Source: Streptomyces sp. SCUT-3 (GTDB lineage: Bacteria > Actinomycetota > Actinomycetes > Streptomycetales > Streptomycetaceae). Taken from it: a stretch of DNA of 64,000 bases. The notes under the pieces were generated by a model. The model did not search any database and was not told where the DNA came from. It saw only the letters and a list, made by a program, of their open reading frames with translations. Below are positions 1-64,000 of this stretch, in pieces (positions within the stretch are counted from its first letter, which is position 1; every line of letters begins with the position of its first letter). The position numbers and the translations under genes were made by a program. The DNA lies in the NCBI RefSeq assembly GCF_014083985.1, contig NZ_CP046907.1, positions 124,001 through 188,000 on the forward strand. Reading direction: 5' to 3'.

Positions 1-393
1 CCCGACGTCGCTGGCGAACAGTTCCGCGTCGGTGTCGGCGCGGGCGCCCTCGTCCGGGGCGACCAGTCGCCCGGCTCGCGGGCCGCCGACCTCCTCGTCG
101 ATCGGCTCGCCGTCGCCCCCGGCCAGGTCGCCGATCCCGTTGCCCTCCGGGACCGCCACGTCGGGCACTTCCCGCGACAGCCGCCGGTCCAGCGTCTCGC
201 CCCGGTGCTGCTCCTCCGCGGTGGTGCCCCACTCGTCCGCCCCCAGGGGTTTCTCGGGCGGGGAGTAGCCCTCGTCCAGGGGCTCCACACCGCGGTCGTT
301 CAGCGTGTCGCCGGAGTCCAGCGGGCCGGCGTCGTCGACCACGTCCTCGCCCTGGGGCTGGTAGACGTCGTCCCCCATGGTGTTGTCGCTCAT
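1..393 (-). CDS. DUF5709 family protein, 3' end cut by window edge
   Basis: The gene starts at ATG 393 and runs off the left edge without a stop, leaving 131 codons. The product is acidic and polar with no membrane segment. Its N-terminal third holds the pattern I associate with actinobacterial DUF5709 proteins: a YQPQGED start, then DTLNDRGVEPLDEG and YSPPEKPLG, then a GETLDRRLSRE stretch. AGGTG lies about ten bases before the ATG. The function of DUF5709 is unknown. A second in-frame ATG five codons downstream has no better ribosome binding site. The family call is from remembered sequence pattern, and the missing C-terminus prevents a length comparison. Confidence 0.8.
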   Translation of the reverse strand, partial: MSDNTMGDDVYQPQGEDVVDDAGPLDSGDTLNDRGVEPLDEGYSPPEKPLGADEWGTTAEEQHRGETLDRRLSREVPDVAVPEGNGIGDLAGGDGEPIDEEVGGPRAGRLVAPDEGARADTDAELFASDVG

Positions 394-527
394 GGCCACA
401 CCTCACTCACACACGGCATCGGACCGGCGGCCGGCCCACACCCGTCGCGTCTCCGGAACGGCGCCGGGCAAACCCGGCGCCCGCGCGCTCCCGGCCCCGC
501 GGACACCCGGGGACGGTGGCCGGGGTC

Positions 528-1625
528 TCAGGCCCCTGCGCCGGAGCCGCGCAGCAGGACGCCCAGTCCGTCGGTCATCGGCAGTTCCTCGCGGGGCACC
601 ACGACCAGTTCCGCGCGGGTGCCGACGGCGGCGCGGAGCAGGGCCGCGTCGGCCGGTTCCTCCCAGCCGGAGTGCACCCCGTACGCGTTCAGCTCCGCAT
701 CCGACAGGCCGATCTGCTTGGGGGCCGTGCCGACCCACAGCCGCACGGACAGGTCCGCCGGGTCGTTGACCAGGAGTGCGTCCGCCCTGCCCTCGCGCAG
801 CGCCTCGACGACGGCCACGAGTCCCTCCGCGGCGCCGCCGCCGCGGGCCGTGCGGGCCCGGAAAGCCTCGATGCGCGCCTGGTCCCGGGTGTTGGCGCGT
901 CCCCGGAAGAGGTAGTCGAGCTCCTCCTCGAGCAGGGCCCTGCCGGGCTCGGCCGCCCTCCCGTCGCTCTCGATGCCGATGACCCTCTCGCGCAGGCGGC
1001 CGGGCAGTTCGCGGGTGAGGACGCCGCGCGCCCACAGGTCGCCGGAGAGCACGATCGTCTCCGCCTCCCCCCGGTCGGCCAGTTCCGCCAGTTCTCCGGC
1101 GACCGGGCCCGCCTCCTGCCGCCAGTCCCCCGCCGGCACCCGCCGGAGCGTGCGCTCGCCGGCCGCCACCCTGGCGACGGGCCACCGTCCGGTCTGGAAC
1201 TCCACCTCCAGGTCCTGCTGCGCCGTCTCGCGCCCGGCCTCGGGGACGCGGCGCATCACGACGGCCGCGTACGGGATGTCCGGGGCGTGCTGCAGCGCCA
1301 GCGGCATGGCGTCGGGCACCATCGTGAACCGGGCCCTGTCGCGCGTCGGCGGCCGGGGCAGTTCCTCCGCCAGGGCGAGCCGTCCGTGTGCCGCGAAGAC
1401 CGCCTGCCCGTGCGGCCCAGGCACGTCCTGGTCCGTGCCCACCGTGCGGGCCAGGGTCCCGGTGGTGGCCGGGTCGGCCCCCTGCGCCTCCAGTTCCTCC
1501 TTCAGGTGTCGCCGACGCAGTTCGATCGCCCTGTCCGGGTCCTCGACGTCCCGGGAGGTGTCGACGTACACGCAGGCGAACGGGCCCTGCCTGGCGTACA
1601 GCGGGCTGAGGAAGGTCAGTTCCAC
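528..1625 (-). CDS. Rv2629/Balon-like ribosome hibernation factor (baeRF/Vms1-type eRF1 fold)
   Basis: The protein has 365 residues. GTG 1625 is chosen because GAGGAGG sits six bases upstream and homology begins at once with VELTFLSPLYARQGPFACVY. It has the three-part eRF1/pelota-like layout of actinobacterial Rv2629 proteins: an N-terminal 'CVYVDTSRD' strand, a central domain (about residues 130-260) with ETIVLSGDLWARGVL, and a C-terminal L7Ae-like domain (about 270-365) with ALLVND and LVVVPREELP. I see no GGQ tripeptide, so peptidyl-tRNA hydrolysis as in eRF1 is unlikely. Family knowledge links this group to binding idle ribosomes under stress or to Vms1-like rescue. It is a lone gene 295 bp upstream of the 3' end of the SpoIIE gene. 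The family is fairly sure; the exact role is inference. Confidence 0.78.
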   Translation of the reverse strand: MELTFLSPLYARQGPFACVYVDTSRDVEDPDRAIELRRRHLKEELEAQGADPATTGTLARTVGTDQDVPGPHGQAVFAAHGRLALAEELPRPPTRDRARFTMVPDAMPLALQHAPDIPYAAVVMRRVPEAGRETAQQDLEVEFQTGRWPVARVAAGERTLRRVPAGDWRQEAGPVAGELAELADRGEAETIVLSGDLWARGVLTRELPGRLRERVIGIESDGRAAEPGRALLEEELDYLFRGRANTRDQARIEAFRARTARGGGAAEGLVAVVEALREGRADALLVNDPADLSVRLWVGTAPKQIGLSDAELNAYGVHSGWEEPADAALLRAAVGTRAELVVVPREELPMTDGLGVLLRGSGAGA

Positions 1626-1920
1626 GGGTGCCTCCTCACCGGACGGCGGGGGCGCCGTCCGATCGGGCGGGCCTTTCGGCCCCGCGTTCCGGCCGTCGGG
1701 GCCGGCGCTCCGCGGCGGCCGCCGTCGGAGCCGGCGCCGCGGGCTCCCCTGCCGGGCTCTCCCGCCCGGCCCGCCGGCCACTACCCACACTACGCACGCC
1801 CGCTCCGGGCGCGAGGGCCGAAGGGCCCGGCGGCCCGCGCCGGGCGGGAGGTCGCGGGAGGGGGCGGACGGGCCGCCGCGGTCCTCCCCGCCGGCCCCGC
1901 GCCGGGTTCCGTCCGGCGCG

Positions 1921-4655
1921 CTACGGCGGTGCGCCCGCCGCCGCGTCGACGGCGGACCGCGCCCGGGCGTCCGGGCCCTCCGCGGGGGCGGGCAGCGGCT
2001 GCTCGGCCCAGATGACCTTGCCCCCGGGGGTGTAGCGGGTGCCCCAGCGTTCGGCTATCCGGGCGACGAGGAACAGTCCCCGGCCGCCCTCGTCCGTCGT
2101 CGCCGCGTACCGCAGGTGGGGCGAGGTGCTGCTGCCGTCGGCGACCTCGCAGACGAGGCTGCGGTCGCGCAGCAGCCGCACCCTGATCGGCTCGGAGGCG
2201 TAGCGGATGGCGTTGGTGATCAGCTCGCTGAACACCAGTTCCGTGCCGAAGGCCAGCTCCGACAGCCCCCACTCGTCCAGCTTCCCGGAGACGGCGGCGC
2301 GCATCCCGGCGACCGCGGCCGGATCGGCGGGCACGTCCCAGTCGGCGACCCGGTCCGCGCCCAGCACCTTGGTCCTGGCGATGAGCAGCGCCACGTCGTC
2401 CTTCGGGCGGGCGGGCAGGAGCGCGTCGAGCGCCGCGCGGCAGTTCTCCTCCGGTGTCCGGTCGGAGCCGGCGAGGGCCCGGCGCAGCATCTCCATGCCG
2501 ACGTCGAAGTCGCGGGTGCGGTCCTCGATCAGGCCGTCGGTGTAGAGCACGAGCTGGCTGCCCTCGGCCAGGTCGAACTCGGCCGTCTCGAACGGCATGC
2601 CCCCCAGGCCCAGGGGCGGCCCGGCGGGGAGGTCGAGGAATTCCACGCCTCCGTCGGGGCGGAGGAGCGCGGGCGGGGGGTGCCCGGCCCGTGCGACGGA
2701 GCAGCGCCGCGAGACCGGGTCGTAGATCGCGTACAGGCAGGTGGCCCCGATGATGCCGGCGTCCCCGTGGGGGCCGCTCTCGTCCTGGTCGATGCGGCCG
2801 ACCAGGTCGTCCAGGTGGCCGAGGATCTCGTCGGGCGGCAGGTCGAGGGTGGAGAAGTTGTGCACCGCGGTGCGCAGCCGGCCCATCGTGGCGGCGGCGT
2901 GCAGTCCGTGGCCGACGACGTCGCCCACGACCAGTGCGACGCGCGCGCCGGGCAGCGGGATGACGTCGAACCAGTCGCCGCTGACCCCGGACTGCGCCGG
3001 CAGGTAGCGGTGGGCGACCTCCAGGGCGTCCTGCTCGGGGAGCGCGTGCGGCAGCAGGCTGCGCTGCAGCGTCACCGCCAGGGCGTGCTCGCGGGTGTAG
3101 CGGCGGGCGTTGTCGATGCTGACCGCGGCGCGGGTGACCAGTTCCTCGGCCAGGGACAGGTCCTCCTCGTCGAACGCCCCGGACTCCTGCGAACGCCAGA
3201 AGTTGGCCACCCCCAGCACCACGCCCCGGGCCTGGATCGGTGCGGTGATCAGGGAGTGGACCCCGTAGTCGAGCATCCGCGACGCCCGGTCGGGGTCCTG
3301 GGCGTACCAGCCGGACGAGCCGGACAGGTCGGTCACCAGTTCCGGCCGGCCGCCGGCGAACACGCGGGCCTGCGGTGTGGAGGGGACGAAGTCGATCAGC
3401 CTGCCGAGCGGGTACAGGGGGTGGTCGGCGCGGATCCCGCTGAGGGCGGCGCGCCGCATTCCCTCGGCCCCGTCGCCCGGCTCGTCCCCGTTCAGCACCG
3501 GGTCGGCCAGGTCGACGGTGACGAAGTCGGCGAACCGCGGGACGGCGACCTCCGCCAGTTCCTCGGCCGTACGCGTCACGTCGAGGGTGGTGCCGATGCC
3601 CACCCCCGCGTCGTAGAGCAGCCTCAGGCGCTCGCGCGCCGTTTCCGCCCTGCCCGAGAGGGCCCGCAGCTCCGTGGAGTCGCGGATCGTGGTGACCGTG
3701 CCCGTCGGGCCGCCGTTGCGGTCGGTGGGGCGCTGGTTGACCGCCAGCAGCCGGTCCCCGCCAGGAGGACCTCGTCGGTGGCCGCGCGGCCGGAGGCCAG
3801 CAGTTCCGCCATGCCCGGGTCCAGGCCGGGCAGGTCGGCCACGCGCCGCCCCTCGGCGTCGGGGGGCAGGTCGAGCAGCCGCTCGGCCTCGTCGTTCGCC
3901 AGCAGCAGCCGGGCGTCCCCGTCGACGATGAGCACCCCCTCCCGCACGGCGTGCAGCACCGCGTCGTGGTGCTCGTACATCCGGGTCATCTCCACCGGGT
4001 CCAGGCCGTGGGTCTGCCGGCGGAGCCGCCGGGTCACCAGCGCCGTGCCGGCGGTGGCCAGGGCGAGGGCGACCACGCCGGTGGCGAGGATGAGCGGCAG
4101 CCGGCGGTTGACCACGCCGGAGACGCTCTCGGTCTTCATCCCGGCCGAGACCAGGGCGACGACCCTGCCGTCGGAGTCGGTGACGGGGACCACCGCCTGC
4201 ACCTCGTGCCCCAGGGGGCCGTTGACGCTCTCGACGAGGGTCTTCCCCTCCAGCGACGGCCCGATGGTGCCGACGAACCTCTCGCCGATCCGGCCCGGTT
4301 GGGGATGGGTGTAGCGGATCCCCTCGGTGTTCATCACCACGATGAAGTCGACGCCGGCTTTCCTGCGCGTCTTCTCGGTGATCGGCTGGAGCACCTTGGA
4401 GGGGTCGGGCGACTCGACCGCCTGCAGCAGACCGGGCGAGTTGGCGAACGTCTGCGCGACCGCGACCGAACGGCTCCGGGCGTCCCGGTCGGTGTTGTAC
4501 CGGGACTGCAGCACCAGTGCCAGCACGGCTCCGGCCACGAGCAGCACCACCACCGCCGCCTGCAGCACGAAGACCTGCCCGGCGACACTCCGCGGACCCT
4601 TGTCGGACAGTGACCGAACCGATGCGTCCCGGAATCGGCCGAAACCATCGACCAC
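1921..4655 (-). pseudogene. Membrane sensor-PAS-GAF-SpoIIE phosphatase-HATPase, frameshifted
   Basis: Two reading frames join into one 911-residue protein if one G is added to the coding-strand G4 run at 3756-3759. Up to about residue 300 the frame gives a start region, TM helix 27-49, an extracytoplasmic Cache-like sensor (55-180), TM helix 186-208 and a PAS domain. As written that frame then turns to arginine-rich nonsense and stops at 3624. The other frame continues the PAS domain with DRLLAVNQRPTDRNG, then GAF (about 375-520), a SpoIIE/PP2C phosphatase with GDWFDVIPLPG, GDVVGHG and YTDGL, and a C-terminal HATPase_c_2 domain (ELITNAIRYAS, GGRGLFLV). GTG 4655 (VVDGFGRF) follows AAAAGG. Known homologues act on anti-sigma-factor antagonists. 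If the shift is real, the phosphatase half is lost or made separately from an internal GTG at 3603. Confidence 0.85.
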
Positions 4656-4776
4656 GTTGCCTTTTCTAGCACTCTCCGCCCCGCGGCGCCCACGGAAGCA
4701 CCCCGTCCCCGCCCGGTGACGACGGGCAGGAGTCCGCCGGGCGGGCCGTGGCCGGCCGCCACCCGGCGGCCGGTCG

Positions 4777-4819
<43 letters not shown>

Positions 4820-4944
4820 ACAAGAACGGGTCGTTCGTCCGTGCGGGACGGTCGGGAACCGCCCTCCGACAGCGGGGGCGGACCGCCGCGGGTCACCCCT
4901 CGACGCCGGTGCCGTGGCGCCCGACACCGTCCGCGGGCGCGGGC

Positions 4945-5691
4945 TCACGGCCAGGACGGCTCGTTGCGCGGCACCACGACCAGTTCCGGCACCACGGAGC
5001 CGGCCGGCACCGACAGCGCGTACACGACCGCGTCCGCCACGATGTCCGGGCTCTGCAGCTTGGCCGTGTCGGCGTCGGGGAAGCGCTCGAGCACGAACGG
5101 CGTGGCCATGCCGCCGGCGATCACCCCGGTGACCCCGACCCCGAGGCAGTCGCGCTGCGCCTCCTTGAACAGGGTGTGGGTGAACGCGCGCAGCCCGGAC
5201 TTGCCCGCCGAGTACGGGCCGGCCTCGGTCCAGGTGCGGTTCGACGCGGTCGACAGGATGTTCACGATGTGTCCGCCGCCCCGGGCGACCATGCGGCGGT
5301 AGGCCTCCAGGCACAGGTACATCGGGCCCAGCAGGTTGGTGGAGACCACGCGCGTCACCTCCTCCGCCGACAGGTGCTCGATCGGCTTGGAGACGTCCAC
5401 GGCGGCGTTGTTCACCAGGACGTCCACCTGGAGCGAGGCGGCTTCCCACTCGCGGAAGGCCGCCGCGACCTCATCGGGGTCGCGCACGTCCACAGGGGTG
5501 AACCGCACGTCCGCGCCGTCCTCGCCGAGCCGGGCGCACAGCTTCTCGGCCTCCTCGCGGCGGACGTCCACCACGTGCACGGCCGCCCCGGCCCCGGCCA
5601 GGCGCCGGGTGATGGCCGCCCCCAGGCCGCGGGCCCCGCCCGTCACCACGGCACGCTTGCCCCGCAGGTCCAACTGCACCGAACCGTCCAC
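4945..5691 (-). CDS. SDR family NAD(P)-dependent oxidoreductase
   Basis: A 248-residue classical short-chain dehydrogenase/reductase. The N-terminal Rossmann motif is TGGARGLG (TGxxxGxG), followed by VDVRD, VNNAAVD (the NNAG-equivalent motif), an active-site serine in NILSTAS and the YSAGK catalytic Tyr/Lys pair. The length matches the classical class of about 250. The start is GTG 5691, six bases after GAGGAG; a weaker upstream extension has no ribosome binding site. The C-terminus is VPELVVVPRNEPSWP, the substrate-loop side of the family. Nothing in the neighbourhood names the substrate, so only the reaction class (NAD(P)-linked alcohol/ketone interconversion) can be called. It is transcribed alone, with gaps of about 300 bp on both sides. 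Confidence 0.9.
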   Translation of the reverse strand: MDGSVQLDLRGKRAVVTGGARGLGAAITRRLAGAGAAVHVVDVRREEAEKLCARLGEDGADVRFTPVDVRDPDEVAAAFREWEAASLQVDVLVNNAAVDVSKPIEHLSAEEVTRVVSTNLLGPMYLCLEAYRRMVARGGGHIVNILSTASNRTWTEAGPYSAGKSGLRAFTHTLFKEAQRDCLGVGVTGVIAGGMATPFVLERFPDADTAKLQSPDIVADAVVYALSVPAGSVVPELVVVPRNEPSWP

Positions 5692-6006
5692 AGCACTCTC
5701 CTCGTCCTCCGGCGGCGGGCGGGCCCGTGCGCCCGTCCGCCGGGCGGACCGACGGCGGGGACGCGCCTTCCCTGTTCCCGGACCGTCGCGCTTCCTCGGT
5801 CCTGAGGTCCCCGAAGACGTGCGCCGCCTGTCGCGGCCGGCCGCCGGTTCAGCCGAACGCACCAAGGCGGTCGGCCCTGCCGCGGAGCCCCTCCCGCCCG
5901 CACGGCCCGGCAGCGGGCGTGCGGGGGGCCGGAGGACTCGCCGCCGGTGCGGACGGGGCCCCCGGGGCCGGGCGGGGCCGGAGGGGCGGCCCCGGTCGGG
6001 GGCCGC
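5692..6006. other. Non-coding gap of 315 bp
   Basis: This stretch separates the dehydrogenase start from the end of a small gene. It is uniformly GC-rich, and open frames inside it have poor codon usage and no ribosome binding sites. I see no clear promoter hexamers, hairpin or repeat. Confidence 0.6.
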
Positions 6007-6192
6007 TCACATCCGCGGACGGGGCGTCGGCGCCCCCGCGCGGTGCCGCAGGCCGGACCAGTCCATCGCCCGGGCGACCTCGCGGTGGAGGTGCTCGGCC
6101 ACGCTGCGGACCTCGGCGACGACGTCCCCGCGCTCGTGTATCAGACGGCTGTAGATCGGCGGGTGACCGGACTCGGCCACAGGTGCACTCAC
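6007..6192 (-). CDS. Small conserved-type protein of unknown function (61 aa)
   Basis: GTG 6192 follows AAGGAAG by five bases and opens a 61-residue frame with high GC at third positions. The sequence (SAPVAESG, then IYSRLIHERGDVVAEVRSVA, then EVARAMDWSGL) is predicted largely helical and cytosolic, with a proline/arginine tail. I do not recognise a named family; the E-V-A/R-S-A-E helix recalls small actinomycete proteins that accompany stress genes. A candidate promoter lies about 350 bases upstream (6545-6574). There are no partners in an operon. Confidence 0.6.
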   Translation of the reverse strand: MSAPVAESGHPPIYSRLIHERGDVVAEVRSVAEHLHREVARAMDWSGLRHRAGAPTPRPRM

Positions 6193-6763
6193 GGCGTTCT
6201 TCCTTCTCGTCGGTTCGGCAAGAGCCCCGTCATCCTGACAGAGACCACCGGAACCCGACGCAAGGACCACCCGCAGGACCTGGGAGGGGACCGGGACACG
6301 GAGCGGCCCCGTCGACGGGGCTTGGGTTCAAGGGGGGCGACGGGGCCGGAAGGCGCGGCCACGCCCCGGGAGGGGGCTGATGTCGGGGCGGGGCCGCGCC
6401 GAGTACGACGTTACGGCCCGGCAGGGCGGGCGTCTCGGTGGAGTGGGCCGGCCGGGTCGGCACGGGCGGCGGGCCGAGGACGCGGCCGGACGGGCCCGCC
6501 GGCCGCGGGGGATGCGTGATGACGGCGGGCCCGACCGACACGGAAAGCTATCGCACGAAATCTCTGTGTGACAAACGTGCGCCGCCCCGGGCACCCGCCG
6601 CACCGTTCGGCCGCCGCACCGGCCGCCTGCCGCGCCGGCCGCCCGCCGTCGTCCCGGGGGGGGGGCGGCCGGTGCCGGGCGGCCTGCCCGGCGGGGGCAC
6701 CTGCAGTCCGGGGGCAAGTGACGCATGTCACTCCCGTCCCGCCGGGGACCGGGCGGGAAGGGG
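6193..6763. other. Long intergenic region (571 bp)
   Basis: No convincing gene. It holds a candidate minus-strand promoter (6545-6574), an uninterrupted run of ten G (6656-6665) and a small inverted repeat AGTGAC-GCAT-GTCACT (6717-6732) just past the stop of the DUF1622 partner gene. A plus-strand frame of 63 codons at 6380 has a GGAGG before its ATG, but only about three quarters of its third positions are G/C and the product is Gly/Arg-rich, so I do not call it. Confidence 0.55.
6545..6574 (-). promoter_or_regulatory. Candidate sigma70-type promoter reading toward the 61-aa gene
   Basis: On the minus strand TTGTCA (6569-6574) is followed by an 18-bp spacer and TAGCTT (6545-6550), in a local AT-rich island inside very GC-rich DNA. 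The nearest downstream start is 6192, so the leader would be about 350 bases. Inference from sequence only. Confidence 0.4.
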
Positions 6764-7006
6764 TCAGCGGCCGGCGGTACGCAGACCGGTGGTGACCAGT
6801 TTGCGCACGGCGATCACCGCGGCCGCCAGCGCGACGGAGTCCCAGGACGGGTCGCCCGCCAGGCGGAGCAGCCCGGCGGCGGTGAGGAAGTCCAGCAGGA
6901 CGGCCAGCGCGGACCGGATGCTCCCCGACGCCCGGAACGCGGGCAGGACGGCCAGCAGTCCCATGGCGGTGACCGCCAGGGCCGCCGAGTGCAGGACGGC
7001 GGTCAC
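6764..7006 (-). CDS. Small membrane protein in DUF1622 operon
   Basis: An 80-residue hydrophobic protein with two to three likely TM helices (ALAVTAMGLLAVLPAF; SALAVLLDFLTAAGLLRL; DSVALAAAVIAVRKLV). Its GTG at 7006 overlaps the TGA of the upstream DUF1622 gene in a GTGA junction, which predicts translational coupling and equal expression. I do not recognise a family, though small integral proteins beside DUF1622 genes are common in actinomycetes. A role with the DUF1622 partner in the membrane is inference. Confidence 0.75.
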   Translation of the reverse strand: MTAVLHSAALAVTAMGLLAVLPAFRASGSIRSALAVLLDFLTAAGLLRLAGDPSWDSVALAAAVIAVRKLVTTGLRTAGR

Positions 7007-7446
7007 CGCGGCGGGGTCCCGGGACGGGCACCGGCCGCCTCCCGTCCAGGGCCGCGGTCCCGCTCGCGGTCGCGTTCGCGTTCGATCTCCTCACGCTCCT
7101 GGGCGATCTCCCGGCCGAGGAAGAAGTTCAGCGCGGTACGGATCGCGGCGATCGCCGCGAGCTGCCCGATCTCGGTGAAGCTCGGTGCGACGGCCGTGCG
7201 CAGCACGTCCCCCGCGAGCTGGAACTCCAGTCCCAGGGCGAGGAAGCGCCCCAGGCTGAGCCGGATGCCGGTGAACGTGCGGGACCGCCCTCCGCCCCTG
7301 GCCCCCGCCGCGACGAAACGGGCGAACGCCCAGACCGCGCCCACGAAGATGATCACGGCGCCGGCCGCCTCCACCAGCCGGACCATCAGGTCCACGGCGT
7401 CGCGGAGCACGGACTCCGGCAGCAGTTCTTCCACGGAGATCTCCAC
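7003..7446 (-). CDS. DUF1622 family membrane protein
   Basis: A 147-residue protein with TM segments near residues 22-48 (VEAAGAVIIFVGAVWAF) and a second hydrophobic region with LGRFLALGLEFQLAGDVLRTAVAPS, the signature stretch of DUF1622 (PF07784). The LGLEFQLAGD motif followed by RTALNFFLGREI is typical. The C-terminus is a charged ERERDRERDRG tail. The first codon is GTG 7446, with only a weak AGGG upstream. The function is unknown; the family is integral to the inner membrane. It is coupled to the next gene by a 4-bp overlap. Confidence 0.85.
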   Translation of the reverse strand: MEISVEELLPESVLRDAVDLMVRLVEAAGAVIIFVGAVWAFARFVAAGARGGGRSRTFTGIRLSLGRFLALGLEFQLAGDVLRTAVAPSFTEIGQLAAIAAIRTALNFFLGREIAQEREEIERERDRERDRGPGREAAGARPGTPPR

Positions 7447-7614
7447 GGCCCTGCGACTACCCCTTCCCTCGCGTCCGCACCGGCGGACGTGCGTGCCGCC
7501 GCCGTCGCCCGCCCGTTGCCGCCCCGGCCGCCGGGCACGTGACGGCGGAGCGCGGGGCGCCCGGTCCGCAAGGACGGCGTCCGGCGCCCGGCACCGGGCA
7601 TCCGCGAGGAGGTG

Positions 7615-8682
7615 TCAGGCCTGTTCCGCCCGTTCCGCCTCTGCGGGCTTCCCGGCCTGCTCCGCCTGCCGGCGCTCGAGGCGTTCCCGCTGCGGCAGGA
7701 CGGTGTACTTGGGGTCCTCGGCGGACGCCACCCCGGCGTGGAAGACCCCGAAGCGGGTGCAGGCGGACGCCGCGAGCAGCGCCGCGCCGCTCACCGCCGC
7801 CGCGGGGCGGCTGCACCGTGCGGGGAGCGCGGCGCCGAGCGCGCCGAGGGCGGTGAGCGCCCGGGCTGCGCGCATCAGCCGGCCTGCCCTGCCGTGCCGG
7901 TAGGTCTCGGCGACGACGCCGACACGGCGCTCCATGGCCCGCACCGCGGCCGTCTCCACCGCCGCGCCGAGCAGCGCGGCCCGGCGTGCCGGGCCGTTCT
8001 CCTCCGGGGGAGCGGTCATCAGTCCCATGCCCGCGGCCGCGACCGCCGCCGAGCCGGTGAAGACGAAGGGCAGCTCCCGGTAGCCCTCGTGCCACGCGGG
8101 GACGGCCGTGTCGGCGGCCAGGACCGCGGTGTAGGCGGCGACCGCGGGGCCGAGGAGGGCGGCGCCGATCGTGGCCGTGCGGCCGGTCCGGGGGAGCAGG
8201 CCGGTGACGTCCAGTACGGCGGCCGCCCCGGCGGCCGGGCCGTAGGCCGCCAGCAGCCACGAGCCCATGCTCATCGGCGAGGTGGGTTTGAACACCCGCA
8301 GCATGTTGGCGAAGCGTTCCGGGCGGCCCAGGTCGTGGACGAGTGCCGCGGCCGAGCCGGCGATCGCGACCGTGGAGGAGATCTTCAGCGCCCGCGCCGC
8401 GGTGCGGCGGCCGGTCAGGTGGCTTCCCGCCGCCAGCACCGAGCCGGCGCCGGCCAGCCCGCCGAGGAAGAAGTAGCCGGCGATGTCCCGCGCCTGCCAG
8501 GAGGGCGGGGTGATGACGGGCCTGCCGTAGTAGGAGGTGAACTCGGCCTGCGGCACCATCAGTTCCTCGCCGCGCCTGCCGCGTCGGCCGCGGCGCCCGG
8601 GCCGCAGGCCGCGGCCGGCCTCCGCCTCCCGTCCGGGGCGTTCGCCGCGGATGCCGCCCTTGGTCACGTCCGAGGTGCTCAT
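7615..8682 (-). CDS. NrfD/PsrC-type membrane anchor subunit of formate dehydrogenase
   Basis: A 355-residue polytopic membrane protein, third gene of the formate dehydrogenase operon. After a charged 40-residue head it enters FTSYYGRPVITPPSW and then about eight TM helices, including DIAGYFFLGGLAGAGSVLAAG, which matches the PsrC/NrfD first helices. HDLGRPERFANMLRVFKPTSPMS (shown here as two motifs, HDLGRPERF and RVFKPTSPMS) is the family's quinone-side loop. The ATG at 8682 overlaps the TGA of the Fe-S gene (ATGA). It should pass electrons from the Fe-S subunit to menaquinone. The C-terminal 40 residues are Glu/Arg/Ala-rich and probably cytosolic. Confidence 0.88.
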   Translation of the reverse strand: MSTSDVTKGGIRGERPGREAEAGRGLRPGRRGRRGRRGEELMVPQAEFTSYYGRPVITPPSWQARDIAGYFFLGGLAGAGSVLAAGSHLTGRRTAARALKISSTVAIAGSAAALVHDLGRPERFANMLRVFKPTSPMSMGSWLLAAYGPAAGAAAVLDVTGLLPRTGRTATIGAALLGPAVAAYTAVLAADTAVPAWHEGYRELPFVFTGSAAVAAAGMGLMTAPPEENGPARRAALLGAAVETAAVRAMERRVGVVAETYRHGRAGRLMRAARALTALGALGAALPARCSRPAAAVSGAALLAASACTRFGVFHAGVASAEDPKYTVLPQRERLERRQAEQAGKPAEAERAEQA

Positions 8683-9677
8683 CGGCGGGTCCTTCCGGCG
8701 GGGGCGCGGCGGGGGCCGGCGAAGACGGCGGCCAGGCCTCCGGCCAGGGCGAGGGCGGCGGCCCCGGCGTACCGCCACATGGAGGGCAGGTCGCGGGTGG
8801 TGACCTGCGGGTCCGGGGGCAGCCCGTAGACCTCGGGCTCGTCCAGCAGGAGGAAGAACGCGCCGTCGCCGCCGACGCCGTCGCCGGGGTCGTGGCCGTA
8901 CAGCCGGGCGTCGGCGACGCCGGCCTCGTGCAGCTGTCCGACGCGCGCCGCGGCGCGTTCGCGCAGTTCCTCCAGCGGGCCGAACTGGATGGAGTCGGTG
9001 GGGCACGCCTTGGCGCAGGCGGGCTCCTGGCCGGCGCCGAGCCGGTCGTAGCACATCGTGCACTTGAAGGCCCGGCCGTCGCCCGGCCGCTGTTCGATGA
9101 CGCCGTAGGGGCAGGCGGGAACGCAGTAGCCGCAGCCGTTGCAGATGTCCTCCTGCACCACGACCGTGCCGAACTCGGTGCGGAACAGCGAGCCGGTGGG
9201 GCACACGTCCAGGCAGGCGGCGTGGGTGCAGTGCTTGCACACGTCGGAGGACATCAGCCAGCGCAGTTCGGTGCGGCCGTCCGGCGAGGGCGGGCCTGGC
9301 GTGGTGGGGGTGATCGCGGCCTGCTCCGGCGGGGTGGCCGAGCCCTGGGCGGCCAGGGCGAGCACGTCCACGTCCGTGTGGTCCACCGCGGCCTGCGCGT
9401 GGCCGAGGGGCTTGCTCTGCTCGATGAAGGCGACGTGCCGCCAGGTGGAGGCGCCCAGGCCCCGGGTGTTGTCGTAGGACATGCCGGTGAGTTCCAGGCC
9501 GTCCTCGGGGATGGCGTTCCACTCCTTGCAGGCCACCTCGCACGCCTTGCAGCCGATGCACACGGAGGTGTCGGTGAAGAACCCGACGCGTTCGGGGTGG
9601 TCCTCGTGGCCTGCCCGGCCCGCCGGGTCCTGGTCGGACCCGTCGGACGGGGCCGGGCGGGTGAGGGAGTCGGTCAT
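8679..9677 (-). CDS. Four-cluster [4Fe-4S] ferredoxin-like subunit of formate dehydrogenase
   Basis: A 332-residue electron-transfer subunit. Four cysteine groups are visible: CIGCKACEVACKEW (about 40-53), CKHCTHAACLDVCP, CNGCGYCVPACPYG and CTMCYDR...CAKACP, the DMSO-reductase/FdnH-type beta pattern with four [4Fe-4S] centres. A C-terminal hydrophobic helix (YAGAAALALAGGLAAVFAG) suggests membrane anchoring as in FdnH. The ATG at 9677 overlaps the stop of the catalytic gene (ATGA), and its own stop overlaps the start of the nrfD-type gene, so all three are translationally coupled. It wires the molybdenum subunit to the membrane anchor. Confidence 0.92.
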   Translation of the reverse strand: MTDSLTRPAPSDGSDQDPAGRAGHEDHPERVGFFTDTSVCIGCKACEVACKEWNAIPEDGLELTGMSYDNTRGLGASTWRHVAFIEQSKPLGHAQAAVDHTDVDVLALAAQGSATPPEQAAITPTTPGPPSPDGRTELRWLMSSDVCKHCTHAACLDVCPTGSLFRTEFGTVVVQEDICNGCGYCVPACPYGVIEQRPGDGRAFKCTMCYDRLGAGQEPACAKACPTDSIQFGPLEELRERAAARVGQLHEAGVADARLYGHDPGDGVGGDGAFFLLLDEPEVYGLPPDPQVTTRDLPSMWRYAGAAALALAGGLAAVFAGPRRAPAGRTRR

Positions 9678-12600
9678 CCGCGGATCTCCATTCCGGTGTG
9701 CTCGGTGATGCCGGCGCGCTCGCGGTACTCCTGGAGGAACTCCCGCAGCCGCGGGCCGCGGGGGCGGCGGCCGGGCCGGATGTCGGCGCTGAGCGCCTTG
9801 ACCTCCTGGATGTGGACGTTGGGGTCGAGCGCGACCGCCGACAGCTCGTTGGCCGCGTCCCCGCGGCTGTGCCCGTTGGGCCCCCAGTGGTAGGGCAGGC
9901 CGATCTGGTGGACGGTGCGGCCCTGCACCGTCAGGGGCGTCATCCGCTCGGTGACCATGACGCGGGCCTCCACCGCCCCGCGGGCGGTGACCACGGTGGC
10001 CCAGCCGGCGTGCTCCAGCCCCCGCTCGGCGGCCAGCTGCGGGGAGACCTCGCAGAAGAACTCCGGCTGCAGCTCGGCCAGGTAGGGCGACCAGCGGCTC
10101 ATGCCGCCGGCGGTGAAGTGCTCGGTGAGGCGGTAGGTGGTGACCACGTAGGGGAACACCTCGGCCCCGGGGTCGTCCCCGCTGGGGTGGAAGCGGTTGT
10201 AGGTGCGGGAGAACACCTGCCGCACCGGGTTGCGCTGCTGCCTGCCGTACAGCGGGTTGCGCACGGGCGAGTCCTGGGGCTCGTAGTGGGTGGGCATCGG
10301 GCCGTCCGTCAGGCCCGCGGGCGCGTACAGCCAGCCCTTGCCGTCGGACTGCATGATGAACGGGTCGTTGCCGGCGAGGGCGTCCGGTCCCTTCGCGCCC
10401 TCGGGCGGGCGGTAGGACGGCGGGCGGTCGGCGATGAAGTCGGGGACGTCGTGGCCGGTCCAGCGCCCTTGTTCGGCGTCCCACCACACCAGCGCCTTGC
10501 GGTCGCTCCACGGGTTGCCGTCGGGGTCGGCGGAGCAGCGGTTGTACAGGATGCGGCGGTTGGCCGGCCAGGCCCACGCCCAGTCGGCGGCGATCCAGTC
10601 CTGTTCGGTGTGCGGCTTCTTGCGGGCGGCCTGGTTGACGCCGTCGGCGTAGACGCCGCAGTAGATCCAGCAGCCGCAGGAGGTGGAGCCGTCGTCCTTG
10701 AGCCGGTCGTAGCCGGACAGCGGCTCGCCGTCGGAGGTGCTGCCGTTGATCTCGGCGAGGACGGCCTCGGCGTCGGGCTCCTGAAGTCGCCCGACGGTCG
10801 GGTAGTCCCAGGTCAGGTCGAGGACCGGCCGGTCCATCGGGTCGGTGGAGCCGGCCAGCCGCTCCCTGATGCGCCTGCCGAGGTGGTACATGAACCACAG
10901 GTCGCTGCGCGCGTCGCCGTCGGGCTCCTTGGCGGCGAAGTGCCACTGGAGCATGCGGTTGGTGTTGGTGAAGGACCCCTCCTTCTCGGTGTGCGCGGCG
11001 GCGGGGAAGAAGAACACCTCGGTGGCGATGTCCTCGGTGCGCAGCTCGCCCGTCTCGGTCTCGGGGCCGTCCTTCCACCAGGTGGCGGACTCCACCAGGG
11101 AGAAGTCGCGCACGACGAGCCATTCGAGGTTGGCCATGCCCAGGCGCTGCATCCTGGCGTTGGCCGATCCCACGGCCGGGTTCTCCCCCATGAGGAAGTA
11201 GCCCTTGCACTCGCCGTCGATCTGGGCCATGGCGGTCTCGTAGGTGCTGTGCGAGCCGGTCAGGCGCGGCAGGTGGCCGAAGCAGTAGTCGTTGTCGGCG
11301 GTGGCCGCGTCCCCCCAGTAGGCCTTCAGCAGGCTCACCAGGTAGGCCTTCATGTTGGCCCAGTAGCCCTTCTGGGCGCCGACCGTCTCCACGAAGGTGC
11401 CGAGGTCCTCGTGGTCGTGCGCCTGCGGCACGGGGATGTAGCCGGGCAGCAGGTTGTACAGGGTGGGGATGTCGCTGGAGCCCTGGATGCTGGCGTGGCC
11501 GCGCAGGGCCTGGATGCCGCCGCCGGGGCGGCCCATGTTGCCCAGCAGCAGCTGCAGGATGCAGGCGGTGCGGATGTACTGCGCGCCGACGGTGTGCTGG
11601 GTCCAGCCCACGGCGTAGGCGAACTCGGTGGTGCGCTCGCGCCCGGAGTTGGCCACCAGGGTGCGGCAGACCTCCGCGAAGAGGTCCTGGGGGATGCCGC
11701 AGGTCTCCTCGACCATCTGCGGGGTGTAGCGGGCGTAGTGGCGCTTGAGGATCTGGTAGACGCACCTCGGGTGCTGCAGGGTGGGGTCGTGGCGCGGCTC
11801 GCCGGACAGGGCGGGGCCGCCGGCTCCGTGGGACTCGGCCCCGCCGGACTCCCCGGTGCCCCCGCCGCCGTGGGTGCGCGTCCCGTCGGGCGCGTCCCGT
11901 TCCCCGGAGGCGGCCCGCACGGGTGCGCCCTCGTACTGCCAGGAGCGGATGTCGTAGCGGCCGGTCTCCTCGTCTAGTCCGGAGAAGACGCCGTCGAGCT
12001 CCTCGGTGTCGCGGAAGTCCTCGCTGACGATCGTCGCGGCGTTGGTGTACTCCAGGACGAACTCGCGGAACTCGGAGCCGGTGCTCAGGACGTGGTTGAC
12101 CAGGCCGCCCAGGAAGGCGATGTCGCTGCCGGCGCGGATGGGCACGTGCAGGTCGGCCAGGGCGCTGGTGCGGGTGAACCGCGGGTCGACGTGGATGACC
12201 TTGGCGCCGCGGGCCTTGGCCTCCATGACCCACTGGAAGCCGACCGGGTGGGCCTCGGCGAAGTTGGAGCCCTCGATGACGATGCAGTCGGCGTTCTGCA
12301 GGTCCTGCAGGAAGGTGGTGGCGCCGCCGCGGCCGAAGGAGGTGCCGAGGCCGGCGACGGTGGAGCTGTGGCACACCCGGGCCTGGTTCTCGACCTGGAC
12401 CACGCCCAGGCCGGTGAACAGCTTCTTGATGAGGTAGTTCTCCTCGTTGTCCAGGGCCGCCCCGCCCAGGCTGGCGATGCCCATGGTGCGGTTGACCCGC
12501 TTGCCCTCGTGCTCCCACTGCCAGGTCTCGCGCCGGGTGCGGACCACGCGGTCGGCCACCATGTCCATGGCGGTCTCCAGGTCCAGCGGCTCCCACTCGG

Positions 12601-12937
12601 TGGCGTGGGGGCGGCGGTACAGCACCTGGTGCATGCGGGCGTCCCCGGTGGTCAGCTGGAGCGTCGCCGACCCCTTCGGGCACAGCCGCCCCCGGCTGAC
12701 GGGCGAGTCCGGGTCGCCCTCGATCTGCACGACCTTCTCGTCCTTGACGTAGACGTTCTGCGCGCAGCCCACCGCGCAGTACGGGCAGACGGATTTGACG
12801 ACCCGGTCGGCTGTCCCGGTGCGCGGACGCAACCGCCTGGTGCGTTCGGAGGCCGCGGCCGCGCCGCGCCCGGTCCGGTCCTCCCCGGTGATCTGCCGGT
12901 ACACCGGCCACTCGTGGATCCAGGTGCGTACGCCCAT
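9674..12937 (-). CDS. fdhA: Formate dehydrogenase catalytic subunit, molybdenum, cysteine type
   Basis: A 1087-residue molybdopterin oxidoreductase. The N-terminal [4Fe-4S] motif is Cys51-X2-Cys54-X3-Cys58-X27-Cys86. The metal ligand is Cys189, encoded by TGC, followed by His190 (ARVCHSSTVAGLGTSFGRG), the Cys/Sec-His signature of formate dehydrogenases, so this is not a selenoprotein. The C-terminus has the molybdopterin-dinucleotide domain (VVTTYRLTEHF, IGLPYHWGPNG). A Gly/Ser-rich insert (about residues 335-370) precedes HPRCVYQILKRHYARY. No twin-arginine signal is evident at the N-terminus, so the active site may face the cytoplasm. ATG 12937 follows GGGAGGA. First gene of the operon; no fdhD-like chaperone gene is in the window. 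Confidence 0.93.
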   Translation of the reverse strand: MGVRTWIHEWPVYRQITGEDRTGRGAAAASERTRRLRPRTGTADRVVKSVCPYCAVGCAQNVYVKDEKVVQIEGDPDSPVSRGRLCPKGSATLQLTTGDARMHQVLYRRPHATEWEPLDLETAMDMVADRVVRTRRETWQWEHEGKRVNRTMGIASLGGAALDNEENYLIKKLFTGLGVVQVENQARVCHSSTVAGLGTSFGRGGATTFLQDLQNADCIVIEGSNFAEAHPVGFQWVMEAKARGAKVIHVDPRFTRTSALADLHVPIRAGSDIAFLGGLVNHVLSTGSEFREFVLEYTNAATIVSEDFRDTEELDGVFSGLDEETGRYDIRSWQYEGAPVRAASGERDAPDGTRTHGGGGTGESGGAESHGAGGPALSGEPRHDPTLQHPRCVYQILKRHYARYTPQMVEETCGIPQDLFAEVCRTLVANSGRERTTEFAYAVGWTQHTVGAQYIRTACILQLLLGNMGRPGGGIQALRGHASIQGSSDIPTLYNLLPGYIPVPQAHDHEDLGTFVETVGAQKGYWANMKAYLVSLLKAYWGDAATADNDYCFGHLPRLTGSHSTYETAMAQIDGECKGYFLMGENPAVGSANARMQRLGMANLEWLVVRDFSLVESATWWKDGPETETGELRTEDIATEVFFFPAAAHTEKEGSFTNTNRMLQWHFAAKEPDGDARSDLWFMYHLGRRIRERLAGSTDPMDRPVLDLTWDYPTVGRLQEPDAEAVLAEINGSTSDGEPLSGYDRLKDDGSTSCGCWIYCGVYADGVNQAARKKPHTEQDWIAADWAWAWPANRRILYNRCSADPDGNPWSDRKALVWWDAEQGRWTGHDVPDFIADRPPSYRPPEGAKGPDALAGNDPFIMQSDGKGWLYAPAGLTDGPMPTHYEPQDSPVRNPLYGRQQRNPVRQVFSRTYNRFHPSGDDPGAEVFPYVVTTYRLTEHFTAGGMSRWSPYLAELQPEFFCEVSPQLAAERGLEHAGWATVVTARGAVEARVMVTERMTPLTVQGRTVHQIGLPYHWGPNGHSRGDAANELSAVALDPNVHIQEVKALSADIRPGRRPRGPRLREFLQEYRERAGITEHTGMEIRG

Positions 12938-13275
12938 GGCTCGTCCTCCCGGGCAGGTCGTCCGACGGGTCCGCCCCGTGCGGGCGCGGCGTGCGGGGCC
13001 CGTCACCGCAGGTGTGCGCGACCGGCCGCCGTGTTCACCGCCCCTGAGGTCCATGGAGTCGCGCATTCGCCGGACGCGCAACCGGAGGAGGCGGCGTGCG
13101 CGGGGCCGGCCCCGGCCGCGAGGGCGCGGTCGCGCCGGTTGCGTCGGTGCTGGACGAGCAGCACGCCGGGGAAACACCGCCCGCCGGAAGACCGGGGCAC
13201 GAGGAGACGGACACCACGGAAACGGGGGTCAGGGACGAGCGGGACGGGGCCCGGCGTACGGGCCCCGGGCGGGCG
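12938..13275. other. Non-coding region upstream of the formate dehydrogenase operon
   Basis: A 338-bp gap between two minus-strand genes that should hold the fdh promoter. I could not find convincing -35/-10 hexamers or an operator palindrome. A plus-strand GTG at 13096 after GGAGGAGG opens a frame that then runs antisense through the whole YchJ-like gene; I do not accept it as a gene. Confidence 0.5.
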
Positions 13276-13689
13276 TCAGTCCAGGGCGTCCAGGTACGTC
13301 CACAGGCCTTCCACGCGCACGAAGCGGCTGTTCTCGTGGAGCGAGAAGGCGCGGCCGCCCTCGGTGAAGCGGGCCCGGAACTCCACCGTGCCCTCGGTGT
13401 GGAACGGGCCGCCGCCGGTGCCGCCGAGGATCTCCAGGCCGGTCCAGCGCTGCCGCGGGTCGAGTTCGAGGGAGGCCGGGCGCGTGGAGGGGTGCCAGGT
13501 CCGCAGCAGGTATTCGGCGTCCCCCGCCGCGAAGGCGCTGTAGCGGGAGCGCATGAGCCGCTCCGCCGTGGGGGCCGCCTCCCGGCTCCGGTGGAGGGCG
13601 CCGCAGCAGTCGGCGTAGGACCCGCCGGATTCGCAGGGGCAGGGGCGTTCCGGGGCGGACGCCCGGGGGCGTGCGTTCTTCTTGGGCAT
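13276..13689 (-). CDS. YchJ-like UPF0225 protein with SEC-C zinc motif
   Basis: A 137-residue protein with an N-terminal SEC-C zinc-binding motif (CPCESGGSYADCCG, residues 17-30) after a basic head, then the YchJ/UPF0225 domain with AERLMRSRYSAFAAGDAEYLL, TWHPSTRP and WTGLEIL. The length is normal for actinobacterial members (125-140). The start is ATG 13689. The function is unknown; the C-terminal part has an NTF2-like fold by family knowledge. The codon usage is typical. Its position beside the fdh operon may be chance. Confidence 0.88.
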   Translation of the reverse strand: MPKKNARPRASAPERPCPCESGGSYADCCGALHRSREAAPTAERLMRSRYSAFAAGDAEYLLRTWHPSTRPASLELDPRQRWTGLEILGGTGGGPFHTEGTVEFRARFTEGGRAFSLHENSRFVRVEGLWTYLDALD

Positions 13690-13882
13690 CCCCCGATTGT
13701 CGCCTCCCCGCGGGCGCGGGCCTCCCCCGGGGCACGGGGGGAGGTCAGGGCGTGCAGGGCGCGTCGCTCCGGGCGCGCCCCCGGGTGATCACCTCTCCTA
13801 TCCTGGACGGAAGGCCTGGTGATGCGGTGCGGTGCGGTGCGCGCGGCCGACGACGGGCATGCTGCGCGGAAGGGCGGAACCG

Positions 13883-15241
13883 ATGGACCGGGACGAAGGA
13901 CCGGCACAGCCGGCGGTGCCGCCGCCGGCCGCCTCCCACAGGCCCCTGTCGGCACTGCCCCCCGACGCCGACCCGGGGCGCCTCGGCGAACAGCTCGAGG
14001 CCCTGACCCGCGCCCAGGAGAGGCTGCGGGGCCTGCTGGAGGCGGTGCTGGCGATCAGCAGGGAGCTGGAGCTGCCCGTGGTGCTGCGTCGGATCGTGTC
14101 CACCGCGATGGAGCTGATCGGCGCCCGCTACGGCGCCATGGGCGTGCTGGACGAGAACGGCGAGGGGCTGTCGGAGTTCATCCCCCTGGGCCTGGAGGAG
14201 CAGGAGTACGCCGACCTGGCCGGGTCGGAGTTCCCGCACGGCCGCGGGCTGCTGGGGCACCTGATCCACCACCCCGAGCCGCTGCGGGTCGACGACATCC
14301 CCGGGCACCCGGAGTCCGCCGGCTTCCCGCCCGGCCACCCTCCGATGCGCACCCTGCTCGGGGTCGCCGTCCAGGTGCGCGACCGGGTCTACGGGAACCT
14401 CTACCTGTCGGACCGGCGCGACGGCCTGCCCTTCGACGCGCAGGACGAGGCCGTCCTGGTCGCCCTGGCCGGTGCCGCCGGGGTGGCGATCGAGAACGCC
14501 CGCCTCTACCAGCAGGTCCGGGCCGGCGCCGAGCAGTTCCAGCGGCTGCTGCTGCCCCGGCTGCCCGACCTGCGCCCGTTCGAGGCCGCCGCGGTCTACC
14601 GGCCCGCCACCGCCCCCGGCCACCTGGGCGGCGACTGGTACGACGCGCTGCTGCTGCCCGACGGCGCGTGCGGCGCCGTCATCGGCGACGTCGTCGGCCA
14701 CGACATCAAGGCCGCGGCCGCCATGGCCCAGACCCGCAACATGCTGCGCGCCCTGCTCTACGACCGGCACACCCCGCCCAGCTCGGTCCTCGCCCAGCTG
14801 GACCACACCCTCCACGCGATCACCGAGAACCCCGTGACCACGGCCTGCCTGGCCCGCATCGAGCCCGCCGGCGGCGCCTGGACGCTGCACTGGAGCAGTG
14901 CCGGCCACCCGCCGCCGCTGCTGGTCGCCCCCGACGGGCGCACCGAGTACCTGCACGCCGACCCCGGTCTGCCGCTGGGCGTGGACACCGCCCTGCCGCG
15001 CCCGGACCACACCCGTCCGCTGGAGGCGGGCACCACCGTCGTGATGTTCACCGACGGGCTGGTCGAGCACCCCGGCCACTCCATCGACGCGGGTCTGGAC
15101 GCCCTCGCCGCCGTCGCCGCCGCCCACGCCGGCCTGCCCCTGGACCGCCTGTGCGAGCTCCTGGCCGACCGGCACCCCAGCGACGGCCACGACGACATGG
15201 CCGTGCTGGCCCTGCGCACCCCCTCGGGCCCGCACGCCTGA
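13883..15241 (+). CDS. GAF-SpoIIE PP2C-family serine phosphatase
   Basis: A 452-residue soluble protein. After a proline-rich head and a short coiled coil it has a GAF domain (about 60-215) with ELIGARYGAMGVLDE, LRVDDIPGHPESAGFPPGHP and GNLYLSD, then a SpoIIE phosphatase domain (about 225-450) with HLGGDWYDALLL, IGDVVGHD, SAGHPPPLL, MFTDGLVEHPG and DDMAVLALR, which supply the metal-binding aspartates. This set is intact. ATG 13883 is preferred because GGAAGGGCGG precedes it; ATG 13859 is in frame but lacks a good site. Known relatives dephosphorylate STAS antagonists. It converges on the ANTAR-SpoIIE gene, with only 21 bp between stops. Confidence 0.88.
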   Translation: MDRDEGPAQPAVPPPAASHRPLSALPPDADPGRLGEQLEALTRAQERLRGLLEAVLAISRELELPVVLRRIVSTAMELIGARYGAMGVLDENGEGLSEFIPLGLEEQEYADLAGSEFPHGRGLLGHLIHHPEPLRVDDIPGHPESAGFPPGHPPMRTLLGVAVQVRDRVYGNLYLSDRRDGLPFDAQDEAVLVALAGAAGVAIENARLYQQVRAGAEQFQRLLLPRLPDLRPFEAAAVYRPATAPGHLGGDWYDALLLPDGACGAVIGDVVGHDIKAAAAMAQTRNMLRALLYDRHTPPSSVLAQLDHTLHAITENPVTTACLARIEPAGGAWTLHWSSAGHPPPLLVAPDGRTEYLHADPGLPLGVDTALPRPDHTRPLEAGTTVVMFTDGLVEHPGHSIDAGLDALAAVAAAHAGLPLDRLCELLADRHPSDGHDDMAVLALRTPSGPHA

Positions 15242-15262
15242 GCCCTCCCCCGGGCGGCGGCG

Positions 15263-17580
15263 TCAGTCCAGCTGGATGCCGATCAGGCAGGTGTCGTCGT
15301 CGGTGTCGGAGCGGCTGTGGGTCAGCAGGCGGTCCAGCTGCTCCTCCAGGTCCGGGACCGGGGCGCCCGCCGCGGCGAGCAGCTGCTCCAGGGAGCGCTC
15401 CACGGAGCGGTCGCGCCGCTCCACCAGGCCGTCGGTGTACATCAGCAGGCGGTCCCCCGACTTCAGGGTGAGCTGCTCCTCCTCGTACTCGGCGTCGGGG
15501 ACGGCGCCCAGCAGGATGCCGCCAGGCAGGGGCAGCGCCCCGGTGGAGCCGCCCCTGACCAGGACGGGGGGCGGGTGCCCGGCCCGGGCCCAGCGCAGGA
15601 CGCCCGTCTGCGGGGTGTACAGGCCGCAGATGGCGGTGGCCGTGACCCGCTCGGTCAGGTGGTGGGCGACGGTGTTGAGCCAGCTCAGCAGCTGCGCGGG
15701 GCCGGCGCCGGTGGCGGCCAGGCCGCGCAGCGCGTTGCGCAGGACGACCATGCCGGTGGCCGCGTCGATGCCGTGGCCGGCCACGTCGCCGACGGTGAGC
15801 AGCACCTGGCTGCTGGGCAGGACCACGGCGTCGTACCAGTCGCCGCCCACCAGGTGGTCCTTCTCGGCCGGCCGGTAGCGCACGGCCACGTGCAGGCCGG
15901 ACGCGTGGACCGGGGCCGGGGCGGGCGGCATGATCGCCTGCTGGAGCTGCAGGGCCAGCCGGTTGCGCTCGGCCGCGCGCTGCTCGGTGTCGGCGAGCCG
16001 GTCGCGGGTGGCGGCCAGGGCGACCTCGGTCCAGTGCTGGGAGGAGACGTCCTGGTAGGCGCCGCGGACGGCGAGCAGGCGGTCGGCCGGGTCCATGACC
16101 GGTTCGGCGACGACCCGGATGTGCCGCACGACGCCGTCCGCGCGCTGCAGCCGGAAGGCGGTCGAGGCGGGCCGGTGGTGGTGCAGCAGGGTCCGTACGA
16201 ACCGGTTGATGGCCACCGAGTCGTCGGGGTGGGCGTGGTGGTGCAGCCGGGCCAGGGGGACCGGGGAGGCGGTCGGCGGCAGGCCGTGGAGGGCGTACAG
16301 CTGGCTGTTCCAGATGATCTCCCCGGTGACGGTGTTCTCCTCGAAGCCGCCGATGCGCCCCAGGCGCTGGGCGTGCTGCAGGAGGGTCGCCAGCCGGGTG
16401 GCCTCGTCCTCGGTGCGCATGCTGAGCAGCACCGAGTCGCCGTAGCGCCCGATGCCCACCGCGGCGACCGCGGTGATGGTGACCTGGTCGACCAGGGCGG
16501 TCAGGGTCATCCGTTCGGCCCGGAACGGCTCGCCGGTGGCGTGCACGCGCAGCACGTGCTCGTGGAGCCCGCCGTTGCGCGCCGCCAGGGGGTACGCCTC
16601 CAGCAGGCGCATGCCGGTGACCGCGGCGCGGCTGCGGCCGGCCAGGTCGGTGAAGTGCTCGTTGGTGTAGGCGATGCGGAAGTCGGTGACGTGTCCGCGG
16701 TCGTCGAGCACCGGCCGCAGGACCAGGGCGGGGTCGAGGAGGCCGTCGGCGAGGTCGACCAGGGGGCTCTCCGCGTTTCCCGGGACGGCCCCCTCGCCCG
16801 TCTCGGGGACGCTGCCCGGCAGCGTGTGGGCGCACAGTTCGGCCAGCGCGTCGAGCTGGCGCTCGACGACGGCGCTCAGCGGCGGCTGCGCGTAGGGCCA
16901 GCACACCTCCAGCACCCCCAGCACGCGCCCGGCGACGCGTGCCGGCAGCACGGCGCGGGCTCCGCCGGTGTCGCGGCCGCACCCGATGCCGAGGGCGCCG
17001 GCCGGCAGCTCCCCGTGCCAGTGCGGGCGGCGTTCGGCCAGGGCCCGCTGGGCCAGGGTGCCGACGCCGGGCGGGACGTAGCGCCACCGGTCCGCCTCGG
17101 CGGGCGGGAACCCGGCGTGGCCGGCCAGGGTCAGCGCGCCCCCGCGGTCCACGGCCCACACCGCCAGCGCGGTGGCGCCCAGCGGCGCGAGCGCCTGCTC
17201 CAGCAGGGACTCGGCCGCGGCCTGCGGGTCGCCGTCGAGCGAGCCGGCCTCGGCCGCCCGCATCCGCAGGGCGGCCGCGGGCGTGTGCGGGCCCTCGTCG
17301 GCGCGGAACCTCCTGGCCGGCAGGGCGTCGGTGACCGAGTCGTGGGCTGCGGCGTCGACGATGTCGGCGGCCAGCTCCAGCAGGGGCACCCGGGCGTCGG
17401 CCGCCAGCTGCTCCAGGTGCCGCGCGGCCTCGGTCGGGCCGCCGTGGCCGCGCTCGACCAGGATGCCGGTGGCGATGCCCACCAGGGTCCTGGCATCCGC
17501 GGAGTCCTGGGCCAGCGCCACGTCGTGGCGCAGCTGCTCGACGGTCGCGGCGAGCGCCTCGACGCCCCTCTCGTCCCCGC

Positions 17581-17584
<4 letters not shown>
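15263..17584 (-). CDS. ANTAR-GAF-PAS-PAS-SpoIIE PP2C-family phosphatase
   Basis: A 773-residue multi-domain regulator. Order: ANTAR-like three-helix RNA-binding domain (15-80; LVGIATGILVERGHGG...EAARHLEQLA), GAF (115-250), PAS (275-395; RIAYTNEHFTDLAGRSR), second PAS with PAC (400-520; GEIIWNSQLYALHGLPP), then SpoIIE/PP2C (575-770) with HLVGGDWYDAVVLP, GDVAGHGIDA, RAGHPPPVLV, MYTDGLVE and DDDTCL. The metal-site residues are kept. No membrane segment. The start GTG 17584 overlaps the TGA of the hybrid kinase (GTGA), so the two are co-translated and probably act in one pathway. The layout recalls osaC beside osaA in Streptomyces coelicolor, but the N-terminal ANTAR differs. Confidence 0.88.
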
Positions 17585-21615
<4,031 letters not shown>

Positions 21616-21963
21616 TACCGCCCTCTTGTCCTGGTGACCGGTTCTCGAGCGGCCGGACGGAGGGCCGGCCCGCAGGCCCCGCCCCGTCCGCGCAGGCGGG
21701 TGCCTCCGGGCATTCTTGCACGTTTGCCACTTGACAATGATTGACCAGCAAGCTTCTTCACTGACAGGACTTGTCGGCACCTGACCTTTTTGCCCTGTTC
21801 AGAGAGCCGGGGGCCGGCTCCCCTGCCGGACGGGGCATCGACCGTACCCCACCGCCAGTGACGATGATCACGGGCGGGCGCCGGGAACCGAACACCGGTC
21901 GCCCGCGTCACGCCCCTCGTGGCCGCAGGGGAGCGGCCCGCTCGACCGGGGGGAGACCCGTCC
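21616..21963. other. Divergent promoter region between hybrid kinase and lipoprotein
   Basis: A 348-bp gap. An AT-richer island at about 21710-21775 holds TTGACA-like and TTGTCA-like hexamers on both strands, but I cannot pair either with a good -10. The rest, up to the lipoprotein gene, is featureless GC-rich DNA. It must supply promoters for both divergent genes. Confidence 0.5.
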
Positions 21964-22629
21964 ATGTTCCGTACACGTGCCGCCACTGCGTGCCGCACGC
22001 TCGCCGTCGCCGCGCTGACCGCGGCAGTACTGGCCGGATGCCGGTCCGGGGACGACGCGGCGCCGACGCCGGACGGCCCGGCGACGCCCGCCACGGCTCC
22101 GGCGGCGCCCTCCGCGGCGGCGTCCTCGGCGCCGACGGCCCCGGCCGCCACCGCCGCCCCGGCGGGCGGGCGGAGGCTGGTCGACGCCGCCGAGGCGGGG
22201 GGCCTGAAGAAGCTGACCGGCCCGGGGGCCCTGTCCGACGTACCGGTCGACCCGGGCGAAATGACCGACGGCATGAACCTCGTGGCGGGCAACTTCGCCG
22301 CCCCCGGCTCCGGGGACGGCGAACCGGTGCTCTTCGAGGGCGTCGACAACGTCCCCGAGGACACCGTCAAGCGGCGCGAACACCTGTTCCGAGGGATGCT
22401 CGACCACGTCCGGTGGGACTTCGAGCTGGGCGTGCCCGAGGCGGAGCCCGTGGACGCCGGCCCGCTGGGCGGCTCGGTGGAGTGCCTGCTCGCCTCGCTC
22501 GCCGAGGACGGCAACGTCGTCTGCGGATGGGCGGACGAGGGCACCGCGGCCGTGGCCCTGTTCCCGGACAGTACGACGGCGGAGGCCGCCGAGCGGTTCG
22601 TGGCCATGCGCGCAGACCTCGAGCGCTGA
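21964..22629 (+). CDS. Secreted lipoprotein of unknown function
   Basis: A 221-residue protein with a lipoprotein signal: a basic start (MFRTR), a hydrophobic core and a lipobox ending VLAGC at about residue 22. A 45-residue Ala/Pro/Ser/Thr-rich linker follows, then a globular domain of about 150 residues with two cysteines (SVECLLASLAEDGNVVCGW) that could form a disulphide. The pattern (VDAGPLGGSVECL, CGWADEGTAAVALF, TAEAAERFVAMRADLE) resembles actinomycete surface lipoproteins with no known role. ATG 21964 follows GGGGGAG. It is divergent from the hybrid kinase gene, so it could be a regulated target, which is inference. Confidence 0.8.
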   Translation: MFRTRAATACRTLAVAALTAAVLAGCRSGDDAAPTPDGPATPATAPAAPSAAASSAPTAPAATAAPAGGRRLVDAAEAGGLKKLTGPGALSDVPVDPGEMTDGMNLVAGNFAAPGSGDGEPVLFEGVDNVPEDTVKRREHLFRGMLDHVRWDFELGVPEAEPVDAGPLGGSVECLLASLAEDGNVVCGWADEGTAAVALFPDSTTAEAAERFVAMRADLER

Positions 22630-22659
22630 GCGGGCCCCGAGCGCTGAGCGGGCCCCGAG
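22619..22659. repeat. 18-bp direct repeat after the lipoprotein stop
   Basis: The sequence GAGCGCTGAGCGGGCCCC occurs twice head to tail, the first copy overlapping the last codon and stop of the lipoprotein gene. A run of nine G follows at 22699-22707. It has no clear terminator shape; probably a simple duplication. Confidence 0.7.
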
Positions 22660-22822
22660 CACCGGGAAACCTGGAGCGCCGGGGGGCGCCGGGCCGCCGG
22701 GGGGGGGCCGGCCGCGGCGGGGACGCCGGGCCGACGAGGGCCCGGCGCCTCGTCCGTCCCCCGCCGGGGCGGCGCCGCGAGGGGGTGCGGACGGCTCCCG
22801 GAGGTCCGCCGCCGTCCCTGCG

Positions 22823-22978
22823 TCAGTAGTAGTGGCGGCGCCCTCCGACCGCGTGGCCCATGGCCCCGAGGATCCACAGGACCGCGCCGATGACGATCAG
22901 GATGATCCCGATGGTCGTCAGGATGCTGATGCCGGCGACGAGTCCGATGACGAGCAGGACGACTCCGAGGATGATCAT
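22823..22978 (-). CDS. DUF6131-like 51-residue membrane protein
   Basis: ATG 22978 follows GGAGGG by four bases and gives 51 residues with two TM helices: MIILGVVLLVIGLVAGI, and TTIGIILIVIGAVLWILG. It ends GHAVGGRRHYY. The repeated I-I-L-G/V pattern and the final GGRRHYY are the signature of the small actinobacterial DUF6131 family. Function unknown; inner membrane. It is convergent with the lipoprotein gene. It is easily missed because of its size. Confidence 0.85.
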   Translation of the reverse strand: MIILGVVLLVIGLVAGISILTTIGIILIVIGAVLWILGAMGHAVGGRRHYY

Positions 22979-23188
22979 GACGCCCTCCGATTTCGGGCCG
23001 TTCCCCCTTTACTCACTGTGGTCCCCGACCACCGGACCCCGCAAGCGGAGGCCGCGCCCCGCCCCGGGCCGGCCCGGGAGTCCTCCCCCGCCCGGGGCGC
23101 GGGGAACTGCTGGACAATCACCCGGGGACGACGGAACCGGCGGAACGGGCGGCGGCCGCCGGGCGGAGCCGGGAGGAAGGCGGACGCG

Positions 23189-23875
23189 ATGACCGACGGG
23201 ACGGAGCTCTCCCCCGCGCAGCGGCGGGCCGTGCTGGACTCGGACCCGCACACCGGCGAGGTGCGGGCGGCACCGGCCACCCTGGCGGCGCTGGCCGGGA
23301 AGGGGCTGGCCGTCGCGCACGGACGCCTGGGGGCGCACTACCTGAACCGGCTCGGCCTGCACGTGCGGGCCGAACTGCGCGACGGGACGCCCTCCGCGGC
23401 AACGGCCCACGAGGCCCCCGGCGGCGGCTCGTTCACCGCGGACACCGGAGACGGTCCCCCCGCGGGGGACCCGGAGGCGCGGGCCCGCGAGGTCGCCCGG
23501 GCGTGGGCGGGGCTGCTGGAGATCCGCAGGGTGGGCAACGCCGGCCGCCCGGAACCGCTGCGGGCGCCCGCCGCGTGGGAGCGTCACCGGCCGCTCCACG
23601 CCGTGGCACTGGCCCTCGAGGCCGCGGGCCTCCCCGCCTCCGCGGTCGGCGCCGCCGGACGGCGGGTCCGCGGCGGTTACCGGGTCGTCCCCGCCGACCG
23701 GCCGGAGGACGTGCGCGTGGAGTGGAGGCGGGCCGCGGGCCCGGGGCCGCAGCCGGACGCCGGGGAGCGGTTGGACTCCTGCGCACGCGTGCTCGCCGAC
23801 CACGGCTGGGAGGCCGTCCGGTACCGGGGCTCCGGGGGTGTCCGGTACCTGCTGGTCTCCCCCGCGGCCCGGTGA
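23189..23875 (+). CDS. Hypothetical protein (228 aa)
   Basis: ATG 23189 lies after GGGAGGAAGG and opens a frame with strong third-position GC bias. The product is cytosolic. The first 60 residues (LSPAQRRAVLDSDPHTGEVRAAPATLAALAGKGLA, in two pieces here: LSPAQRRAVLDSDPHTG and ATLAALAGKGLA) read like a short winged-helix segment, and the C-terminal 50 (LDSCARVLADHGWEAVRYRG, YLLVSPAA) form a second small domain with the alpha/beta pattern of a phage-tail or adaptor-like fold. I recognise no named family. Stand-alone gene, convergent with the following minus-strand pair. Confidence 0.7.
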   Translation: MTDGTELSPAQRRAVLDSDPHTGEVRAAPATLAALAGKGLAVAHGRLGAHYLNRLGLHVRAELRDGTPSAATAHEAPGGGSFTADTGDGPPAGDPEARAREVARAWAGLLEIRRVGNAGRPEPLRAPAAWERHRPLHAVALALEAAGLPASAVGAAGRRVRGGYRVVPADRPEDVRVEWRRAAGPGPQPDAGERLDSCARVLADHGWEAVRYRGSGGVRYLLVSPAAR

Positions 23876-23941
23876 GCCGGGGTGCGGGACGCGGCCGGGC
23901 CGCACGGCGCCCCGCGGACCGGGCGGCGCCGTGCGGCGGAC

Positions 23942-24478
23942 TCACACCCGGGCGAGCGCGGTGAGCAGGTCGCGGTACTGCTGCAGGACGAGGCGCAGGT
24001 GCTCGGTGTCGGCGGCGCCCTCCCGGCCCTGCCATCCGTCGCTCAGGGCCCGGCGCCGTTCCTCCAGGGCCTCGGCGAGGCGGGCGGAGACCTCCCCGAG
24101 CAGGGCGTCGGCCTCCTCGACCGCGTGCTGCGGGGAGTCCACGAACCCGCCCTTGACCTGACGGAGTCTCGACTCCGCCTGTTCGAGCACGTCGTGGGGC
24201 AGGAGCCGGTCCGCTTCCGCGGTCTCCCCCGCGCTGCCGGACTGCCCGCCGGACGGCGCGGGGTCGTCCGGGTGGGCGGTACGGGCCGGCCGGGCACGCC
24301 CCTGCTCCCGGGACCGGCCGGGCCCCGGGTCCGGCACCGCTTCCCGGTCCCGGTCCCGGCCGGGGAGGTGCTCCGGGGAGGCGCTGCCCGTGGAGAGGCG
24401 GTCCGCGGAGAGGCGGTCCGCGGAGGGGCGGTCCGCGGAGGTGCGGTCCGTGCCCGTGGTGGAGGTGTGCTCGGTCAT
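23942..24478 (-). CDS. Hypothetical protein with repeat-rich N-terminus, paired with membrane-anchored partner
   Basis: A 178-residue hydrophilic protein. The first 35 residues are Thr/Ser/Asp-rich and include tandem SADRL-type pentads. The C-terminal 85 residues are helical and charged (LPHDVLEQAESRLRQVKGGF, HAVEEADALLGEVSARLAEA, EHLRLVLQQYRDLLTAL). The 'VDSPQHAVEEADALLGEV' stretch parallels 'VDAPAETLVRADRLLGSL' in the next gene, so the two look like distant paralogues. ATG 24478 follows GAGGAG. The operon gap to the partner is 30 bp. Function unknown. Confidence 0.7.
   Translation of the reverse strand: MTEHTSTTGTDRTSADRPSADRLSADRLSTGSASPEHLPGRDRDREAVPDPGPGRSREQGRARPARTAHPDDPAPSGGQSGSAGETAEADRLLPHDVLEQAESRLRQVKGGFVDSPQHAVEEADALLGEVSARLAEALEERRRALSDGWQGREGAADTEHLRLVLQQYRDLLTALARV
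24398..24450. repeat. 15-bp tandem repeat inside the coding region
   Basis: Three full copies and one partial copy of GCGGTCCGCGGAGNN run head to tail and encode repeated Ser-Ala-Asp-Arg-Leu/Pro near the start of the 178-residue protein. In-frame copy changes would not disrupt the gene. Confidence 0.85.
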
Positions 24479-24508
24479 GGGGCTCCTCGGTCGGTGCCGG
24501 CGGGTCGG

Positions 24509-25195
24509 TCAGGCGTGGCGGTGGCTGCTGCCGGGGCGGAGGAGGCCGCCTGCGCGGTCGCGGCCGTCGTCGTCCCTGCCGCCGGGGGTCCTCCTTCCGG
24601 CGGCCTCGGTGCGCGCGCCGCGCCGGGAGGGGCCGGCGTGGTGGGCGGTGTCCGCGGGGACGGCCTCGACCAGCTCCTCGAACAGCTCGCGGACCCGCAC
24701 CACGGCGGTGCGCAGTTCCTCGGTGGAGGCGCGGCCGTCCCGCGCCCGGTGGGCGACGGCCTGCGCGTCGCGGTAGCTCTGCACGGTCCGCGCGTGGCGC
24801 ACGGACAGGGCGGCCATCTGCTCGTCGTGCTCCTCGACCGGGTAGCCGCGGTCGCGCATGAGGCTGCCCAGCAGGCGGTCCGCCCGGACCAGCGTCTCGG
24901 CCGGGGCGTCGACGAAGCGCTCCTGCAGGCCGGCCCACCGGGCGACGTACTGCTCGCGGGCCTCGGCGCTCAGCGGCTGCGGCTCCAGGTTCCCGTAGCG
25001 GCGCAGCCGGCCCTCCAGTTCCTTCTCCGCCGCCTTGCTGTTCCCCTCGTGCCGGGCGACGACCCGGTCGTACTCGGGGCCGAACCGCCTTCTGAGGCGG
25101 CCGGACCGCATCGCGGGCCGGGCCGCCACGAGGGCGAGGGCCGCGACGACGACCGCGGCCGCGACGACGAGGACGATGACCGTACCTGTGGACAT
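24509..25195 (-). CDS. Membrane-anchored hypothetical protein (228 aa)
   Basis: ATG 25195 begins an N-terminal TM anchor (VIVLVVAAAVVVAALALVAA, residues 6-25) followed by a cytosolic helical domain: LRRRFGPEYDRVVARHEGN, EKELEGRLRRYGNLEPQPLS, then VARWAGLQERFVDAPAETLV and LIRDRGYP-like text (LMRDRGYPVEEHDEQMAALS). The 'FGPEYDRVV...R..EKEL..R.....L.PLS..YV..W...Q..FVD.P..A...AD.L' pattern is common in actinomycete proteins of unknown function. The last 40 residues are low-complexity Gly/Arg/Asp. First gene of a two-gene operon with the paralogue-like protein 30 bp downstream. Confidence 0.8.
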   Translation of the reverse strand: MSTGTVIVLVVAAAVVVAALALVAARPAMRSGRLRRRFGPEYDRVVARHEGNSKAAEKELEGRLRRYGNLEPQPLSAEAREQYVARWAGLQERFVDAPAETLVRADRLLGSLMRDRGYPVEEHDEQMAALSVRHARTVQSYRDAQAVAHRARDGRASTEELRTAVVRVRELFEELVEAVPADTAHHAGPSRRGARTEAAGRRTPGGRDDDGRDRAGGLLRPGSSHRHA

Positions 25196-25348
25196 GGAGA
25201 ACCTTCCTGTGCACCGACTGTCCGTGCGCAGGGCGCGCCCGACCACGCACGCAGCCGAGGGCTGTGTGTTCCTGACGACGGTTTGACTGCTGTGCTCTGC
25301 CGGCCGGCTGGTTCATCGACTTGCCGTCATCCGCGTCCTCAAACGCGC

Positions 25349-25380
25349 CCGGGTCCGGGGAGGGGACTCCCCGGACCCGG
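25349..25380 (-). terminator. 13-bp perfect stem-loop terminator
   Basis: CCGGGTCCGGGGA (25349-25361) pairs exactly with TCCCCGGACCCGG (25368-25380) across a 6-base loop. It lies just past the two small minus-strand frames at 25416-25633 and before the next minus-strand gene. There is no strong U tract, as is usual in high-GC actinomycetes. Confidence 0.75.
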
Positions 25381-25415
25381 TGGTGCGCGGCCGTGCGCGG
25401 TCCGGCCCGCGCGGA

Positions 25416-25508
25416 CTACTCGCACTGCTCGCACTGCTCGTGCTGCTCGTGCTGCTCGTGCTGCTCAGGAAGGACCGGCCGGGTGGGGCCCGGCCGGAAG
25501 GGTGTCAC
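25416..25508 (-). CDS. Candidate 30-residue EQH/EQC-repeat peptide, coupled to upstream small gene
   Basis: A GTG at 25508 overlaps the TGA of the upstream 42-residue gene (GTGA) and opens 30 codons. After MTPFRPGPTRPVLP the peptide is three Glu-Gln-His triads followed by two Glu-Gln-Cys triads and a final Glu, then TAG at 25416. Five His/Cys in a row of triads would suit metal binding. The DNA is a 9-bp tandem repeat, so chance reading through a repeat is possible. There is no independent ribosome binding site; translation would rely on coupling. A hairpin terminator follows at 25349. Low to moderate confidence that it is expressed. Confidence 0.4.
   Translation of the reverse strand: MTPFRPGPTRPVLPEQHEQHEQHEQCEQCE
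25419..25470. repeat. 9-bp tandem repeat (CTGCTCGTG/CTGCTCGCA)
   Basis: Five to six head-to-tail copies of a 9-mer (CTGCTCGCA twice, CTGCTCGTG three times). On the minus strand it encodes the EQC/EQH triads of the candidate peptide; on the plus strand it would read as a Leu/Val/Ala run. Confidence 0.9.
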
Positions 25509-25633
25509 TCGTCGTCCTCGTCCCTTTCCCCCTCCGCCTGGGAGGGTGTGGTCCGGGGGCTCTGGGAGGACTGCTCCTGCTCGGTCTCCTCCTCGCGCTC
25601 GCCCTCCGCCTGGGAGGGCGTCTGCTCGCTCAT
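25505..25633 (-). CDS. Small acidic protein with duplicated TPSQAEGER motif (42 aa)
   Basis: ATG 25633 follows GAGGAGG by five bases. The 42 residues are highly acidic and begin SEQTPSQAEGER; the TPSQAEGER block recurs near the C-terminus, and the protein ends DEDDE. There is no Cys or hydrophobic core, so it is probably disordered. Small acidic actinomycete proteins of this kind occur but I know of no function. It sits between a phosphoesterase gene and a membrane-anchored hypothetical gene. Its stop overlaps a second tiny frame. The strong ribosome binding site makes it likely real. Confidence 0.7.
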   Translation of the reverse strand: MSEQTPSQAEGEREEETEQEQSSQSPRTTPSQAEGERDEDDE

Positions 25634-25669
25634 GGGGCCTCCTCGTGGGTCCGGGTCCCCCTTCTCACG

Positions 25670-26254
25670 TCAGCTCTGCTGCTCGCCGCCCGGCGGATCA
25701 AACGGTGCGCCCGCGGCGCGGTGCGACGGCCCCCGGCGGCGGGGGGCCGGCCGGCGGCGGGGCGGCAGCCGGTGCAGTTCGACCCCGGTGAGTTCGCCGT
25801 CCCGCACCTCCGCCGTCATGCAGGTGCAGTGCGGCTGGCGCCGGCGGTCGGTGGGGGAACCGGGGTTGAGCAGGCGCAGCCCTCCCGGGGCGGTGGTGTC
25901 CCAGGGGATGTGGCTGTGGCCGAAGACCAGGACGTCCAGGTCGGGGAACCGCTCGGCGCAGCGGCGTTCCCGGCCCGCGGCGGGGCCGGTCTCGTGGACG
26001 ACGCCCAGGCGCACTCCGTCCAGTTCGGCGCGGGCCGTCTCCGGCAGCCGGGCCCGCAGGTCGGGGCCGTCGTTGTTCCCGTGGACCCCGATGAGGCGCC
26101 GCGCCCGTGCCTCCAGCAGGTCGAGGGTGGCGGTGTCCACCCAGTCCCCCGCGTGGACGACCACGTCGGCGAGTTCCACCTCGTGGAGGAGTTCCGCGGG
26201 GAGCTCCTTCGCGCGCTCGGGCAGGTGGGTGTCGGAGGTCAGGAGCAGGCGCAT
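25670..26254 (-). CDS. YfcE/MJ0936-type metallophosphoesterase
   Basis: A 194-residue calcineurin-like phosphoesterase. Metal-binding motifs are in order: SDTH (residues 7-10, D-x-H), HAGDW (GD box), VHGNNDG (GNHD-type, with Asn in place of His), then VVHETG and GHSH near the end (VLFGHSHIPW-like, here LVFGHSHIPWD), followed by LLNPGSPTDRRRQ, which is typical for YfcE proteins. Phosphodiesterase activity is likely; the natural substrate is unknown. ATG 26254 is immediately before the core. The last 25 residues are Arg/Pro-rich and unlike the family. Confidence 0.9.
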   Translation of the reverse strand: MRLLLTSDTHLPERAKELPAELLHEVELADVVVHAGDWVDTATLDLLEARARRLIGVHGNNDGPDLRARLPETARAELDGVRLGVVHETGPAAGRERRCAERFPDLDVLVFGHSHIPWDTTAPGGLRLLNPGSPTDRRRQPHCTCMTAEVRDGELTGVELHRLPPRRRPAPRRRGPSHRAAGAPFDPPGGEQQS

Positions 26255-26280
26255 CCGTCCACCGTATCGCCGGGGCACGC

Positions 26281-26311
26281 CCGTGGCCCGGCCGTCCGCG
26301 CCGGGCCACGG
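26281..26311 (-). terminator. 12-bp stem-loop terminator after L,D-transpeptidase
   Basis: CCGTGGCCCGGC (26281-26292) pairs with GCCGGGCCACGG (26300-26311) with a 7-base loop. It lies between the stop of the L,D-transpeptidase gene (26362) and the start of the phosphoesterase gene (26254). Confidence 0.7.
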
Positions 26312-26361
26312 CCCCGGTCCCCGGCGGGTGCGGGGCCGGGGCCGTGGCCGGGCCGGGGCCG

Positions 26362-27063
26362 TCAGGTGCCGGGCTTGCGCCCGTACACGAAGACGTCGTC
26401 GCCGGTCCTGAGCAGCTCCCAGTACTTCTGGGAGTCGCCGGGCCGCATGTTGACGCAGCCGTGCGAGCCGGGCGGTGACCAGACGCTGCCGCTGATGGAG
26501 TGGAAGGCCTGCCCGCCGTCGAAGAACTGGCTGTTGGGCATCGGCACGTCGTAGATCGTCGACACGTGGTTCTTGTTGCGCCAGTAGATCTTCTTCAGGC
26601 CGCGGCGGGTCTCGTAGCCGTCCCGGCCGGTGCGCACCGGCACCGGTCCCATGACCAGCTTCTTGCCGTCCTGGATCCAGCTCAGCTGACGGGTCAGGTC
26701 GACGCAGGCGATCCGGCCCTTGTCGGTGGGGCAGTCCCCCGCCTTGTTCGGTGTGCTCCCTGCCGCCTTCTGGGCCTTCATGATGCTCATGACCCCCCAG
26801 GTGACGGGGCCGGCGTAGCCGATGTTCGGGCTTATGCCGTGCCGGGTCTGGAAGTCCCTGGTGGCCCTGCAGTCCGCGGCGGACTGCCTGCCGTCCACCG
26901 GGCGGCCGAGGAAGGCCTCCACCTGGCGCTGGTACGGCCCGGTGGAGGTGGTGCACGAGGCGGCCTGGGCCGACGGGGCCAGCGCCACCGTCAGCGGCAG
27001 GAGCGTGCCCGCCAGTCCCAGTGCCGCGCCCGCGCGCACCCGTGTCGTGGTTGTTGTCGTCAT
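26362..27063 (-). CDS. Secreted L,D-transpeptidase with peptidoglycan-binding domain
   Basis: A 233-residue exported protein. Sec signal peptide 1-35 (poly-Thr/Arg start, ALGLAGTLLPLTVALAPS, cleavage near AQA-AS). Residues 36-105 form a PG_binding_1-like domain (QVEAFLGRPVDGRQS, DFQTRHGISPNIGY). Residues 125-228 are the YkuD catalytic domain with RTGRDGYETRRG, the FHSISG His and the active-site SHGCVNM, giving His201 and Cys203. Cysteines at 37, 65, 111 and 120 may form disulphides. It should make or anchor to 3-3 crosslinks in the cell wall. ATG 27063. It is bounded downstream by a hairpin. Confidence 0.93.
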   Translation of the reverse strand: MTTTTTTRVRAGAALGLAGTLLPLTVALAPSAQAASCTTSTGPYQRQVEAFLGRPVDGRQSAADCRATRDFQTRHGISPNIGYAGPVTWGVMSIMKAQKAAGSTPNKAGDCPTDKGRIACVDLTRQLSWIQDGKKLVMGPVPVRTGRDGYETRRGLKKIYWRNKNHVSTIYDVPMPNSQFFDGGQAFHSISGSVWSPPGSHGCVNMRPGDSQKYWELLRTGDDVFVYGRKPGT

Positions 27064-27224
27064 CGGTTCCGCCGTCTCCCCTCCGGGGGGCGCTCGGCCC
27101 CCCGCCGTGCGGGCACCGTGCCCGCGACACCACGGGGGACGAGGGACGAGCGGGCCCCGGTTGCGGGCCGGGGCGGAGAGGGTGCCGGCCCCGGCGGGAA
27201 GCCGGGGCCGGCGGCGGTCGGGCC

Positions 27225-27402
27225 GGCTGCGCCCGCCCGAACGGCAGGGCGTAGCCGGCGGGGAGCCGGGCGATCAGGCGGTCGAGGAGGTCGCGGTCGG
27301 TCGGGTCGGCCAGGTCCGCGACGACACCCAGGACGGAGCTGACGTCCCACCGGGCGGTGGCGGCGGTGGCCCCGGGCCGTGCGCCGGCCGCGCCGGCGGG
27401 GG
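27225..27402 (-). pseudogene. Possible remnant of a DUF2267-like gene downstream of hsp20
   Basis: Immediately after the Hsp20 stop, one minus-strand frame reads as protein-like sequence: RWDVSSVLGVVADLADPTDR, then DLLDRLIARLPAGYALPFG. This resembles the C-terminal end of DUF2267 proteins, which I recall commonly accompany Hsp20 or stress genes in actinomycetes. There is no start codon after the Hsp20 stop and no stop codon in the expected place; the frame just runs into low-complexity sequence. It is best explained as a decayed gene end. The family match is from memory only. Confidence 0.35.
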
Positions 27403-27825
27403 TCAGCCGGTGATCTGCCGGGGCGCGCTGCCGCCGGCGATCCGGATCTTCCGGGGCTTGGCCTGCTCGGCCACCGGGATCCTCAGTGTCAGGACGCCGG
27501 CGTCGTAGGAGGCGTCGATGCGTTCGGCGTCGAGGGTGTCGCCGAGGAACAGCTGGCGGCTGAAGGTGCCGGAGGGCCGTTCGGAGGCGATCGTCTCCGC
27601 CCCCTCGGGGGCCGGGGAGCGCCGCTCCGCGCGGACGGTCAGCACGTTGCGCTCGACGTCGAGGTCGATCGTCTCCGGGTCGACCCCGGGGATGTCGAAG
27701 TGGACCACGAACTCCTCGCCCGACCGGTAGGCGTCCATGGGCATGGCCGCGGGCCGGGAGGCGGTGCCGAGCACCTGCTGGGCGAGGCGGTCGAACTCGC
27801 GGAACGGGTCGGTGCGCATGAGCAT
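27403..27825 (-). CDS. Hsp20/alpha-crystallin small heat shock protein
   Basis: A 140-residue cytosolic chaperone. The N-terminus [20 protein letters not shown] is the standard actinomycete Hsp18/Hsp20 start. The alpha-crystallin domain runs from about 35 to 130 ([29 protein letters not shown]) and ends in [18 protein letters not shown]. Starts at ATG 27825 or the adjacent GTG 27828 are both possible behind AAGGAG; ATG is preferred by similarity. A well-spaced promoter lies at 27878-27906. I see neither CIRCE nor HAIR repeats, so control by an RheA-like repressor or another system remains open. Confidence 0.93.
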
Positions 27826-27877
27826 CACGGGTCATCTCCTTCCGTGGGGTACCGAGCTGCGATGCCCTACGGCTTTT

Positions 27878-27906
27878 TATATAGCGGGAGGACGGAAAAT
27901 TGACAA
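27878..27906 (-). promoter_or_regulatory. Promoter of hsp20
   Basis: On the minus strand TTGTCA (27901-27906) and TATATA (27878-27883) are separated by exactly 17 bp, in a strongly AT-rich patch for this genome. The distance from the -10 to the ATG is about 52 bases. The opposite strand carries TTGACA at 27900-27905, which could serve the divergent glutamate dehydrogenase gene, but no good -10 follows it. Confidence 0.7.
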
Positions 27907-28079
27907 GCCCCGACTCAGGTTAGGTGAGGGCTCTGTTCACCCGCCGCAGGCCGGGGGCCGGGCCGGGCGGCGCCTTCGCACGCCCGGCCGATTCGCGCGG
28001 GGGCTGCTAGCGTTCCGGAAGGGGGCATTGCACATCCCCGCCCGTGCCCGGCCCCCGACCCCCGACCCCCGACCGCTAG

Positions 28080-29462
<1,383 letters not shown>

Positions 29463-29474
29463 GACCCGCTGCGG

Positions 29475-29493
29475 GCCCCGGTCCGGCCGGGGC
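29475..29493. terminator. Weak inverted repeat between convergent genes
   Basis: GCCCCGG (29475-29481) and CCGGGGC (29487-29493) flank a 5-base loop in the 61-bp gap between gdhA and the amidase gene. It could end transcription from both sides. Confidence 0.4.
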
Positions 29494-29523
29494 TCCGACC
29501 CGGGATCCGGCCGCAGGCCCCGG

Positions 29524-30471
29524 TCACCGGCCCTGCAGCCGGGCGGCCTTCTGCCTGATCTCCGGCAGCCGCTCGGCCATCTCGGCCCCCGGGCAGTCGG
29601 TCGGGTCGCCGTCGCGGTGGCCGGAGACGGTGTCGAAGACCGCCCGGGCGCCCTTGCGGTACCGGCTCATGCTGTTCGTCGAGACGAGGGCGGCCCGGCC
29701 CCGGGGGTCGACGCCGGCCAGGCCCAGTTTCCAGGCCACCAGCCGGGCGATCGCGTCGGTGAGCGCGGCCGGCACCGGGGTGCCCTCGTGGAAGGTGCCG
29801 ATCGCGGCGATGCCCGCGCTGCCCTTGTTGAAGCCCTGGGCGTGCGCGCCGACCACGGGCCGGTCGGTGCCCCCGGCCCGGCCCTCGTAGACGGTGCCGC
29901 ACCGGTCGACCAGGAAGTTGTAGCCGATGTCGTCCCAGTCGCGGCCCGTGGCGTGGTCCCCGTACATCGCGCGCAGCAGCGAGGGGACCTCGGCGCAGTC
30001 GTAGTCGTTGGGGTTGTCGGTGTGGTGGACGAAGACCACCCGCACGGCGTGCGCGTACTCGCCGGGCTCGTGCCGCAGCCGCTCGTCCGCCCCCCACTGC
30101 TCGCGGGAGACGATCGGCGGACGCGGGGCGGAGTGGGGGCCGGAGGCAGGGCTCCACGCGCCGGGGCCGACCACGAACTCCGTCTGCTGCAGGGCGTACG
30201 GCGTGGAGGACGGCTCGTCCGGCCCGGCCTGCTCGGCCCCGGTGCGCGCCGGGGCCCGTCCGGCGTGCGACGGCTCGGAGGTGTTCCGCACGTTCCAGCC
30301 CGCGGCTGCCGCCAGGAGTGCGGCGAGGACGGCGGCCGCGGCCGGGACGGCGGCGCGCAGGGCGCCGGGGCCGCCGACCGCCGACCGGAGGCCGGCGCGG
30401 GGACGGGGGCGGGGACGGGAGCGCGCCGCCCCCGGGGGCGGCGCCGGGCCCCGCCGGGCGGGGCCGCTCAC
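29524..30471 (-). CDS. PGRP-type N-acetylmuramoyl-L-alanine amidase, membrane-anchored or secreted
   Basis: A 315-residue protein. A basic/proline head is followed by a hydrophobic segment near residues 35-58 (signal anchor), a low-complexity stretch, and a PGRP/amidase_2 domain (about 120-310): PIVSREQWGAD, VFVHHTDNPNDYDC, IGYNFLVDRCGTVYEGRAGG, GAHAQGFNKGSAGIAAIGTF, then VSGHRDGDPTDCPG. The zinc ligands (His in HHT, His in GHRD, Cys in DCPG) and the catalytic Tyr in GYNF are all present, so it should be an active amidase. GTG 30471 overlaps the TGA of the DUF6197 gene (GTGA), predicting coupled translation. Confidence 0.88.
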   Translation of the reverse strand: MSGPARRGPAPPPGAARSRPRPRPRAGLRSAVGGPGALRAAVPAAAAVLAALLAAAAGWNVRNTSEPSHAGRAPARTGAEQAGPDEPSSTPYALQQTEFVVGPGAWSPASGPHSAPRPPIVSREQWGADERLRHEPGEYAHAVRVVFVHHTDNPNDYDCAEVPSLLRAMYGDHATGRDWDDIGYNFLVDRCGTVYEGRAGGTDRPVVGAHAQGFNKGSAGIAAIGTFHEGTPVPAALTDAIARLVAWKLGLAGVDPRGRAALVSTNSMSRYRKGARAVFDTVSGHRDGDPTDCPGAEMAERLPEIRQKAARLQGR

Positions 30472-31271
30472 GGACGGCTGAGCAGTGCGGCGCGGCGCAG
30501 CGCGCGGTGGACCAGGGCCTCGTGCACGTGCGGCTGGTCGTTCCACACCCAGAACGGCCCGGACTGCCCCATGGCGGCCAGCGCACGGTCGATGTGCTCC
30601 CCCGCGCGCCGGGCGGTCTCGACGTCCCCGTAACCGAGGGAGTGCAGCAGGTGCTGTGCGCCCAGGATGCACCGGCGTCCGCCGGCGGTGCGGTCCCGGC
30701 GGCCGGTGGCCGCCCAGCCGGTGCGCCGCAGGACCCGTTCGGTGAGCAGCAGGTGCTGCTCGACTGTGACCGGGCGCCGGCGCCGGGTGCCGAGCCCGGA
30801 GTGGACCCAGTGGGGCAGGCAGGCCCGCATGCGGCCGGGCAGGTCCCCGTCCGGGACCGGGAGGGCGCCGGGGGGCGGGGAGGGGACGCCCGGGGCCGCG
30901 GGGAGGGCCCCGGGGGATGCGGGGGCCGCCGCGGCGAGGGCCTCGGCGACCAGGCTCGCGGTGTCCTTCGACACCAGCGGGTGGGCGGTGGCCGCGGGCC
31001 GTCGTGCACGGGCGGGCCCCTCCCGTCCGTCCCGGGGGGCCGGGTCGCGCGGGAGGGGATCCGCGGCAGGGCCGAGGAGGGCGGCGAGGTCCGCCTCGAT
31101 CTCCGCCTCGATCTCCGCGCCGATGTCCGTGCCGGCGTACTCGCCGGTGGCGGCGTCGAGGAGAGCGGGGCGGTCGAGGAGGGCGGCGTGCTGGACGTCG
31201 GCTACGGGCACGGCGTCGGCTCCCGGTCGTTCGGAGGGCGTGGACCAGACGGCGCCGGCGCGGCCGACCAC
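30468..31271 (-). CDS. DUF6197-domain protein upstream of amidase
   Basis: A 267-residue protein. Residues 1-160 are Ala/Pro/Arg-rich linker with one acidic helix (GTDIGAEIEAEIEADLAALL). Residues 165-265 match the DUF6197 pattern: VTVEQHLLLTERVLRRTGWA, GGRRCILGAQHLLHSLGY, and FWVWNDQPHVHEALVHRALR (the W-N-D-x-P motif). Function unknown. GTG 31271 is the first plausible start, with only weak AGG upstream. The stop overlaps the amidase start. A DUF6197 fused to such a long disordered head is unusual in my experience. Confidence 0.7.
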   Translation of the reverse strand: MVGRAGAVWSTPSERPGADAVPVADVQHAALLDRPALLDAATGEYAGTDIGAEIEAEIEADLAALLGPAADPLPRDPAPRDGREGPARARRPAATAHPLVSKDTASLVAEALAAAAPASPGALPAAPGVPSPPPGALPVPDGDLPGRMRACLPHWVHSGLGTRRRRPVTVEQHLLLTERVLRRTGWAATGRRDRTAGGRRCILGAQHLLHSLGYGDVETARRAGEHIDRALAAMGQSGPFWVWNDQPHVHEALVHRALRRAALLSRP

Positions 31272-31444
31272 CGCCGGTGGTCGTGCCGGTCACCACCTAG
31301 GTCCTATCCCGGCGGGAGCGGGAGGGGCAGCGGCGTTCGGCCGGTGGGAGCAGCACGATCACCCTCGGGCGCGCACGACCGCGGCCGCCGGGCCGGAGGG
31401 CCGGGCGGCCGCGGGGGCGCGCAGGAGCAACGCGGAGTGCCGGG

Positions 31445-31957
31445 TCAGCGGCCGGAGATCCGGCGGCAGCCGGCCCGCTGCTCCTCCGTCAGCCGGCCGT
31501 GCCGCTCCCCCTGTTCGCACAGTTCCGCCAGCCCCAGCGGCGGGCGGGGGGCCGGAGGGTTCGGGAGGGTCTCGCGGGGCGCGTGGTCCGGCCGTGCGGG
31601 AGCGGGAACAGCCGGCCGGGGGGCGGCGGTCCGGGAGGCGGCCGGCCGCGGCGCGGCGGGGCGGGTGGCCGTCTCCCGCGGACGGCCGGCCCGCGGGGAC
31701 GGCGGGCGCGGGGCGCCGTCGTCCTCTCCGTTTTCCGCCCGCTCGTGCGCCCGGGCGGACGGGGAGCCGGAGGGCGGCCCGGCCGCGGAGGACGGCGTGC
31801 CGGCGACCGGGGAGACGCCGACCTCGACGGCGGGCGCGGGCACGGCCGGCGCGGGCACGGCGGGCGCGGTCGTCTCGGGGGGAACGACCTCGGCGCAGCC
31901 CGCGACCGCGGCCAGGGGTACGAGGGCCAGCAGGACCAGGGGGCGGCGCAGGAACAT
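31445..31957 (-). CDS. Proline/alanine-rich lipoprotein
   Basis: A 170-residue lipoprotein. The signal is MFLRRPLVLLALVPLAAVAG with the lipobox cysteine at residue 21 (VAGC). Residues 25-140 are Pro/Ala/Glu/Arg low complexity and probably span the cell wall. The last 30 residues (LAELCEQGERHGRLTEEQRA, GCRRISGR) hold two cysteines and form a small helical unit that recurs at the ends of actinomycete secreted proteins. Function unknown. ATG 31957. Confidence 0.78.
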   Translation of the reverse strand: MFLRRPLVLLALVPLAAVAGCAEVVPPETTAPAVPAPAVPAPAVEVGVSPVAGTPSSAAGPPSGSPSARAHERAENGEDDGAPRPPSPRAGRPRETATRPAAPRPAASRTAAPRPAVPAPARPDHAPRETLPNPPAPRPPLGLAELCEQGERHGRLTEEQRAGCRRISGR

Positions 31958-32246
31958 GCGGCCACTGTGGCGGGACGGGGCCCGCGGTTCACGCGCACCC
32001 GCCGCGAGTCACCCGCACGGACGACGGCGGCGGGCGCACCGGTGACGCCGGCGCCGCGGCCGGCCGCCTCCCGGACCGCGCGGCCTCCGGCGTGCCGTGC
32101 CCCGGGCGCCCGCGGCAGGGGGCGGGGTGGTGCGGGAGCGGGCCGGCTCCCCGTGGAATCCTTTGGGCGGGGGCCGGAGAACCGGCTGCCCGAGGACCTT
32201 CCCCGCCCGCGCCCGCGGACGGGGCCCGTGGAACGGCGCGTCGAAC

Positions 32247-33626
32247 GTGTACCGGTACGAGCACCGCACCGCCAGGACGTGGTGGTGCGTCCTGCTGTCG
32301 ATCCTGGTCGTCGCCTGCACCGCGGCCGCCGTGACGGCCGGCCGCCGGCACGACGCCGGGCCCGCCCCCGCGGGCGGCTCCGGCGACCGGGGCCCCGGTC
32401 GGGCGCAGGCCGACCGGGTCGCCGCGCCGCGCTGGGTCGGCACCTGGTCCGCCGCCGCCTCCGGGACCGGGCCGGACGCCCCGCGGGAGCACGGCGGCAC
32501 GTCCCTGCGCAGCGTGGTGCGCATCAGCGTGGGGGGTTCCCGGGTGCGCGTGGAGCTGTCCAACGCGGCCGGGCGCGAGCCGCTGGCCGTCGCGCACGCC
32601 ACGGTCGCCCTGGCCGCTCCCGAGGGCGGCCCGGACACGGAGGCGGGCACGATGCGCCGCCTGGCCTTCGGCGGCCGGCCGTCGGTGACGGTCCCGGCCG
32701 CGGGCACGGTGACCAGCGACGGGGCCGCACTGACGGTCCCCGACGGGGCGGACCTGGTCGTCACCACGTACGTCCCGGTGACGGCCGGGGGCCTGACGCA
32801 CCATCCCCACGCCCTGCGGACCTCGTACTCGGCCCGCGGCGACCGTGCCGCGGACCCGTCCGGGCGGGCGTTCACCGGCCGCAGCTCCTCCTGGCGCCTC
32901 CTGGCCGGCGTGGAGGTGTGGACCGCCCGCGCCGAGGGGGCGGTGGTGGCCCTGGGCGACTCCCTGACCGACGGCATCGGCTCGACCCCGGAGGCGAACC
33001 GGCGCTGGACGGACGTGCTGGCCCGGCGGCTGCTCTCGCAGCGGCAGGGCCCCCGCTGGGGCGTGCTCAACCAGGGCATCGCCGGCAACCGGGTGCTGCC
33101 GCGCGGCACGGGCCCGGCGCCGGTGACCAACCCCAGCGGGACGGAGCGCCTGGAACGGGACGTGCTGCACGAGGCCGGGGCGCGGGTGGTGGTGGTCGAG
33201 CTCGGCCTCAACGACATCCTGATCCCCCCGCCGGAGAACCGTCCGCCCGACGCGCGGCGGATCGTGGCGGGCCTGAGGGCGCTGACGGAACGGGCGCGGG
33301 GGGAGGGCCTGCGCGTGGTCGGCTCGACCCTCACCCCCTTCGGGGGGAGCCGGGCGTGGAACCCGCGGCTGGAGGAGGTGCGGCAGGAGGTCAACCGGCA
33401 GATCCGGGCAGGGCGGGTGTTCGATGCCGTCGTCGACTTCGACCGGGCGCTGCGCGACCCCTCGCACCCCTCCCGCCTGCTCCGGGCCCACGACAGCGGC
33501 GACCGCGTCCACCCCGGCGACTCGGGCCACCGGGCGATGGCGGACGCGGTGGCGGCGGCACTGGGCCTGCTGCCGGCCGCCGCCGGCGGCGCTCCGGCCG
33601 TGCCGGTGCACGGGTCCGGGCCGTGA
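32247..33626 (+). CDS. Secreted SGNH/GDSL-family hydrolase
   Basis: A 459-residue exported esterase-like enzyme. The signal anchor is TWWCVLLSILVVACTAAAVT (about 11-30). An N-terminal beta-rich segment (WVGTWSAAASGTG, SLRSVVRISVGGSRVRVELS) precedes the SGNH domain: block I VVALGDSLTDG, block II with GIAGNRVL, block III LGLNDI and block V DRVHPGDSGH, which give the Ser, Gly, Asn and Asp/His residues. The architecture matches the actinomycete 'GDSL lipase with N-terminal jelly roll' group. Start GTG 32247 is a choice of convenience; no strong ribosome binding site is visible and upstream in-frame starts exist. Confidence 0.85.
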   Translation: MYRYEHRTARTWWCVLLSILVVACTAAAVTAGRRHDAGPAPAGGSGDRGPGRAQADRVAAPRWVGTWSAAASGTGPDAPREHGGTSLRSVVRISVGGSRVRVELSNAAGREPLAVAHATVALAAPEGGPDTEAGTMRRLAFGGRPSVTVPAAGTVTSDGAALTVPDGADLVVTTYVPVTAGGLTHHPHALRTSYSARGDRAADPSGRAFTGRSSSWRLLAGVEVWTARAEGAVVALGDSLTDGIGSTPEANRRWTDVLARRLLSQRQGPRWGVLNQGIAGNRVLPRGTGPAPVTNPSGTERLERDVLHEAGARVVVVELGLNDILIPPPENRPPDARRIVAGLRALTERARGEGLRVVGSTLTPFGGSRAWNPRLEEVRQEVNRQIRAGRVFDAVVDFDRALRDPSHPSRLLRAHDSGDRVHPGDSGHRAMADAVAAALGLLPAAAGGAPAVPVHGSGP

Positions 33627-33674
33627 CGGCGGGGTGCGGGCACTCCGGCCGCCAAGGCCGCGCGGCCCCGCGCG

Positions 33675-33706
33675 GGGCCCGGGAGCGTGCCTGTGCTCCC
33701 GGGCCC
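33675..33706. terminator. 12-bp perfect stem-loop between convergent genes
   Basis: GGGCCCGGGAGC (33675-33686) pairs with GCTCCCGGGCCC (33695-33706) over an 8-base loop. It stands between the SGNH hydrolase stop and the stop of the 56-residue gene and can serve both. Confidence 0.75.
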
Positions 33707-33725
33707 GGCGTGCTGCTGTCCCGCG

Positions 33726-33896
33726 TCAGTCGACGCCGTTGAGGATGTGGGGTTCGGCCAGATCGTCCTCGTACCCGGCCAGGCGGATCGGGGCCGACTT
33801 CGACCACGCCTCCAGGCTGAGCATCTTCTGCGGCTGGTCGGAGCCGGGCCGCAGGGCCGGGGCAGAGGGTTCCTCGGTGATGTTCTTGGTGGTCAC
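33726..33896 (-). CDS. 56-residue orphan peptide, possible RiPP-like precursor or regulatory peptide
   Basis: GTG 33896 is preceded by AAGGAG with a seven-base gap, a strong signal. The 56 residues run MTTKNITEEPSAPALRPGSD, QPQKMLSLEAWSKSAPIRLA, GYEDDLAEPHILNGVD. It is polar, acidic at both ends and lacks cysteines and a signal peptide. The charged N-terminus and compact C-terminus resemble a leader/core plan, and EAWSKSAP recalls darobactin-like cores, but no radical SAM, ATP-grasp, cyclase or peptidase gene is nearby. It could instead be a small partner of the HATPase protein encoded 218 bp upstream. Real as a gene; function unknown. Confidence 0.65.
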   Translation of the reverse strand: MTTKNITEEPSAPALRPGSDQPQKMLSLEAWSKSAPIRLAGYEDDLAEPHILNGVD

Positions 33897-34114
33897 CGCG
33901 CACTCCTTCGTGTCGGGTGATGCGGTCGGGCCGTCGGCGCACGGGAACGGGCGCGGGCGGACGACCGCGGTGGCTCGGGGGGACCGTGCGACGCGGTCGG
34001 CGTCGACCAGGGCGGTGCGGGGCGGCCTCGGTGATCGGCCGTGCCCGGGCGCGGTCCCCCGGGATGCCGGGGTGTGCGTCGCTCCCCTTCTCGGGGATGC
34101 CCATGGCGGACAGC

Positions 34115-34522
34115 CTAAGCGGCCGCTTCCTCTTTGACCATTCGGTTCGGTCCGGTCAGGTGCCACGCGGCGGTGACGGCCTTGCCGCCGGCCGCGGGGC
34201 GGACCTCCACCCGGTCGGCCAGGCGGTTGACCATCGGCCAGCCGAAGCCCCCCGTGCCGTTCAGGTCCGGGACGCGCTGCTCGGGGACCCGGGCGGTGCC
34301 GTCGAAGACCTCGACCCGCAGCAGCCCGGGGGTGGAACGCAGTTCCAGGCACCATGCGCCCCCGGCGTGCCGCACGGCGTTGGTCACCAGTTCGGAGACC
34401 ACCAGCAGGACGGCCTCCGCGTCCACCGCGGGGCGGACGCGGCGCAGGAAGGCCGCGGTCCCGTCGCGCGCGTCCCCCGCGGTCAGCCCCGTGCCGTCGA
34501 TCCTTCGTCCGGCCATCAGCAT
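34115..34522 (-). CDS. HATPase_c_2 anti-sigma-factor-like ATP-binding protein
   Basis: A 135-residue single-domain GHKL ATPase. N-box: LLVVSELVTNAVRHAGG; G1/G2 region: DLNGTGGFGWPMVNRLADRV; C-terminal KAVTAAWHL. This is the RsbW/SpoIIAB-like HATPase_c_2 family that binds STAS antagonists or sigma factors in actinomycetes. The lid lacks the usual long G2 box, as in many orphan members. ATG 34522 (MLMAGRRI) follows GAGG. It is 59% similar by eye in layout to the protein at 42628-43032. Targets unknown. Confidence 0.85.
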   Translation of the reverse strand: MLMAGRRIDGTGLTAGDARDGTAAFLRRVRPAVDAEAVLLVVSELVTNAVRHAGGAWCLELRSTPGLLRVEVFDGTARVPEQRVPDLNGTGGFGWPMVNRLADRVEVRPAAGGKAVTAAWHLTGPNRMVKEEAAA

Positions 34523-34729
34523 CACATCACCTCGCCGGCCACTCGGTGGTTCCCGGGCAGGAGGTCGTCTTCCCGCGCGGAGGCGCCGCAATCGGCCGCG
34601 GCCGTGCCGGGAGGGCCGCGCGGGCGGAACGGTTCACCCGGTCGGCGGAATCCGTACGGGGGCGGGGCCCGGCGGGGGCGGGGCCCGGCCGGAGGGCGCG
34701 GGCCGCCCCTCGGGGCCGCGGAGGCGGCC

Positions 34730-35761
34730 TCAGGCGCCGGCGGCCGGTTCGGTCAGCCGTACGCCGTCGAGCTCGGCGACGTAGCGGGGGCCGAAGGCGC
34801 GCGAGGGCGTGAGGGTGCCCGGTTCCAGTTCCCGCAGACGGGTGACGGCCCGGACGACGGAGTCCGCGGTCAGGTCGTAGGGGTCGGGGCCGGTCAGGGA
34901 GGCGGTGGCGGTGCGCCCGTCGGCGCGGGAGGCCCGGCCCCACACCTGGGTGCGGGTGCGGGACCGCCGCCGCTCCCCCGGGCCGGGCAGGAACCGGGAG
35001 ACCGCCGCCCGGGCCAGGGCCTGCACGGGAGCGGGCCGCAGCAGGCCCTGCAGGCGCACGGCGGCCCGGGGCACGGCGGTGTAGGTGGTGATGTCGGGGA
35101 TGCCGGTGGAGTGGTAGGCCGTGGAGACGTCCCCCCAGGGGACGGAGGAGACGGTGCGCGGGCCGTCGGGGAAGTCCGCGCGGATGCGGCGGCCGCCCAC
35201 GGGGACGGCGGTGATGCGGCCGCCGACGCGTTCCCTGCCCCCGGCCCGGATTCCCTCGAGGGCCGTGCGGGCCGTGCCGGGGCTCATTCCGCCGCCGGGC
35301 AGGAAGGCCAGGTCGAGGCGGTCGGCGCCGGGCAGTGCCCGGGCCAGCAGCAGGGCCAGGCAGTCGGTGGGCACGACGTCGAAGCCGGCGCCGGGCAGGA
35401 GGACGACACCGGCGTCCCGCGCCTGCTCCGACATGGCGTGCAGCTGCTCGAAGACCTCGATCTCCCCCGTGACGTCGAGGTAGTGCACCCCGGTGGCCAG
35501 GCAGGCCCGGACCATGGGCGCGGCCGTGGCGGAGAAGGGCCCCGCGCAGTGGGCGACGGCTTCGACGCCGGCCAGGCCGGCTTCGGCGGCCCGTGGATCG
35601 GTCAGGTCGAACACCCGGTGTTCCAGGCCGAGTTCGGCCGCAAGGCGGGAGACGGGACCGGCGGACCGGCCGGCCAGCACCGGACGCTCCCCGCGGGCAA
35701 CGGCCCTGCGGGCCACCAGGGTTCCCGTGTAGCCGTTGGCCCCGTACAGCAGCCAGGTCAT
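34730..35761 (-). CDS. Saccharopine-dehydrogenase-like/trans-enoyl-reductase-type NAD(P)-binding protein
   Basis: A 343-residue Rossmann protein beginning at once with LLYGANGYTGTLVARRAVAR (GxxGxxG), then VLAGRS (cofactor-specificity Arg), AVAHCAGPFSATAAPMVRAC, GVHYLDVTGEI, then GFDVVPTDCLAL. This is the actinomycete 'saccharopine dehydrogenase NADP-binding domain' family (also called trans-acting enoyl reductase family). Most members have unknown substrates, some act on lipid intermediates. ATG 35761. No lysine-pathway neighbours, so true saccharopine metabolism is unlikely. Confidence 0.88.
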   Translation of the reverse strand: MTWLLYGANGYTGTLVARRAVARGERPVLAGRSAGPVSRLAAELGLEHRVFDLTDPRAAEAGLAGVEAVAHCAGPFSATAAPMVRACLATGVHYLDVTGEIEVFEQLHAMSEQARDAGVVLLPGAGFDVVPTDCLALLLARALPGADRLDLAFLPGGGMSPGTARTALEGIRAGGRERVGGRITAVPVGGRRIRADFPDGPRTVSSVPWGDVSTAYHSTGIPDITTYTAVPRAAVRLQGLLRPAPVQALARAAVSRFLPGPGERRRSRTRTQVWGRASRADGRTATASLTGPDPYDLTADSVVRAVTRLRELEPGTLTPSRAFGPRYVAELDGVRLTEPAAGA

Positions 35762-36023
35762 CGCTCACCGACCTCCCGCCCGGGGGGCGCGGCCCGCCCG
35801 GGTGTGTGTTCCGGCCCCGCAACCTACCGCAGGGCCACCGCCCCCCGTCCAGAGCAGGAACGTTTCGCCCCAGCTTGCCGGAGTCCTCGCCTCCGCAGGG
35901 CGGCCTGGTGTCCTGCCTGCGGGAGAGGTGCGGCAGGATGGAGCAACTCGGCAAGGTCTCTTGGCAGTTGTCGAGCCCACCGACCCGTGCGATCACCTTC
36001 TCGAGGGAAAGGCCGGACGAACC

Positions 36024-36386
36024 GTGGATGTCCACAATCAGCGCTTACCCGGAGGCGCCGTGCTCCTGGTGGTGCGCGGTCACGCGGACCAGGCCGCGAT
36101 GGACGTGCTGTCGGACGTCATCTGGCAGCACACCGCGGGGTACCGTCCGACCGTGCTGGTCGACCTCCGGGACGTGGAGAGCATCGACCGCAGAGCCCTC
36201 GACCCGCTGCTGCACGCGGCGTTGAGGCTGTACACCAGCGGCGGCAACATCGGGCTCATAGCCCCCAGCGAACCGGTGCGCGACGTGGTCGCACGCACCG
36301 GCACCGCTCCCCTGCTCCCGGCCTACGACGACGCCGACTGCGCGTTGAAGGACCTGGCGGAGCGTTCGCCGGCGCACCGCCGGTAG
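36024..36386 (+). CDS. STAS-domain anti-anti-sigma-like protein
   Basis: A 120-residue SpoIIAA/RsbV-type STAS protein: GAVLLVVRGHADQAAMDVL, RPTVLVDLRDVESIDRRALD, PLLHAALRLYTSGGNIGLIA. The usual phosphorylated Ser in the D-S/T-xG loop (DxSG) is replaced: here the loop reads 'VESIDRRALDPLL', with Ser before Ile and no Ser-Gly pair after Asp. GTG 36024 is chosen because the domain starts right after it; the ribosome binding site is weak (AAGG about 13 bases upstream). Partners would be the HATPase proteins and the SpoIIE phosphatases in this window. Terminated at 36401. Confidence 0.75.
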   Translation: MDVHNQRLPGGAVLLVVRGHADQAAMDVLSDVIWQHTAGYRPTVLVDLRDVESIDRRALDPLLHAALRLYTSGGNIGLIAPSEPVRDVVARTGTAPLLPAYDDADCALKDLAERSPAHRR

Positions 36387-36400
36387 GCGAGCACTCGCCA

Positions 36401-36429
36401 GGGGGCCGGAACCACCCGTTCCGGCCCCC
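36401..36429 (+). terminator. 12-bp perfect stem-loop terminator after STAS gene
   Basis: GGGGGCCGGAAC (36401-36412) pairs with GTTCCGGCCCCC (36418-36429) over a 5-base loop, followed by TTCG. Confidence 0.85.
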
Positions 36430-36605
36430 TTCGCGCTGCCCGGCCCGGTGCGGAGGCCGGGCCCGGGGGAACACCGGGCCGATACGCAATTGCGCTCTTG
36501 CGAACCCTTGACGCGGGGCCTGGGGCAGGAGTCCGATGATCCTGTTTCGTATGCTTCCGGCCGCAGGCGGGAAGCGCCTGCCCTCACCGCACCTAAGGAA
36601 CAGCG

Positions 36606-37871
36606 ATGCCCCTCACCCGAAGACACTTCCTCCAGGCGACGGGGCTGGCCGCGGGCGGCACGGCCCTGACCGCCTGCGGCGGCGGGCAGGCCGAGAAGAC
36701 GGCGACGCCGCTGTCGGTGTACTCGTGGTGGACCGGGGGCGGCGAGGAGGCCGGCCTGAAGGCCCTGGTGGAGGACTTCAGGAAGAACAACCCGGACGTG
36801 AAGTTCGTCAACGAGGCGGTGGCCGGGGGCGCCGGCGACGCCGCCAGGAAGAAGCTGGCCTCCCGGCTGGCCGCGGGCAATCCGCCCGACACCTTCCAGG
36901 GGCACGCCGGCGCGGAGCTGAACGGCTACATCGAGGCCGGCCAGCTGGAGGACATCAGCTTCCTGTACGTGGAGGAGGGCTGGCGGCAGGTCCTGCCGGT
37001 CTCGCTGCGGTCGCTGATATCCGACGGCGCCACCTCGTACTCGGTGCCGGTCAACGTCCACCGGGCGAACATGATGTGGCACAGCCCCAAGGTCCTCGAG
37101 CGGGCCGGGGTCTCCGACGTGCCCACCACGTTCGACGCCCTGCTCGAGGCGATGGACCGGGTGAAGGCGGCCGGGGCCGCACCGCTGGCGCTCGGTGAGC
37201 AGTGGACCGTGCAGCACCTGCTGGAGACGGTCCTCCTGGGCGTGCTCGGCCCCCGCGACTACGGCAAGCTGTGGACGGGCAGGCTCGGCTGGGAGAGCGG
37301 CAGGACCCGCGACGCCCTGGAGACCTTCGACGCGGTCCTGGACTTCGGCGGCACCTACGCCCCGGGCCGCACCTGGCAGGCCGCCTCCAAGCAGCTGGCC
37401 GACGGCCGGGCGGCGTTCCAGATCATGGGCGACTGGGTCGACGCCTACCTGGGCCGCGACCTGTCCCTGACACCGAAGAAGGACTACCACTGGTCCCCGG
37501 TGCCGCAGACGGCCGGCGCCTACCAGTTCCTGTCGGACTCCTTCGTGCTGCCCAAGGGGGCCGCGCACCGCGAGGCGGCGCTGGCCTGGCTGAGGACGTG
37601 CGGCAGCCGCAGCGGCCAGCAGGCGTTCAACGTCAAGAAGGGCTCCATCCCCGCCCGCACCGACACCGACCCCGCCCCCTACGGGCCGTACCTGCAGTGG
37701 GCGCTGTCGCAGTGGCGCACCGACGAGATCGTGGGATCGCTGACCCACGGCGTGGTGGCCAAGAACGAGTGGGTGGCCGACATCGGCACGGCCCTGGGCG
37801 GCTTCCTGAAGCGGCGGAACGTGCCCGCCTTCCAGGAGGCCCTGGCCCGGGCGGCGGACAAGCACATCTGA
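36606..37871 (+). CDS. Extracellular solute-binding lipoprotein of a carbohydrate ABC transporter, orphan
   Basis: A 421-residue family-1 sugar-binding lipoprotein. The N-terminus has a twin-arginine-like RRHFLQATGLAAGG and lipobox LTACGG (Cys about 24), so Tat export with lipid anchoring is plausible. The mature part shows LSVYSWWTGGGEEAGLKALV, AGNPPDTFQGHAGAELNGYI and FVLPKGAAHREAALAWL, typical for glucose/mannose- or disaccharide-binding proteins (GtsA-like). ATG 36606 follows a weak AAGGAACAGCG. No permease or ATPase gene is adjacent, so it must work with components elsewhere or be regulatory. Confidence 0.9.
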   Translation: MPLTRRHFLQATGLAAGGTALTACGGGQAEKTATPLSVYSWWTGGGEEAGLKALVEDFRKNNPDVKFVNEAVAGGAGDAARKKLASRLAAGNPPDTFQGHAGAELNGYIEAGQLEDISFLYVEEGWRQVLPVSLRSLISDGATSYSVPVNVHRANMMWHSPKVLERAGVSDVPTTFDALLEAMDRVKAAGAAPLALGEQWTVQHLLETVLLGVLGPRDYGKLWTGRLGWESGRTRDALETFDAVLDFGGTYAPGRTWQAASKQLADGRAAFQIMGDWVDAYLGRDLSLTPKKDYHWSPVPQTAGAYQFLSDSFVLPKGAAHREAALAWLRTCGSRSGQQAFNVKKGSIPARTDTDPAPYGPYLQWALSQWRTDEIVGSLTHGVVAKNEWVADIGTALGGFLKRRNVPAFQEALARAADKHI

Positions 37872-37928
37872 GGGCCCCGGCCGCGGACCGGGGCGCCCCG
37901 GTCCGCGGCCGGCCGCGGCCGCCCCGGG

Positions 37929-39329
<1,401 letters not shown>

Positions 39330-39391
39330 GGTGGCGGCTCCCTTCCTGTGCCGCCCGTCGCCTGCCCAGCCCCCGGCGGATGATGTGCGGC

Positions 39392-40303
39392 TCAGGCCCG
39401 GTCGAGGAGTTCCCGGACGAACGCCTCGGTCTCGGCGGGCGTGGCCGCCTCGACGCACAGCCGGTCCATCACGGCCAGGTAGTGGTCGACCTCGTCGCGC
39501 TTGTCCAGGTAGAGCGCGCTGGTGAGCTGCTCGAGGTAGACGATGTCGGGAAGGTCCTGGTCCTCGAACCGCAGGAGCGTGATCGGCCCGCCCGCCGCGG
39601 CGTGGCCGCCCGCGTGGAAGGGGACGACCTGCAGGGTGACGTTGGGCTGCCGGGTGACCTCGAGGAGGTGCTTGAGCTGGGCCTGCATGACTTCATGCCC
39701 GCCCATCGGGCGGCGCAGCGCGGCCTCGTCGACGACGGCCCACAGCCTGACCGGGTCGGAACCTGTGAGCACGCGCTGCCGCTCGGTGCGCAGCGCGACG
39801 CGCCGCTCGACCTCGGCCCGGGGCGCCTTGGGGTGCCCGAGCCGGATCACGGCGCGCGCGTAGTCCTCGGTCTGCAGCAGGCCGGGGAGGAACTGCACCT
39901 CGTAGGTGCGGATGAGCGAGGCCGCGCCCTCGAGGCCGAGGTGCTGCTCGAACCAGCCGGGCAGGACGTCGTGGTACTTGTGCCACCAGCCCGGAGCGTT
40001 GGCGCGGCGGGCCAGCGTCAGCAGGGCGCCGCGCTCCTCCTCGTCGTGCACGCCGTACAGGGTCAGCAGGTCGGCCACGTCGCGTTCCTTGAAACCGACG
40101 CGGCCGAGCTCCATCCGGCTGATCTTGGGGTGGGAGGCCCGGATGGCGCCGGCCGCCTCGCTCACGGAGATGTTCCGCTCCTCGCGGAGCCTGCGCAGCT
40201 GGCCGCCGAGCACCATGCGCAGCGCGGTGGGCCCCGGGTCCTGCCGCTGCAGGTCGAGGACGCGCGCCCACTGCGGATCGCGCTCCGGAACGGCTGCGGT
40301 CAT
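39392..40303 (-). CDS. XRE-DUF5753 regulator, WhiJ-like
   Basis: A 303-residue DNA-binding protein. HTH_31/XRE domain at about 27-90 (LGGQLRRLREERNISVSEAA, ASHPKISRMELGRVGF). DUF5753 spans about 110-295 (LIRTYEVQFLPGLLQTEDYA, RVALRTERQRVL, ALRRPMGGHEVMQAQL, VPFHAGGHAAAGGPITLLRF). This pair of domains defines the WhiJ family of Streptomyces developmental regulators. It precedes DUF397 by 120 bp in transcription order reversed (DUF397 is upstream), and a HATPase gene is divergent, matching the whiJ/abaA-type three-gene arrangement. ATG 40303. Confidence 0.92.
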   Translation of the reverse strand: MTAAVPERDPQWARVLDLQRQDPGPTALRMVLGGQLRRLREERNISVSEAAGAIRASHPKISRMELGRVGFKERDVADLLTLYGVHDEEERGALLTLARRANAPGWWHKYHDVLPGWFEQHLGLEGAASLIRTYEVQFLPGLLQTEDYARAVIRLGHPKAPRAEVERRVALRTERQRVLTGSDPVRLWAVVDEAALRRPMGGHEVMQAQLKHLLEVTRQPNVTLQVVPFHAGGHAAAGGPITLLRFEDQDLPDIVYLEQLTSALYLDKRDEVDHYLAVMDRLCVEAATPAETEAFVRELLDRA

Positions 40304-40423
40304 CGGACGGCTCCCTTGTCGAGACGGAGAGTGCCAGCTTCTCATCCCCGGGCGGCAGAAGTACAGACCGTCATCGCCGCCCACCTCAGCGTGCGGGAGG
40401 GCCCGCGGGCGGCGCGGCCCGCC

Positions 40424-40660
40424 TCAGCGGACCAGGTCGTCGAAGTCGCCGTCCTTGGCTCCGCCGACGAACGCCGCGATCTCCGCCCTGGTGTAGACCA
40501 GCACGGGGCCCTCCGGGTAGCGGGAGTTGCGCACGGCGACCTCCCCTCCGGGCAGGGGCGCCACCTCGACGCAGTTGCCGCTGGGGTTGCTGCGCCGGCT
40601 CTTGCGCCAGCTGACGTCCCGCAGCAGGTTCGCCGGGGCCCCGTTCTGTATGCGCTGCAT
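40424..40660 (-). CDS. DUF397 small protein of WhiJ-type locus
   Basis: A 78-residue protein with the DUF397 core WRKSRRSNPSGNCVEVAPLP, VAVRNSRYPEGPVLVYTRAE, and FVGGAKDGDFDDLV at the end. DUF397 proteins are found next to XRE-DUF5753 regulators and are thought to act with them, possibly as antagonists. ATG 40660 with a weak upstream site. It is the first gene of the pair with the WhiJ-like regulator, and it starts next to the palindromes at 40686-40754. Confidence 0.92.
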   Translation of the reverse strand: MQRIQNGAPANLLRDVSWRKSRRSNPSGNCVEVAPLPGGEVAVRNSRYPEGPVLVYTRAEIAAFVGGAKDGDFDDLVR

Positions 40661-40685
40661 CTGCGCTCCTTACGCGTTCATCAGG

Positions 40686-40754
40686 CATGACGTGGCGTCA
40701 TGTACGTTCGCACGTGCATCTGTTCGTGCAGATGCACTTGCAGCAGCACGTGCG
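40686..40754. promoter_or_regulatory. Nested palindromes between DUF397 and the HATPase gene
   Basis: The 114-bp divergent gap is packed with inverted repeats. CATGACG-TGG-CGTCATG (40686-40702) is followed by TGCATCTG-6-CAGATGCA (40715-40736), and the outer copies of GCACGTGC at 40710-40717 and 40746-40753 flank the second. These are good candidate sites for the WhiJ-like regulator, which would control both directions. Sequence evidence only. Confidence 0.65.
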
Positions 40755-40774
40755 CGTAGCGGAGGATATCCCGC

Positions 40775-41296
40775 ATGCAGGCAGATCCAGCACTCCGGAG
40801 CCCGGCGTTGCCGGAAGAGGACCCGGCCGGGTCCGGTTTCGCCGCCCACTCCGTCGGCGAGGGCCCCCGTGCCGTCCCCGACGTGCGGGAATTCGTCCGG
40901 CGCACCCTGTTCGTGTGGGGCCTGGACGAGATCGGCCACGACGTGTGCCTGGCCGTGACCGAACTCACGGCGAACGCCCTGCGCCACGGGTGCCGCGGCG
41001 CGTTGGGCCGTGCGGGCGCGCGCCCGGTGTGGGTGGGGCTGCTGCGCCAGGGGCACGGGGTGCTGTGCGTGGTGGCCGACCCGGGCCGGGGGGTGCCCCG
41101 CCTGCGGGAGCCCGACTTCACGGCCGAGTCGGGACGGGGCCTGCAGGTGGTCGCGGCACTGAGCGACAGCTGGGGCTGGACGGAGCCGGACTGCGACGGC
41201 AAGGCCGTCTGGGCGGTCTTCTCCGGAGGCTGCGCCGCCGAGGAGCCCTCCGCCCCGCGGCTGGGGTGGCCGGCCGCACTCCTGCCCGCCTGCTGA
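40775..41296 (+). CDS. HATPase_c_2 anti-sigma-like protein of WhiJ-type locus
   Basis: A 173-residue GHKL ATPase: VREFVRRTLFVWGL, CLAVTELTANALRHGCRG (N box), VVADPGRGVPRLREP (G1), ESGRGLQVVAALSDSWGW (G2) and GKAVWAVFSG. ATG 40775 is nine bases after GGAGG. Divergent from DUF397/XRE across the palindromic region, completing the three-part whiJ/abaA-like set. The N-terminal 30 residues are linker. A 22-bp perfect hairpin follows the stop. Confidence 0.88.
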   Translation: MQADPALRSPALPEEDPAGSGFAAHSVGEGPRAVPDVREFVRRTLFVWGLDEIGHDVCLAVTELTANALRHGCRGALGRAGARPVWVGLLRQGHGVLCVVADPGRGVPRLREPDFTAESGRGLQVVAALSDSWGWTEPDCDGKAVWAVFSGGCAAEEPSAPRLGWPAALLPAC

Positions 41297-41306
41297 CCCT
41301 CCTGCG

Positions 41307-41366
41307 GTGCACACGAAACCACCCGCCCCCGGCCTCCCGGCCACGGGCGGGTGGTTTCGTGTGCAC
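41307..41366 (+). terminator. 22-bp perfect stem terminator
   Basis: The arms 41307-41328 and 41345-41366 are exact reverse complements over 22 bp; the 16-base loop contains a further GGCC/GGCC stem. It directly follows the HATPase stop and precedes the MreB-like gene, so read-through between them should be low. Confidence 0.9.
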
Positions 41367-41484
41367 CGACCGGCCCAACAGGACCGGCCAATATCTTCTG
41401 GGATCTTCTGACGAGCGGACGATCGGGCATGAATGTCGGGCACTACCGCCCGGCCGGCCCACCCCCGCTCGAAGGAGCCCCCGG

Positions 41485-42498
41485 ATGACGACCAGTCTGG
41501 AAGCCCTGCACCGCTGCCGCCTCGCCGTGGACCTCGGCACCTCCCGAACCCGCGTGCACGTGCGGGGCGCGGGAATCGTGGTGGACGAACCGACCGTGGC
41601 CGCGGTGAACATGCGCACCGGGGGGCTGATGGCGGTGGGCGCCGTCGCCGAGCGGATGGTGGGCCGGACCCCGCCTCACATCCAGGTGATCCACCCGGTC
41701 GGCGGCGGCTCGATCACCCACCCCGGGATCGCCCGCCGCATGCTGCGCTACCTGCTGGGCGACCACCTCCCCCGCCGCCGCCCCTTCCGTGCCGCGGTGT
41801 GCACCCCCTACGGGTCCAACGAACTCGAGCAGCGGGCCGCGATCGAGACGTTGACCGGGCTGGGGGCCAGGCGCGTCGAACTCCTCGAGGCCCCCGTGGC
41901 CGCCGCGGTGGGCTGCCGGCTGCCGGTCCAGGAGGCAGCCGCCTCGATGGTGGTGGTCTGCGGTGCCGCCGTGACCGACGTGGTGATCTTCTCCCTGGGC
42001 GGAGTCGTGGCGGCCCGCTCGGTGCGGATGGCCGGCGACGCGCTCGCCCAGGCGGTGGCCCGGCACGCCCAGACGGACCACTCGGTCTGGCTGCCCGCGC
42101 GCTCCATCCGCCAGATCCTGAGCGACCTCAGGACCGCCGAGGGGTCCCAGGAGGAGATCCAGGCGTGGGGGCGCGACATGGCCACCGGGATGCCGCGGTG
42201 CGTGGGACTGAGCCCCAAGGAGGTCAACACCGCCCTGGAGGCGCCGGTCAACGCGATCGTGGAGGCGATCTCGGTGGTGCTGCACGACTGCCCCCCCGAG
42301 CTGTCGGGCGACCTGCTCGACCGCGGCATCGTGCTCACCGGCGGCACCGCGCTGATCCGCGGGCTGGAGGAGCGCCTGAGCGAGGCGACGGGGCTGTGCG
42401 TGCACGTCCCCGAGCGTCCCCTGACCTGCACGGTCGAGGGGCTGGGGGCGCTCACCGAGGGCGCGGTCGCCCAGCAGCACACGGCCGCCGTGGCCTGA
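41485..42498 (+). CDS. MreB/Mbl-like actin-family protein with degenerate phosphate-2 motif
   Basis: A 337-residue actin-fold protein. Phosphate-1 is AVDLGTSRTRVHVRG; the connecting and subunit-contact regions read like MreB (VDEPTVAAVN, HPVGGGSITHPGIA, CTPYGSNELEQRAAIE, LLEAPVAAAVG). The adenosine motif is DRGIVLTGGTALIRGLEERL. Phosphate-2, normally VDIGGGTTD/E, reads VVCGAAVTD: the catalytic Asp and two glycines are gone. Length and C-terminal SPKEVNTALEAPVNAIVEAI are normal for MreB. ATG 41485 follows GAAGGAG. It stands alone, without mreC/mreD, so it is a paralogue, not the main cell-shape protein. It may bind but not hydrolyse nucleotide. Confidence 0.85.
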   Translation: MTTSLEALHRCRLAVDLGTSRTRVHVRGAGIVVDEPTVAAVNMRTGGLMAVGAVAERMVGRTPPHIQVIHPVGGGSITHPGIARRMLRYLLGDHLPRRRPFRAAVCTPYGSNELEQRAAIETLTGLGARRVELLEAPVAAAVGCRLPVQEAAASMVVVCGAAVTDVVIFSLGGVVAARSVRMAGDALAQAVARHAQTDHSVWLPARSIRQILSDLRTAEGSQEEIQAWGRDMATGMPRCVGLSPKEVNTALEAPVNAIVEAISVVLHDCPPELSGDLLDRGIVLTGGTALIRGLEERLSEATGLCVHVPERPLTCTVEGLGALTEGAVAQQHTAAVA

Positions 42499-42506
42499 GA
42501 CGGACC

Positions 42507-42540
42507 GGTGCCGGCGCTCCCGGGCCGGGGCGCCGGCACC
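42507..42540 (+). terminator. Stem-loop after the MreB-like gene
   Basis: GGTGCCGGCGC (42507-42517) pairs with GCGCCGGCACC (42530-42540) with a 12-base loop, between two convergent genes. Confidence 0.75.
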
Positions 42541-42627
42541 CGGCCTCGGCGGTCCGGGGGACGGCCGTGCCCCGCGGGCGCGGTGCGCGGACGGGCGGCA
42601 CGGACGGGCAGCGCGGACGGGCGTCGC

Positions 42628-43032
42628 TCAGGCCCTGCGCCACCAGGTGGCGCGCACGGCCTTCCCCCTCCAGGGCAGGCGCACCACCTCGATGCGGTCC
42701 GCGAGTTCGTGGACCATGTGCCAGCCGAACCCGCCGGTGCCGTGCTCCATGTCCGGCAGCCGCGGGCGGGGCATTCCCCGTCCGCGGTCCCGCACCTCCA
42801 GCCGCACGTCCGACGCGTCCGCGTGCAGCCGCAGGTTCCACACTCCCCCGCCGTGGCGCACCGCGTTGGTGACGAGTTCTGAGACGGTCAGCAGGACGGC
42901 GTCGCCGTCCACCCAGCCGGATCCGGCCCGCGCCAGGAGGTCCGCGGCGGCGCGGCGCGCGTCCCCGACCCCGCGGCCGTCCCCGGACAGCCGCAGGGTC
43001 GCGGGCGGTGCCGTGGCGGTCAACATGCTCAT
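42628..43032 (-). CDS. HATPase_c_2 anti-sigma-like ATP-binding protein
   Basis: A 134-residue GHKL domain: VLLTVSELVTNAVRHGGGVW (N box), LEVRDRGRGMPRPRLPDMEH (G1), GTGGFGWHMVHELADRIEV (G2-like) and GKAVRATWW. Same plan and similar motifs as the protein at 34115-34522, so the two look like paralogues. The 20-residue head is Ala/Pro-rich. ATG 43032 (MSMLTATA). The downstream end is shared with the MreB-like gene terminator. Targets unknown. Confidence 0.86.
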   Translation of the reverse strand: MSMLTATAPPATLRLSGDGRGVGDARRAAADLLARAGSGWVDGDAVLLTVSELVTNAVRHGGGVWNLRLHADASDVRLEVRDRGRGMPRPRLPDMEHGTGGFGWHMVHELADRIEVVRLPWRGKAVRATWWRRA

Positions 43033-43108
43033 GGTGTTCGCTTCCGTTCCCCCGTGCGGATCTTCCTGCGCGGTGCTCCCCCTGCCCTGTGCCCGGCGGG
43101 AACCCCGG

Positions 43109-43891
43109 TCAACCCTGCACCGGACCGTTCTTCCTCCGGCGCGGGCATACCGGAGCGGAGGGCACGGGCACGTCCAGGCCGTCCTCCGGCCCGCCGCCGC
43201 CGAAGGCCGCGGCGACGAGGGCCGGGTACGGGCCGGCGCCGGCCGCCGCGCAGGCGGCGTCCGCGGCCAGGCGGTGCCACACGGCCGCGCGGGCGAGCAT
43301 CGCGTGGTCGCCGCCGGGGACCACGAGCCGGGCGACGTCGGCGCCCGCGGCCCTGGCCCGCCGGGCGAAGCACAGCGAGGCCTCCGGGCCGGTCACCCGG
43401 TCGCGGCTGCCGTGGACGATCACGACCGCGGCGCCGGACAGGTGGGCCACGGGTTCGCCCGCCGGTGTCCACGGGGCGAGGACGACGGCGCCGGCGACCT
43501 GCGGGTCCCCCGCCAGGCGCAGGGCGGTGCGGCCGCCCATGGAGTGGCCGAGCAGCACCACCGGCAGCCCGGGCAGGCGCGCCCGCAGTTCCGCCAGTGC
43601 CTCCCGGGCGTCGTGCACCGGGTCGCTGCGGTCGCGGTTCCAGCCGCGCACCCGGTAGCGGACGGAGGCGAGGGCGAGGGACCCGCCGTGCGGGGAGCGG
43701 CGCACCGCGGACAGGAAGGGACGCATCCGCAGGGCGGCGGCGTGCCAGGGCCTGCTCGGCCGCACGGAGTGCTCCCTGCCGCCGTGGAGGACGAGGAGGA
43801 CCGCCGCGGGGCGGGCGGGGACGCGGTGGGTGCGCAGGCGACCGGAAGCGGCGCGGGCCCCCGGACCGTCGGCGGGTTTCGGCATCGTCAC
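43109..43891 (-). CDS. Alpha/beta hydrolase (dienelactone hydrolase-like)
   Basis: A 260-residue alpha/beta-hydrolase. Oxyanion region LLVLHGGREHS, nucleophile GHSMGG (Ser in the elbow), acid in VVIVHGSRDRVTGPE and His in VPGGDHAMLAR, so the triad is complete. The strand order and the RVRGWNRDRSDPVHDAREAL stretch before the nucleophile are typical of small actinomycete hydrolases with unknown substrate. GTG 43891 or ATG 43885 can both be the start; neither has a strong ribosome binding site. The C-terminal tail (last 35 residues) is low complexity. Confidence 0.85.
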   Translation of the reverse strand: MTMPKPADGPGARAASGRLRTHRVPARPAAVLLVLHGGREHSVRPSRPWHAAALRMRPFLSAVRRSPHGGSLALASVRYRVRGWNRDRSDPVHDAREALAELRARLPGLPVVLLGHSMGGRTALRLAGDPQVAGAVVLAPWTPAGEPVAHLSGAAVVIVHGSRDRVTGPEASLCFARRARAAGADVARLVVPGGDHAMLARAAVWHRLAADAACAAAGAGPYPALVAAAFGGGGPEDGLDVPVPSAPVCPRRRKNGPVQG

Positions 43892-44179
43892 ACCCAGGGG
43901 TTCGGAACCGGGCCGTTCCCGGATCGGAACGCGGGACCGCAGCGGACCCCCGTGCCGCTGCGGCCCTGCGTCCTCCCCCGTGGCCGCGGCATCCCCCGGT
44001 GCCGCGGTGGTCCGCCGACGGGGCCGCGGTGTCCGCGCCCGGCGACGTGCAGTCAGAATGACGGGGAGTGATAAACAAACGATGAACGCCTCCGGGGCCG
44101 GGGCCGGCCCCGCCGGAGGCGGTTGGGTTCCGGGCGCCCGCCCGGGCCCGGGGTCTCGGACATCCAGGGGAGCAGCGAC

Positions 44180-44797
44180 ATGCCGTCAGCATCGGCCGGG
44201 GCGGGCCGGGGAAGGACCGACTGGCGCAGGTTCGCGGTGGTGACGGTGGTGTCGGTCTCCGCCTCCGCGGCGGTCCTGACGGGCATGGGGGAAGGAGCCC
44301 TGGCCGCATCCTTCCAGGTTTCGGGGCAGTCGTTCGCGGTTTCCTTCGACCACCTCACCGGCGAGGGGTTCCAGCAGTACGCCGCCGTCGACGCCGGGGC
44401 CGACGGCGCCGTGCACCCGGTCGCCCAGACGGGCATCCGGCGGATGACGGCGCGGCGGATGTGCCAGTCCGTCGCCGTTCCGCTGCCGGCCGTGGGGGAC
44501 GTGGTCCTGCGGATGACCGCCGGCGACAGAGGGGAGCCGGTGACGGCCAGGAACCTGGTGGTGGACACGGAGACGCTGCGGGCCGAGGCGGAGTTCACCG
44601 GTGTCGAGATCGGCCGGGACGCCGGCACCGTGCGCGAGCTGCCCGGGGGGACGGGGCCGGCGGGGGCGTTCGCGCAGCGCGCGGACCGGGTGGAGATGTC
44701 CCACCTGCGGCAGCGGGCGCGGGCGGCCACCGCGGGGACCTTCCTGCTGCCGGACCTGAGCATGCGCACCGGCACCGACGTGCCCGAGTGCCGGTGA
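44180..44797 (+). CDS. DUF6230 family secreted protein
   Basis: A 205-residue protein with a TM/signal segment near 18-42 (FAVVTVVSVSASAAVLTGMG, then EGALAASFQVSGQSFAVSFD). This head is characteristic of DUF6230, often misnamed cholesterol esterase. The family normally precedes a DUF6114 membrane protein gene; none follows here, the next gene being the convergent MarR gene. ATG 44180 follows GGGGAG. Function unknown; probably surface-exposed. Confidence 0.88.
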   Translation: MPSASAGAGRGRTDWRRFAVVTVVSVSASAAVLTGMGEGALAASFQVSGQSFAVSFDHLTGEGFQQYAAVDAGADGAVHPVAQTGIRRMTARRMCQSVAVPLPAVGDVVLRMTAGDRGEPVTARNLVVDTETLRAEAEFTGVEIGRDAGTVRELPGGTGPAGAFAQRADRVEMSHLRQRARAATAGTFLLPDLSMRTGTDVPECR

Positions 44798-44836
44798 CCC
44801 CGCCGGACGCGGCCCGGGGAGGAGGCAGGGCCGGGG

Positions 44837-45294
44837 TCAGCCGCCCCGGAGCCGGCGACCGACGGCCCCGAGGCCCTCGGCGAGCAGCGCGAGCTGGTCG
44901 CGGGTCAGCACGTCGATGAGCGCCTCGCGCACCGCCGCCACGTGTCCCGGCTCCGCGTCGCGCAGCTTCTCCCGCCCCTGCTCGGTCAGTCCGGCGATCA
45001 CGCCGCGGTCGTCGGTGGGGCAGCTGCGGCGCCGCACGAACCCCGCCTTCTCCAACTGGCCCACCTGGTAGGACAGGCCGCTCTTGGAGGTCACCAGCAG
45101 GCCGGCCAGCTCGGTCATGCGCAGTTCGCCCCGGGTGCCCCGGAGAGGTGCACGAGGATCTCGTACTGCGGGTGGGAGAGGCCCGCGTCCTCCTTCAGCT
45201 GCTGCTCGACGCGCCGGGCCACCAGGTGGCTGGCGGCCAGGAAGCTCGTCCAGACCGCCATCTCCCGGTCGTCCAGCCATCGGGGTTCCGTCAT
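44837..45294 (-). pseudogene. MarR-family regulator, frameshifted in its middle
   Basis: ATG 45294 starts a clear MarR N-terminus (MTEPRWLDDREMAVWTSFLA, then ASHLVARRVEQQLKEDAGLS, HPQYEILVHLSGAPG) which then ends after ANCA at a stop. The winged helix (LRMTELAGLLVTSKSGLSYQ, VGQLEKAGFVRRRSCPTDDR) and the C-terminal helices continue in the next frame to 44837. Adding one G to the coding-strand G4 at 45129-45132 restores a 152-residue protein (APGGELRMTEL). The likely role is repressor of itself and the divergent DoxX gene through the large palindrome between them. Sequencing error or real loss cannot be told apart here. Confidence 0.88.
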
Positions 45295-45310
45295 GCGTCG
45301 ATCCTACCCA

Positions 45311-45373
45311 TGTTGTTCAAATTCGAATCACCAGGTACGGTCACCCCCATGAGTGATTCGAATTTGAACAACA
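45311..45373. promoter_or_regulatory. 21-bp-arm palindrome spanning the doxX start: MarR operator pair
   Basis: Arms 45311-45331 and 45353-45373 are perfect reverse complements over 21 bp, separated by 21 bp. Each arm contains the near-palindrome TTCAAATTCGAA, a shape typical of MarR-family operators. The right arm lies inside the first codons of doxX (SDSNLNN). Half-sites are thus placed on either side of the transcription and translation start. A long hairpin in the mRNA could also hide the start codon. Confidence 0.85.
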
Positions 45374-45858
45374 AGTGGGTCGTCGACTCCGGACTCCTGC
45401 TGCTGCGCCTGGCCCTCGGCACGACGATGTTCCTGCACGGCGCGCAGAAGCTGTTCGGCTGGTTCGGCGGAGGCGGCATCGAGGGCACCGGGCAGTTCTT
45501 CGCCATGAGCGGCTACCCCGCCGGCACGGCCATGGCCGTGGTCGCCGGACTGGCCGAGACCCTCGGCGGCCTCGGACTGGTCCTCGGCCTGCTCACCCCC
45601 CTGGCCGCGGCGGCCGTGGTGGGCACGATGATCAACGCCGTTGCCGTGAAGTGGTCCGGCGGGTTCTTCGCGCCCGCCGGGGTGGAGTACGAGCTGCTGC
45701 TGGCCGCGGCCGCCGCCGCGCTCGCCCTGACCGGTCCGGGCGGGTTCGCGGCCGACCGCGCCGTGCCCCGGCTGCGGGGCGCCGCCCCCGCCTTCGCCGT
45801 CGGCTCCCTGGCGCTGGGCGTGCTGTCGGCCGTCGCCGTCCTGCTGGTCCGCGGCTGA
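45349..45858 (+). CDS. DoxX family membrane protein
   Basis: A 169-residue protein with four TM helices: SGLLLLRLALGTTMFLHGAQ (with the DoxX motif R-x(5)G...HG..K), AMAVVAGLAETLGGLGLVLG (E in the second helix is conserved), PLAAAAVVGTMINAVAVKW and a C-terminal pair. KLFGWFGGGGIEGTGQFFAM matches the DoxX loop. ATG 45349 lies inside the large palindrome, with no clear ribosome binding site. Family roles are in redox and membrane integrity. Likely controlled by the divergent MarR regulator. Confidence 0.93.
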   Translation: MSDSNLNNKWVVDSGLLLLRLALGTTMFLHGAQKLFGWFGGGGIEGTGQFFAMSGYPAGTAMAVVAGLAETLGGLGLVLGLLTPLAAAAVVGTMINAVAVKWSGGFFAPAGVEYELLLAAAAAALALTGPGGFAADRAVPRLRGAAPAFAVGSLALGVLSAVAVLLVRG

Positions 45859-45933
45859 ACCGCGGGCGCCCCGGCGCCGCCGGTGCCGCGGGGGTGGACC
45901 CGCGGCGGGCGGCGCCGGGGCTGCGGACCGGGG

Positions 45934-46539
45934 TCAGGCCACCGCGGGGGCGTCGGGGACGTCTCCCCCGCGCCGGCGCCTCTTGGCCCGCGGCACCGGC
46001 GGCAGCAACGGCTCCTGCCCCGTGCCGCGCACGCTCCCGGCGGGCGGGGCGGGCGGGGCGGGCGGCCCCGTCGCCGCCGCGGGGAGCGCCGCGGGCGCCC
46101 GGTCGCCCATCACGGCCTCGCGCAGCCTCGCCGCGTCCACCGGGAGGTCGCGGCGCCAGGCCATGGCCACCACCGGCACCATCAGGGCGAGTCCGCCGTG
46201 CAGCACACAGGTGACGGACATCACGACCTCGGTGCCCTCGGCGTGCGGGACGAGCCGGAAGGCGTACTCGGGGACCTGGGTCCCCAGGGGGGTCCACATG
46301 CGACGGCCCCGGAACGCTATGGCCTCGGGCGGCAGGTAGGTGGAGCAGACCAGCACGCTGTCGCGGTGGCGCCCCGGGAAGCGGAACGCGTACTCGGCGT
46401 CGCGGCCGGGCCGCACGTGCTCGGACGCCACCCTGTCGACCCCGGAACTCCACAGGGCGAGGTTGCGCGCGTCGGCCAGAAAATCGAAGACCTCGTCGGC
46501 GGGCCTGGGAACGACCACGCTGGTGGACACCGTCGGCAT
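45934..46539 (-). CDS. SRPBCC (polyketide cyclase/START-like) protein
   Basis: A 201-residue protein. Residues 1-145 form an SRPBCC domain: MPTVSTSVVVPRPADEVFDF, LADARNLALWSSGVDRV, then RFPGRHRDSVLVCSTYLPPE and EGTEVVMSVTCVLHGG. This resembles polyketide_cyc2 domains that bind hydrophobic ligands. The last 50 residues are Ala/Pro/Arg low complexity, which is extra to the family. ATG 46539 follows GGGGAGG. Ligand unknown. Converges on doxX. Confidence 0.85.
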   Translation of the reverse strand: MPTVSTSVVVPRPADEVFDFLADARNLALWSSGVDRVASEHVRPGRDAEYAFRFPGRHRDSVLVCSTYLPPEAIAFRGRRMWTPLGTQVPEYAFRLVPHAEGTEVVMSVTCVLHGGLALMVPVVAMAWRRDLPVDAARLREAVMGDRAPAALPAAATGPPAPPAPPAGSVRGTGQEPLLPPVPRAKRRRRGGDVPDAPAVA

Positions 46540-46822
46540 CTCGTACCTCCCCGGCATCGATGCGCCCGGCTCTCCTGGGCCGGCCCGGGCGGACACCGCT
46601 CCCGCGGGACAAGCACACCCTCTCGCGGACGAACGGCCGACTCCGGGACTGCTGCGGCGGCGAACCACGTTGTTCGGCACCTCATCGAACAGCTTCCGCC
46701 CCCGGCCCCGGCGTGTCCTGGCGCAGAGGGCCGTACGGGTGACAACCGGTCGGACGCACCCGCACGGCATGACGCTGCGTGACGTCCGTGGTGCCCGGCC
46801 GCGCCCGGCCGGGCCCGGCCGC

Positions 46823-49195
46823 TCACCCGCCGGCGGCGCCCTTGCCCTGGACGCCCCGGTGCGCGGGGCGCCGTCCGGGGGGCTGCTTGGGCTCGGGGAG
46901 CACCGGGAGGGGCGGCAGCGGCCTCGTGACGGGCTCCTTGTCGTCGACCGTCAGCGTCTCCCCGTAGTGCGCCATCTCCAGCGGCTCGCCGTCGAGGAGG
47001 AAGTACGAGGCCTCGCCGGGGGTGATCTCCACCCGCAGGTGCCGGTCGAGCACCGTCATGCGGAAGCACAGGCGGGCGAGGCGCTCCGGGAGCCGGGGCC
47101 GGAAGGAGAGGGCCTGCCCGTAGTGCCGCATCCCGCCCAGGCCGGCGACCAGCGCGATCCAGCTGCCGGCCAGCGAGGCGACGTGCAGGCCGTTGCGGGT
47201 GTTGCTCTCCAGGTCCTTGAGGTCCATCATCGCCGCCTCGCCCAGGTAGTCGTAGGCCAGGCGCAGGTGGCCCACCTCCGCGGCGATGACCGCCTGGCAG
47301 CAGGCGGACAGCGAGGAGTCGCGCACGGTCAGCGACTCGTAGTAGGCGAAGTTGCGGGCCTTCTCCTCCGGGGTGAAGGCGTCGCCGCGCAGGTACATGG
47401 CCAGCACCAGGTCGGCCTGCTTGACCACCTGCTTGCGGTACAGGTCGAAGTAGGGGAAGTTCAGCAGCAGCGGGTACTGCTCGGGCCCGGTGCCGGCGAA
47501 GTCCCACACCTGGTGGCGGGTGAAGCCGGCCGACTGCTCGTGCACCCCCAGCAGCTCGTTGCGCAGCACCGTCATCCGGTCGGCCGCGTCCCGCCAGTCG
47601 GCGGCCTCCTCGACGTCGACCTCCATGGCCGCGGCGAGGTCGGGGTGGCGTTCGGCCGCCTCGGCTGCCGCGCGCAGGTTGGCCTGGGCCATGAGGTTGG
47701 TGTACAGGTTGTCGTCGGCCACGGCGCTGTACTCGTCCGGCCCGGTCACACCGTCGATGTGGAATCCGCCGCGGTGGTCGTGGTGGCCCAGGGAACGCCA
47801 CAGCCGGGCGGTCTCGACGAGGATCTCCAGGCCCGTCTCGTACTCGAAGCGCATGTCACCGGTGGCCGAGACGTAGCGCACCACGGCGTCGGCGACGTCG
47901 GCGTTGACGTGGAAGGCCGCGGTCCCGGCGGGCCAGTAGGCCGAGCACTCCTCGCCGGTGATGGTCCGCCAGGGGAACGCGGCGCCCCGCAGCCCCAGCT
48001 GCCGTGCGCGCTCCTTGGCGGTGGGCAGGGTGGCGTGCCGCCAGCGCAGCGCCTGCGCCACCGCGCCGGGCGCGGTGTAGGTGAGCACCGGCAGCACGAA
48101 GGTCTCCGTGTCCCAGAAGGAGTGGCCGTCGTAGCCGGAGCCGGTCAGGCCCTTGGCCGGGATGGCGCGCTCCTCCGCACGGGCCCCGGCCTGCAGGACG
48201 TGGAAGAGGGCGAACCTGACGGCCTGCTGTATCTCGGCGTCGCCGTCGACCTCCACGTCGGCCCGGCCCCAGAAGTCGTCCAGGTACGCGCGCTGGGCGG
48301 CCAGCAGGCCCGACCAGCCCGTGCTGCGGGCCGCGGCCAGGGCCGCGTCGGCCTGGTCGCGCATGGCGGGCAGGGACCGGGTGGAGGACCATCCGTAGGC
48401 GACGAACTTCTCCAGCCTCAGGGCCTGTCCGGGCTCCAGGACCGAGGTGACGGTGAAGCGCGCCACGTCGTCGGTGGCCTCCGTGGAGGAGCGGGTGCTC
48501 TGGGGGCCCTCCACCGTGTGGTCGGCCGCGACGGCGATCCGCTGGCCGCTGCGCCGCGTGGAGTGGATCAGCTGCAGGCGGGTGTCCTGGGCGAACCGCT
48601 GCTCGGCCTCCAGGGGCGACTCCAGTGCGGCGGCGACCCGCGGGTCCCCTCCGGCCTCGGGCATCTGCTCGTTGGCCACCAGCTCGGACTGGACGACGAC
48701 CCGGGCCTCCCCGTCGAGCGGCTCCACCTCGTAGGCCAGGGCGGCGATCGAGCGCTGGGTGAAGGAGACCAGGCGCGTGGAGCGCACCCGCACAGTGCGC
48801 CCGGCCGGCGAGGTCCACACCGCGGTGCGGTGCAGCACCCCGGCGCGGAAGTCCAGGACGCGCTCGTGGAAGTCCAGGCGGCCGTAGCGCAGGTCGAACG
48901 GCTCGTCGTCGACCAGCAGGCGCACCAGTTTGCCGTTGGTGACGTTGATGACGGTCTGCCCGGCCTCCGGGTAGCCGTAGCCGGCCTCCGCGTAGGGCAG
49001 GGGGCGCAGTTCGTGCACGCCGTTGAGGTAGGAGCCGGGCAGTCCGTGCGGCTCGCCCTCGTCGAGGTTGCCGCGCCAGCCCACGTGGCCGTTGGAGAGC
49101 GCGAAGACGGACTCGCTCTGGGGGAGGACGTCCAGGTGCAGGGTGTGCTCGCGCAGACGCCAGGCCTCGCAGTCGTACGCCGGGTCGGTGATCAT
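46823..49195 (-). CDS. GH65 disaccharide phosphorylase/hydrolase
   Basis: A 790-residue glycoside hydrolase family 65 enzyme. N-terminal beta-sandwich (LSNGHVGWRGNLDEGEPHGL, GSYLNGVHELRPLPYAEAGY), helical linker, (alpha/alpha)6 catalytic domain with AKGLTGSGYDGHSFWDTETF, the general acid Glu488 in VTGPDEYSAV, and KQADLVLAMYLRG further on, then a C-terminal beta domain. Members phosphorolyse maltose, trehalose, kojibiose or related sugars to beta-glucose 1-phosphate; the exact sugar cannot be told. The ATG at 49195 overlaps the stop of the beta-phosphoglucomutase gene (ATGA), giving a two-gene degradative pair. Confidence 0.93.
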   Translation of the reverse strand: MITDPAYDCEAWRLREHTLHLDVLPQSESVFALSNGHVGWRGNLDEGEPHGLPGSYLNGVHELRPLPYAEAGYGYPEAGQTVINVTNGKLVRLLVDDEPFDLRYGRLDFHERVLDFRAGVLHRTAVWTSPAGRTVRVRSTRLVSFTQRSIAALAYEVEPLDGEARVVVQSELVANEQMPEAGGDPRVAAALESPLEAEQRFAQDTRLQLIHSTRRSGQRIAVAADHTVEGPQSTRSSTEATDDVARFTVTSVLEPGQALRLEKFVAYGWSSTRSLPAMRDQADAALAAARSTGWSGLLAAQRAYLDDFWGRADVEVDGDAEIQQAVRFALFHVLQAGARAEERAIPAKGLTGSGYDGHSFWDTETFVLPVLTYTAPGAVAQALRWRHATLPTAKERARQLGLRGAAFPWRTITGEECSAYWPAGTAAFHVNADVADAVVRYVSATGDMRFEYETGLEILVETARLWRSLGHHDHRGGFHIDGVTGPDEYSAVADDNLYTNLMAQANLRAAAEAAERHPDLAAAMEVDVEEAADWRDAADRMTVLRNELLGVHEQSAGFTRHQVWDFAGTGPEQYPLLLNFPYFDLYRKQVVKQADLVLAMYLRGDAFTPEEKARNFAYYESLTVRDSSLSACCQAVIAAEVGHLRLAYDYLGEAAMMDLKDLESNTRNGLHVASLAGSWIALVAGLGGMRHYGQALSFRPRLPERLARLCFRMTVLDRHLRVEITPGEASYFLLDGEPLEMAHYGETLTVDDKEPVTRPLPPLPVLPEPKQPPGRRPAHRGVQGKGAAGG

Positions 49196-49938
49196 CCGCG
49201 GTCCTCCATCAACTCGGAGAGGTCCTTGACCACAGTGTCCGCGCCGTGCTCGCGCAGCGCCTGTTCCTGCCCGGTGCGGTCCACCCCCACGACCAGCCCG
49301 AAGTGCCCGGCCCGGCCGGCCTCCACCCCCGCGAGGGCGTCCTCGAAGACGACGGCCTCCCCAGGGGCGGCGCCGAGCCGGCGGGCGGCCTCGAGGAAGG
49401 TGTCCGGGCGGGGCTTGCCGGGCAGCCCCAGGCGCGCCGCGACGAGGCCGTCGACACGCTCCTCGAACAGGTCCTCGATCCCGGCCGCGGCCAGGATCTC
49501 GCGGCAGTTGGCGCTGGAGGAGACGACCGCGCGGCGCAGTCCGGCGTCGCGGACGGCCCTGACGTAGGCCACGGAGCCGGGATAGGTCTCGACCCCGTCC
49601 TTCCTGATCCGCTCCAGCAGCAGGACGTTCTTCCGGTTGCCCAGGCCGTTGACGGTGGGCCGCTCGGGCGGGTCGCCGGGGTCCCCCTCGGGCAGGACGA
49701 TGCCCCGGGAGGCGAGGAAGGTGCGGACACCGTCGGCCCGCGGGCGCCCGTCGACCCACCGGTCGTAGTCGTGGTGCGCGTCGAAGGGCCGCCGGTCCCC
49801 CGCGCCCCACCCGGCCAGGAACTCGTCGAACATCTGCTTCCAGGCGGCGGCGTGCGCGACGGCGGTGCGGGTGAGCACCCCGTCGAGGTCGAACAGGCAG
49901 GCCCGCACGGCGGCGGGCAGCCCCGGGCCGCCGCTCAC
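49192..49938 (-). CDS. HAD hydrolase, beta-phosphoglucomutase family
   Basis: A 248-residue HAD enzyme. Motif I CLFDLDGVLTRTAV, cap domain with FDAHHDYDRWVDGRPRADGV (catalytic cap region of beta-PGM), motif II VVSSSANC, motif III Lys in GLPGKPRPDTF, motif IV VVFEDALAGVEA. Converts beta-glucose 1-phosphate to glucose 6-phosphate, a match for the GH65 product. GTG 49938 with GTGAGCGGC start. First gene of the pair with a 4-bp overlap. Confidence 0.92.
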   Translation of the reverse strand: MSGGPGLPAAVRACLFDLDGVLTRTAVAHAAAWKQMFDEFLAGWGAGDRRPFDAHHDYDRWVDGRPRADGVRTFLASRGIVLPEGDPGDPPERPTVNGLGNRKNVLLLERIRKDGVETYPGSVAYVRAVRDAGLRRAVVSSSANCREILAAAGIEDLFEERVDGLVAARLGLPGKPRPDTFLEAARRLGAAPGEAVVFEDALAGVEAGRAGHFGLVVGVDRTGQEQALREHGADTVVKDLSELMEDRG

Positions 49939-50068
49939 GGCGTCCGGCCCCCCGCTCTCCCGCCGTGCGGGGGCCGTGCCGTCCGCCCCGGCGGCGGGTC
50001 CTGCGCCGCCCGGGGGCCGGCCCGACGGGCGGCCGCGGGCGGTGCGGGCGGTGCGGCGGGCACCTTCC

Positions 50069-51427
50069 TCACCCCTTGGCCAGCAGGGCCGCGCTGTGCT
50101 TGCGGACCTGCTCCGGCGTCAGATAGGCGTCGGTGTACTCGAAGTCGTGCAGTGCCGCGGGCCGGCGGGCCAGGAACCCGGTGCGCACGAAGTCGTCCCC
50201 GGCGGTCGCGTTGAGCAGCCAGTTGGCCAGGGTGCGGTACTTGGCGGCGCCGGTGGGCAGCGCCATCAGGTGGTAGCCGCGGGCCACGGCCTGCGCCGGG
50301 ACGCCGGTCATCTCCACGCCCAGCGGCTTGGAGACCGCGTCCTTGCCCCCCAGGTCGACGACCAGGCCGAGGTCGTGGTGGTGGTAGTCGCCCAGGGGCA
50401 GGCCCCGCAGGGCGGCGACCACGTTGTCCGCGGCCTTCTTGCCCTGGCGGTGCGCGTGCTGGGCGGTCGGCGGGCAGATCGCCCCGTCGTTCTTCGCCAG
50501 GTCGGGCACGGCCGCCGCGTCGCCGAGGGCGAACACGCCGTCGGCTCCGGGGACGGTCATGTCGGCCTTCACCAGCAGCCGGCCCTTGACCGTCTCTCGC
50601 TCCAGGGTGGCCATCAGCGGGCTGGCCGCCACGCCGGCCGTCCAGATCAGGGTCCGGCAGGGCAGCACCCGGCCGTCCGTGAGGGTGACGGTGTCCTCGG
50701 TGACCTGCTGCACCGAGACGCCGAGGGAGATCTCGACGCCGCGCCGCTGCAGGAGCTCCATCGCGGTCCTGCCGAGCTTGTCCCCCAGCTCAGGCATGAG
50801 CTTGGGCGCGATGTCCACGATGTGCCACTTGATCAGTCCCGGGTCGAGCCGGGGGTAGCGGCGGCAGGCCGCGCTGGTGAGGCGCTGCAGGCAGGCCGCC
50901 GTCTCGGTGCCGGCGTAGCCGCCCCCGACCACGACGAACTGCAGGCGGGAGGCGCGTTCGGCCTCGTCCTGGCTGGCGGCGGACAGGTCGAGCTGGGCGA
51001 TCACGTGGTCGCGCACGTAGACCGCCTCGGCCAGGGTCTTCATTCCCCGGGCGTGCTCGTCGAGCCCGGGGATGTCGAAGGTCCGGGTGATGCTGCCGGG
51101 CGCGAGCACCAGGTGGTCGTAGTGCACCGGGACCACCTCGTCGGTGATCTTGCGGACCACCACGACCTTGGCGGCGGTGTCCACGCCGATCGCCCCGCCC
51201 GGCACGATCGAGACGCAGCTCAGGAGGCGGCGCAGCGAGACGGCCACGGACTGCGGCGTCACCACGCCGGCCGCGAGGTGCGGCAGCAGCGGCAGGTACA
51301 GGCTGTAACTGAACGGGGACACGAGGATGATCTCGGCCTCGTCCCGGGACAGTTTGCGGGCGAGGCGGCGGGCGCACGCCACAGCGGCGAAGCCCCCTCC
51401 CACCACGACGATCCTCGGTCGCGCCAT
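50069..51427 (-). CDS. ndh: Type II NADH dehydrogenase (NDH-2)
   Basis: A 452-residue FAD/NAD flavoprotein. FAD-binding GGGFAAVACARRL at residue 9, NAD-binding VVVGGGYAGTETAA near 165, LIWTAGVAASPL and the second FAD motif DGVFALGDAAAVPDL. The C-terminal helical tail (KYRTLANWLLNATAGDDFVR) gives peripheral membrane binding. Electrons go from NADH to menaquinone without proton pumping. ATG 51427 is preceded by GAGGGAGG-like text (TACGAGGGAGGGCTCA). Alone, divergent from the class V aminotransferase gene. Confidence 0.92.
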   Translation of the reverse strand: MARPRIVVVGGGFAAVACARRLARKLSRDEAEIILVSPFSYSLYLPLLPHLAAGVVTPQSVAVSLRRLLSCVSIVPGGAIGVDTAAKVVVVRKITDEVVPVHYDHLVLAPGSITRTFDIPGLDEHARGMKTLAEAVYVRDHVIAQLDLSAASQDEAERASRLQFVVVGGGYAGTETAACLQRLTSAACRRYPRLDPGLIKWHIVDIAPKLMPELGDKLGRTAMELLQRRGVEISLGVSVQQVTEDTVTLTDGRVLPCRTLIWTAGVAASPLMATLERETVKGRLLVKADMTVPGADGVFALGDAAAVPDLAKNDGAICPPTAQHAHRQGKKAADNVVAALRGLPLGDYHHHDLGLVVDLGGKDAVSKPLGVEMTGVPAQAVARGYHLMALPTGAAKYRTLANWLLNATAGDDFVRTGFLARRPAALHDFEYTDAYLTPEQVRKHSAALLAKG

Positions 51428-51621
51428 TGAGCCCTCCCTCGTAGAGCGGGTGCCGTCCCGCGGGACGCGCATGTCGGTGACGGGGGCCGGGCCGGTGCGG
51501 ACCACGCCCGCACCGGTTCGTGCGCCCCGCCACTGCTCCGCTACCCGGGCTCGCCGGGGGAATTCCCTCGTCCTGCCCGGTTTTCCCCCGGTGCGGCCGC
51601 CCGGTCCGGAATCCTGGGGCC

Positions 51622-52825
51622 ATGACGGACACCACCGGAACACGGGAAGGCTCGACGGGGGACGCCCTTGGGGGGAACCCGCTGTGGGGCGACGACTGGC
51701 CGCGGGTGCGCGCACTGTGGTCCCTGGACGAGACGGTGCTGCACCTCAACCACGGGTCGTTCGGCGGCGTGCCGGCCGCCGTGCGGGAGGAACAGGACCG
51801 GCTGCGGGCCGAGGCCGAGAACAACCCGGACGCCTGGTTCCGCCGGCTGCCCGCCCGGATCGCGGCGGCGCGCACGGAGCTCGCCGGGGTGTGCGGCGCC
51901 CCCGTGGAGGCGTTCTCCCTGGTGCTCAACGCCAGCGCCGGGACGACCTCGGCGCTGGCCTCGCTCCCGCTGCGGGAGGGGTCGCACCTCCTGCTCACCG
52001 ACCACGCCTACGGGGCGGCGGCCATGGCGGCCGCCCGGTTCGCCCGGGCGCGGGGGGCGTCGGTGCGCCGGCTCGAGGTGCCCCTGGACGCCCCCGCCGA
52101 ACAGGTGCTGCGGCTGCTGGAGGAGGCGGTGGACGAGCGCACCGGCGCCGTGCTCATGGACCAGGTCTCCTCGGCGACGGCCCGGACGTTCCCGGTGGCC
52201 GGGGCGGCCGCGGTGTGCCGGGAGCGCGGGGTCCCGCTGCTGGTGGACGGGGCCCACGCGCCCGGGATGCTGGACGGCCCGGCGGACTGCGGGGCCGACT
52301 TCTGGGTGGGGAACCTGCACAAGTGGGCCTGCGCGCCGCGCGGCACCGCGGGCTTCGCGGTGTCCGGGGAGCACCGCGGGCGGGTGCGCGGGCCGATCGC
52401 CTCCTGGGGCGAGGAGGAGCCCTACCCCGCGGCGTTCGACCAGCAGGGGACCTGGGACGCCACGGGCTGGCTGACGGCCCCGTTGTCGGCCGCCCTGCTG
52501 GGGGGCCTGGGGTGGGAGCGGGTGCGGGCGCACAACGCGGCCCTGGCCGAGTACGGGCAGGCCGTGGTGTGCGAGGCGCTGGGCACCGCCCCCGCGGGTC
52601 GCCGATCCGGCTCCGTCGATGCGGCTGGTGCCGCTGCCGCCCGGAACGGCCGGCACGTTCGAGGCCGCCCGGGCCCTGCAGTGCGCGCTTGTGGAGCGGG
52701 CGGGCTGCGAGACGGCGGTCACCACGTGGAACGGGCGCGGGTTCCTGCGCGTCAGCGCCCAGGTGTACAACCGGCCGGGCGAGTACGAGGTGCTCGCCCG
52801 CGGCCTGCGGGAGGTGCTGTCCTGA
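51622..52825 (+). pseudogene. Class V aminotransferase (isopenicillin-N-epimerase-like), frameshifted near its end
   Basis: From ATG 51622 the frame gives a PLP fold type I protein: HLNHGSFGGVPAAVREEQDR, LNASAGTTSALASL, VDGAHAPGMLDG, the Schiff-base Lys in NLHKWACAPRGTAG, and GTWDATGWLTAPLSAALLGG. After about residue 325 (CEALGTAPAG) it loses family sense and runs to 52902 as Arg/Gly text, while the +1 frame supplies VADPAPSMRLVPLPPGTAGT and FLRVSAQVYNRPGEYEVLAR to a stop at 52825. Removing one base in C5 (52589-52593) or G3 (52596-52598) joins them into 400 residues. The active site is before the shift. Substrate unknown. Confidence 0.85.
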
Positions 52826-53017
52826 GCAGCCGCCGGGGTGACGGGGCGGGGCCCGACCGCCGGGAGGACGGGGCGGGGCCCCGCGGCCGGGCACCCGGGT
52901 GAGTTGATCCTTCAACGACATGCGCGGCGGCCCTAGGCTGGCACGGAAGGAGCCGCGGCGGCCGCTTCACGCGGCGCCGCGGGCCGCGCCGTCCGCACGA
53001 ACCGAAGGAGTCCGGCC

Positions 53018-53539
53018 ATGGCCAAACCCGAGGGCAGGGAGCTGGAGCTGCTGCGCGAGCGCCGCGAGGAACTGCGCGGACGCTACCTGCGGGATCCGGG
53101 CGAACGGCCGGCCACGACCGCGCGCGGGGTCCACCACGTGGCCTTCATCTGCCGGGACGTGGAGGAGACCGTCCGCTACTACCAGGAGTTCCTCGGCTTC
53201 CCCCTGGTGGAACTGGTGGAGAACCGCGACTACCCCGGCTCCAGCCACTTCTTCTTCGACATCGGGCACCGCAACCTGCTGGGGTTCTTCGACTTCCCCG
53301 GCCACGACCACCCGGAGTTCACCGAGACGATCGGCGGACTGCAGCACCTGGCCCTGTCCGTGGGCCGGGAGCAGTTCGACGCGGCCAAGCAGCGGCTGGA
53401 CGCTGCCGGAGTGCCCTACCTGGGGCCGGACCGGGGCGTGGAGAACAGCCTCTACCTGCGCGACCCCAACGGGGTGAACGTGGAGCTGTACGCGGAGGAG
53501 CTCGGACGGTTCGAGGGCCAGGAGCTGCTGGGGTCCTGA
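53018..53539 (+). CDS. VOC (glyoxalase/dioxygenase superfamily) protein
   Basis: A 173-residue protein. A charged helical head (ELELLRERREELRGRYLRDP) is followed by one VOC domain with paired beta-alpha-beta-beta-beta units: GVHHVAFICRDVEETVRYYQ, EFLGFPLVELVE, GSSHFFFDIGH, then GGLQHLALSVGREQFDAAKQ and LRDPNGVNVELYAE. Likely metal ligands are His in VHHVAF, His in QHLALS and Glu in NVELYA. ATG 53018 after GAAGGAG. Could be an extradiol-type dioxygenase or a glyoxalase-like isomerase; the single module suggests a dimer. Confidence 0.88.
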   Translation: MAKPEGRELELLRERREELRGRYLRDPGERPATTARGVHHVAFICRDVEETVRYYQEFLGFPLVELVENRDYPGSSHFFFDIGHRNLLGFFDFPGHDHPEFTETIGGLQHLALSVGREQFDAAKQRLDAAGVPYLGPDRGVENSLYLRDPNGVNVELYAEELGRFEGQELLGS

Positions 53540-53549
53540 GCGTCCGCCA

Positions 53550-53583
53550 CCCGTGCGGGGGCGGAGGACGCGCCCCGCACGGG
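53550..53583. terminator. Stem-loop between VOC gene and antiporter gene
   Basis: CCCGTGCGGGG (53550-53560) pairs with CCCCGCACGGG (53573-53583) across 12 bases, between two convergent genes. Confidence 0.7.
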
Positions 53584-53619
53584 CACGGGCCCGGCGGGGC
53601 GCGGGCGGGGCCGGAGCCC

Positions 53620-54891
53620 CTACGCGGTCTCCGCCGCCGCGGGGGCGGTGCCGGAGCCGGCCGTCCGGTCGGCGACGTCCTTCGGGCCGGGGCCGGCGCC
53701 GGGGGACGGCGGCGCCGTCCGGGAGGGCCCGGGCGTGGGTTTGACGAGGCCCAGACGGCGGGCGAGCGGTTCGGTGTAGCGGGCCGAGAGCGGCCCGATG
53801 ATCACCAGGAGCAGGACGTAGGCGGTGGCCAGCGGGCCGATCCGCGGTTCCACACCGGTCGCCAGGCCCGCGATGACGATGGAGAACTCGCCGCGGGCCA
53901 CCAGGGTGCCGCCGGCCCTCCAGCGCCCCGCGCTGCCGACCCCCGCCCGGCGGGCGGCGTACCAGCCGGTGCCGATCTTGGTGGCGGTCGTGACCAGGGC
54001 GAGCAGGACCGCGGGGACGATCACCGGCGGTATGGCGGACGGGTCGGTGCTGAGCCCGAAGAAGACGAAGAAGACCGCGGCGAACAGGTCGCGCAGGGGG
54101 CTGAGCAGGTTGCGGGCGCCCTCGGCGACCTCGCCGGAGAGCGCGATGCCCACCAGGAACGCGCCGACGGCCGCGGAGACCTGCAGTTCCTGGGCGATGC
54201 CCGCGACCAGCAGGGTGAGGCCGAAGACCACCAGGAGCAGCATCTCGGCGCTCTCGGAGGAGACCGCCCGGCTGATGTGGCGTCCGTGGCGCAGGGCGAC
54301 GTACAGGACCGCCCCGACCGTGCCGAGGGAGACCAGCAGGGTGACGCTGCCGCCGGCCAGGCCGACGCCGGACAGGACCGTGGTGAGGATCGGCAGGTAG
54401 ACGGCCATGCACAGGTCCTCGATGACCAGGATGCCGAGCACCACCGGTGTCTCCCGGTTGCCCAGCCGGCCCAGGTCGGCAAGGACCTTGGCGATCACCC
54501 CGGAGGAGGAGATCCAGGTGACGCCGGCCAGGACGACGGCGCCGACCGGGCCCCAGCCCAGGAGCAGTGCCACCGCCGCTCCCGGCAGGGCGTTGAGCAC
54601 GAAGTCGACGGCACCGGAGGGGTACTGGGTCTTGAGGCTGGTGACCAGTTCCGCGGCGCTGTACTCCAGCCCGAGCAGGAGCAGCAGGAGGATGACGCCG
54701 ATCTCGGCCCCGGTGGCGGTGAACTCCTCGCTGGCGTCCAGCTGCACCAGTCCGCCGTGGCCGAAGGCCAGTCCGGCGAGGAGGTACAGGGGGATCGGCG
54801 ACAGGCCGAAGCGTCCGGCGATCCTGCCCAGGATCCCCAGGCACAAAATGAGGGCGCCCAGTTCGATGAGCAGTGCGGTGGTGTCGTGCAC
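53620..54891 (-). CDS. CPA2-family cation:proton antiporter (KhtU-like)
   Basis: A 423-residue Na+/H+-exchanger-fold protein with about 12 TM helices: LIELGALILCLGILGRIAGR, LYLLAGLAFGHGGL, TWISSSGVIAKVLADLGRLG (unwound helix region), VLGILVIEDLCMAVYL (ED motif), VARGEFSIVIAGLAT. The C-terminal 45 residues are low complexity. It lies 6 bp after the TrkA-C subunit gene, the KhtT/KhtU order of Bacillus, so K+ (or NH4+) efflux gated by the subunit is likely. ATG 54891. Last gene of the block. Confidence 0.9.
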   Translation of the reverse strand: MHDTTALLIELGALILCLGILGRIAGRFGLSPIPLYLLAGLAFGHGGLVQLDASEEFTATGAEIGVILLLLLLGLEYSAAELVTSLKTQYPSGAVDFVLNALPGAAVALLLGWGPVGAVVLAGVTWISSSGVIAKVLADLGRLGNRETPVVLGILVIEDLCMAVYLPILTTVLSGVGLAGGSVTLLVSLGTVGAVLYVALRHGRHISRAVSSESAEMLLLVVFGLTLLVAGIAQELQVSAAVGAFLVGIALSGEVAEGARNLLSPLRDLFAAVFFVFFGLSTDPSAIPPVIVPAVLLALVTTATKIGTGWYAARRAGVGSAGRWRAGGTLVARGEFSIVIAGLATGVEPRIGPLATAYVLLLVIIGPLSARYTEPLARRLGLVKPTPGPSRTAPPSPGAGPGPKDVADRTAGSGTAPAAAETA

Positions 54892-54897
54892 GGGCGT

Positions 54898-55386
54898 CTA
54901 TCCTCCGGCGATGATCTCGGCGAGGGCGTCGACGCCCTCTCGGGTGCCCACGACGACGAGGATGTCGCCCGTGGCGAAGCGGAAGTCGGGGGTGGGCGAG
55001 GGGACCGCGGCGGTGCGGCGCAGGACGGCGACGATCGAGGCCCCGGTACGGGTGCGGGCGGCGGTGTCGCCCAGGAGCCGGCCGGTGTACGGGGACCTGG
55101 CGGCGACCGGGATCTGCTCGGTGACCAGGTCCAGGTCGATGCCGAGTTCGCCGAGGGGGTTGGCCGGGTCGGGCGCCAGGAGCCGTGCGAGCGCAGCTGA
55201 TTCGGCGATGCTCAGCGGTACGGTCGCCTGGCAGGCGTCGTCGTCCTCGGGGTCGTGGAAGGCCAGGAAGCGGCGGCCGTCGCTGTGCACCACGACGGAG
55301 ACGTGACGGCCCTCCTCGGTGACCAGGTCGTAGCGGGCGCCGACGCCCGGGAGTGCGGTGCGGCTGGGGCGGGCTGCGTGTTCCAT
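54898..55386 (-). CDS. TrkA-C (RCK_C) regulatory subunit of antiporter, KhtT-like
   Basis: A 162-residue cytosolic protein. The N-terminal half (LPGVGARYDLVTEEGRHVSV, VVHSDGRRFLAFHD) is the KhtT-type N domain; the C-terminal half is an RCK_C domain: LVTEQIPVAARSPYTGRLLG, TGASIVAVLRR, FATGDILVVVGTREGVDALA. In Bacillus this subunit senses c-di-AMP and pH and gates KhtU. Ligand here is inferred. Six bases separate it from the next gene, so co-translation is likely. ATG 55386. Confidence 0.92.
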   Translation of the reverse strand: MEHAARPSRTALPGVGARYDLVTEEGRHVSVVVHSDGRRFLAFHDPEDDDACQATVPLSIAESAALARLLAPDPANPLGELGIDLDLVTEQIPVAARSPYTGRLLGDTAARTRTGASIVAVLRRTAAVPSPTPDFRFATGDILVVVGTREGVDALAEIIAGG

Positions 55387-55429
55387 GTCTCGGTTCTCCC
55401 GTGAGGGGGCGTGCGGGCCGGGCGACCCG

Positions 55430-55466
55430 GGCGGCCGGGCGGGCCGGGCGGGCCGGGCGGGTCGTC
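55430..55466. repeat. GGGCC-rich tandem repeat between antiporter genes
   Basis: Four to five copies of a 9-bp unit GGGCGGGCC lie in the 135-bp gap between the second antiporter gene and the TrkA-C gene. They could form secondary structure that separates expression of the two parts. Confidence 0.7.
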
Positions 55467-55521
55467 CGGCCCGCCCGCCCGGAGGTTCTTCAGGGGCCGG
55501 TGCGGGGCCGGTGCCGGGGGG

Positions 55522-56721
55522 TCACCCCTTCCCGGACGGCGCGCTGTCGGCCTCCCGGGAACCGAGCGGCATGATACGGGCGACCAGGGAGGACCGCCCG
55601 GAGGCCAGCGGCGACAGGACCGCCAGCAGGAGGACGTAGCCGGCGATGAACGGGGCCAGGCGCCCGTCGAGTCCGGCCGCGGCCGCCATGGTGGCCAGGA
55701 TCAGGGCGAACTCCCCGCGGGCCACCAGGGTCGTGGCGATCCTCGCGGCCGGTTCGGCGCCGAAGCCGTACAGGCGGGCGGTGAAGACCCCGGACAGCAG
55801 GTTCGCGGTGATCGTCAGGAGGACGGCGACCAGCACCGGCACCATCACCGTGGGGAAGTCCCCCGGGTCGACGGCGAGTCCGAAGGCGAAGAAGAAGATC
55901 GCCCCGAAGGCGTCGCGCAGCGGGTGGACGAGGCCGCGGATGCGGTCGCCGGAGGTGGTGCTGCCGAGGACGAGGCCGACCATGAAGGCGCCGATGGCGT
56001 CGGCGACGCCGAACTCCTCGGCCACGCCCGCGACGAGCACGGCGGCGCCCAGGAAGCTCACGACCAGCAGTTCGTTGTCCCGGGTGGCGATGATCCTGCC
56101 GACGATCCCGGTGCCCCAGCGGGCGACCGCGGCGAGTACGAGCAGGAAGCCGAACGCCTTGGCGGCCTGCAGCGCCCCGGCCGCCGGGCTGTCCGCCCCG
56201 GACAGGACCGGTTGCAGGGCCGCCAGGTACAGGGCCAGGAAGATGTCGTCGATGACGATGATGCCCAGGATCGGTTTGGTCTCGGGGCTGCCGAGGCGGC
56301 CGAAGTCGACCAGGATCTTGGTCACGATCGCCGAGGACGAGATCCCGACGACCCCCGCCAGGACCAGGGCCTCGCTGGTGCCCCAGCCGAGGGCGAACCC
56401 GAAGGCGAGGCCGGCGCCGACGCTCAGCAGGAGGTAGACGCCGCCGGCCGCGAGCAGGCGGCGGCCGCCCGCCCTGAGGTCGTCGAGGTGGAACTCCAGG
56501 CCGAGGTAGAACAGCAGGAGCACCAGGCCGAGCGCGGAGAGCATCTCGAACTCGTGCGGGTCGTGGACCAGCACGTAGCCGGGGGTGTTGGGGCCGAGCA
56601 GGATGCCGGCGAGGATGAACAGGGGGATCGTCGGCAGGCCGATGCGGCGGCCGACGCGGGCCAGGAGGGCGGCCGCCACGAAGGCTCCGCCCATGGCGAG
56701 CAGGGTGTCGGCGTGCCCCAT
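55522..56721 (-). CDS. Second CPA2-family cation:proton antiporter
   Basis: A 399-residue transporter with about 12 TM helices: LLAMGGAFVAAALLARVGRR, LPTIPLFILAGILLGPNTPG, GLVLLLFYLGLEFHLDDL, VVGISSSAIVTKILVDFGRL, IIVIDDIFLALYLAAL (DD motif in place of ED), TTLVARGEFALILATM. Similar to its neighbour but diverged, in particular in the charged pair on helix 5 and in a shorter C-terminus. First gene of the three-gene set, with a candidate regulatory region at 56812-56848. ATG 56721. Confidence 0.9.
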   Translation of the reverse strand: MGHADTLLAMGGAFVAAALLARVGRRIGLPTIPLFILAGILLGPNTPGYVLVHDPHEFEMLSALGLVLLLFYLGLEFHLDDLRAGGRRLLAAGGVYLLLSVGAGLAFGFALGWGTSEALVLAGVVGISSSAIVTKILVDFGRLGSPETKPILGIIVIDDIFLALYLAALQPVLSGADSPAAGALQAAKAFGFLLVLAAVARWGTGIVGRIIATRDNELLVVSFLGAAVLVAGVAEEFGVADAIGAFMVGLVLGSTTSGDRIRGLVHPLRDAFGAIFFFAFGLAVDPGDFPTVMVPVLVAVLLTITANLLSGVFTARLYGFGAEPAARIATTLVARGEFALILATMAAAAGLDGRLAPFIAGYVLLLAVLSPLASGRSSLVARIMPLGSREADSAPSGKG

Positions 56722-56811
56722 CAGCCTCCACCCCCCGGCGGCGCGCCGGGGCTGCGACGGACGGGTTCGTGGTAGGCGTGCGTGCGGAAGCGGATGGCTC
56801 CTCCTCGGGTG

Positions 56812-56848
56812 CGAAGGCCTTCGGGTTTACGATTACTTTACCGTAAAG
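56812..56848. promoter_or_regulatory. Two palindromes upstream of the antiporter genes
   Basis: CGAAGGCCTTCG (56812-56823) and CTTTAC-C-GTAAAG (56836-56848) lie about 90-130 bp upstream of the antiporter start within the only AT-rich patch nearby. The second includes a TAAAGT that could be a minus-strand -10. They look like operator and promoter, but no regulator gene is adjacent. Confidence 0.5.
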
Positions 56849-56884
56849 CTTCCTGGCGAAGAGTTGAAGTACTGAACACGAAAA

Positions 56885-56918
56885 GGGGCCGACCGCGTCC
56901 TGCGACGCGGTCGGCCCC
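56885..56918 (-). terminator. 15-bp intrinsic terminator with U tract
   Basis: GGGGCCGACCGCGTC (56885-56899) pairs with GACGCGGTCGGCCCC (56904-56918) over a 4-base loop, and on the minus strand TTTT follows. It ends the proline-rich gene transcript (stop at 56961). One of the clearest terminators in the window. Confidence 0.9.
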
Positions 56919-56960
56919 GGAGAAGCCGGGGGATGCCGGGGATGCCGGGCTCCCGCCCGG

Positions 56961-57203
56961 TCAGATCGGGCGCGGCTGGGGTTCCGGCTCCGGGAGCGGC
57001 GGCTCGGGCTCCGGGCCGGGCCCCGGGCCGGGCGTGGGCATGGGGGGCTCGGGCTCGGGCGGCACCGGCTCGGGCACCGGGGTGGGCACCGGGTTCGGCG
57101 GTGTCGGCGCCGGCATCGGCGGTGGTTGCGGGATCACGCCGCCGGGCGCGGGCCGGGCGGCACCGGCGGGCACGGGCCGGGCGGGCGCTGGTTCGGTGGG
57201 CAC
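56961..57203 (-). CDS. Proline-rich 80-residue protein
   Basis: GTG 57203 is five bases after GGAGG, and a strong terminator follows the stop, which supports a real gene. Of 80 residues about half are proline: PAGAARPAPGGVIPQPPPMP, then PNPVPTPVPEPVPPEPEPPM and PGPGPGPEPEPPLPEPEPQP. No signal peptide or hydrophobic part is visible. It may be a polyproline spacer-type scaffold or an SH3-like ligand; translation would need EF-P. No recognised family. Confidence 0.6.
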   Translation of the reverse strand: MPTEPAPARPVPAGAARPAPGGVIPQPPPMPAPTPPNPVPTPVPEPVPPEPEPPMPTPGPGPGPEPEPPLPEPEPQPRPI

Positions 57204-57340
57204 GGTGTCCTCCAGGCGCGGTCGCGTACGGGTCGCGGTGCGCCTACCCGGGGAGTTCCCGGGGATGCCGCGACCGGTCACCCGCACGGGAACGCCACCG
57301 GGGCCGGGGCGGGGCCGTCGCCGTCCGGTGCCGCCGGGCC

Positions 57341-57736
57341 CTACTCCTGGGGGCACAGGGTGGTCCGGGCCGCGGTGACGAAGGCCGAGGCCTTGTCCCG
57401 GCTTGTGCCGAGGGCCTCGGCCGTGCCGTCCCGCACCGTCCCCTCGTCCTCGCCGCGGGCCAGGTCCTCGCAGGCGGTGCGCGCCTGCTCGACGGACTTG
57501 TCCTCGTCCGCCGCCAGGCCGCCGTCCACCAGGCGCAGCGCGGCCAGGAACGCCTGGCGCCGCGCGTCGTCGAAGGAGGGGACGGACGAGGGCAGGGTGC
57601 TCACCGGGGGCTGCGAGGCCGGGGACGAGGCGGGCGGCCGCGGCGCGGGCTCCTGCTGCGACTCCCCCGCGCACGCGCTCGCCCCGGCCAGGGCCAGGGC
57701 GCAGACGACGACGGCGGTGGCTGCGGTTCGTTTCAC
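57341..57736 (-). CDS. DUF732-like lipoprotein
   Basis: A 131-residue exported protein. GTG 57736 lies six bases after GGAGGA. Signal VKRTAATAVVVCALALAGAS with Cys about 22 as a possible lipidation site (SAC). After a 25-residue Pro/Ser linker the domain shows FLAALRLVDGG, QARTACEDLARGED, and ASAFVTAARTTLCPQ; the spacing of the two cysteines and the final C-P-Q match the mycobacterial DUF732 pattern. Function unknown. Located 137 bp upstream of the proline-rich gene in the same direction. Confidence 0.75.
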   Translation of the reverse strand: MKRTAATAVVVCALALAGASACAGESQQEPAPRPPASSPASQPPVSTLPSSVPSFDDARRQAFLAALRLVDGGLAADEDKSVEQARTACEDLARGEDEGTVRDGTAEALGTSRDKASAFVTAARTTLCPQE

Positions 57737-57815
57737 AAGGTCCTCCCACGGCGGCGGACGGGTCCGGAGAGGATCGTCCCGCATCGGGGGCGGACTGCAC
57801 AGCGGTACCGCGGAA

Positions 57816-57865
57816 GCGGTGCGCGCCGCGGCGGACCCGTCCGGGCCCGCGGCGGCGCGCACCGC
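57816..57865 (-). terminator. 14-bp stem-loop after acyl-CoA dehydrogenase
   Basis: GCGGTGCGCGCCGC (57816-57829) and GCGGCGCGCACCGC (57852-57865) are exact reverse complements around a 22-base loop, directly after the stop of the acyl-CoA dehydrogenase gene (57882). Confidence 0.65.
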
Positions 57866-57881
57866 CCCGGGGCGGCCGGGG

Positions 57882-59105
<1,224 letters not shown>

Positions 59106-59537
59106 TGTCCCCTCCACCTGCTTGTTACCTGCGGTAACAGTACCTTCTTACCGGTCGGCGAGGAATGTCAACCCGCCCACGGCCCCGGAGGGCACCACCG
59201 GCCACCGCTGCCCGGGAAGAGGTTCCGGCGACGGGGCGACGGGAGGCCGAGGCACAGCCGCATTCGACCGGTCGGTCGCAGTCGCGTTCGGTCAAAGGAC
59301 TGCCGCCCGGCCGGGCCCCGCGGGTGCCCCCGGATTTCTCCACGGAACGACCGGCAATGCCCGCCGATCGCGGGAATTCGCGGGAAAACCCTGAAGGCTT
59401 TTCGGAGGCAGGCCCCGGGACGCCGGCCACCTGGGAAAACCGAGGAAATCAATGGCATTTACGCAGGTAGGAGGCATGATCACCCGGAGTGTGTTACGTT
59501 GCGCCACGTGGGAATTCGGACGGGCGGGGAGGCTCGG
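59106..59537. other. Divergent regulatory region, acyl-CoA dehydrogenase/TetR
   Basis: 432 bp with no gene. Near the acyl-CoA dehydrogenase start it holds a 17-bp palindrome (59123-59139); close to the TetR start there is a lone GTTAC half-site (59493-59497). The middle has GACCGGTC-type palindromic bits (about 59268-59275) that I cannot assign. Short frames inside have poor coding character. Confidence 0.6.
59123..59139. promoter_or_regulatory. TetR-type operator TGTTACC-TGC-GGTAACA
   Basis: A perfect 7-bp-arm inverted repeat with a 3-bp centre. On the minus strand TACTGT (a plausible -10) overlaps its upstream edge, so a bound repressor would block the acyl-CoA dehydrogenase promoter. The site is 18 bp upstream of the ATG. 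Confidence 0.75.
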
Positions 59538-60185
59538 GTGGAGACCAGTCACCGACTGGACCAGCAGGAAGCGGCAGAGCGCCGCCGCAAGGAGCTCCTC
59601 GAGGCCGCGGACCGGGTCGTACTGCGGGACGGTCCCGAGGCGTCCATGAACGCGATCGCCGCGGAGGCCGGCATCACCAAGCCGATCCTGTACCGGCACT
59701 TCGGGGACAAGGGCGGCCTCTACCGCGCGCTGGCCATCCGCCACACCGACGCACTGCTGGCCACGCTGCGCGCCGCCCTCGACGCGCCCGCCCCCACCCG
59801 CCGCGACCGCGTCGAGGCGACCCTGAACGCCTACCTCGACGCGATCGAGAGCCGCCCCCAGGTCTACCGCTTCCTGATGCACCCGGCCGAGGGCGCGGGC
59901 GAGACCGACAAGGGCTTCGACGTGGGCCGGCACTCCGCACCGGTGCTGCGCAGGCTCGGCGAGGAACTGGCCGTCGTCATCGCCGAACGGGTCGACCTGG
60001 ACGCCGAGGACGCCGCGCTGGCCCGCGTCTGGGGCCACGGGATCGTGGGCATGATGCACGCCGCCGGCGACTGGTGGCTCGGCGAACGGCCCGTCTCCCG
60101 GGAGAAGCTGGTGCGCCACCTGGCCGACCTGCTGTGGGGGCGGCTGGCCGAGGCCGGGGACCGCCCCGGCGGCCCGGTGTTCTGA
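59538..60185 (+). CDS. TetR-family regulator
   Basis: A 215-residue regulator. HTH at about 28-60 (ASMNAIAAEAGITKPILYRH, FGDKGGLYRALAIRH), followed by an all-helical ligand domain (LDAIESRPQVYRFLMHPAEG, VWGHGIVGMMHAAGDWWLGE). GTG 59538 is chosen because GGGAGG lies six bases upstream; GTG 59508 is in frame but has no site. Divergent from the acyl-CoA dehydrogenase gene with a 17-bp operator between, like FadR/FasR-type TetR regulators. Ligand is probably an acyl-CoA (inference). Confidence 0.92.
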   Translation: METSHRLDQQEAAERRRKELLEAADRVVLRDGPEASMNAIAAEAGITKPILYRHFGDKGGLYRALAIRHTDALLATLRAALDAPAPTRRDRVEATLNAYLDAIESRPQVYRFLMHPAEGAGETDKGFDVGRHSAPVLRRLGEELAVVIAERVDLDAEDAALARVWGHGIVGMMHAAGDWWLGERPVSREKLVRHLADLLWGRLAEAGDRPGGPVF

Positions 60186-60319
60186 CCGACCCTCCCCCGC
60201 GGGACCCCGGCCCCGACTCCCGGCCCAAACTCCCGGTCCCGGCCCGGACCCCCGGTCCCGGCGGATCCCTTCGGCGGCGGCGCTCCCGTCCCCGCCGGTC
60301 CCGCCCGCCCGGCACCGGC

Positions 60320-60901
60320 TCAGCGGTACGGGCTTCCCGGGGCGCCCGGGAGCACCCTCTCCGAGCCCGCCCACGGGGCGCGCCGCGCCGCTCTCAGGGC
60401 ACGCCTGCGGCGCAGGCCGGCGAGCCGGTCGGTGAACAGGCCGCCGTCGAGGTGGTCGCACTCGTGCTGCAGGCAGCGGGCGAAGAACCCGGTGCCCTCG
60501 ACGCGCACCGGCGCGCCGGACAGGTCCTGGCCGACCACCACCGCACGGTCGTACCGGGGCGTGGACGCGCGCACGCCCGGCAGCGACAGGCAGCCCTCGG
60601 TGCCGGCGACGACGACCCCGTCGGCCTCCACCAGCCGCGGGTTGACCACGTACCCCAGGTGGCGGCGGTCCTCGTCGTCGGGGCAGTCGTGGACGAAGAC
60701 CCGCACCCCTTCACCGATCTGGTTGGCCGCCAGCCCCACCCCGTCGGCGGCGTACATGGTGGCGAACATGTCCTCCACGAGCCGCGCGAGGCGGTCGTCG
60801 AAGACGGTCACCGGGGCGCAGGGCGCGGTGAGCACGGGGTCCCCCGGCAGCAGGATCGCGCGGACGGACCCGGAGCTGCCCGGGATGGCGGCGTGTCGCA
60901 T
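60320..60901 (-). CDS. def: Peptide deformylase
   Basis: A 193-residue metalloenzyme that removes N-formyl from new proteins. Motif 1 GVGLAANQIG (54-63), motif 2 EGCLSLPG with metal ligand Cys104, motif 3 QHECDHLDG with His146, Glu147 and His150. All needed residues are present. The C-terminal 30 residues (RRRRALRAARRAP and beyond) are basic and extra. ATG 60901. A second def copy elsewhere is usual in actinomycetes. Divergent from murT across the repeat array. Confidence 0.94.
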   Translation of the reverse strand: MRHAAIPGSSGSVRAILLPGDPVLTAPCAPVTVFDDRLARLVEDMFATMYAADGVGLAANQIGEGVRVFVHDCPDDEDRRHLGYVVNPRLVEADGVVVAGTEGCLSLPGVRASTPRYDRAVVVGQDLSGAPVRVEGTGFFARCLQHECDHLDGGLFTDRLAGLRRRRALRAARRAPWAGSERVLPGAPGSPYR

Positions 60902-60946
60902 GGGCGCAAGCCTATGTGCGCCCCCGGGCGGCACACGGGGACGGGT

Positions 60947-61001
60947 GTACGGGCGGCGTACGGCCGGAGTACGGGCGATGTACGGGCGATGTACGGGCGG
61001 A
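60947..61001. repeat. Five 11-bp GTAC-anchored tandem repeats between def and murT
   Basis: The palindrome GTAC recurs at 60947, 60958, 60969, 60980 and 60991, exactly every 11 bp, each followed by GGGCGNN (one copy GGCCGGA). The array lies 46 bp upstream of the def start and 197 bp upstream of murT. The period is close to one DNA helical turn, so sites would face one side of the helix, as in cooperative operators. Confidence 0.9.
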
Positions 61002-61197
61002 GCGGGCGGATCGGACGGCCCGGGGGCGCCCCGGGGGTGGTTCGGGAGCGGCCCCGGGACGGGCGGAAGCACGCTCCGGCACCGGAACGCGAAGTCTCCG
61101 GACGGCGCCGGGATTCGGGCAGGTGGGCCGGAGTCGATAGGCTGCTCCGCGGCGGCCGCGGGGCAGGCGGCGCCGGATGCGAGGAGGAGCACTGACG

Positions 61198-62448
61198 ATG
61201 GCAGGCAACATGGCCCCAGGGCCGGATTCGCTGTCGCCGCGGGCCAAGCTCGCGGTGACTGCGGGCAGGACGGCGGCGGCGATCTCCCGGGCGGCGGGCC
61301 GCGGGAGCGGCTCGGTGATCGGCGGCCGCGTCGCGCTCCGGGTCGACCCGGACCTGCTGTCGCGGCTGGCCGGCCACCTCGAGGTGGTCCTGGTCTCCGC
61401 GACCAACGGCAAGACCACCACCACCAGGCTGATCGCCGAAGCGCTGCGCGCGGGCGGCAAGGTGGTCTCCAACGCGCTCGGCGCCAACATGCCCGCGGGC
61501 ATCACCTCCGCCCTGTCCGGCGGCTTCGACGCCCGCTTCGGCGTCATCGAGGTGGACGAGAAGTACCTGGTCTCGGTCGCCGAGGACGTCCGCCCCAAGG
61601 CGATCGCGCTGCTGAACCTCTCCCGCGACCAGCTCGACCGCGCCGCCGAGACCCGGATGATGGCCGAGAACTGGCGCGAGGGCCTGGCCGGCACCGACGC
61701 CGTCGTCGTGGCCAACGCCGACGACCCGCTGGTGGCGTGGGCCGCGTCCTCCTGCCCGACGGTGGTGTGGGTCGCGGCCGGGCAGATGTGGAAGGACGAC
61801 GCCTGGTCCTGCCCCTCCTGCGGCGGTGTGCTCCAGCGCCCGGGCGACGACTGGTTCTGCGAGGAGTGCGGCTTCCGCCGCCCGATGCCGACCTGGGCGC
61901 TGTCCGGCGACTACGTGCTCGACCCGAACGGCACCGCCTGGCCGATCCGGCTGCAGCTGCCCGGCCGGGCCAACAAGGCCAACGCGGCCTCCTCCGCGGC
62001 GGTGGCCGCCGTCTTCGGCGTGCAGCCGGAGGTGGCGCTGGAGCGGATGTACTCGGTGGCGGCGGTGGCCGGCCGCTACGACGTCGTCTCCCACCTCGGC
62101 CGCGACCTGCGGCTGCTGCTGGCGAAGAACCCCGCCGGCTGGCTGGAGACGTTCTCGCTGATCGACGGCCCGCCCGCGCCGGTCATCCTGTCGGTCAACG
62201 CCCGCGGCGCCGACGGCACCGACACCTCGTGGCTGTGGGACGTCGACTACACCAGGCTCGCCGGCCACCCGATCTTCGTCCTCGGCGACCGCAAGCTGGA
62301 CCTCGCGGTGCGCCTGGAGGTCGCCGGCCTGGACTTCCGCGTCTGCGAGGACCTGGGCGAGGCGGTGCGCTCCGCGCCCGCGGGCCGGATCGAGGTCATC
62401 GCCAACTACACCGCGTTCCAGGACCTGCGCCGCCAGGTCGGCAACTGA
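61198..62448 (+). CDS. murT: MurT, Mur-ligase-like subunit of lipid II isoglutaminyl synthase
   Basis: A 416-residue Mur ligase homologue. ATP loop SATNGKTTTTR (67-77); Mur central region IEVDEKYLVSVAEDVRPKAI and LNLSRDQLDRAAETRMM; a zinc ribbon Cys205/208/221/224 (CPSC, CEEC), which marks MurT; then a DUF1727 C-terminal domain. With GatD it amidates the D-Glu of lipid II to D-isoGln. ATG 61198 after GAGGAGGAG. Followed by gatD with a 26-bp gap. Confidence 0.95.
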   Translation: MAGNMAPGPDSLSPRAKLAVTAGRTAAAISRAAGRGSGSVIGGRVALRVDPDLLSRLAGHLEVVLVSATNGKTTTTRLIAEALRAGGKVVSNALGANMPAGITSALSGGFDARFGVIEVDEKYLVSVAEDVRPKAIALLNLSRDQLDRAAETRMMAENWREGLAGTDAVVVANADDPLVAWAASSCPTVVWVAAGQMWKDDAWSCPSCGGVLQRPGDDWFCEECGFRRPMPTWALSGDYVLDPNGTAWPIRLQLPGRANKANAASSAAVAAVFGVQPEVALERMYSVAAVAGRYDVVSHLGRDLRLLLAKNPAGWLETFSLIDGPPAPVILSVNARGADGTDTSWLWDVDYTRLAGHPIFVLGDRKLDLAVRLEVAGLDFRVCEDLGEAVRSAPAGRIEVIANYTAFQDLRRQVGN

Positions 62449-62474
62449 CGCCCCGGAAGGTACCGAGAGAGACC

Positions 62475-63203
62475 ATGAGCGACTCCAGCCTGCGACTGGT
62501 GTGGATCTACCCCGACCTGCTGAGCACCTACGGGGACCAGGGCAACGCCCTGGTGGTGGAGCGGCGCGCCCGGCAGCGCCGTCTCAACGTCACGCGGATC
62601 GACGTGCGGTCGGACCAGCCGGTGCCGACCTCCGGCGACATCTACCTGATCGGCGGCGGCGAGGACCGGCCGCAGCGGCTGGCCGCCGAGCGGCTGCGCC
62701 GGGACGGCGGCCTGCAGCGGGCCGTGGACAACGGCGCGATCGTCTTCTCGGTGTGCGCCGGCTACCAGATCCTGGGGCACGAGTTCGTCAACGACCTGGG
62801 CCGCCCCGAGCCGGGCCTGGGCCTGCTGGACGTGCACAGCACCCGCGGCGAGGGCGCGCGGTGCGTGGGCGACGTGCTGGCCGACATCGACGAGCGGCTG
62901 AACCTGCCGCCGCTGACCGGCTTCGAGAACCACCAGGGCGTCACCCACCTGGGGCCCACGGCGCGGCCGTTCGCCAAGGTCAGGTTCGGCCGGGGCAACG
63001 GGACCGGGGACGGCACCGAGGGCGCGTGGAACGACACCGTCTTCGGCACCTACATGCACGGCCCGGTGATGGCGCGGAACCCTCAGATCGCCGACCTGCT
63101 CATCAAGTTGGCCCTGGACGTCAACGCCCTGCCCCCGGTCGACGAGACGTGGTACGAGGCGCTGCGCGACGAGCGGATCGCCGCGGCCACGGCGGCGACC
63201 TGA
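62475..63203 (+). CDS. gatD: GatD, glutamine amidotransferase subunit of lipid II isoglutaminyl synthase
   Basis: A 242-residue class I glutamine amidotransferase (CobB/CobQ-like). Catalytic Cys94 in VFSVCAGYQIL-type text (FSVCAGYQIL) and His195 in TYMHGPVM; IYPDLLSTYGDQGN and GGGEDRPQR match GatD. It delivers ammonia from glutamine to MurT. ATG 62475 follows GAGAGAGACC. Cotranscribed with murT. Confidence 0.95.
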   Translation: MSDSSLRLVWIYPDLLSTYGDQGNALVVERRARQRRLNVTRIDVRSDQPVPTSGDIYLIGGGEDRPQRLAAERLRRDGGLQRAVDNGAIVFSVCAGYQILGHEFVNDLGRPEPGLGLLDVHSTRGEGARCVGDVLADIDERLNLPPLTGFENHQGVTHLGPTARPFAKVRFGRGNGTGDGTEGAWNDTVFGTYMHGPVMARNPQIADLLIKLALDVNALPPVDETWYEALRDERIAAATAAT

Positions 63204-63292
63204 GTATGTTCCGCCTTGTAACATAACCTTCGTCAATCCATCCGGACGACGTGGTCCGGCCCCCCGGTCGAGTCGCGAAGGTAGTTGGGGCA

Positions 63293-64000
63293 ATGCGTAT
63301 AGGCGTGCTGACGTCCGGGGGCGACTGCCCCGGTCTGAACGCGGTGATCCGCTCGGTCGTGCACCGGGCGGTCGTCGACCACGGCGACGAGGTCGTCGGG
63401 TTCCTCGACGGCTGGCGGGGGCTCCTGGAGTGCGACTACCGCCCCCTCGACCTGGAGGCGGTCGGCGGCATCCTGGCCCGCGGCGGCACGATCCTGGGCT
63501 CCTCCCGCGTCCAGCCCGCCCACCTGCGCGACGGGGTGGAGCGAGCCCGGGAGCACGTGGCCGACCTGGGGCTGGACGCGGTGATCCCGATCGGCGGCGA
63601 GGGCACCCTCAAGGCGGCCCGGCTGCTCTCCGACGCCGGGCTGCCGATCGTCGGCGTACCCAAGACGATCGACAACGACATCGCCGCCACCGACGTCACC
63701 TTCGGCTTCGACACCGCCGTCGGGGTGGCCACCGAGGCGCTGGACCGGCTCAAGACCACCGCCGAGTCGCACCAGCGGGTGCTCATCGTGGAGGTCATGG
63801 GCCGGCACACCGGGTGGATCGCGCTGCACTCGGGCATGGCCGCGGGCGCGCACGCCATCGTGGTCCCCGAGCGCCCGTTCGACATCGAGGAGCTGACCGA
63901 ACTGGTCGGCAAGCGGTTCGCCGCGGGCAAGCGGTTCGCCATCGTGGTGGTCTCCGAGGGCGCCAAGCCCAGGCCCGGCACGATGGCGTTCGACGAGGGC
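63293..64000 (+). CDS. pfkA: 6-phosphofructokinase, 3' end cut by window edge
   Basis: 236 codons from ATG 63293 to the right edge, about two thirds of the usual 340. Motifs: [20 protein letters not shown] (phosphate loop), [38 protein letters not shown] (catalytic Asp in TIDND) and [20 protein letters not shown]. The Gly in GGEG at the phosphate-donor site suggests ATP, not PPi, as donor, while Lys in PKTID is the feature of the group III (mixed) clade of actinobacterial PfkA. Upstream 90 bp contains an AT-rich patch (TTGTAACATAACC) that may be its promoter. Confidence 0.93.

Follow-up and report, generated by a model that had tools for sequence, protein, structure and literature searches.

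The palindrome at the start of doxX in Streptomyces sp. SCUT-3 is best read as twin opposed operators, each of ~20 bp, of a divergently encoded MarR repressor, with the second operator (O2) caught inside doxX. On this reading, to which we assign a probability of about 0.85 from sequence comparison, the doxX and marR mRNAs are both predicted to be leaderless, and no hairpin is expected to form between the arms. The layout is a variation on an arrangement already known, with the unusual part at the doxX start. The features of the locus are listed in Table 1.

Table 1. Predicted features of the doxX-marR intergenic region (positions in the window)
Feature	Sequence	Position	Strand	Details
Operator O1	GTTGTTCAAATTCGAATCAC	45312..45331	.	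Core 45316-45327; across 34 relatives, almost no variation in core and outer flank
Operator O2	GTGATTCGAATTTGAACAAC	45353..45372	.	Core 45357-45368; within doxX codons 2-8 here
doxX -35	TTGTTC	45313..45318	+	Inside O1; TTGTTC in 34/36 distinct cassettes, TAGTTC in 2
doxX -10	TACGGT	45336..45341	+	17 nt from -35, 7 nt before ATG; TA(C/G)G(G/C/A)T in 36/36 cassettes
doxX, 169 aa		45349..45858	+	Predicted leaderless from the position of -10 relative to ATG; Pfam DoxX PF07681, E 6.2e-20
marR -10	TAGGAT	45301..45306	-	6 nt before marR ATG (45294-45292)
marR, class A		44837..45294	-	Related to SCO3205/AbsC; a frameshift near 45119-45145 splits the gene

The palindrome contains two copies of one core

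The window, which is the whole 64,000-nucleotide stretch analysed, lies in a single-contig Streptomycetaceae genome of 6.07 Mb. As the original prediction stated, the arms of the palindrome at 45311-45331 (TGTTGTTCAAATTCGAATCAC) and 45353-45373 (GTGATTCGAATTTGAACAACA) are perfectly complementary over 21 bp; they are separated by a spacer of 21 nt. The palindrome was also said to overlap the doxX start codon, which is correct in that it straddles the ATG (45349-45351), but the ATG itself lies in the spacer, outside both arms. As a control for chance, 60 copies of the window were generated with a first-order Markov model, and the longest perfect arm among them reached 17 bp, compared with the 21 bp observed. 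Each arm was predicted to hold an inner near-palindrome, and TTCAAATTCGAA was found in both. A search for this core elsewhere recovered just these two exact copies in the whole genome, both at the doxX locus, and one further site within one mismatch.

The exact full-palindrome pattern was absent from the 297 other family genomes searched, because the flanks vary while the cores stay. A second genome (L123), upstream of doxX, carries both operator copies complementary at 8/8 flank positions; all eight positions match in 0.09% of cross-paired relatives. MarR binding alone does not explain the perfect 21-bp extension past the operator core. The window also contains a longer inverted repeat at 41305-41368, with 24-bp perfect arms and a 16-nt loop, which is located shortly after the end of an upstream reading frame and looks like a transcription terminator.

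The operator pair is conserved in the family

We searched 298 family genomes for two TTCRAATTYGAA sites located 18-34 nt apart, using the reversed pattern as the control. Pairs were found in 83 of the 298 genomes, and the control pattern gave zero matches in the same set. Outside the family the pair is rare, occurring in 2 other genomes of a 394-genome sample of the class. Most of the pair loci lie at doxX, at marR or between both genes, and a few precede a VOC-type gene. The 37 fetched loci with the pair at doxX correspond to 36 distinct cassettes, one from SCUT-3 and 35 from relatives, and marR itself carries the pair in most of the remaining fetched loci. Among 34 relatives, the consensus is GTTGTTCAAATTCGAAC for the left site and GGTTCRAATTTGAACNAC for the right site. 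Thus, a pseudo-palindromic operator of ~20 bp is conserved along with the regulator.

The spacing between O1 and O2 ranges from 36 to 42 nt among the doxX cassettes, which indicates that cooperative binding on the same face of the DNA is not required, and strict helical phasing of the two sites was dropped as a model for this reason. The varying spacing agrees with binding by two independent dimers. The arms are, by comparison, two candidate operators, in line with the proposal that the site accommodates two MarR dimers.

Operator type follows the recognition helix

Class-A proteins, with the recognition helix TSKSGL[ST]YQV, are associated with TTCRAATTYGAA operators, and SCO3205-like proteins, with the helix TRSRLSHAVARL, are associated with TTGAANNTTCAA sites. 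In genomes without class A, TTGAANNTTCAA sites are found at doxX and at the VOC gene, and they also occur at three SCO3205-like marR promoters (L214, L237 and L238). The MarR encoded in the window differs from SCO3205 both in the helix (TSKSGLSYQV versus TRSRLSHAVA) and in the operator (TTCRAATTYGAA versus TTGAANNTTCAA), and from these features it is a sister type of SCO3205 and not its orthologue. The operators preceding doxX thus switch along with the type of regulator, and this is the best support, short of binding, for the arms being MarR operators.

The same comparison bears on whether the operators could serve another regulator encoded elsewhere in the genome. Several relatives have the doxX pair 20-30 kb from marR, so that action at a distance is normal here, but class-A marR itself carries the same sites in most pair-bearing loci, and none of the 12 genomes with another operator class at doxX, or with none, encodes a class-A MarR (best identity, 53%). 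We therefore consider a different regulator very improbable. The match between helix type and operator type provides an operator code for this MarR subfamily in Streptomycetaceae. Our literature search found no description of the class-A MarR subfamily, its operator code or its small regulon.

Promoter geometry argues against an mRNA hairpin

The operators overlap promoter elements: the doxX -35 element lies inside O1, and O1 is directly upstream of the marR -10 element. The -35 and -10 elements are exactly 17 nt apart in 36/36 distinct doxX cassettes, in which the -10 variants are TACGGT, TACGCT, TAGGGT, TACGAT and TAGGCT. Of 56 distinct marR promoters, 55 contain TANNNT followed by 6 or 7 nt to ATG/GTG. 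A sigma-70 consensus scan of the locus under E. coli rules found no promoter, because a -35 element of TTGTTC and a -10 element of TANNNT fall outside those rules. In S. coelicolor, the -10 consensus is TANNNT, leaderless mRNAs arise from about 21% of primary start sites, and AUG is the favoured start codon of leaderless mRNAs (76.4%) (PMC4895711). Given the -35 element in the left arm and the fixed -10 spacing, transcription of doxX is expected to start between the arms, at the ATG.

The original prediction proposed two layers of control, in which MarR would bind the arms as DNA and a hairpin in the doxX mRNA would hide the start codon. A hypothetical transcript over both arms does fold strongly (-42.3 kcal/mol, z -7.4). 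However, the predicted doxX transcript begins past the left arm and includes the right arm only, which makes a start-codon hairpin unlikely, and marR, read the other way, has its start outside both arms, so that its transcript would include neither arm. It is thus unlikely, from promoter geometry, that the arms share one mRNA. Pairing beyond the operator core is not maintained across relatives either: flank positions of the two arms pair at 151/272 positions within loci, versus 156 +/- 3.4 in cross-paired loci. The predicted leaderless 5' end of doxX is less structured than its shuffles (z +1.8). On the basis of promoter geometry, flank pairing and 5'-end folding, the hairpin was rejected as the main mechanism, and we regard such two-layer control as very improbable.

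O2 forms the first codons of a shortened doxX

Positions 45352-45372, which nearly coincide with the right arm, encode DoxX residues 2-8 (SDSNLNN). The claim that an operator dictates the first residues of DoxX is therefore borne out, and the comparison with relatives lends it support. All other cassettes have O2 in the 5' leader, where it precedes the Shine-Dalgarno (SD) sequence and the start codon. For the 34 relatives inspected, the right operator is followed after 21-114 nt by an SD-like sequence and a start codon, and the protein has a Ser-, Thr-, Pro- and Ala-rich stretch of 24-42 residues ahead of the position of residue 13. The distance from the -10 element to that position is 43 nt here, whereas the 35 other cassettes have 126-266 nt. 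The SCUT-3 locus is at least 83 nt shorter and has no leader, SD sequence or N-terminal extension. The original prediction had set conservation of the arms against conservation of the DoxX N-terminus: the arms are indeed kept as operators in relatives, but the N-terminus is not conserved and is encoded by an operator only in this genome. Codons 2-8 are rich in A+T (14/21), with a GC3 of 4/7, compared with a GC3 of 155/161 in the remaining gene.

The simplest history, as inferred from these sequences, is that a deletion removed the segment lying between O2 and the conserved portion of doxX. A misassembly between the -10 element and the early doxX codons is a possible alternative source of the shortened start. 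A more extended reading is that doxX, once leadered, became leaderless through the loss of its leader and now begins at the ancestral transcription start, that O2 came to encode the N-terminus of a membrane protein and is still used by the repressor, and that the MarR regulon (doxX, VOC and LigB dioxygenases) has its own operator code; we hold the chances of this combined reading to be about even. It would provide a natural example of a switch from SD-dependent to leaderless translation in which the promoter and operators are kept and an operator writes the first residues. A literature search by phrase found no operators inside coding sequences.

A model for repression by MarR

From these comparisons we infer MarR binding, repression, a leaderless start, a deletion event and a class of inducer, and these could be combined as follows. 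One MarR dimer would occupy each arm. O1, between the divergent promoters, would cover the doxX -35 element and the bases immediately preceding the marR -10 element, and a single dimer on O1 could silence both genes. The O2 core, at about +9 to +20 of doxX, would lie within the RNA polymerase footprint and could pose a second block on doxX. An inducer would free MarR, and marR and doxX would be derepressed together. As neither mRNA would hold both arms, no arm-to-arm RNA hairpin would form. The deletion would have removed the leader, the SD sequence and the usual disordered N-terminus, leaving an ATG at the conserved start point to begin DoxX and O2 to double as doxX codons 2-8.

The marR gene is frameshifted in this genome

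A MarR winged-helix protein is encoded beside the sites, and its gene is frameshifted in this genome, as implied by the reference to a repaired MarR in the original prediction. The frame is broken at about 45119-45145, where the TGA that closes the first half shares bases with the ATG that opens the second. The second half holds the winged-helix domain (Pfam MarR PF01047, E 1.7e-8 on the C-terminal half), and the closest relative of known structure is SCO3205 (PDB 3zpl, E 1.9e-19), which is the top structural match of each half. A comparison across the SCUT-3 genome gave, as the closest MarR paralogue, a protein of 45% identity with a recognition helix of the AbsC type, and no paralogue of class A. 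The frameshift is either a real loss or a sequencing error, a one-base shift in a G/C run.

Since the linked marR is frameshifted, repression in strain SCUT-3 is uncertain, and if marR is truly broken the operators are probably left empty. The sites might then be relics, with marR dead, doxX constitutive, O1 kept as a promoter element and O2 kept as coding sequence, a scenario to which the frameshift and the lack of a detected class-A paralogue lend some weight. However, both cores match the family consensus perfectly, even where the promoter or the codons leave bases free, which suggests that the loss of marR is recent or merely apparent, and sequencing often introduces one-base shifts in G/C runs. 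We thus consider relic sites unlikely, though a serious alternative to operators in use by MarR.

The predicted regulon resembles those of known MarR systems

The site within one mismatch of the core is located 28 bp before a PF00903 gene (L003 1501-2032; C1 near 3667933 in the SCUT-3 genome) of the glyoxalase/bleomycin-resistance/dioxygenase superfamily. A gene of this superfamily thus lies behind the next-best operator site, as in an MhqR-type regulon. Among 30 loci of this PF00903/VOC gene, including that of SCUT-3, a class-A site is present upstream in 13 and a class-B site in 9, and in a few genomes the VOC gene directly adjoins doxX by coordinates.

The Bacillus MhqR regulon includes the DoxX-like protein MhqP. 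Paenibacillus MhqP was called an azoreductase in 2025 (PMC12673573). MhqR is a quinone-sensing MarR of Firmicutes that controls ring-cleaving dioxygenases and glyoxalases through an operator spanning the transcription start from -6 to +12 (PMC6798810, PMC12893000). The module described here resembles MhqR of Bacillus and Staphylococcus in having a MarR repressor over dioxygenases/glyoxalases and an operator at the start site, but MhqR has its own operator, a 9-9 bp repeat (TATCTCGAA-aTCGAaATA), and the likeness is drawn here as an analogy. By this analogy, the module may sense a quinone- or catechol-like compound and control a detoxification regulon like that of MhqR. The comparison of genomes defines a small predicted regulon for a MarR subfamily across Streptomycetaceae, with a testable class of inducer.

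SCO3205 of S. coelicolor recognises two distinct operators within a divergent promoter, with Kd values of 1.3 and 2.4 nM, and its divergent partner, SCO3204, is a class III extradiol dioxygenase gene (PMC3737563). The SCO3205-SCO3204 system is like the one described here in that the regulator belongs to the same MarR branch, two operators lie in one divergent promoter, and a class III extradiol dioxygenase also partners class-A marR in many relatives. It differs in having another recognition helix and operators of the ACTTGAACTCTCAA type instead of TTCAAATTCGAA, which precede the genes by 36 and 21 nt and lie outside coding sequence. In the many relatives concerned (L178-L204; for example, L184 690-1580), class-A marR and a LigB-type extradiol dioxygenase gene diverge from each other, with the same paired operators. 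A search of the SCUT-3 genome for a LigB dioxygenase, run without a positive control, gave no match. In at least some of the LigB-marR genomes, doxX has its own operator pair 20-30 kb away.
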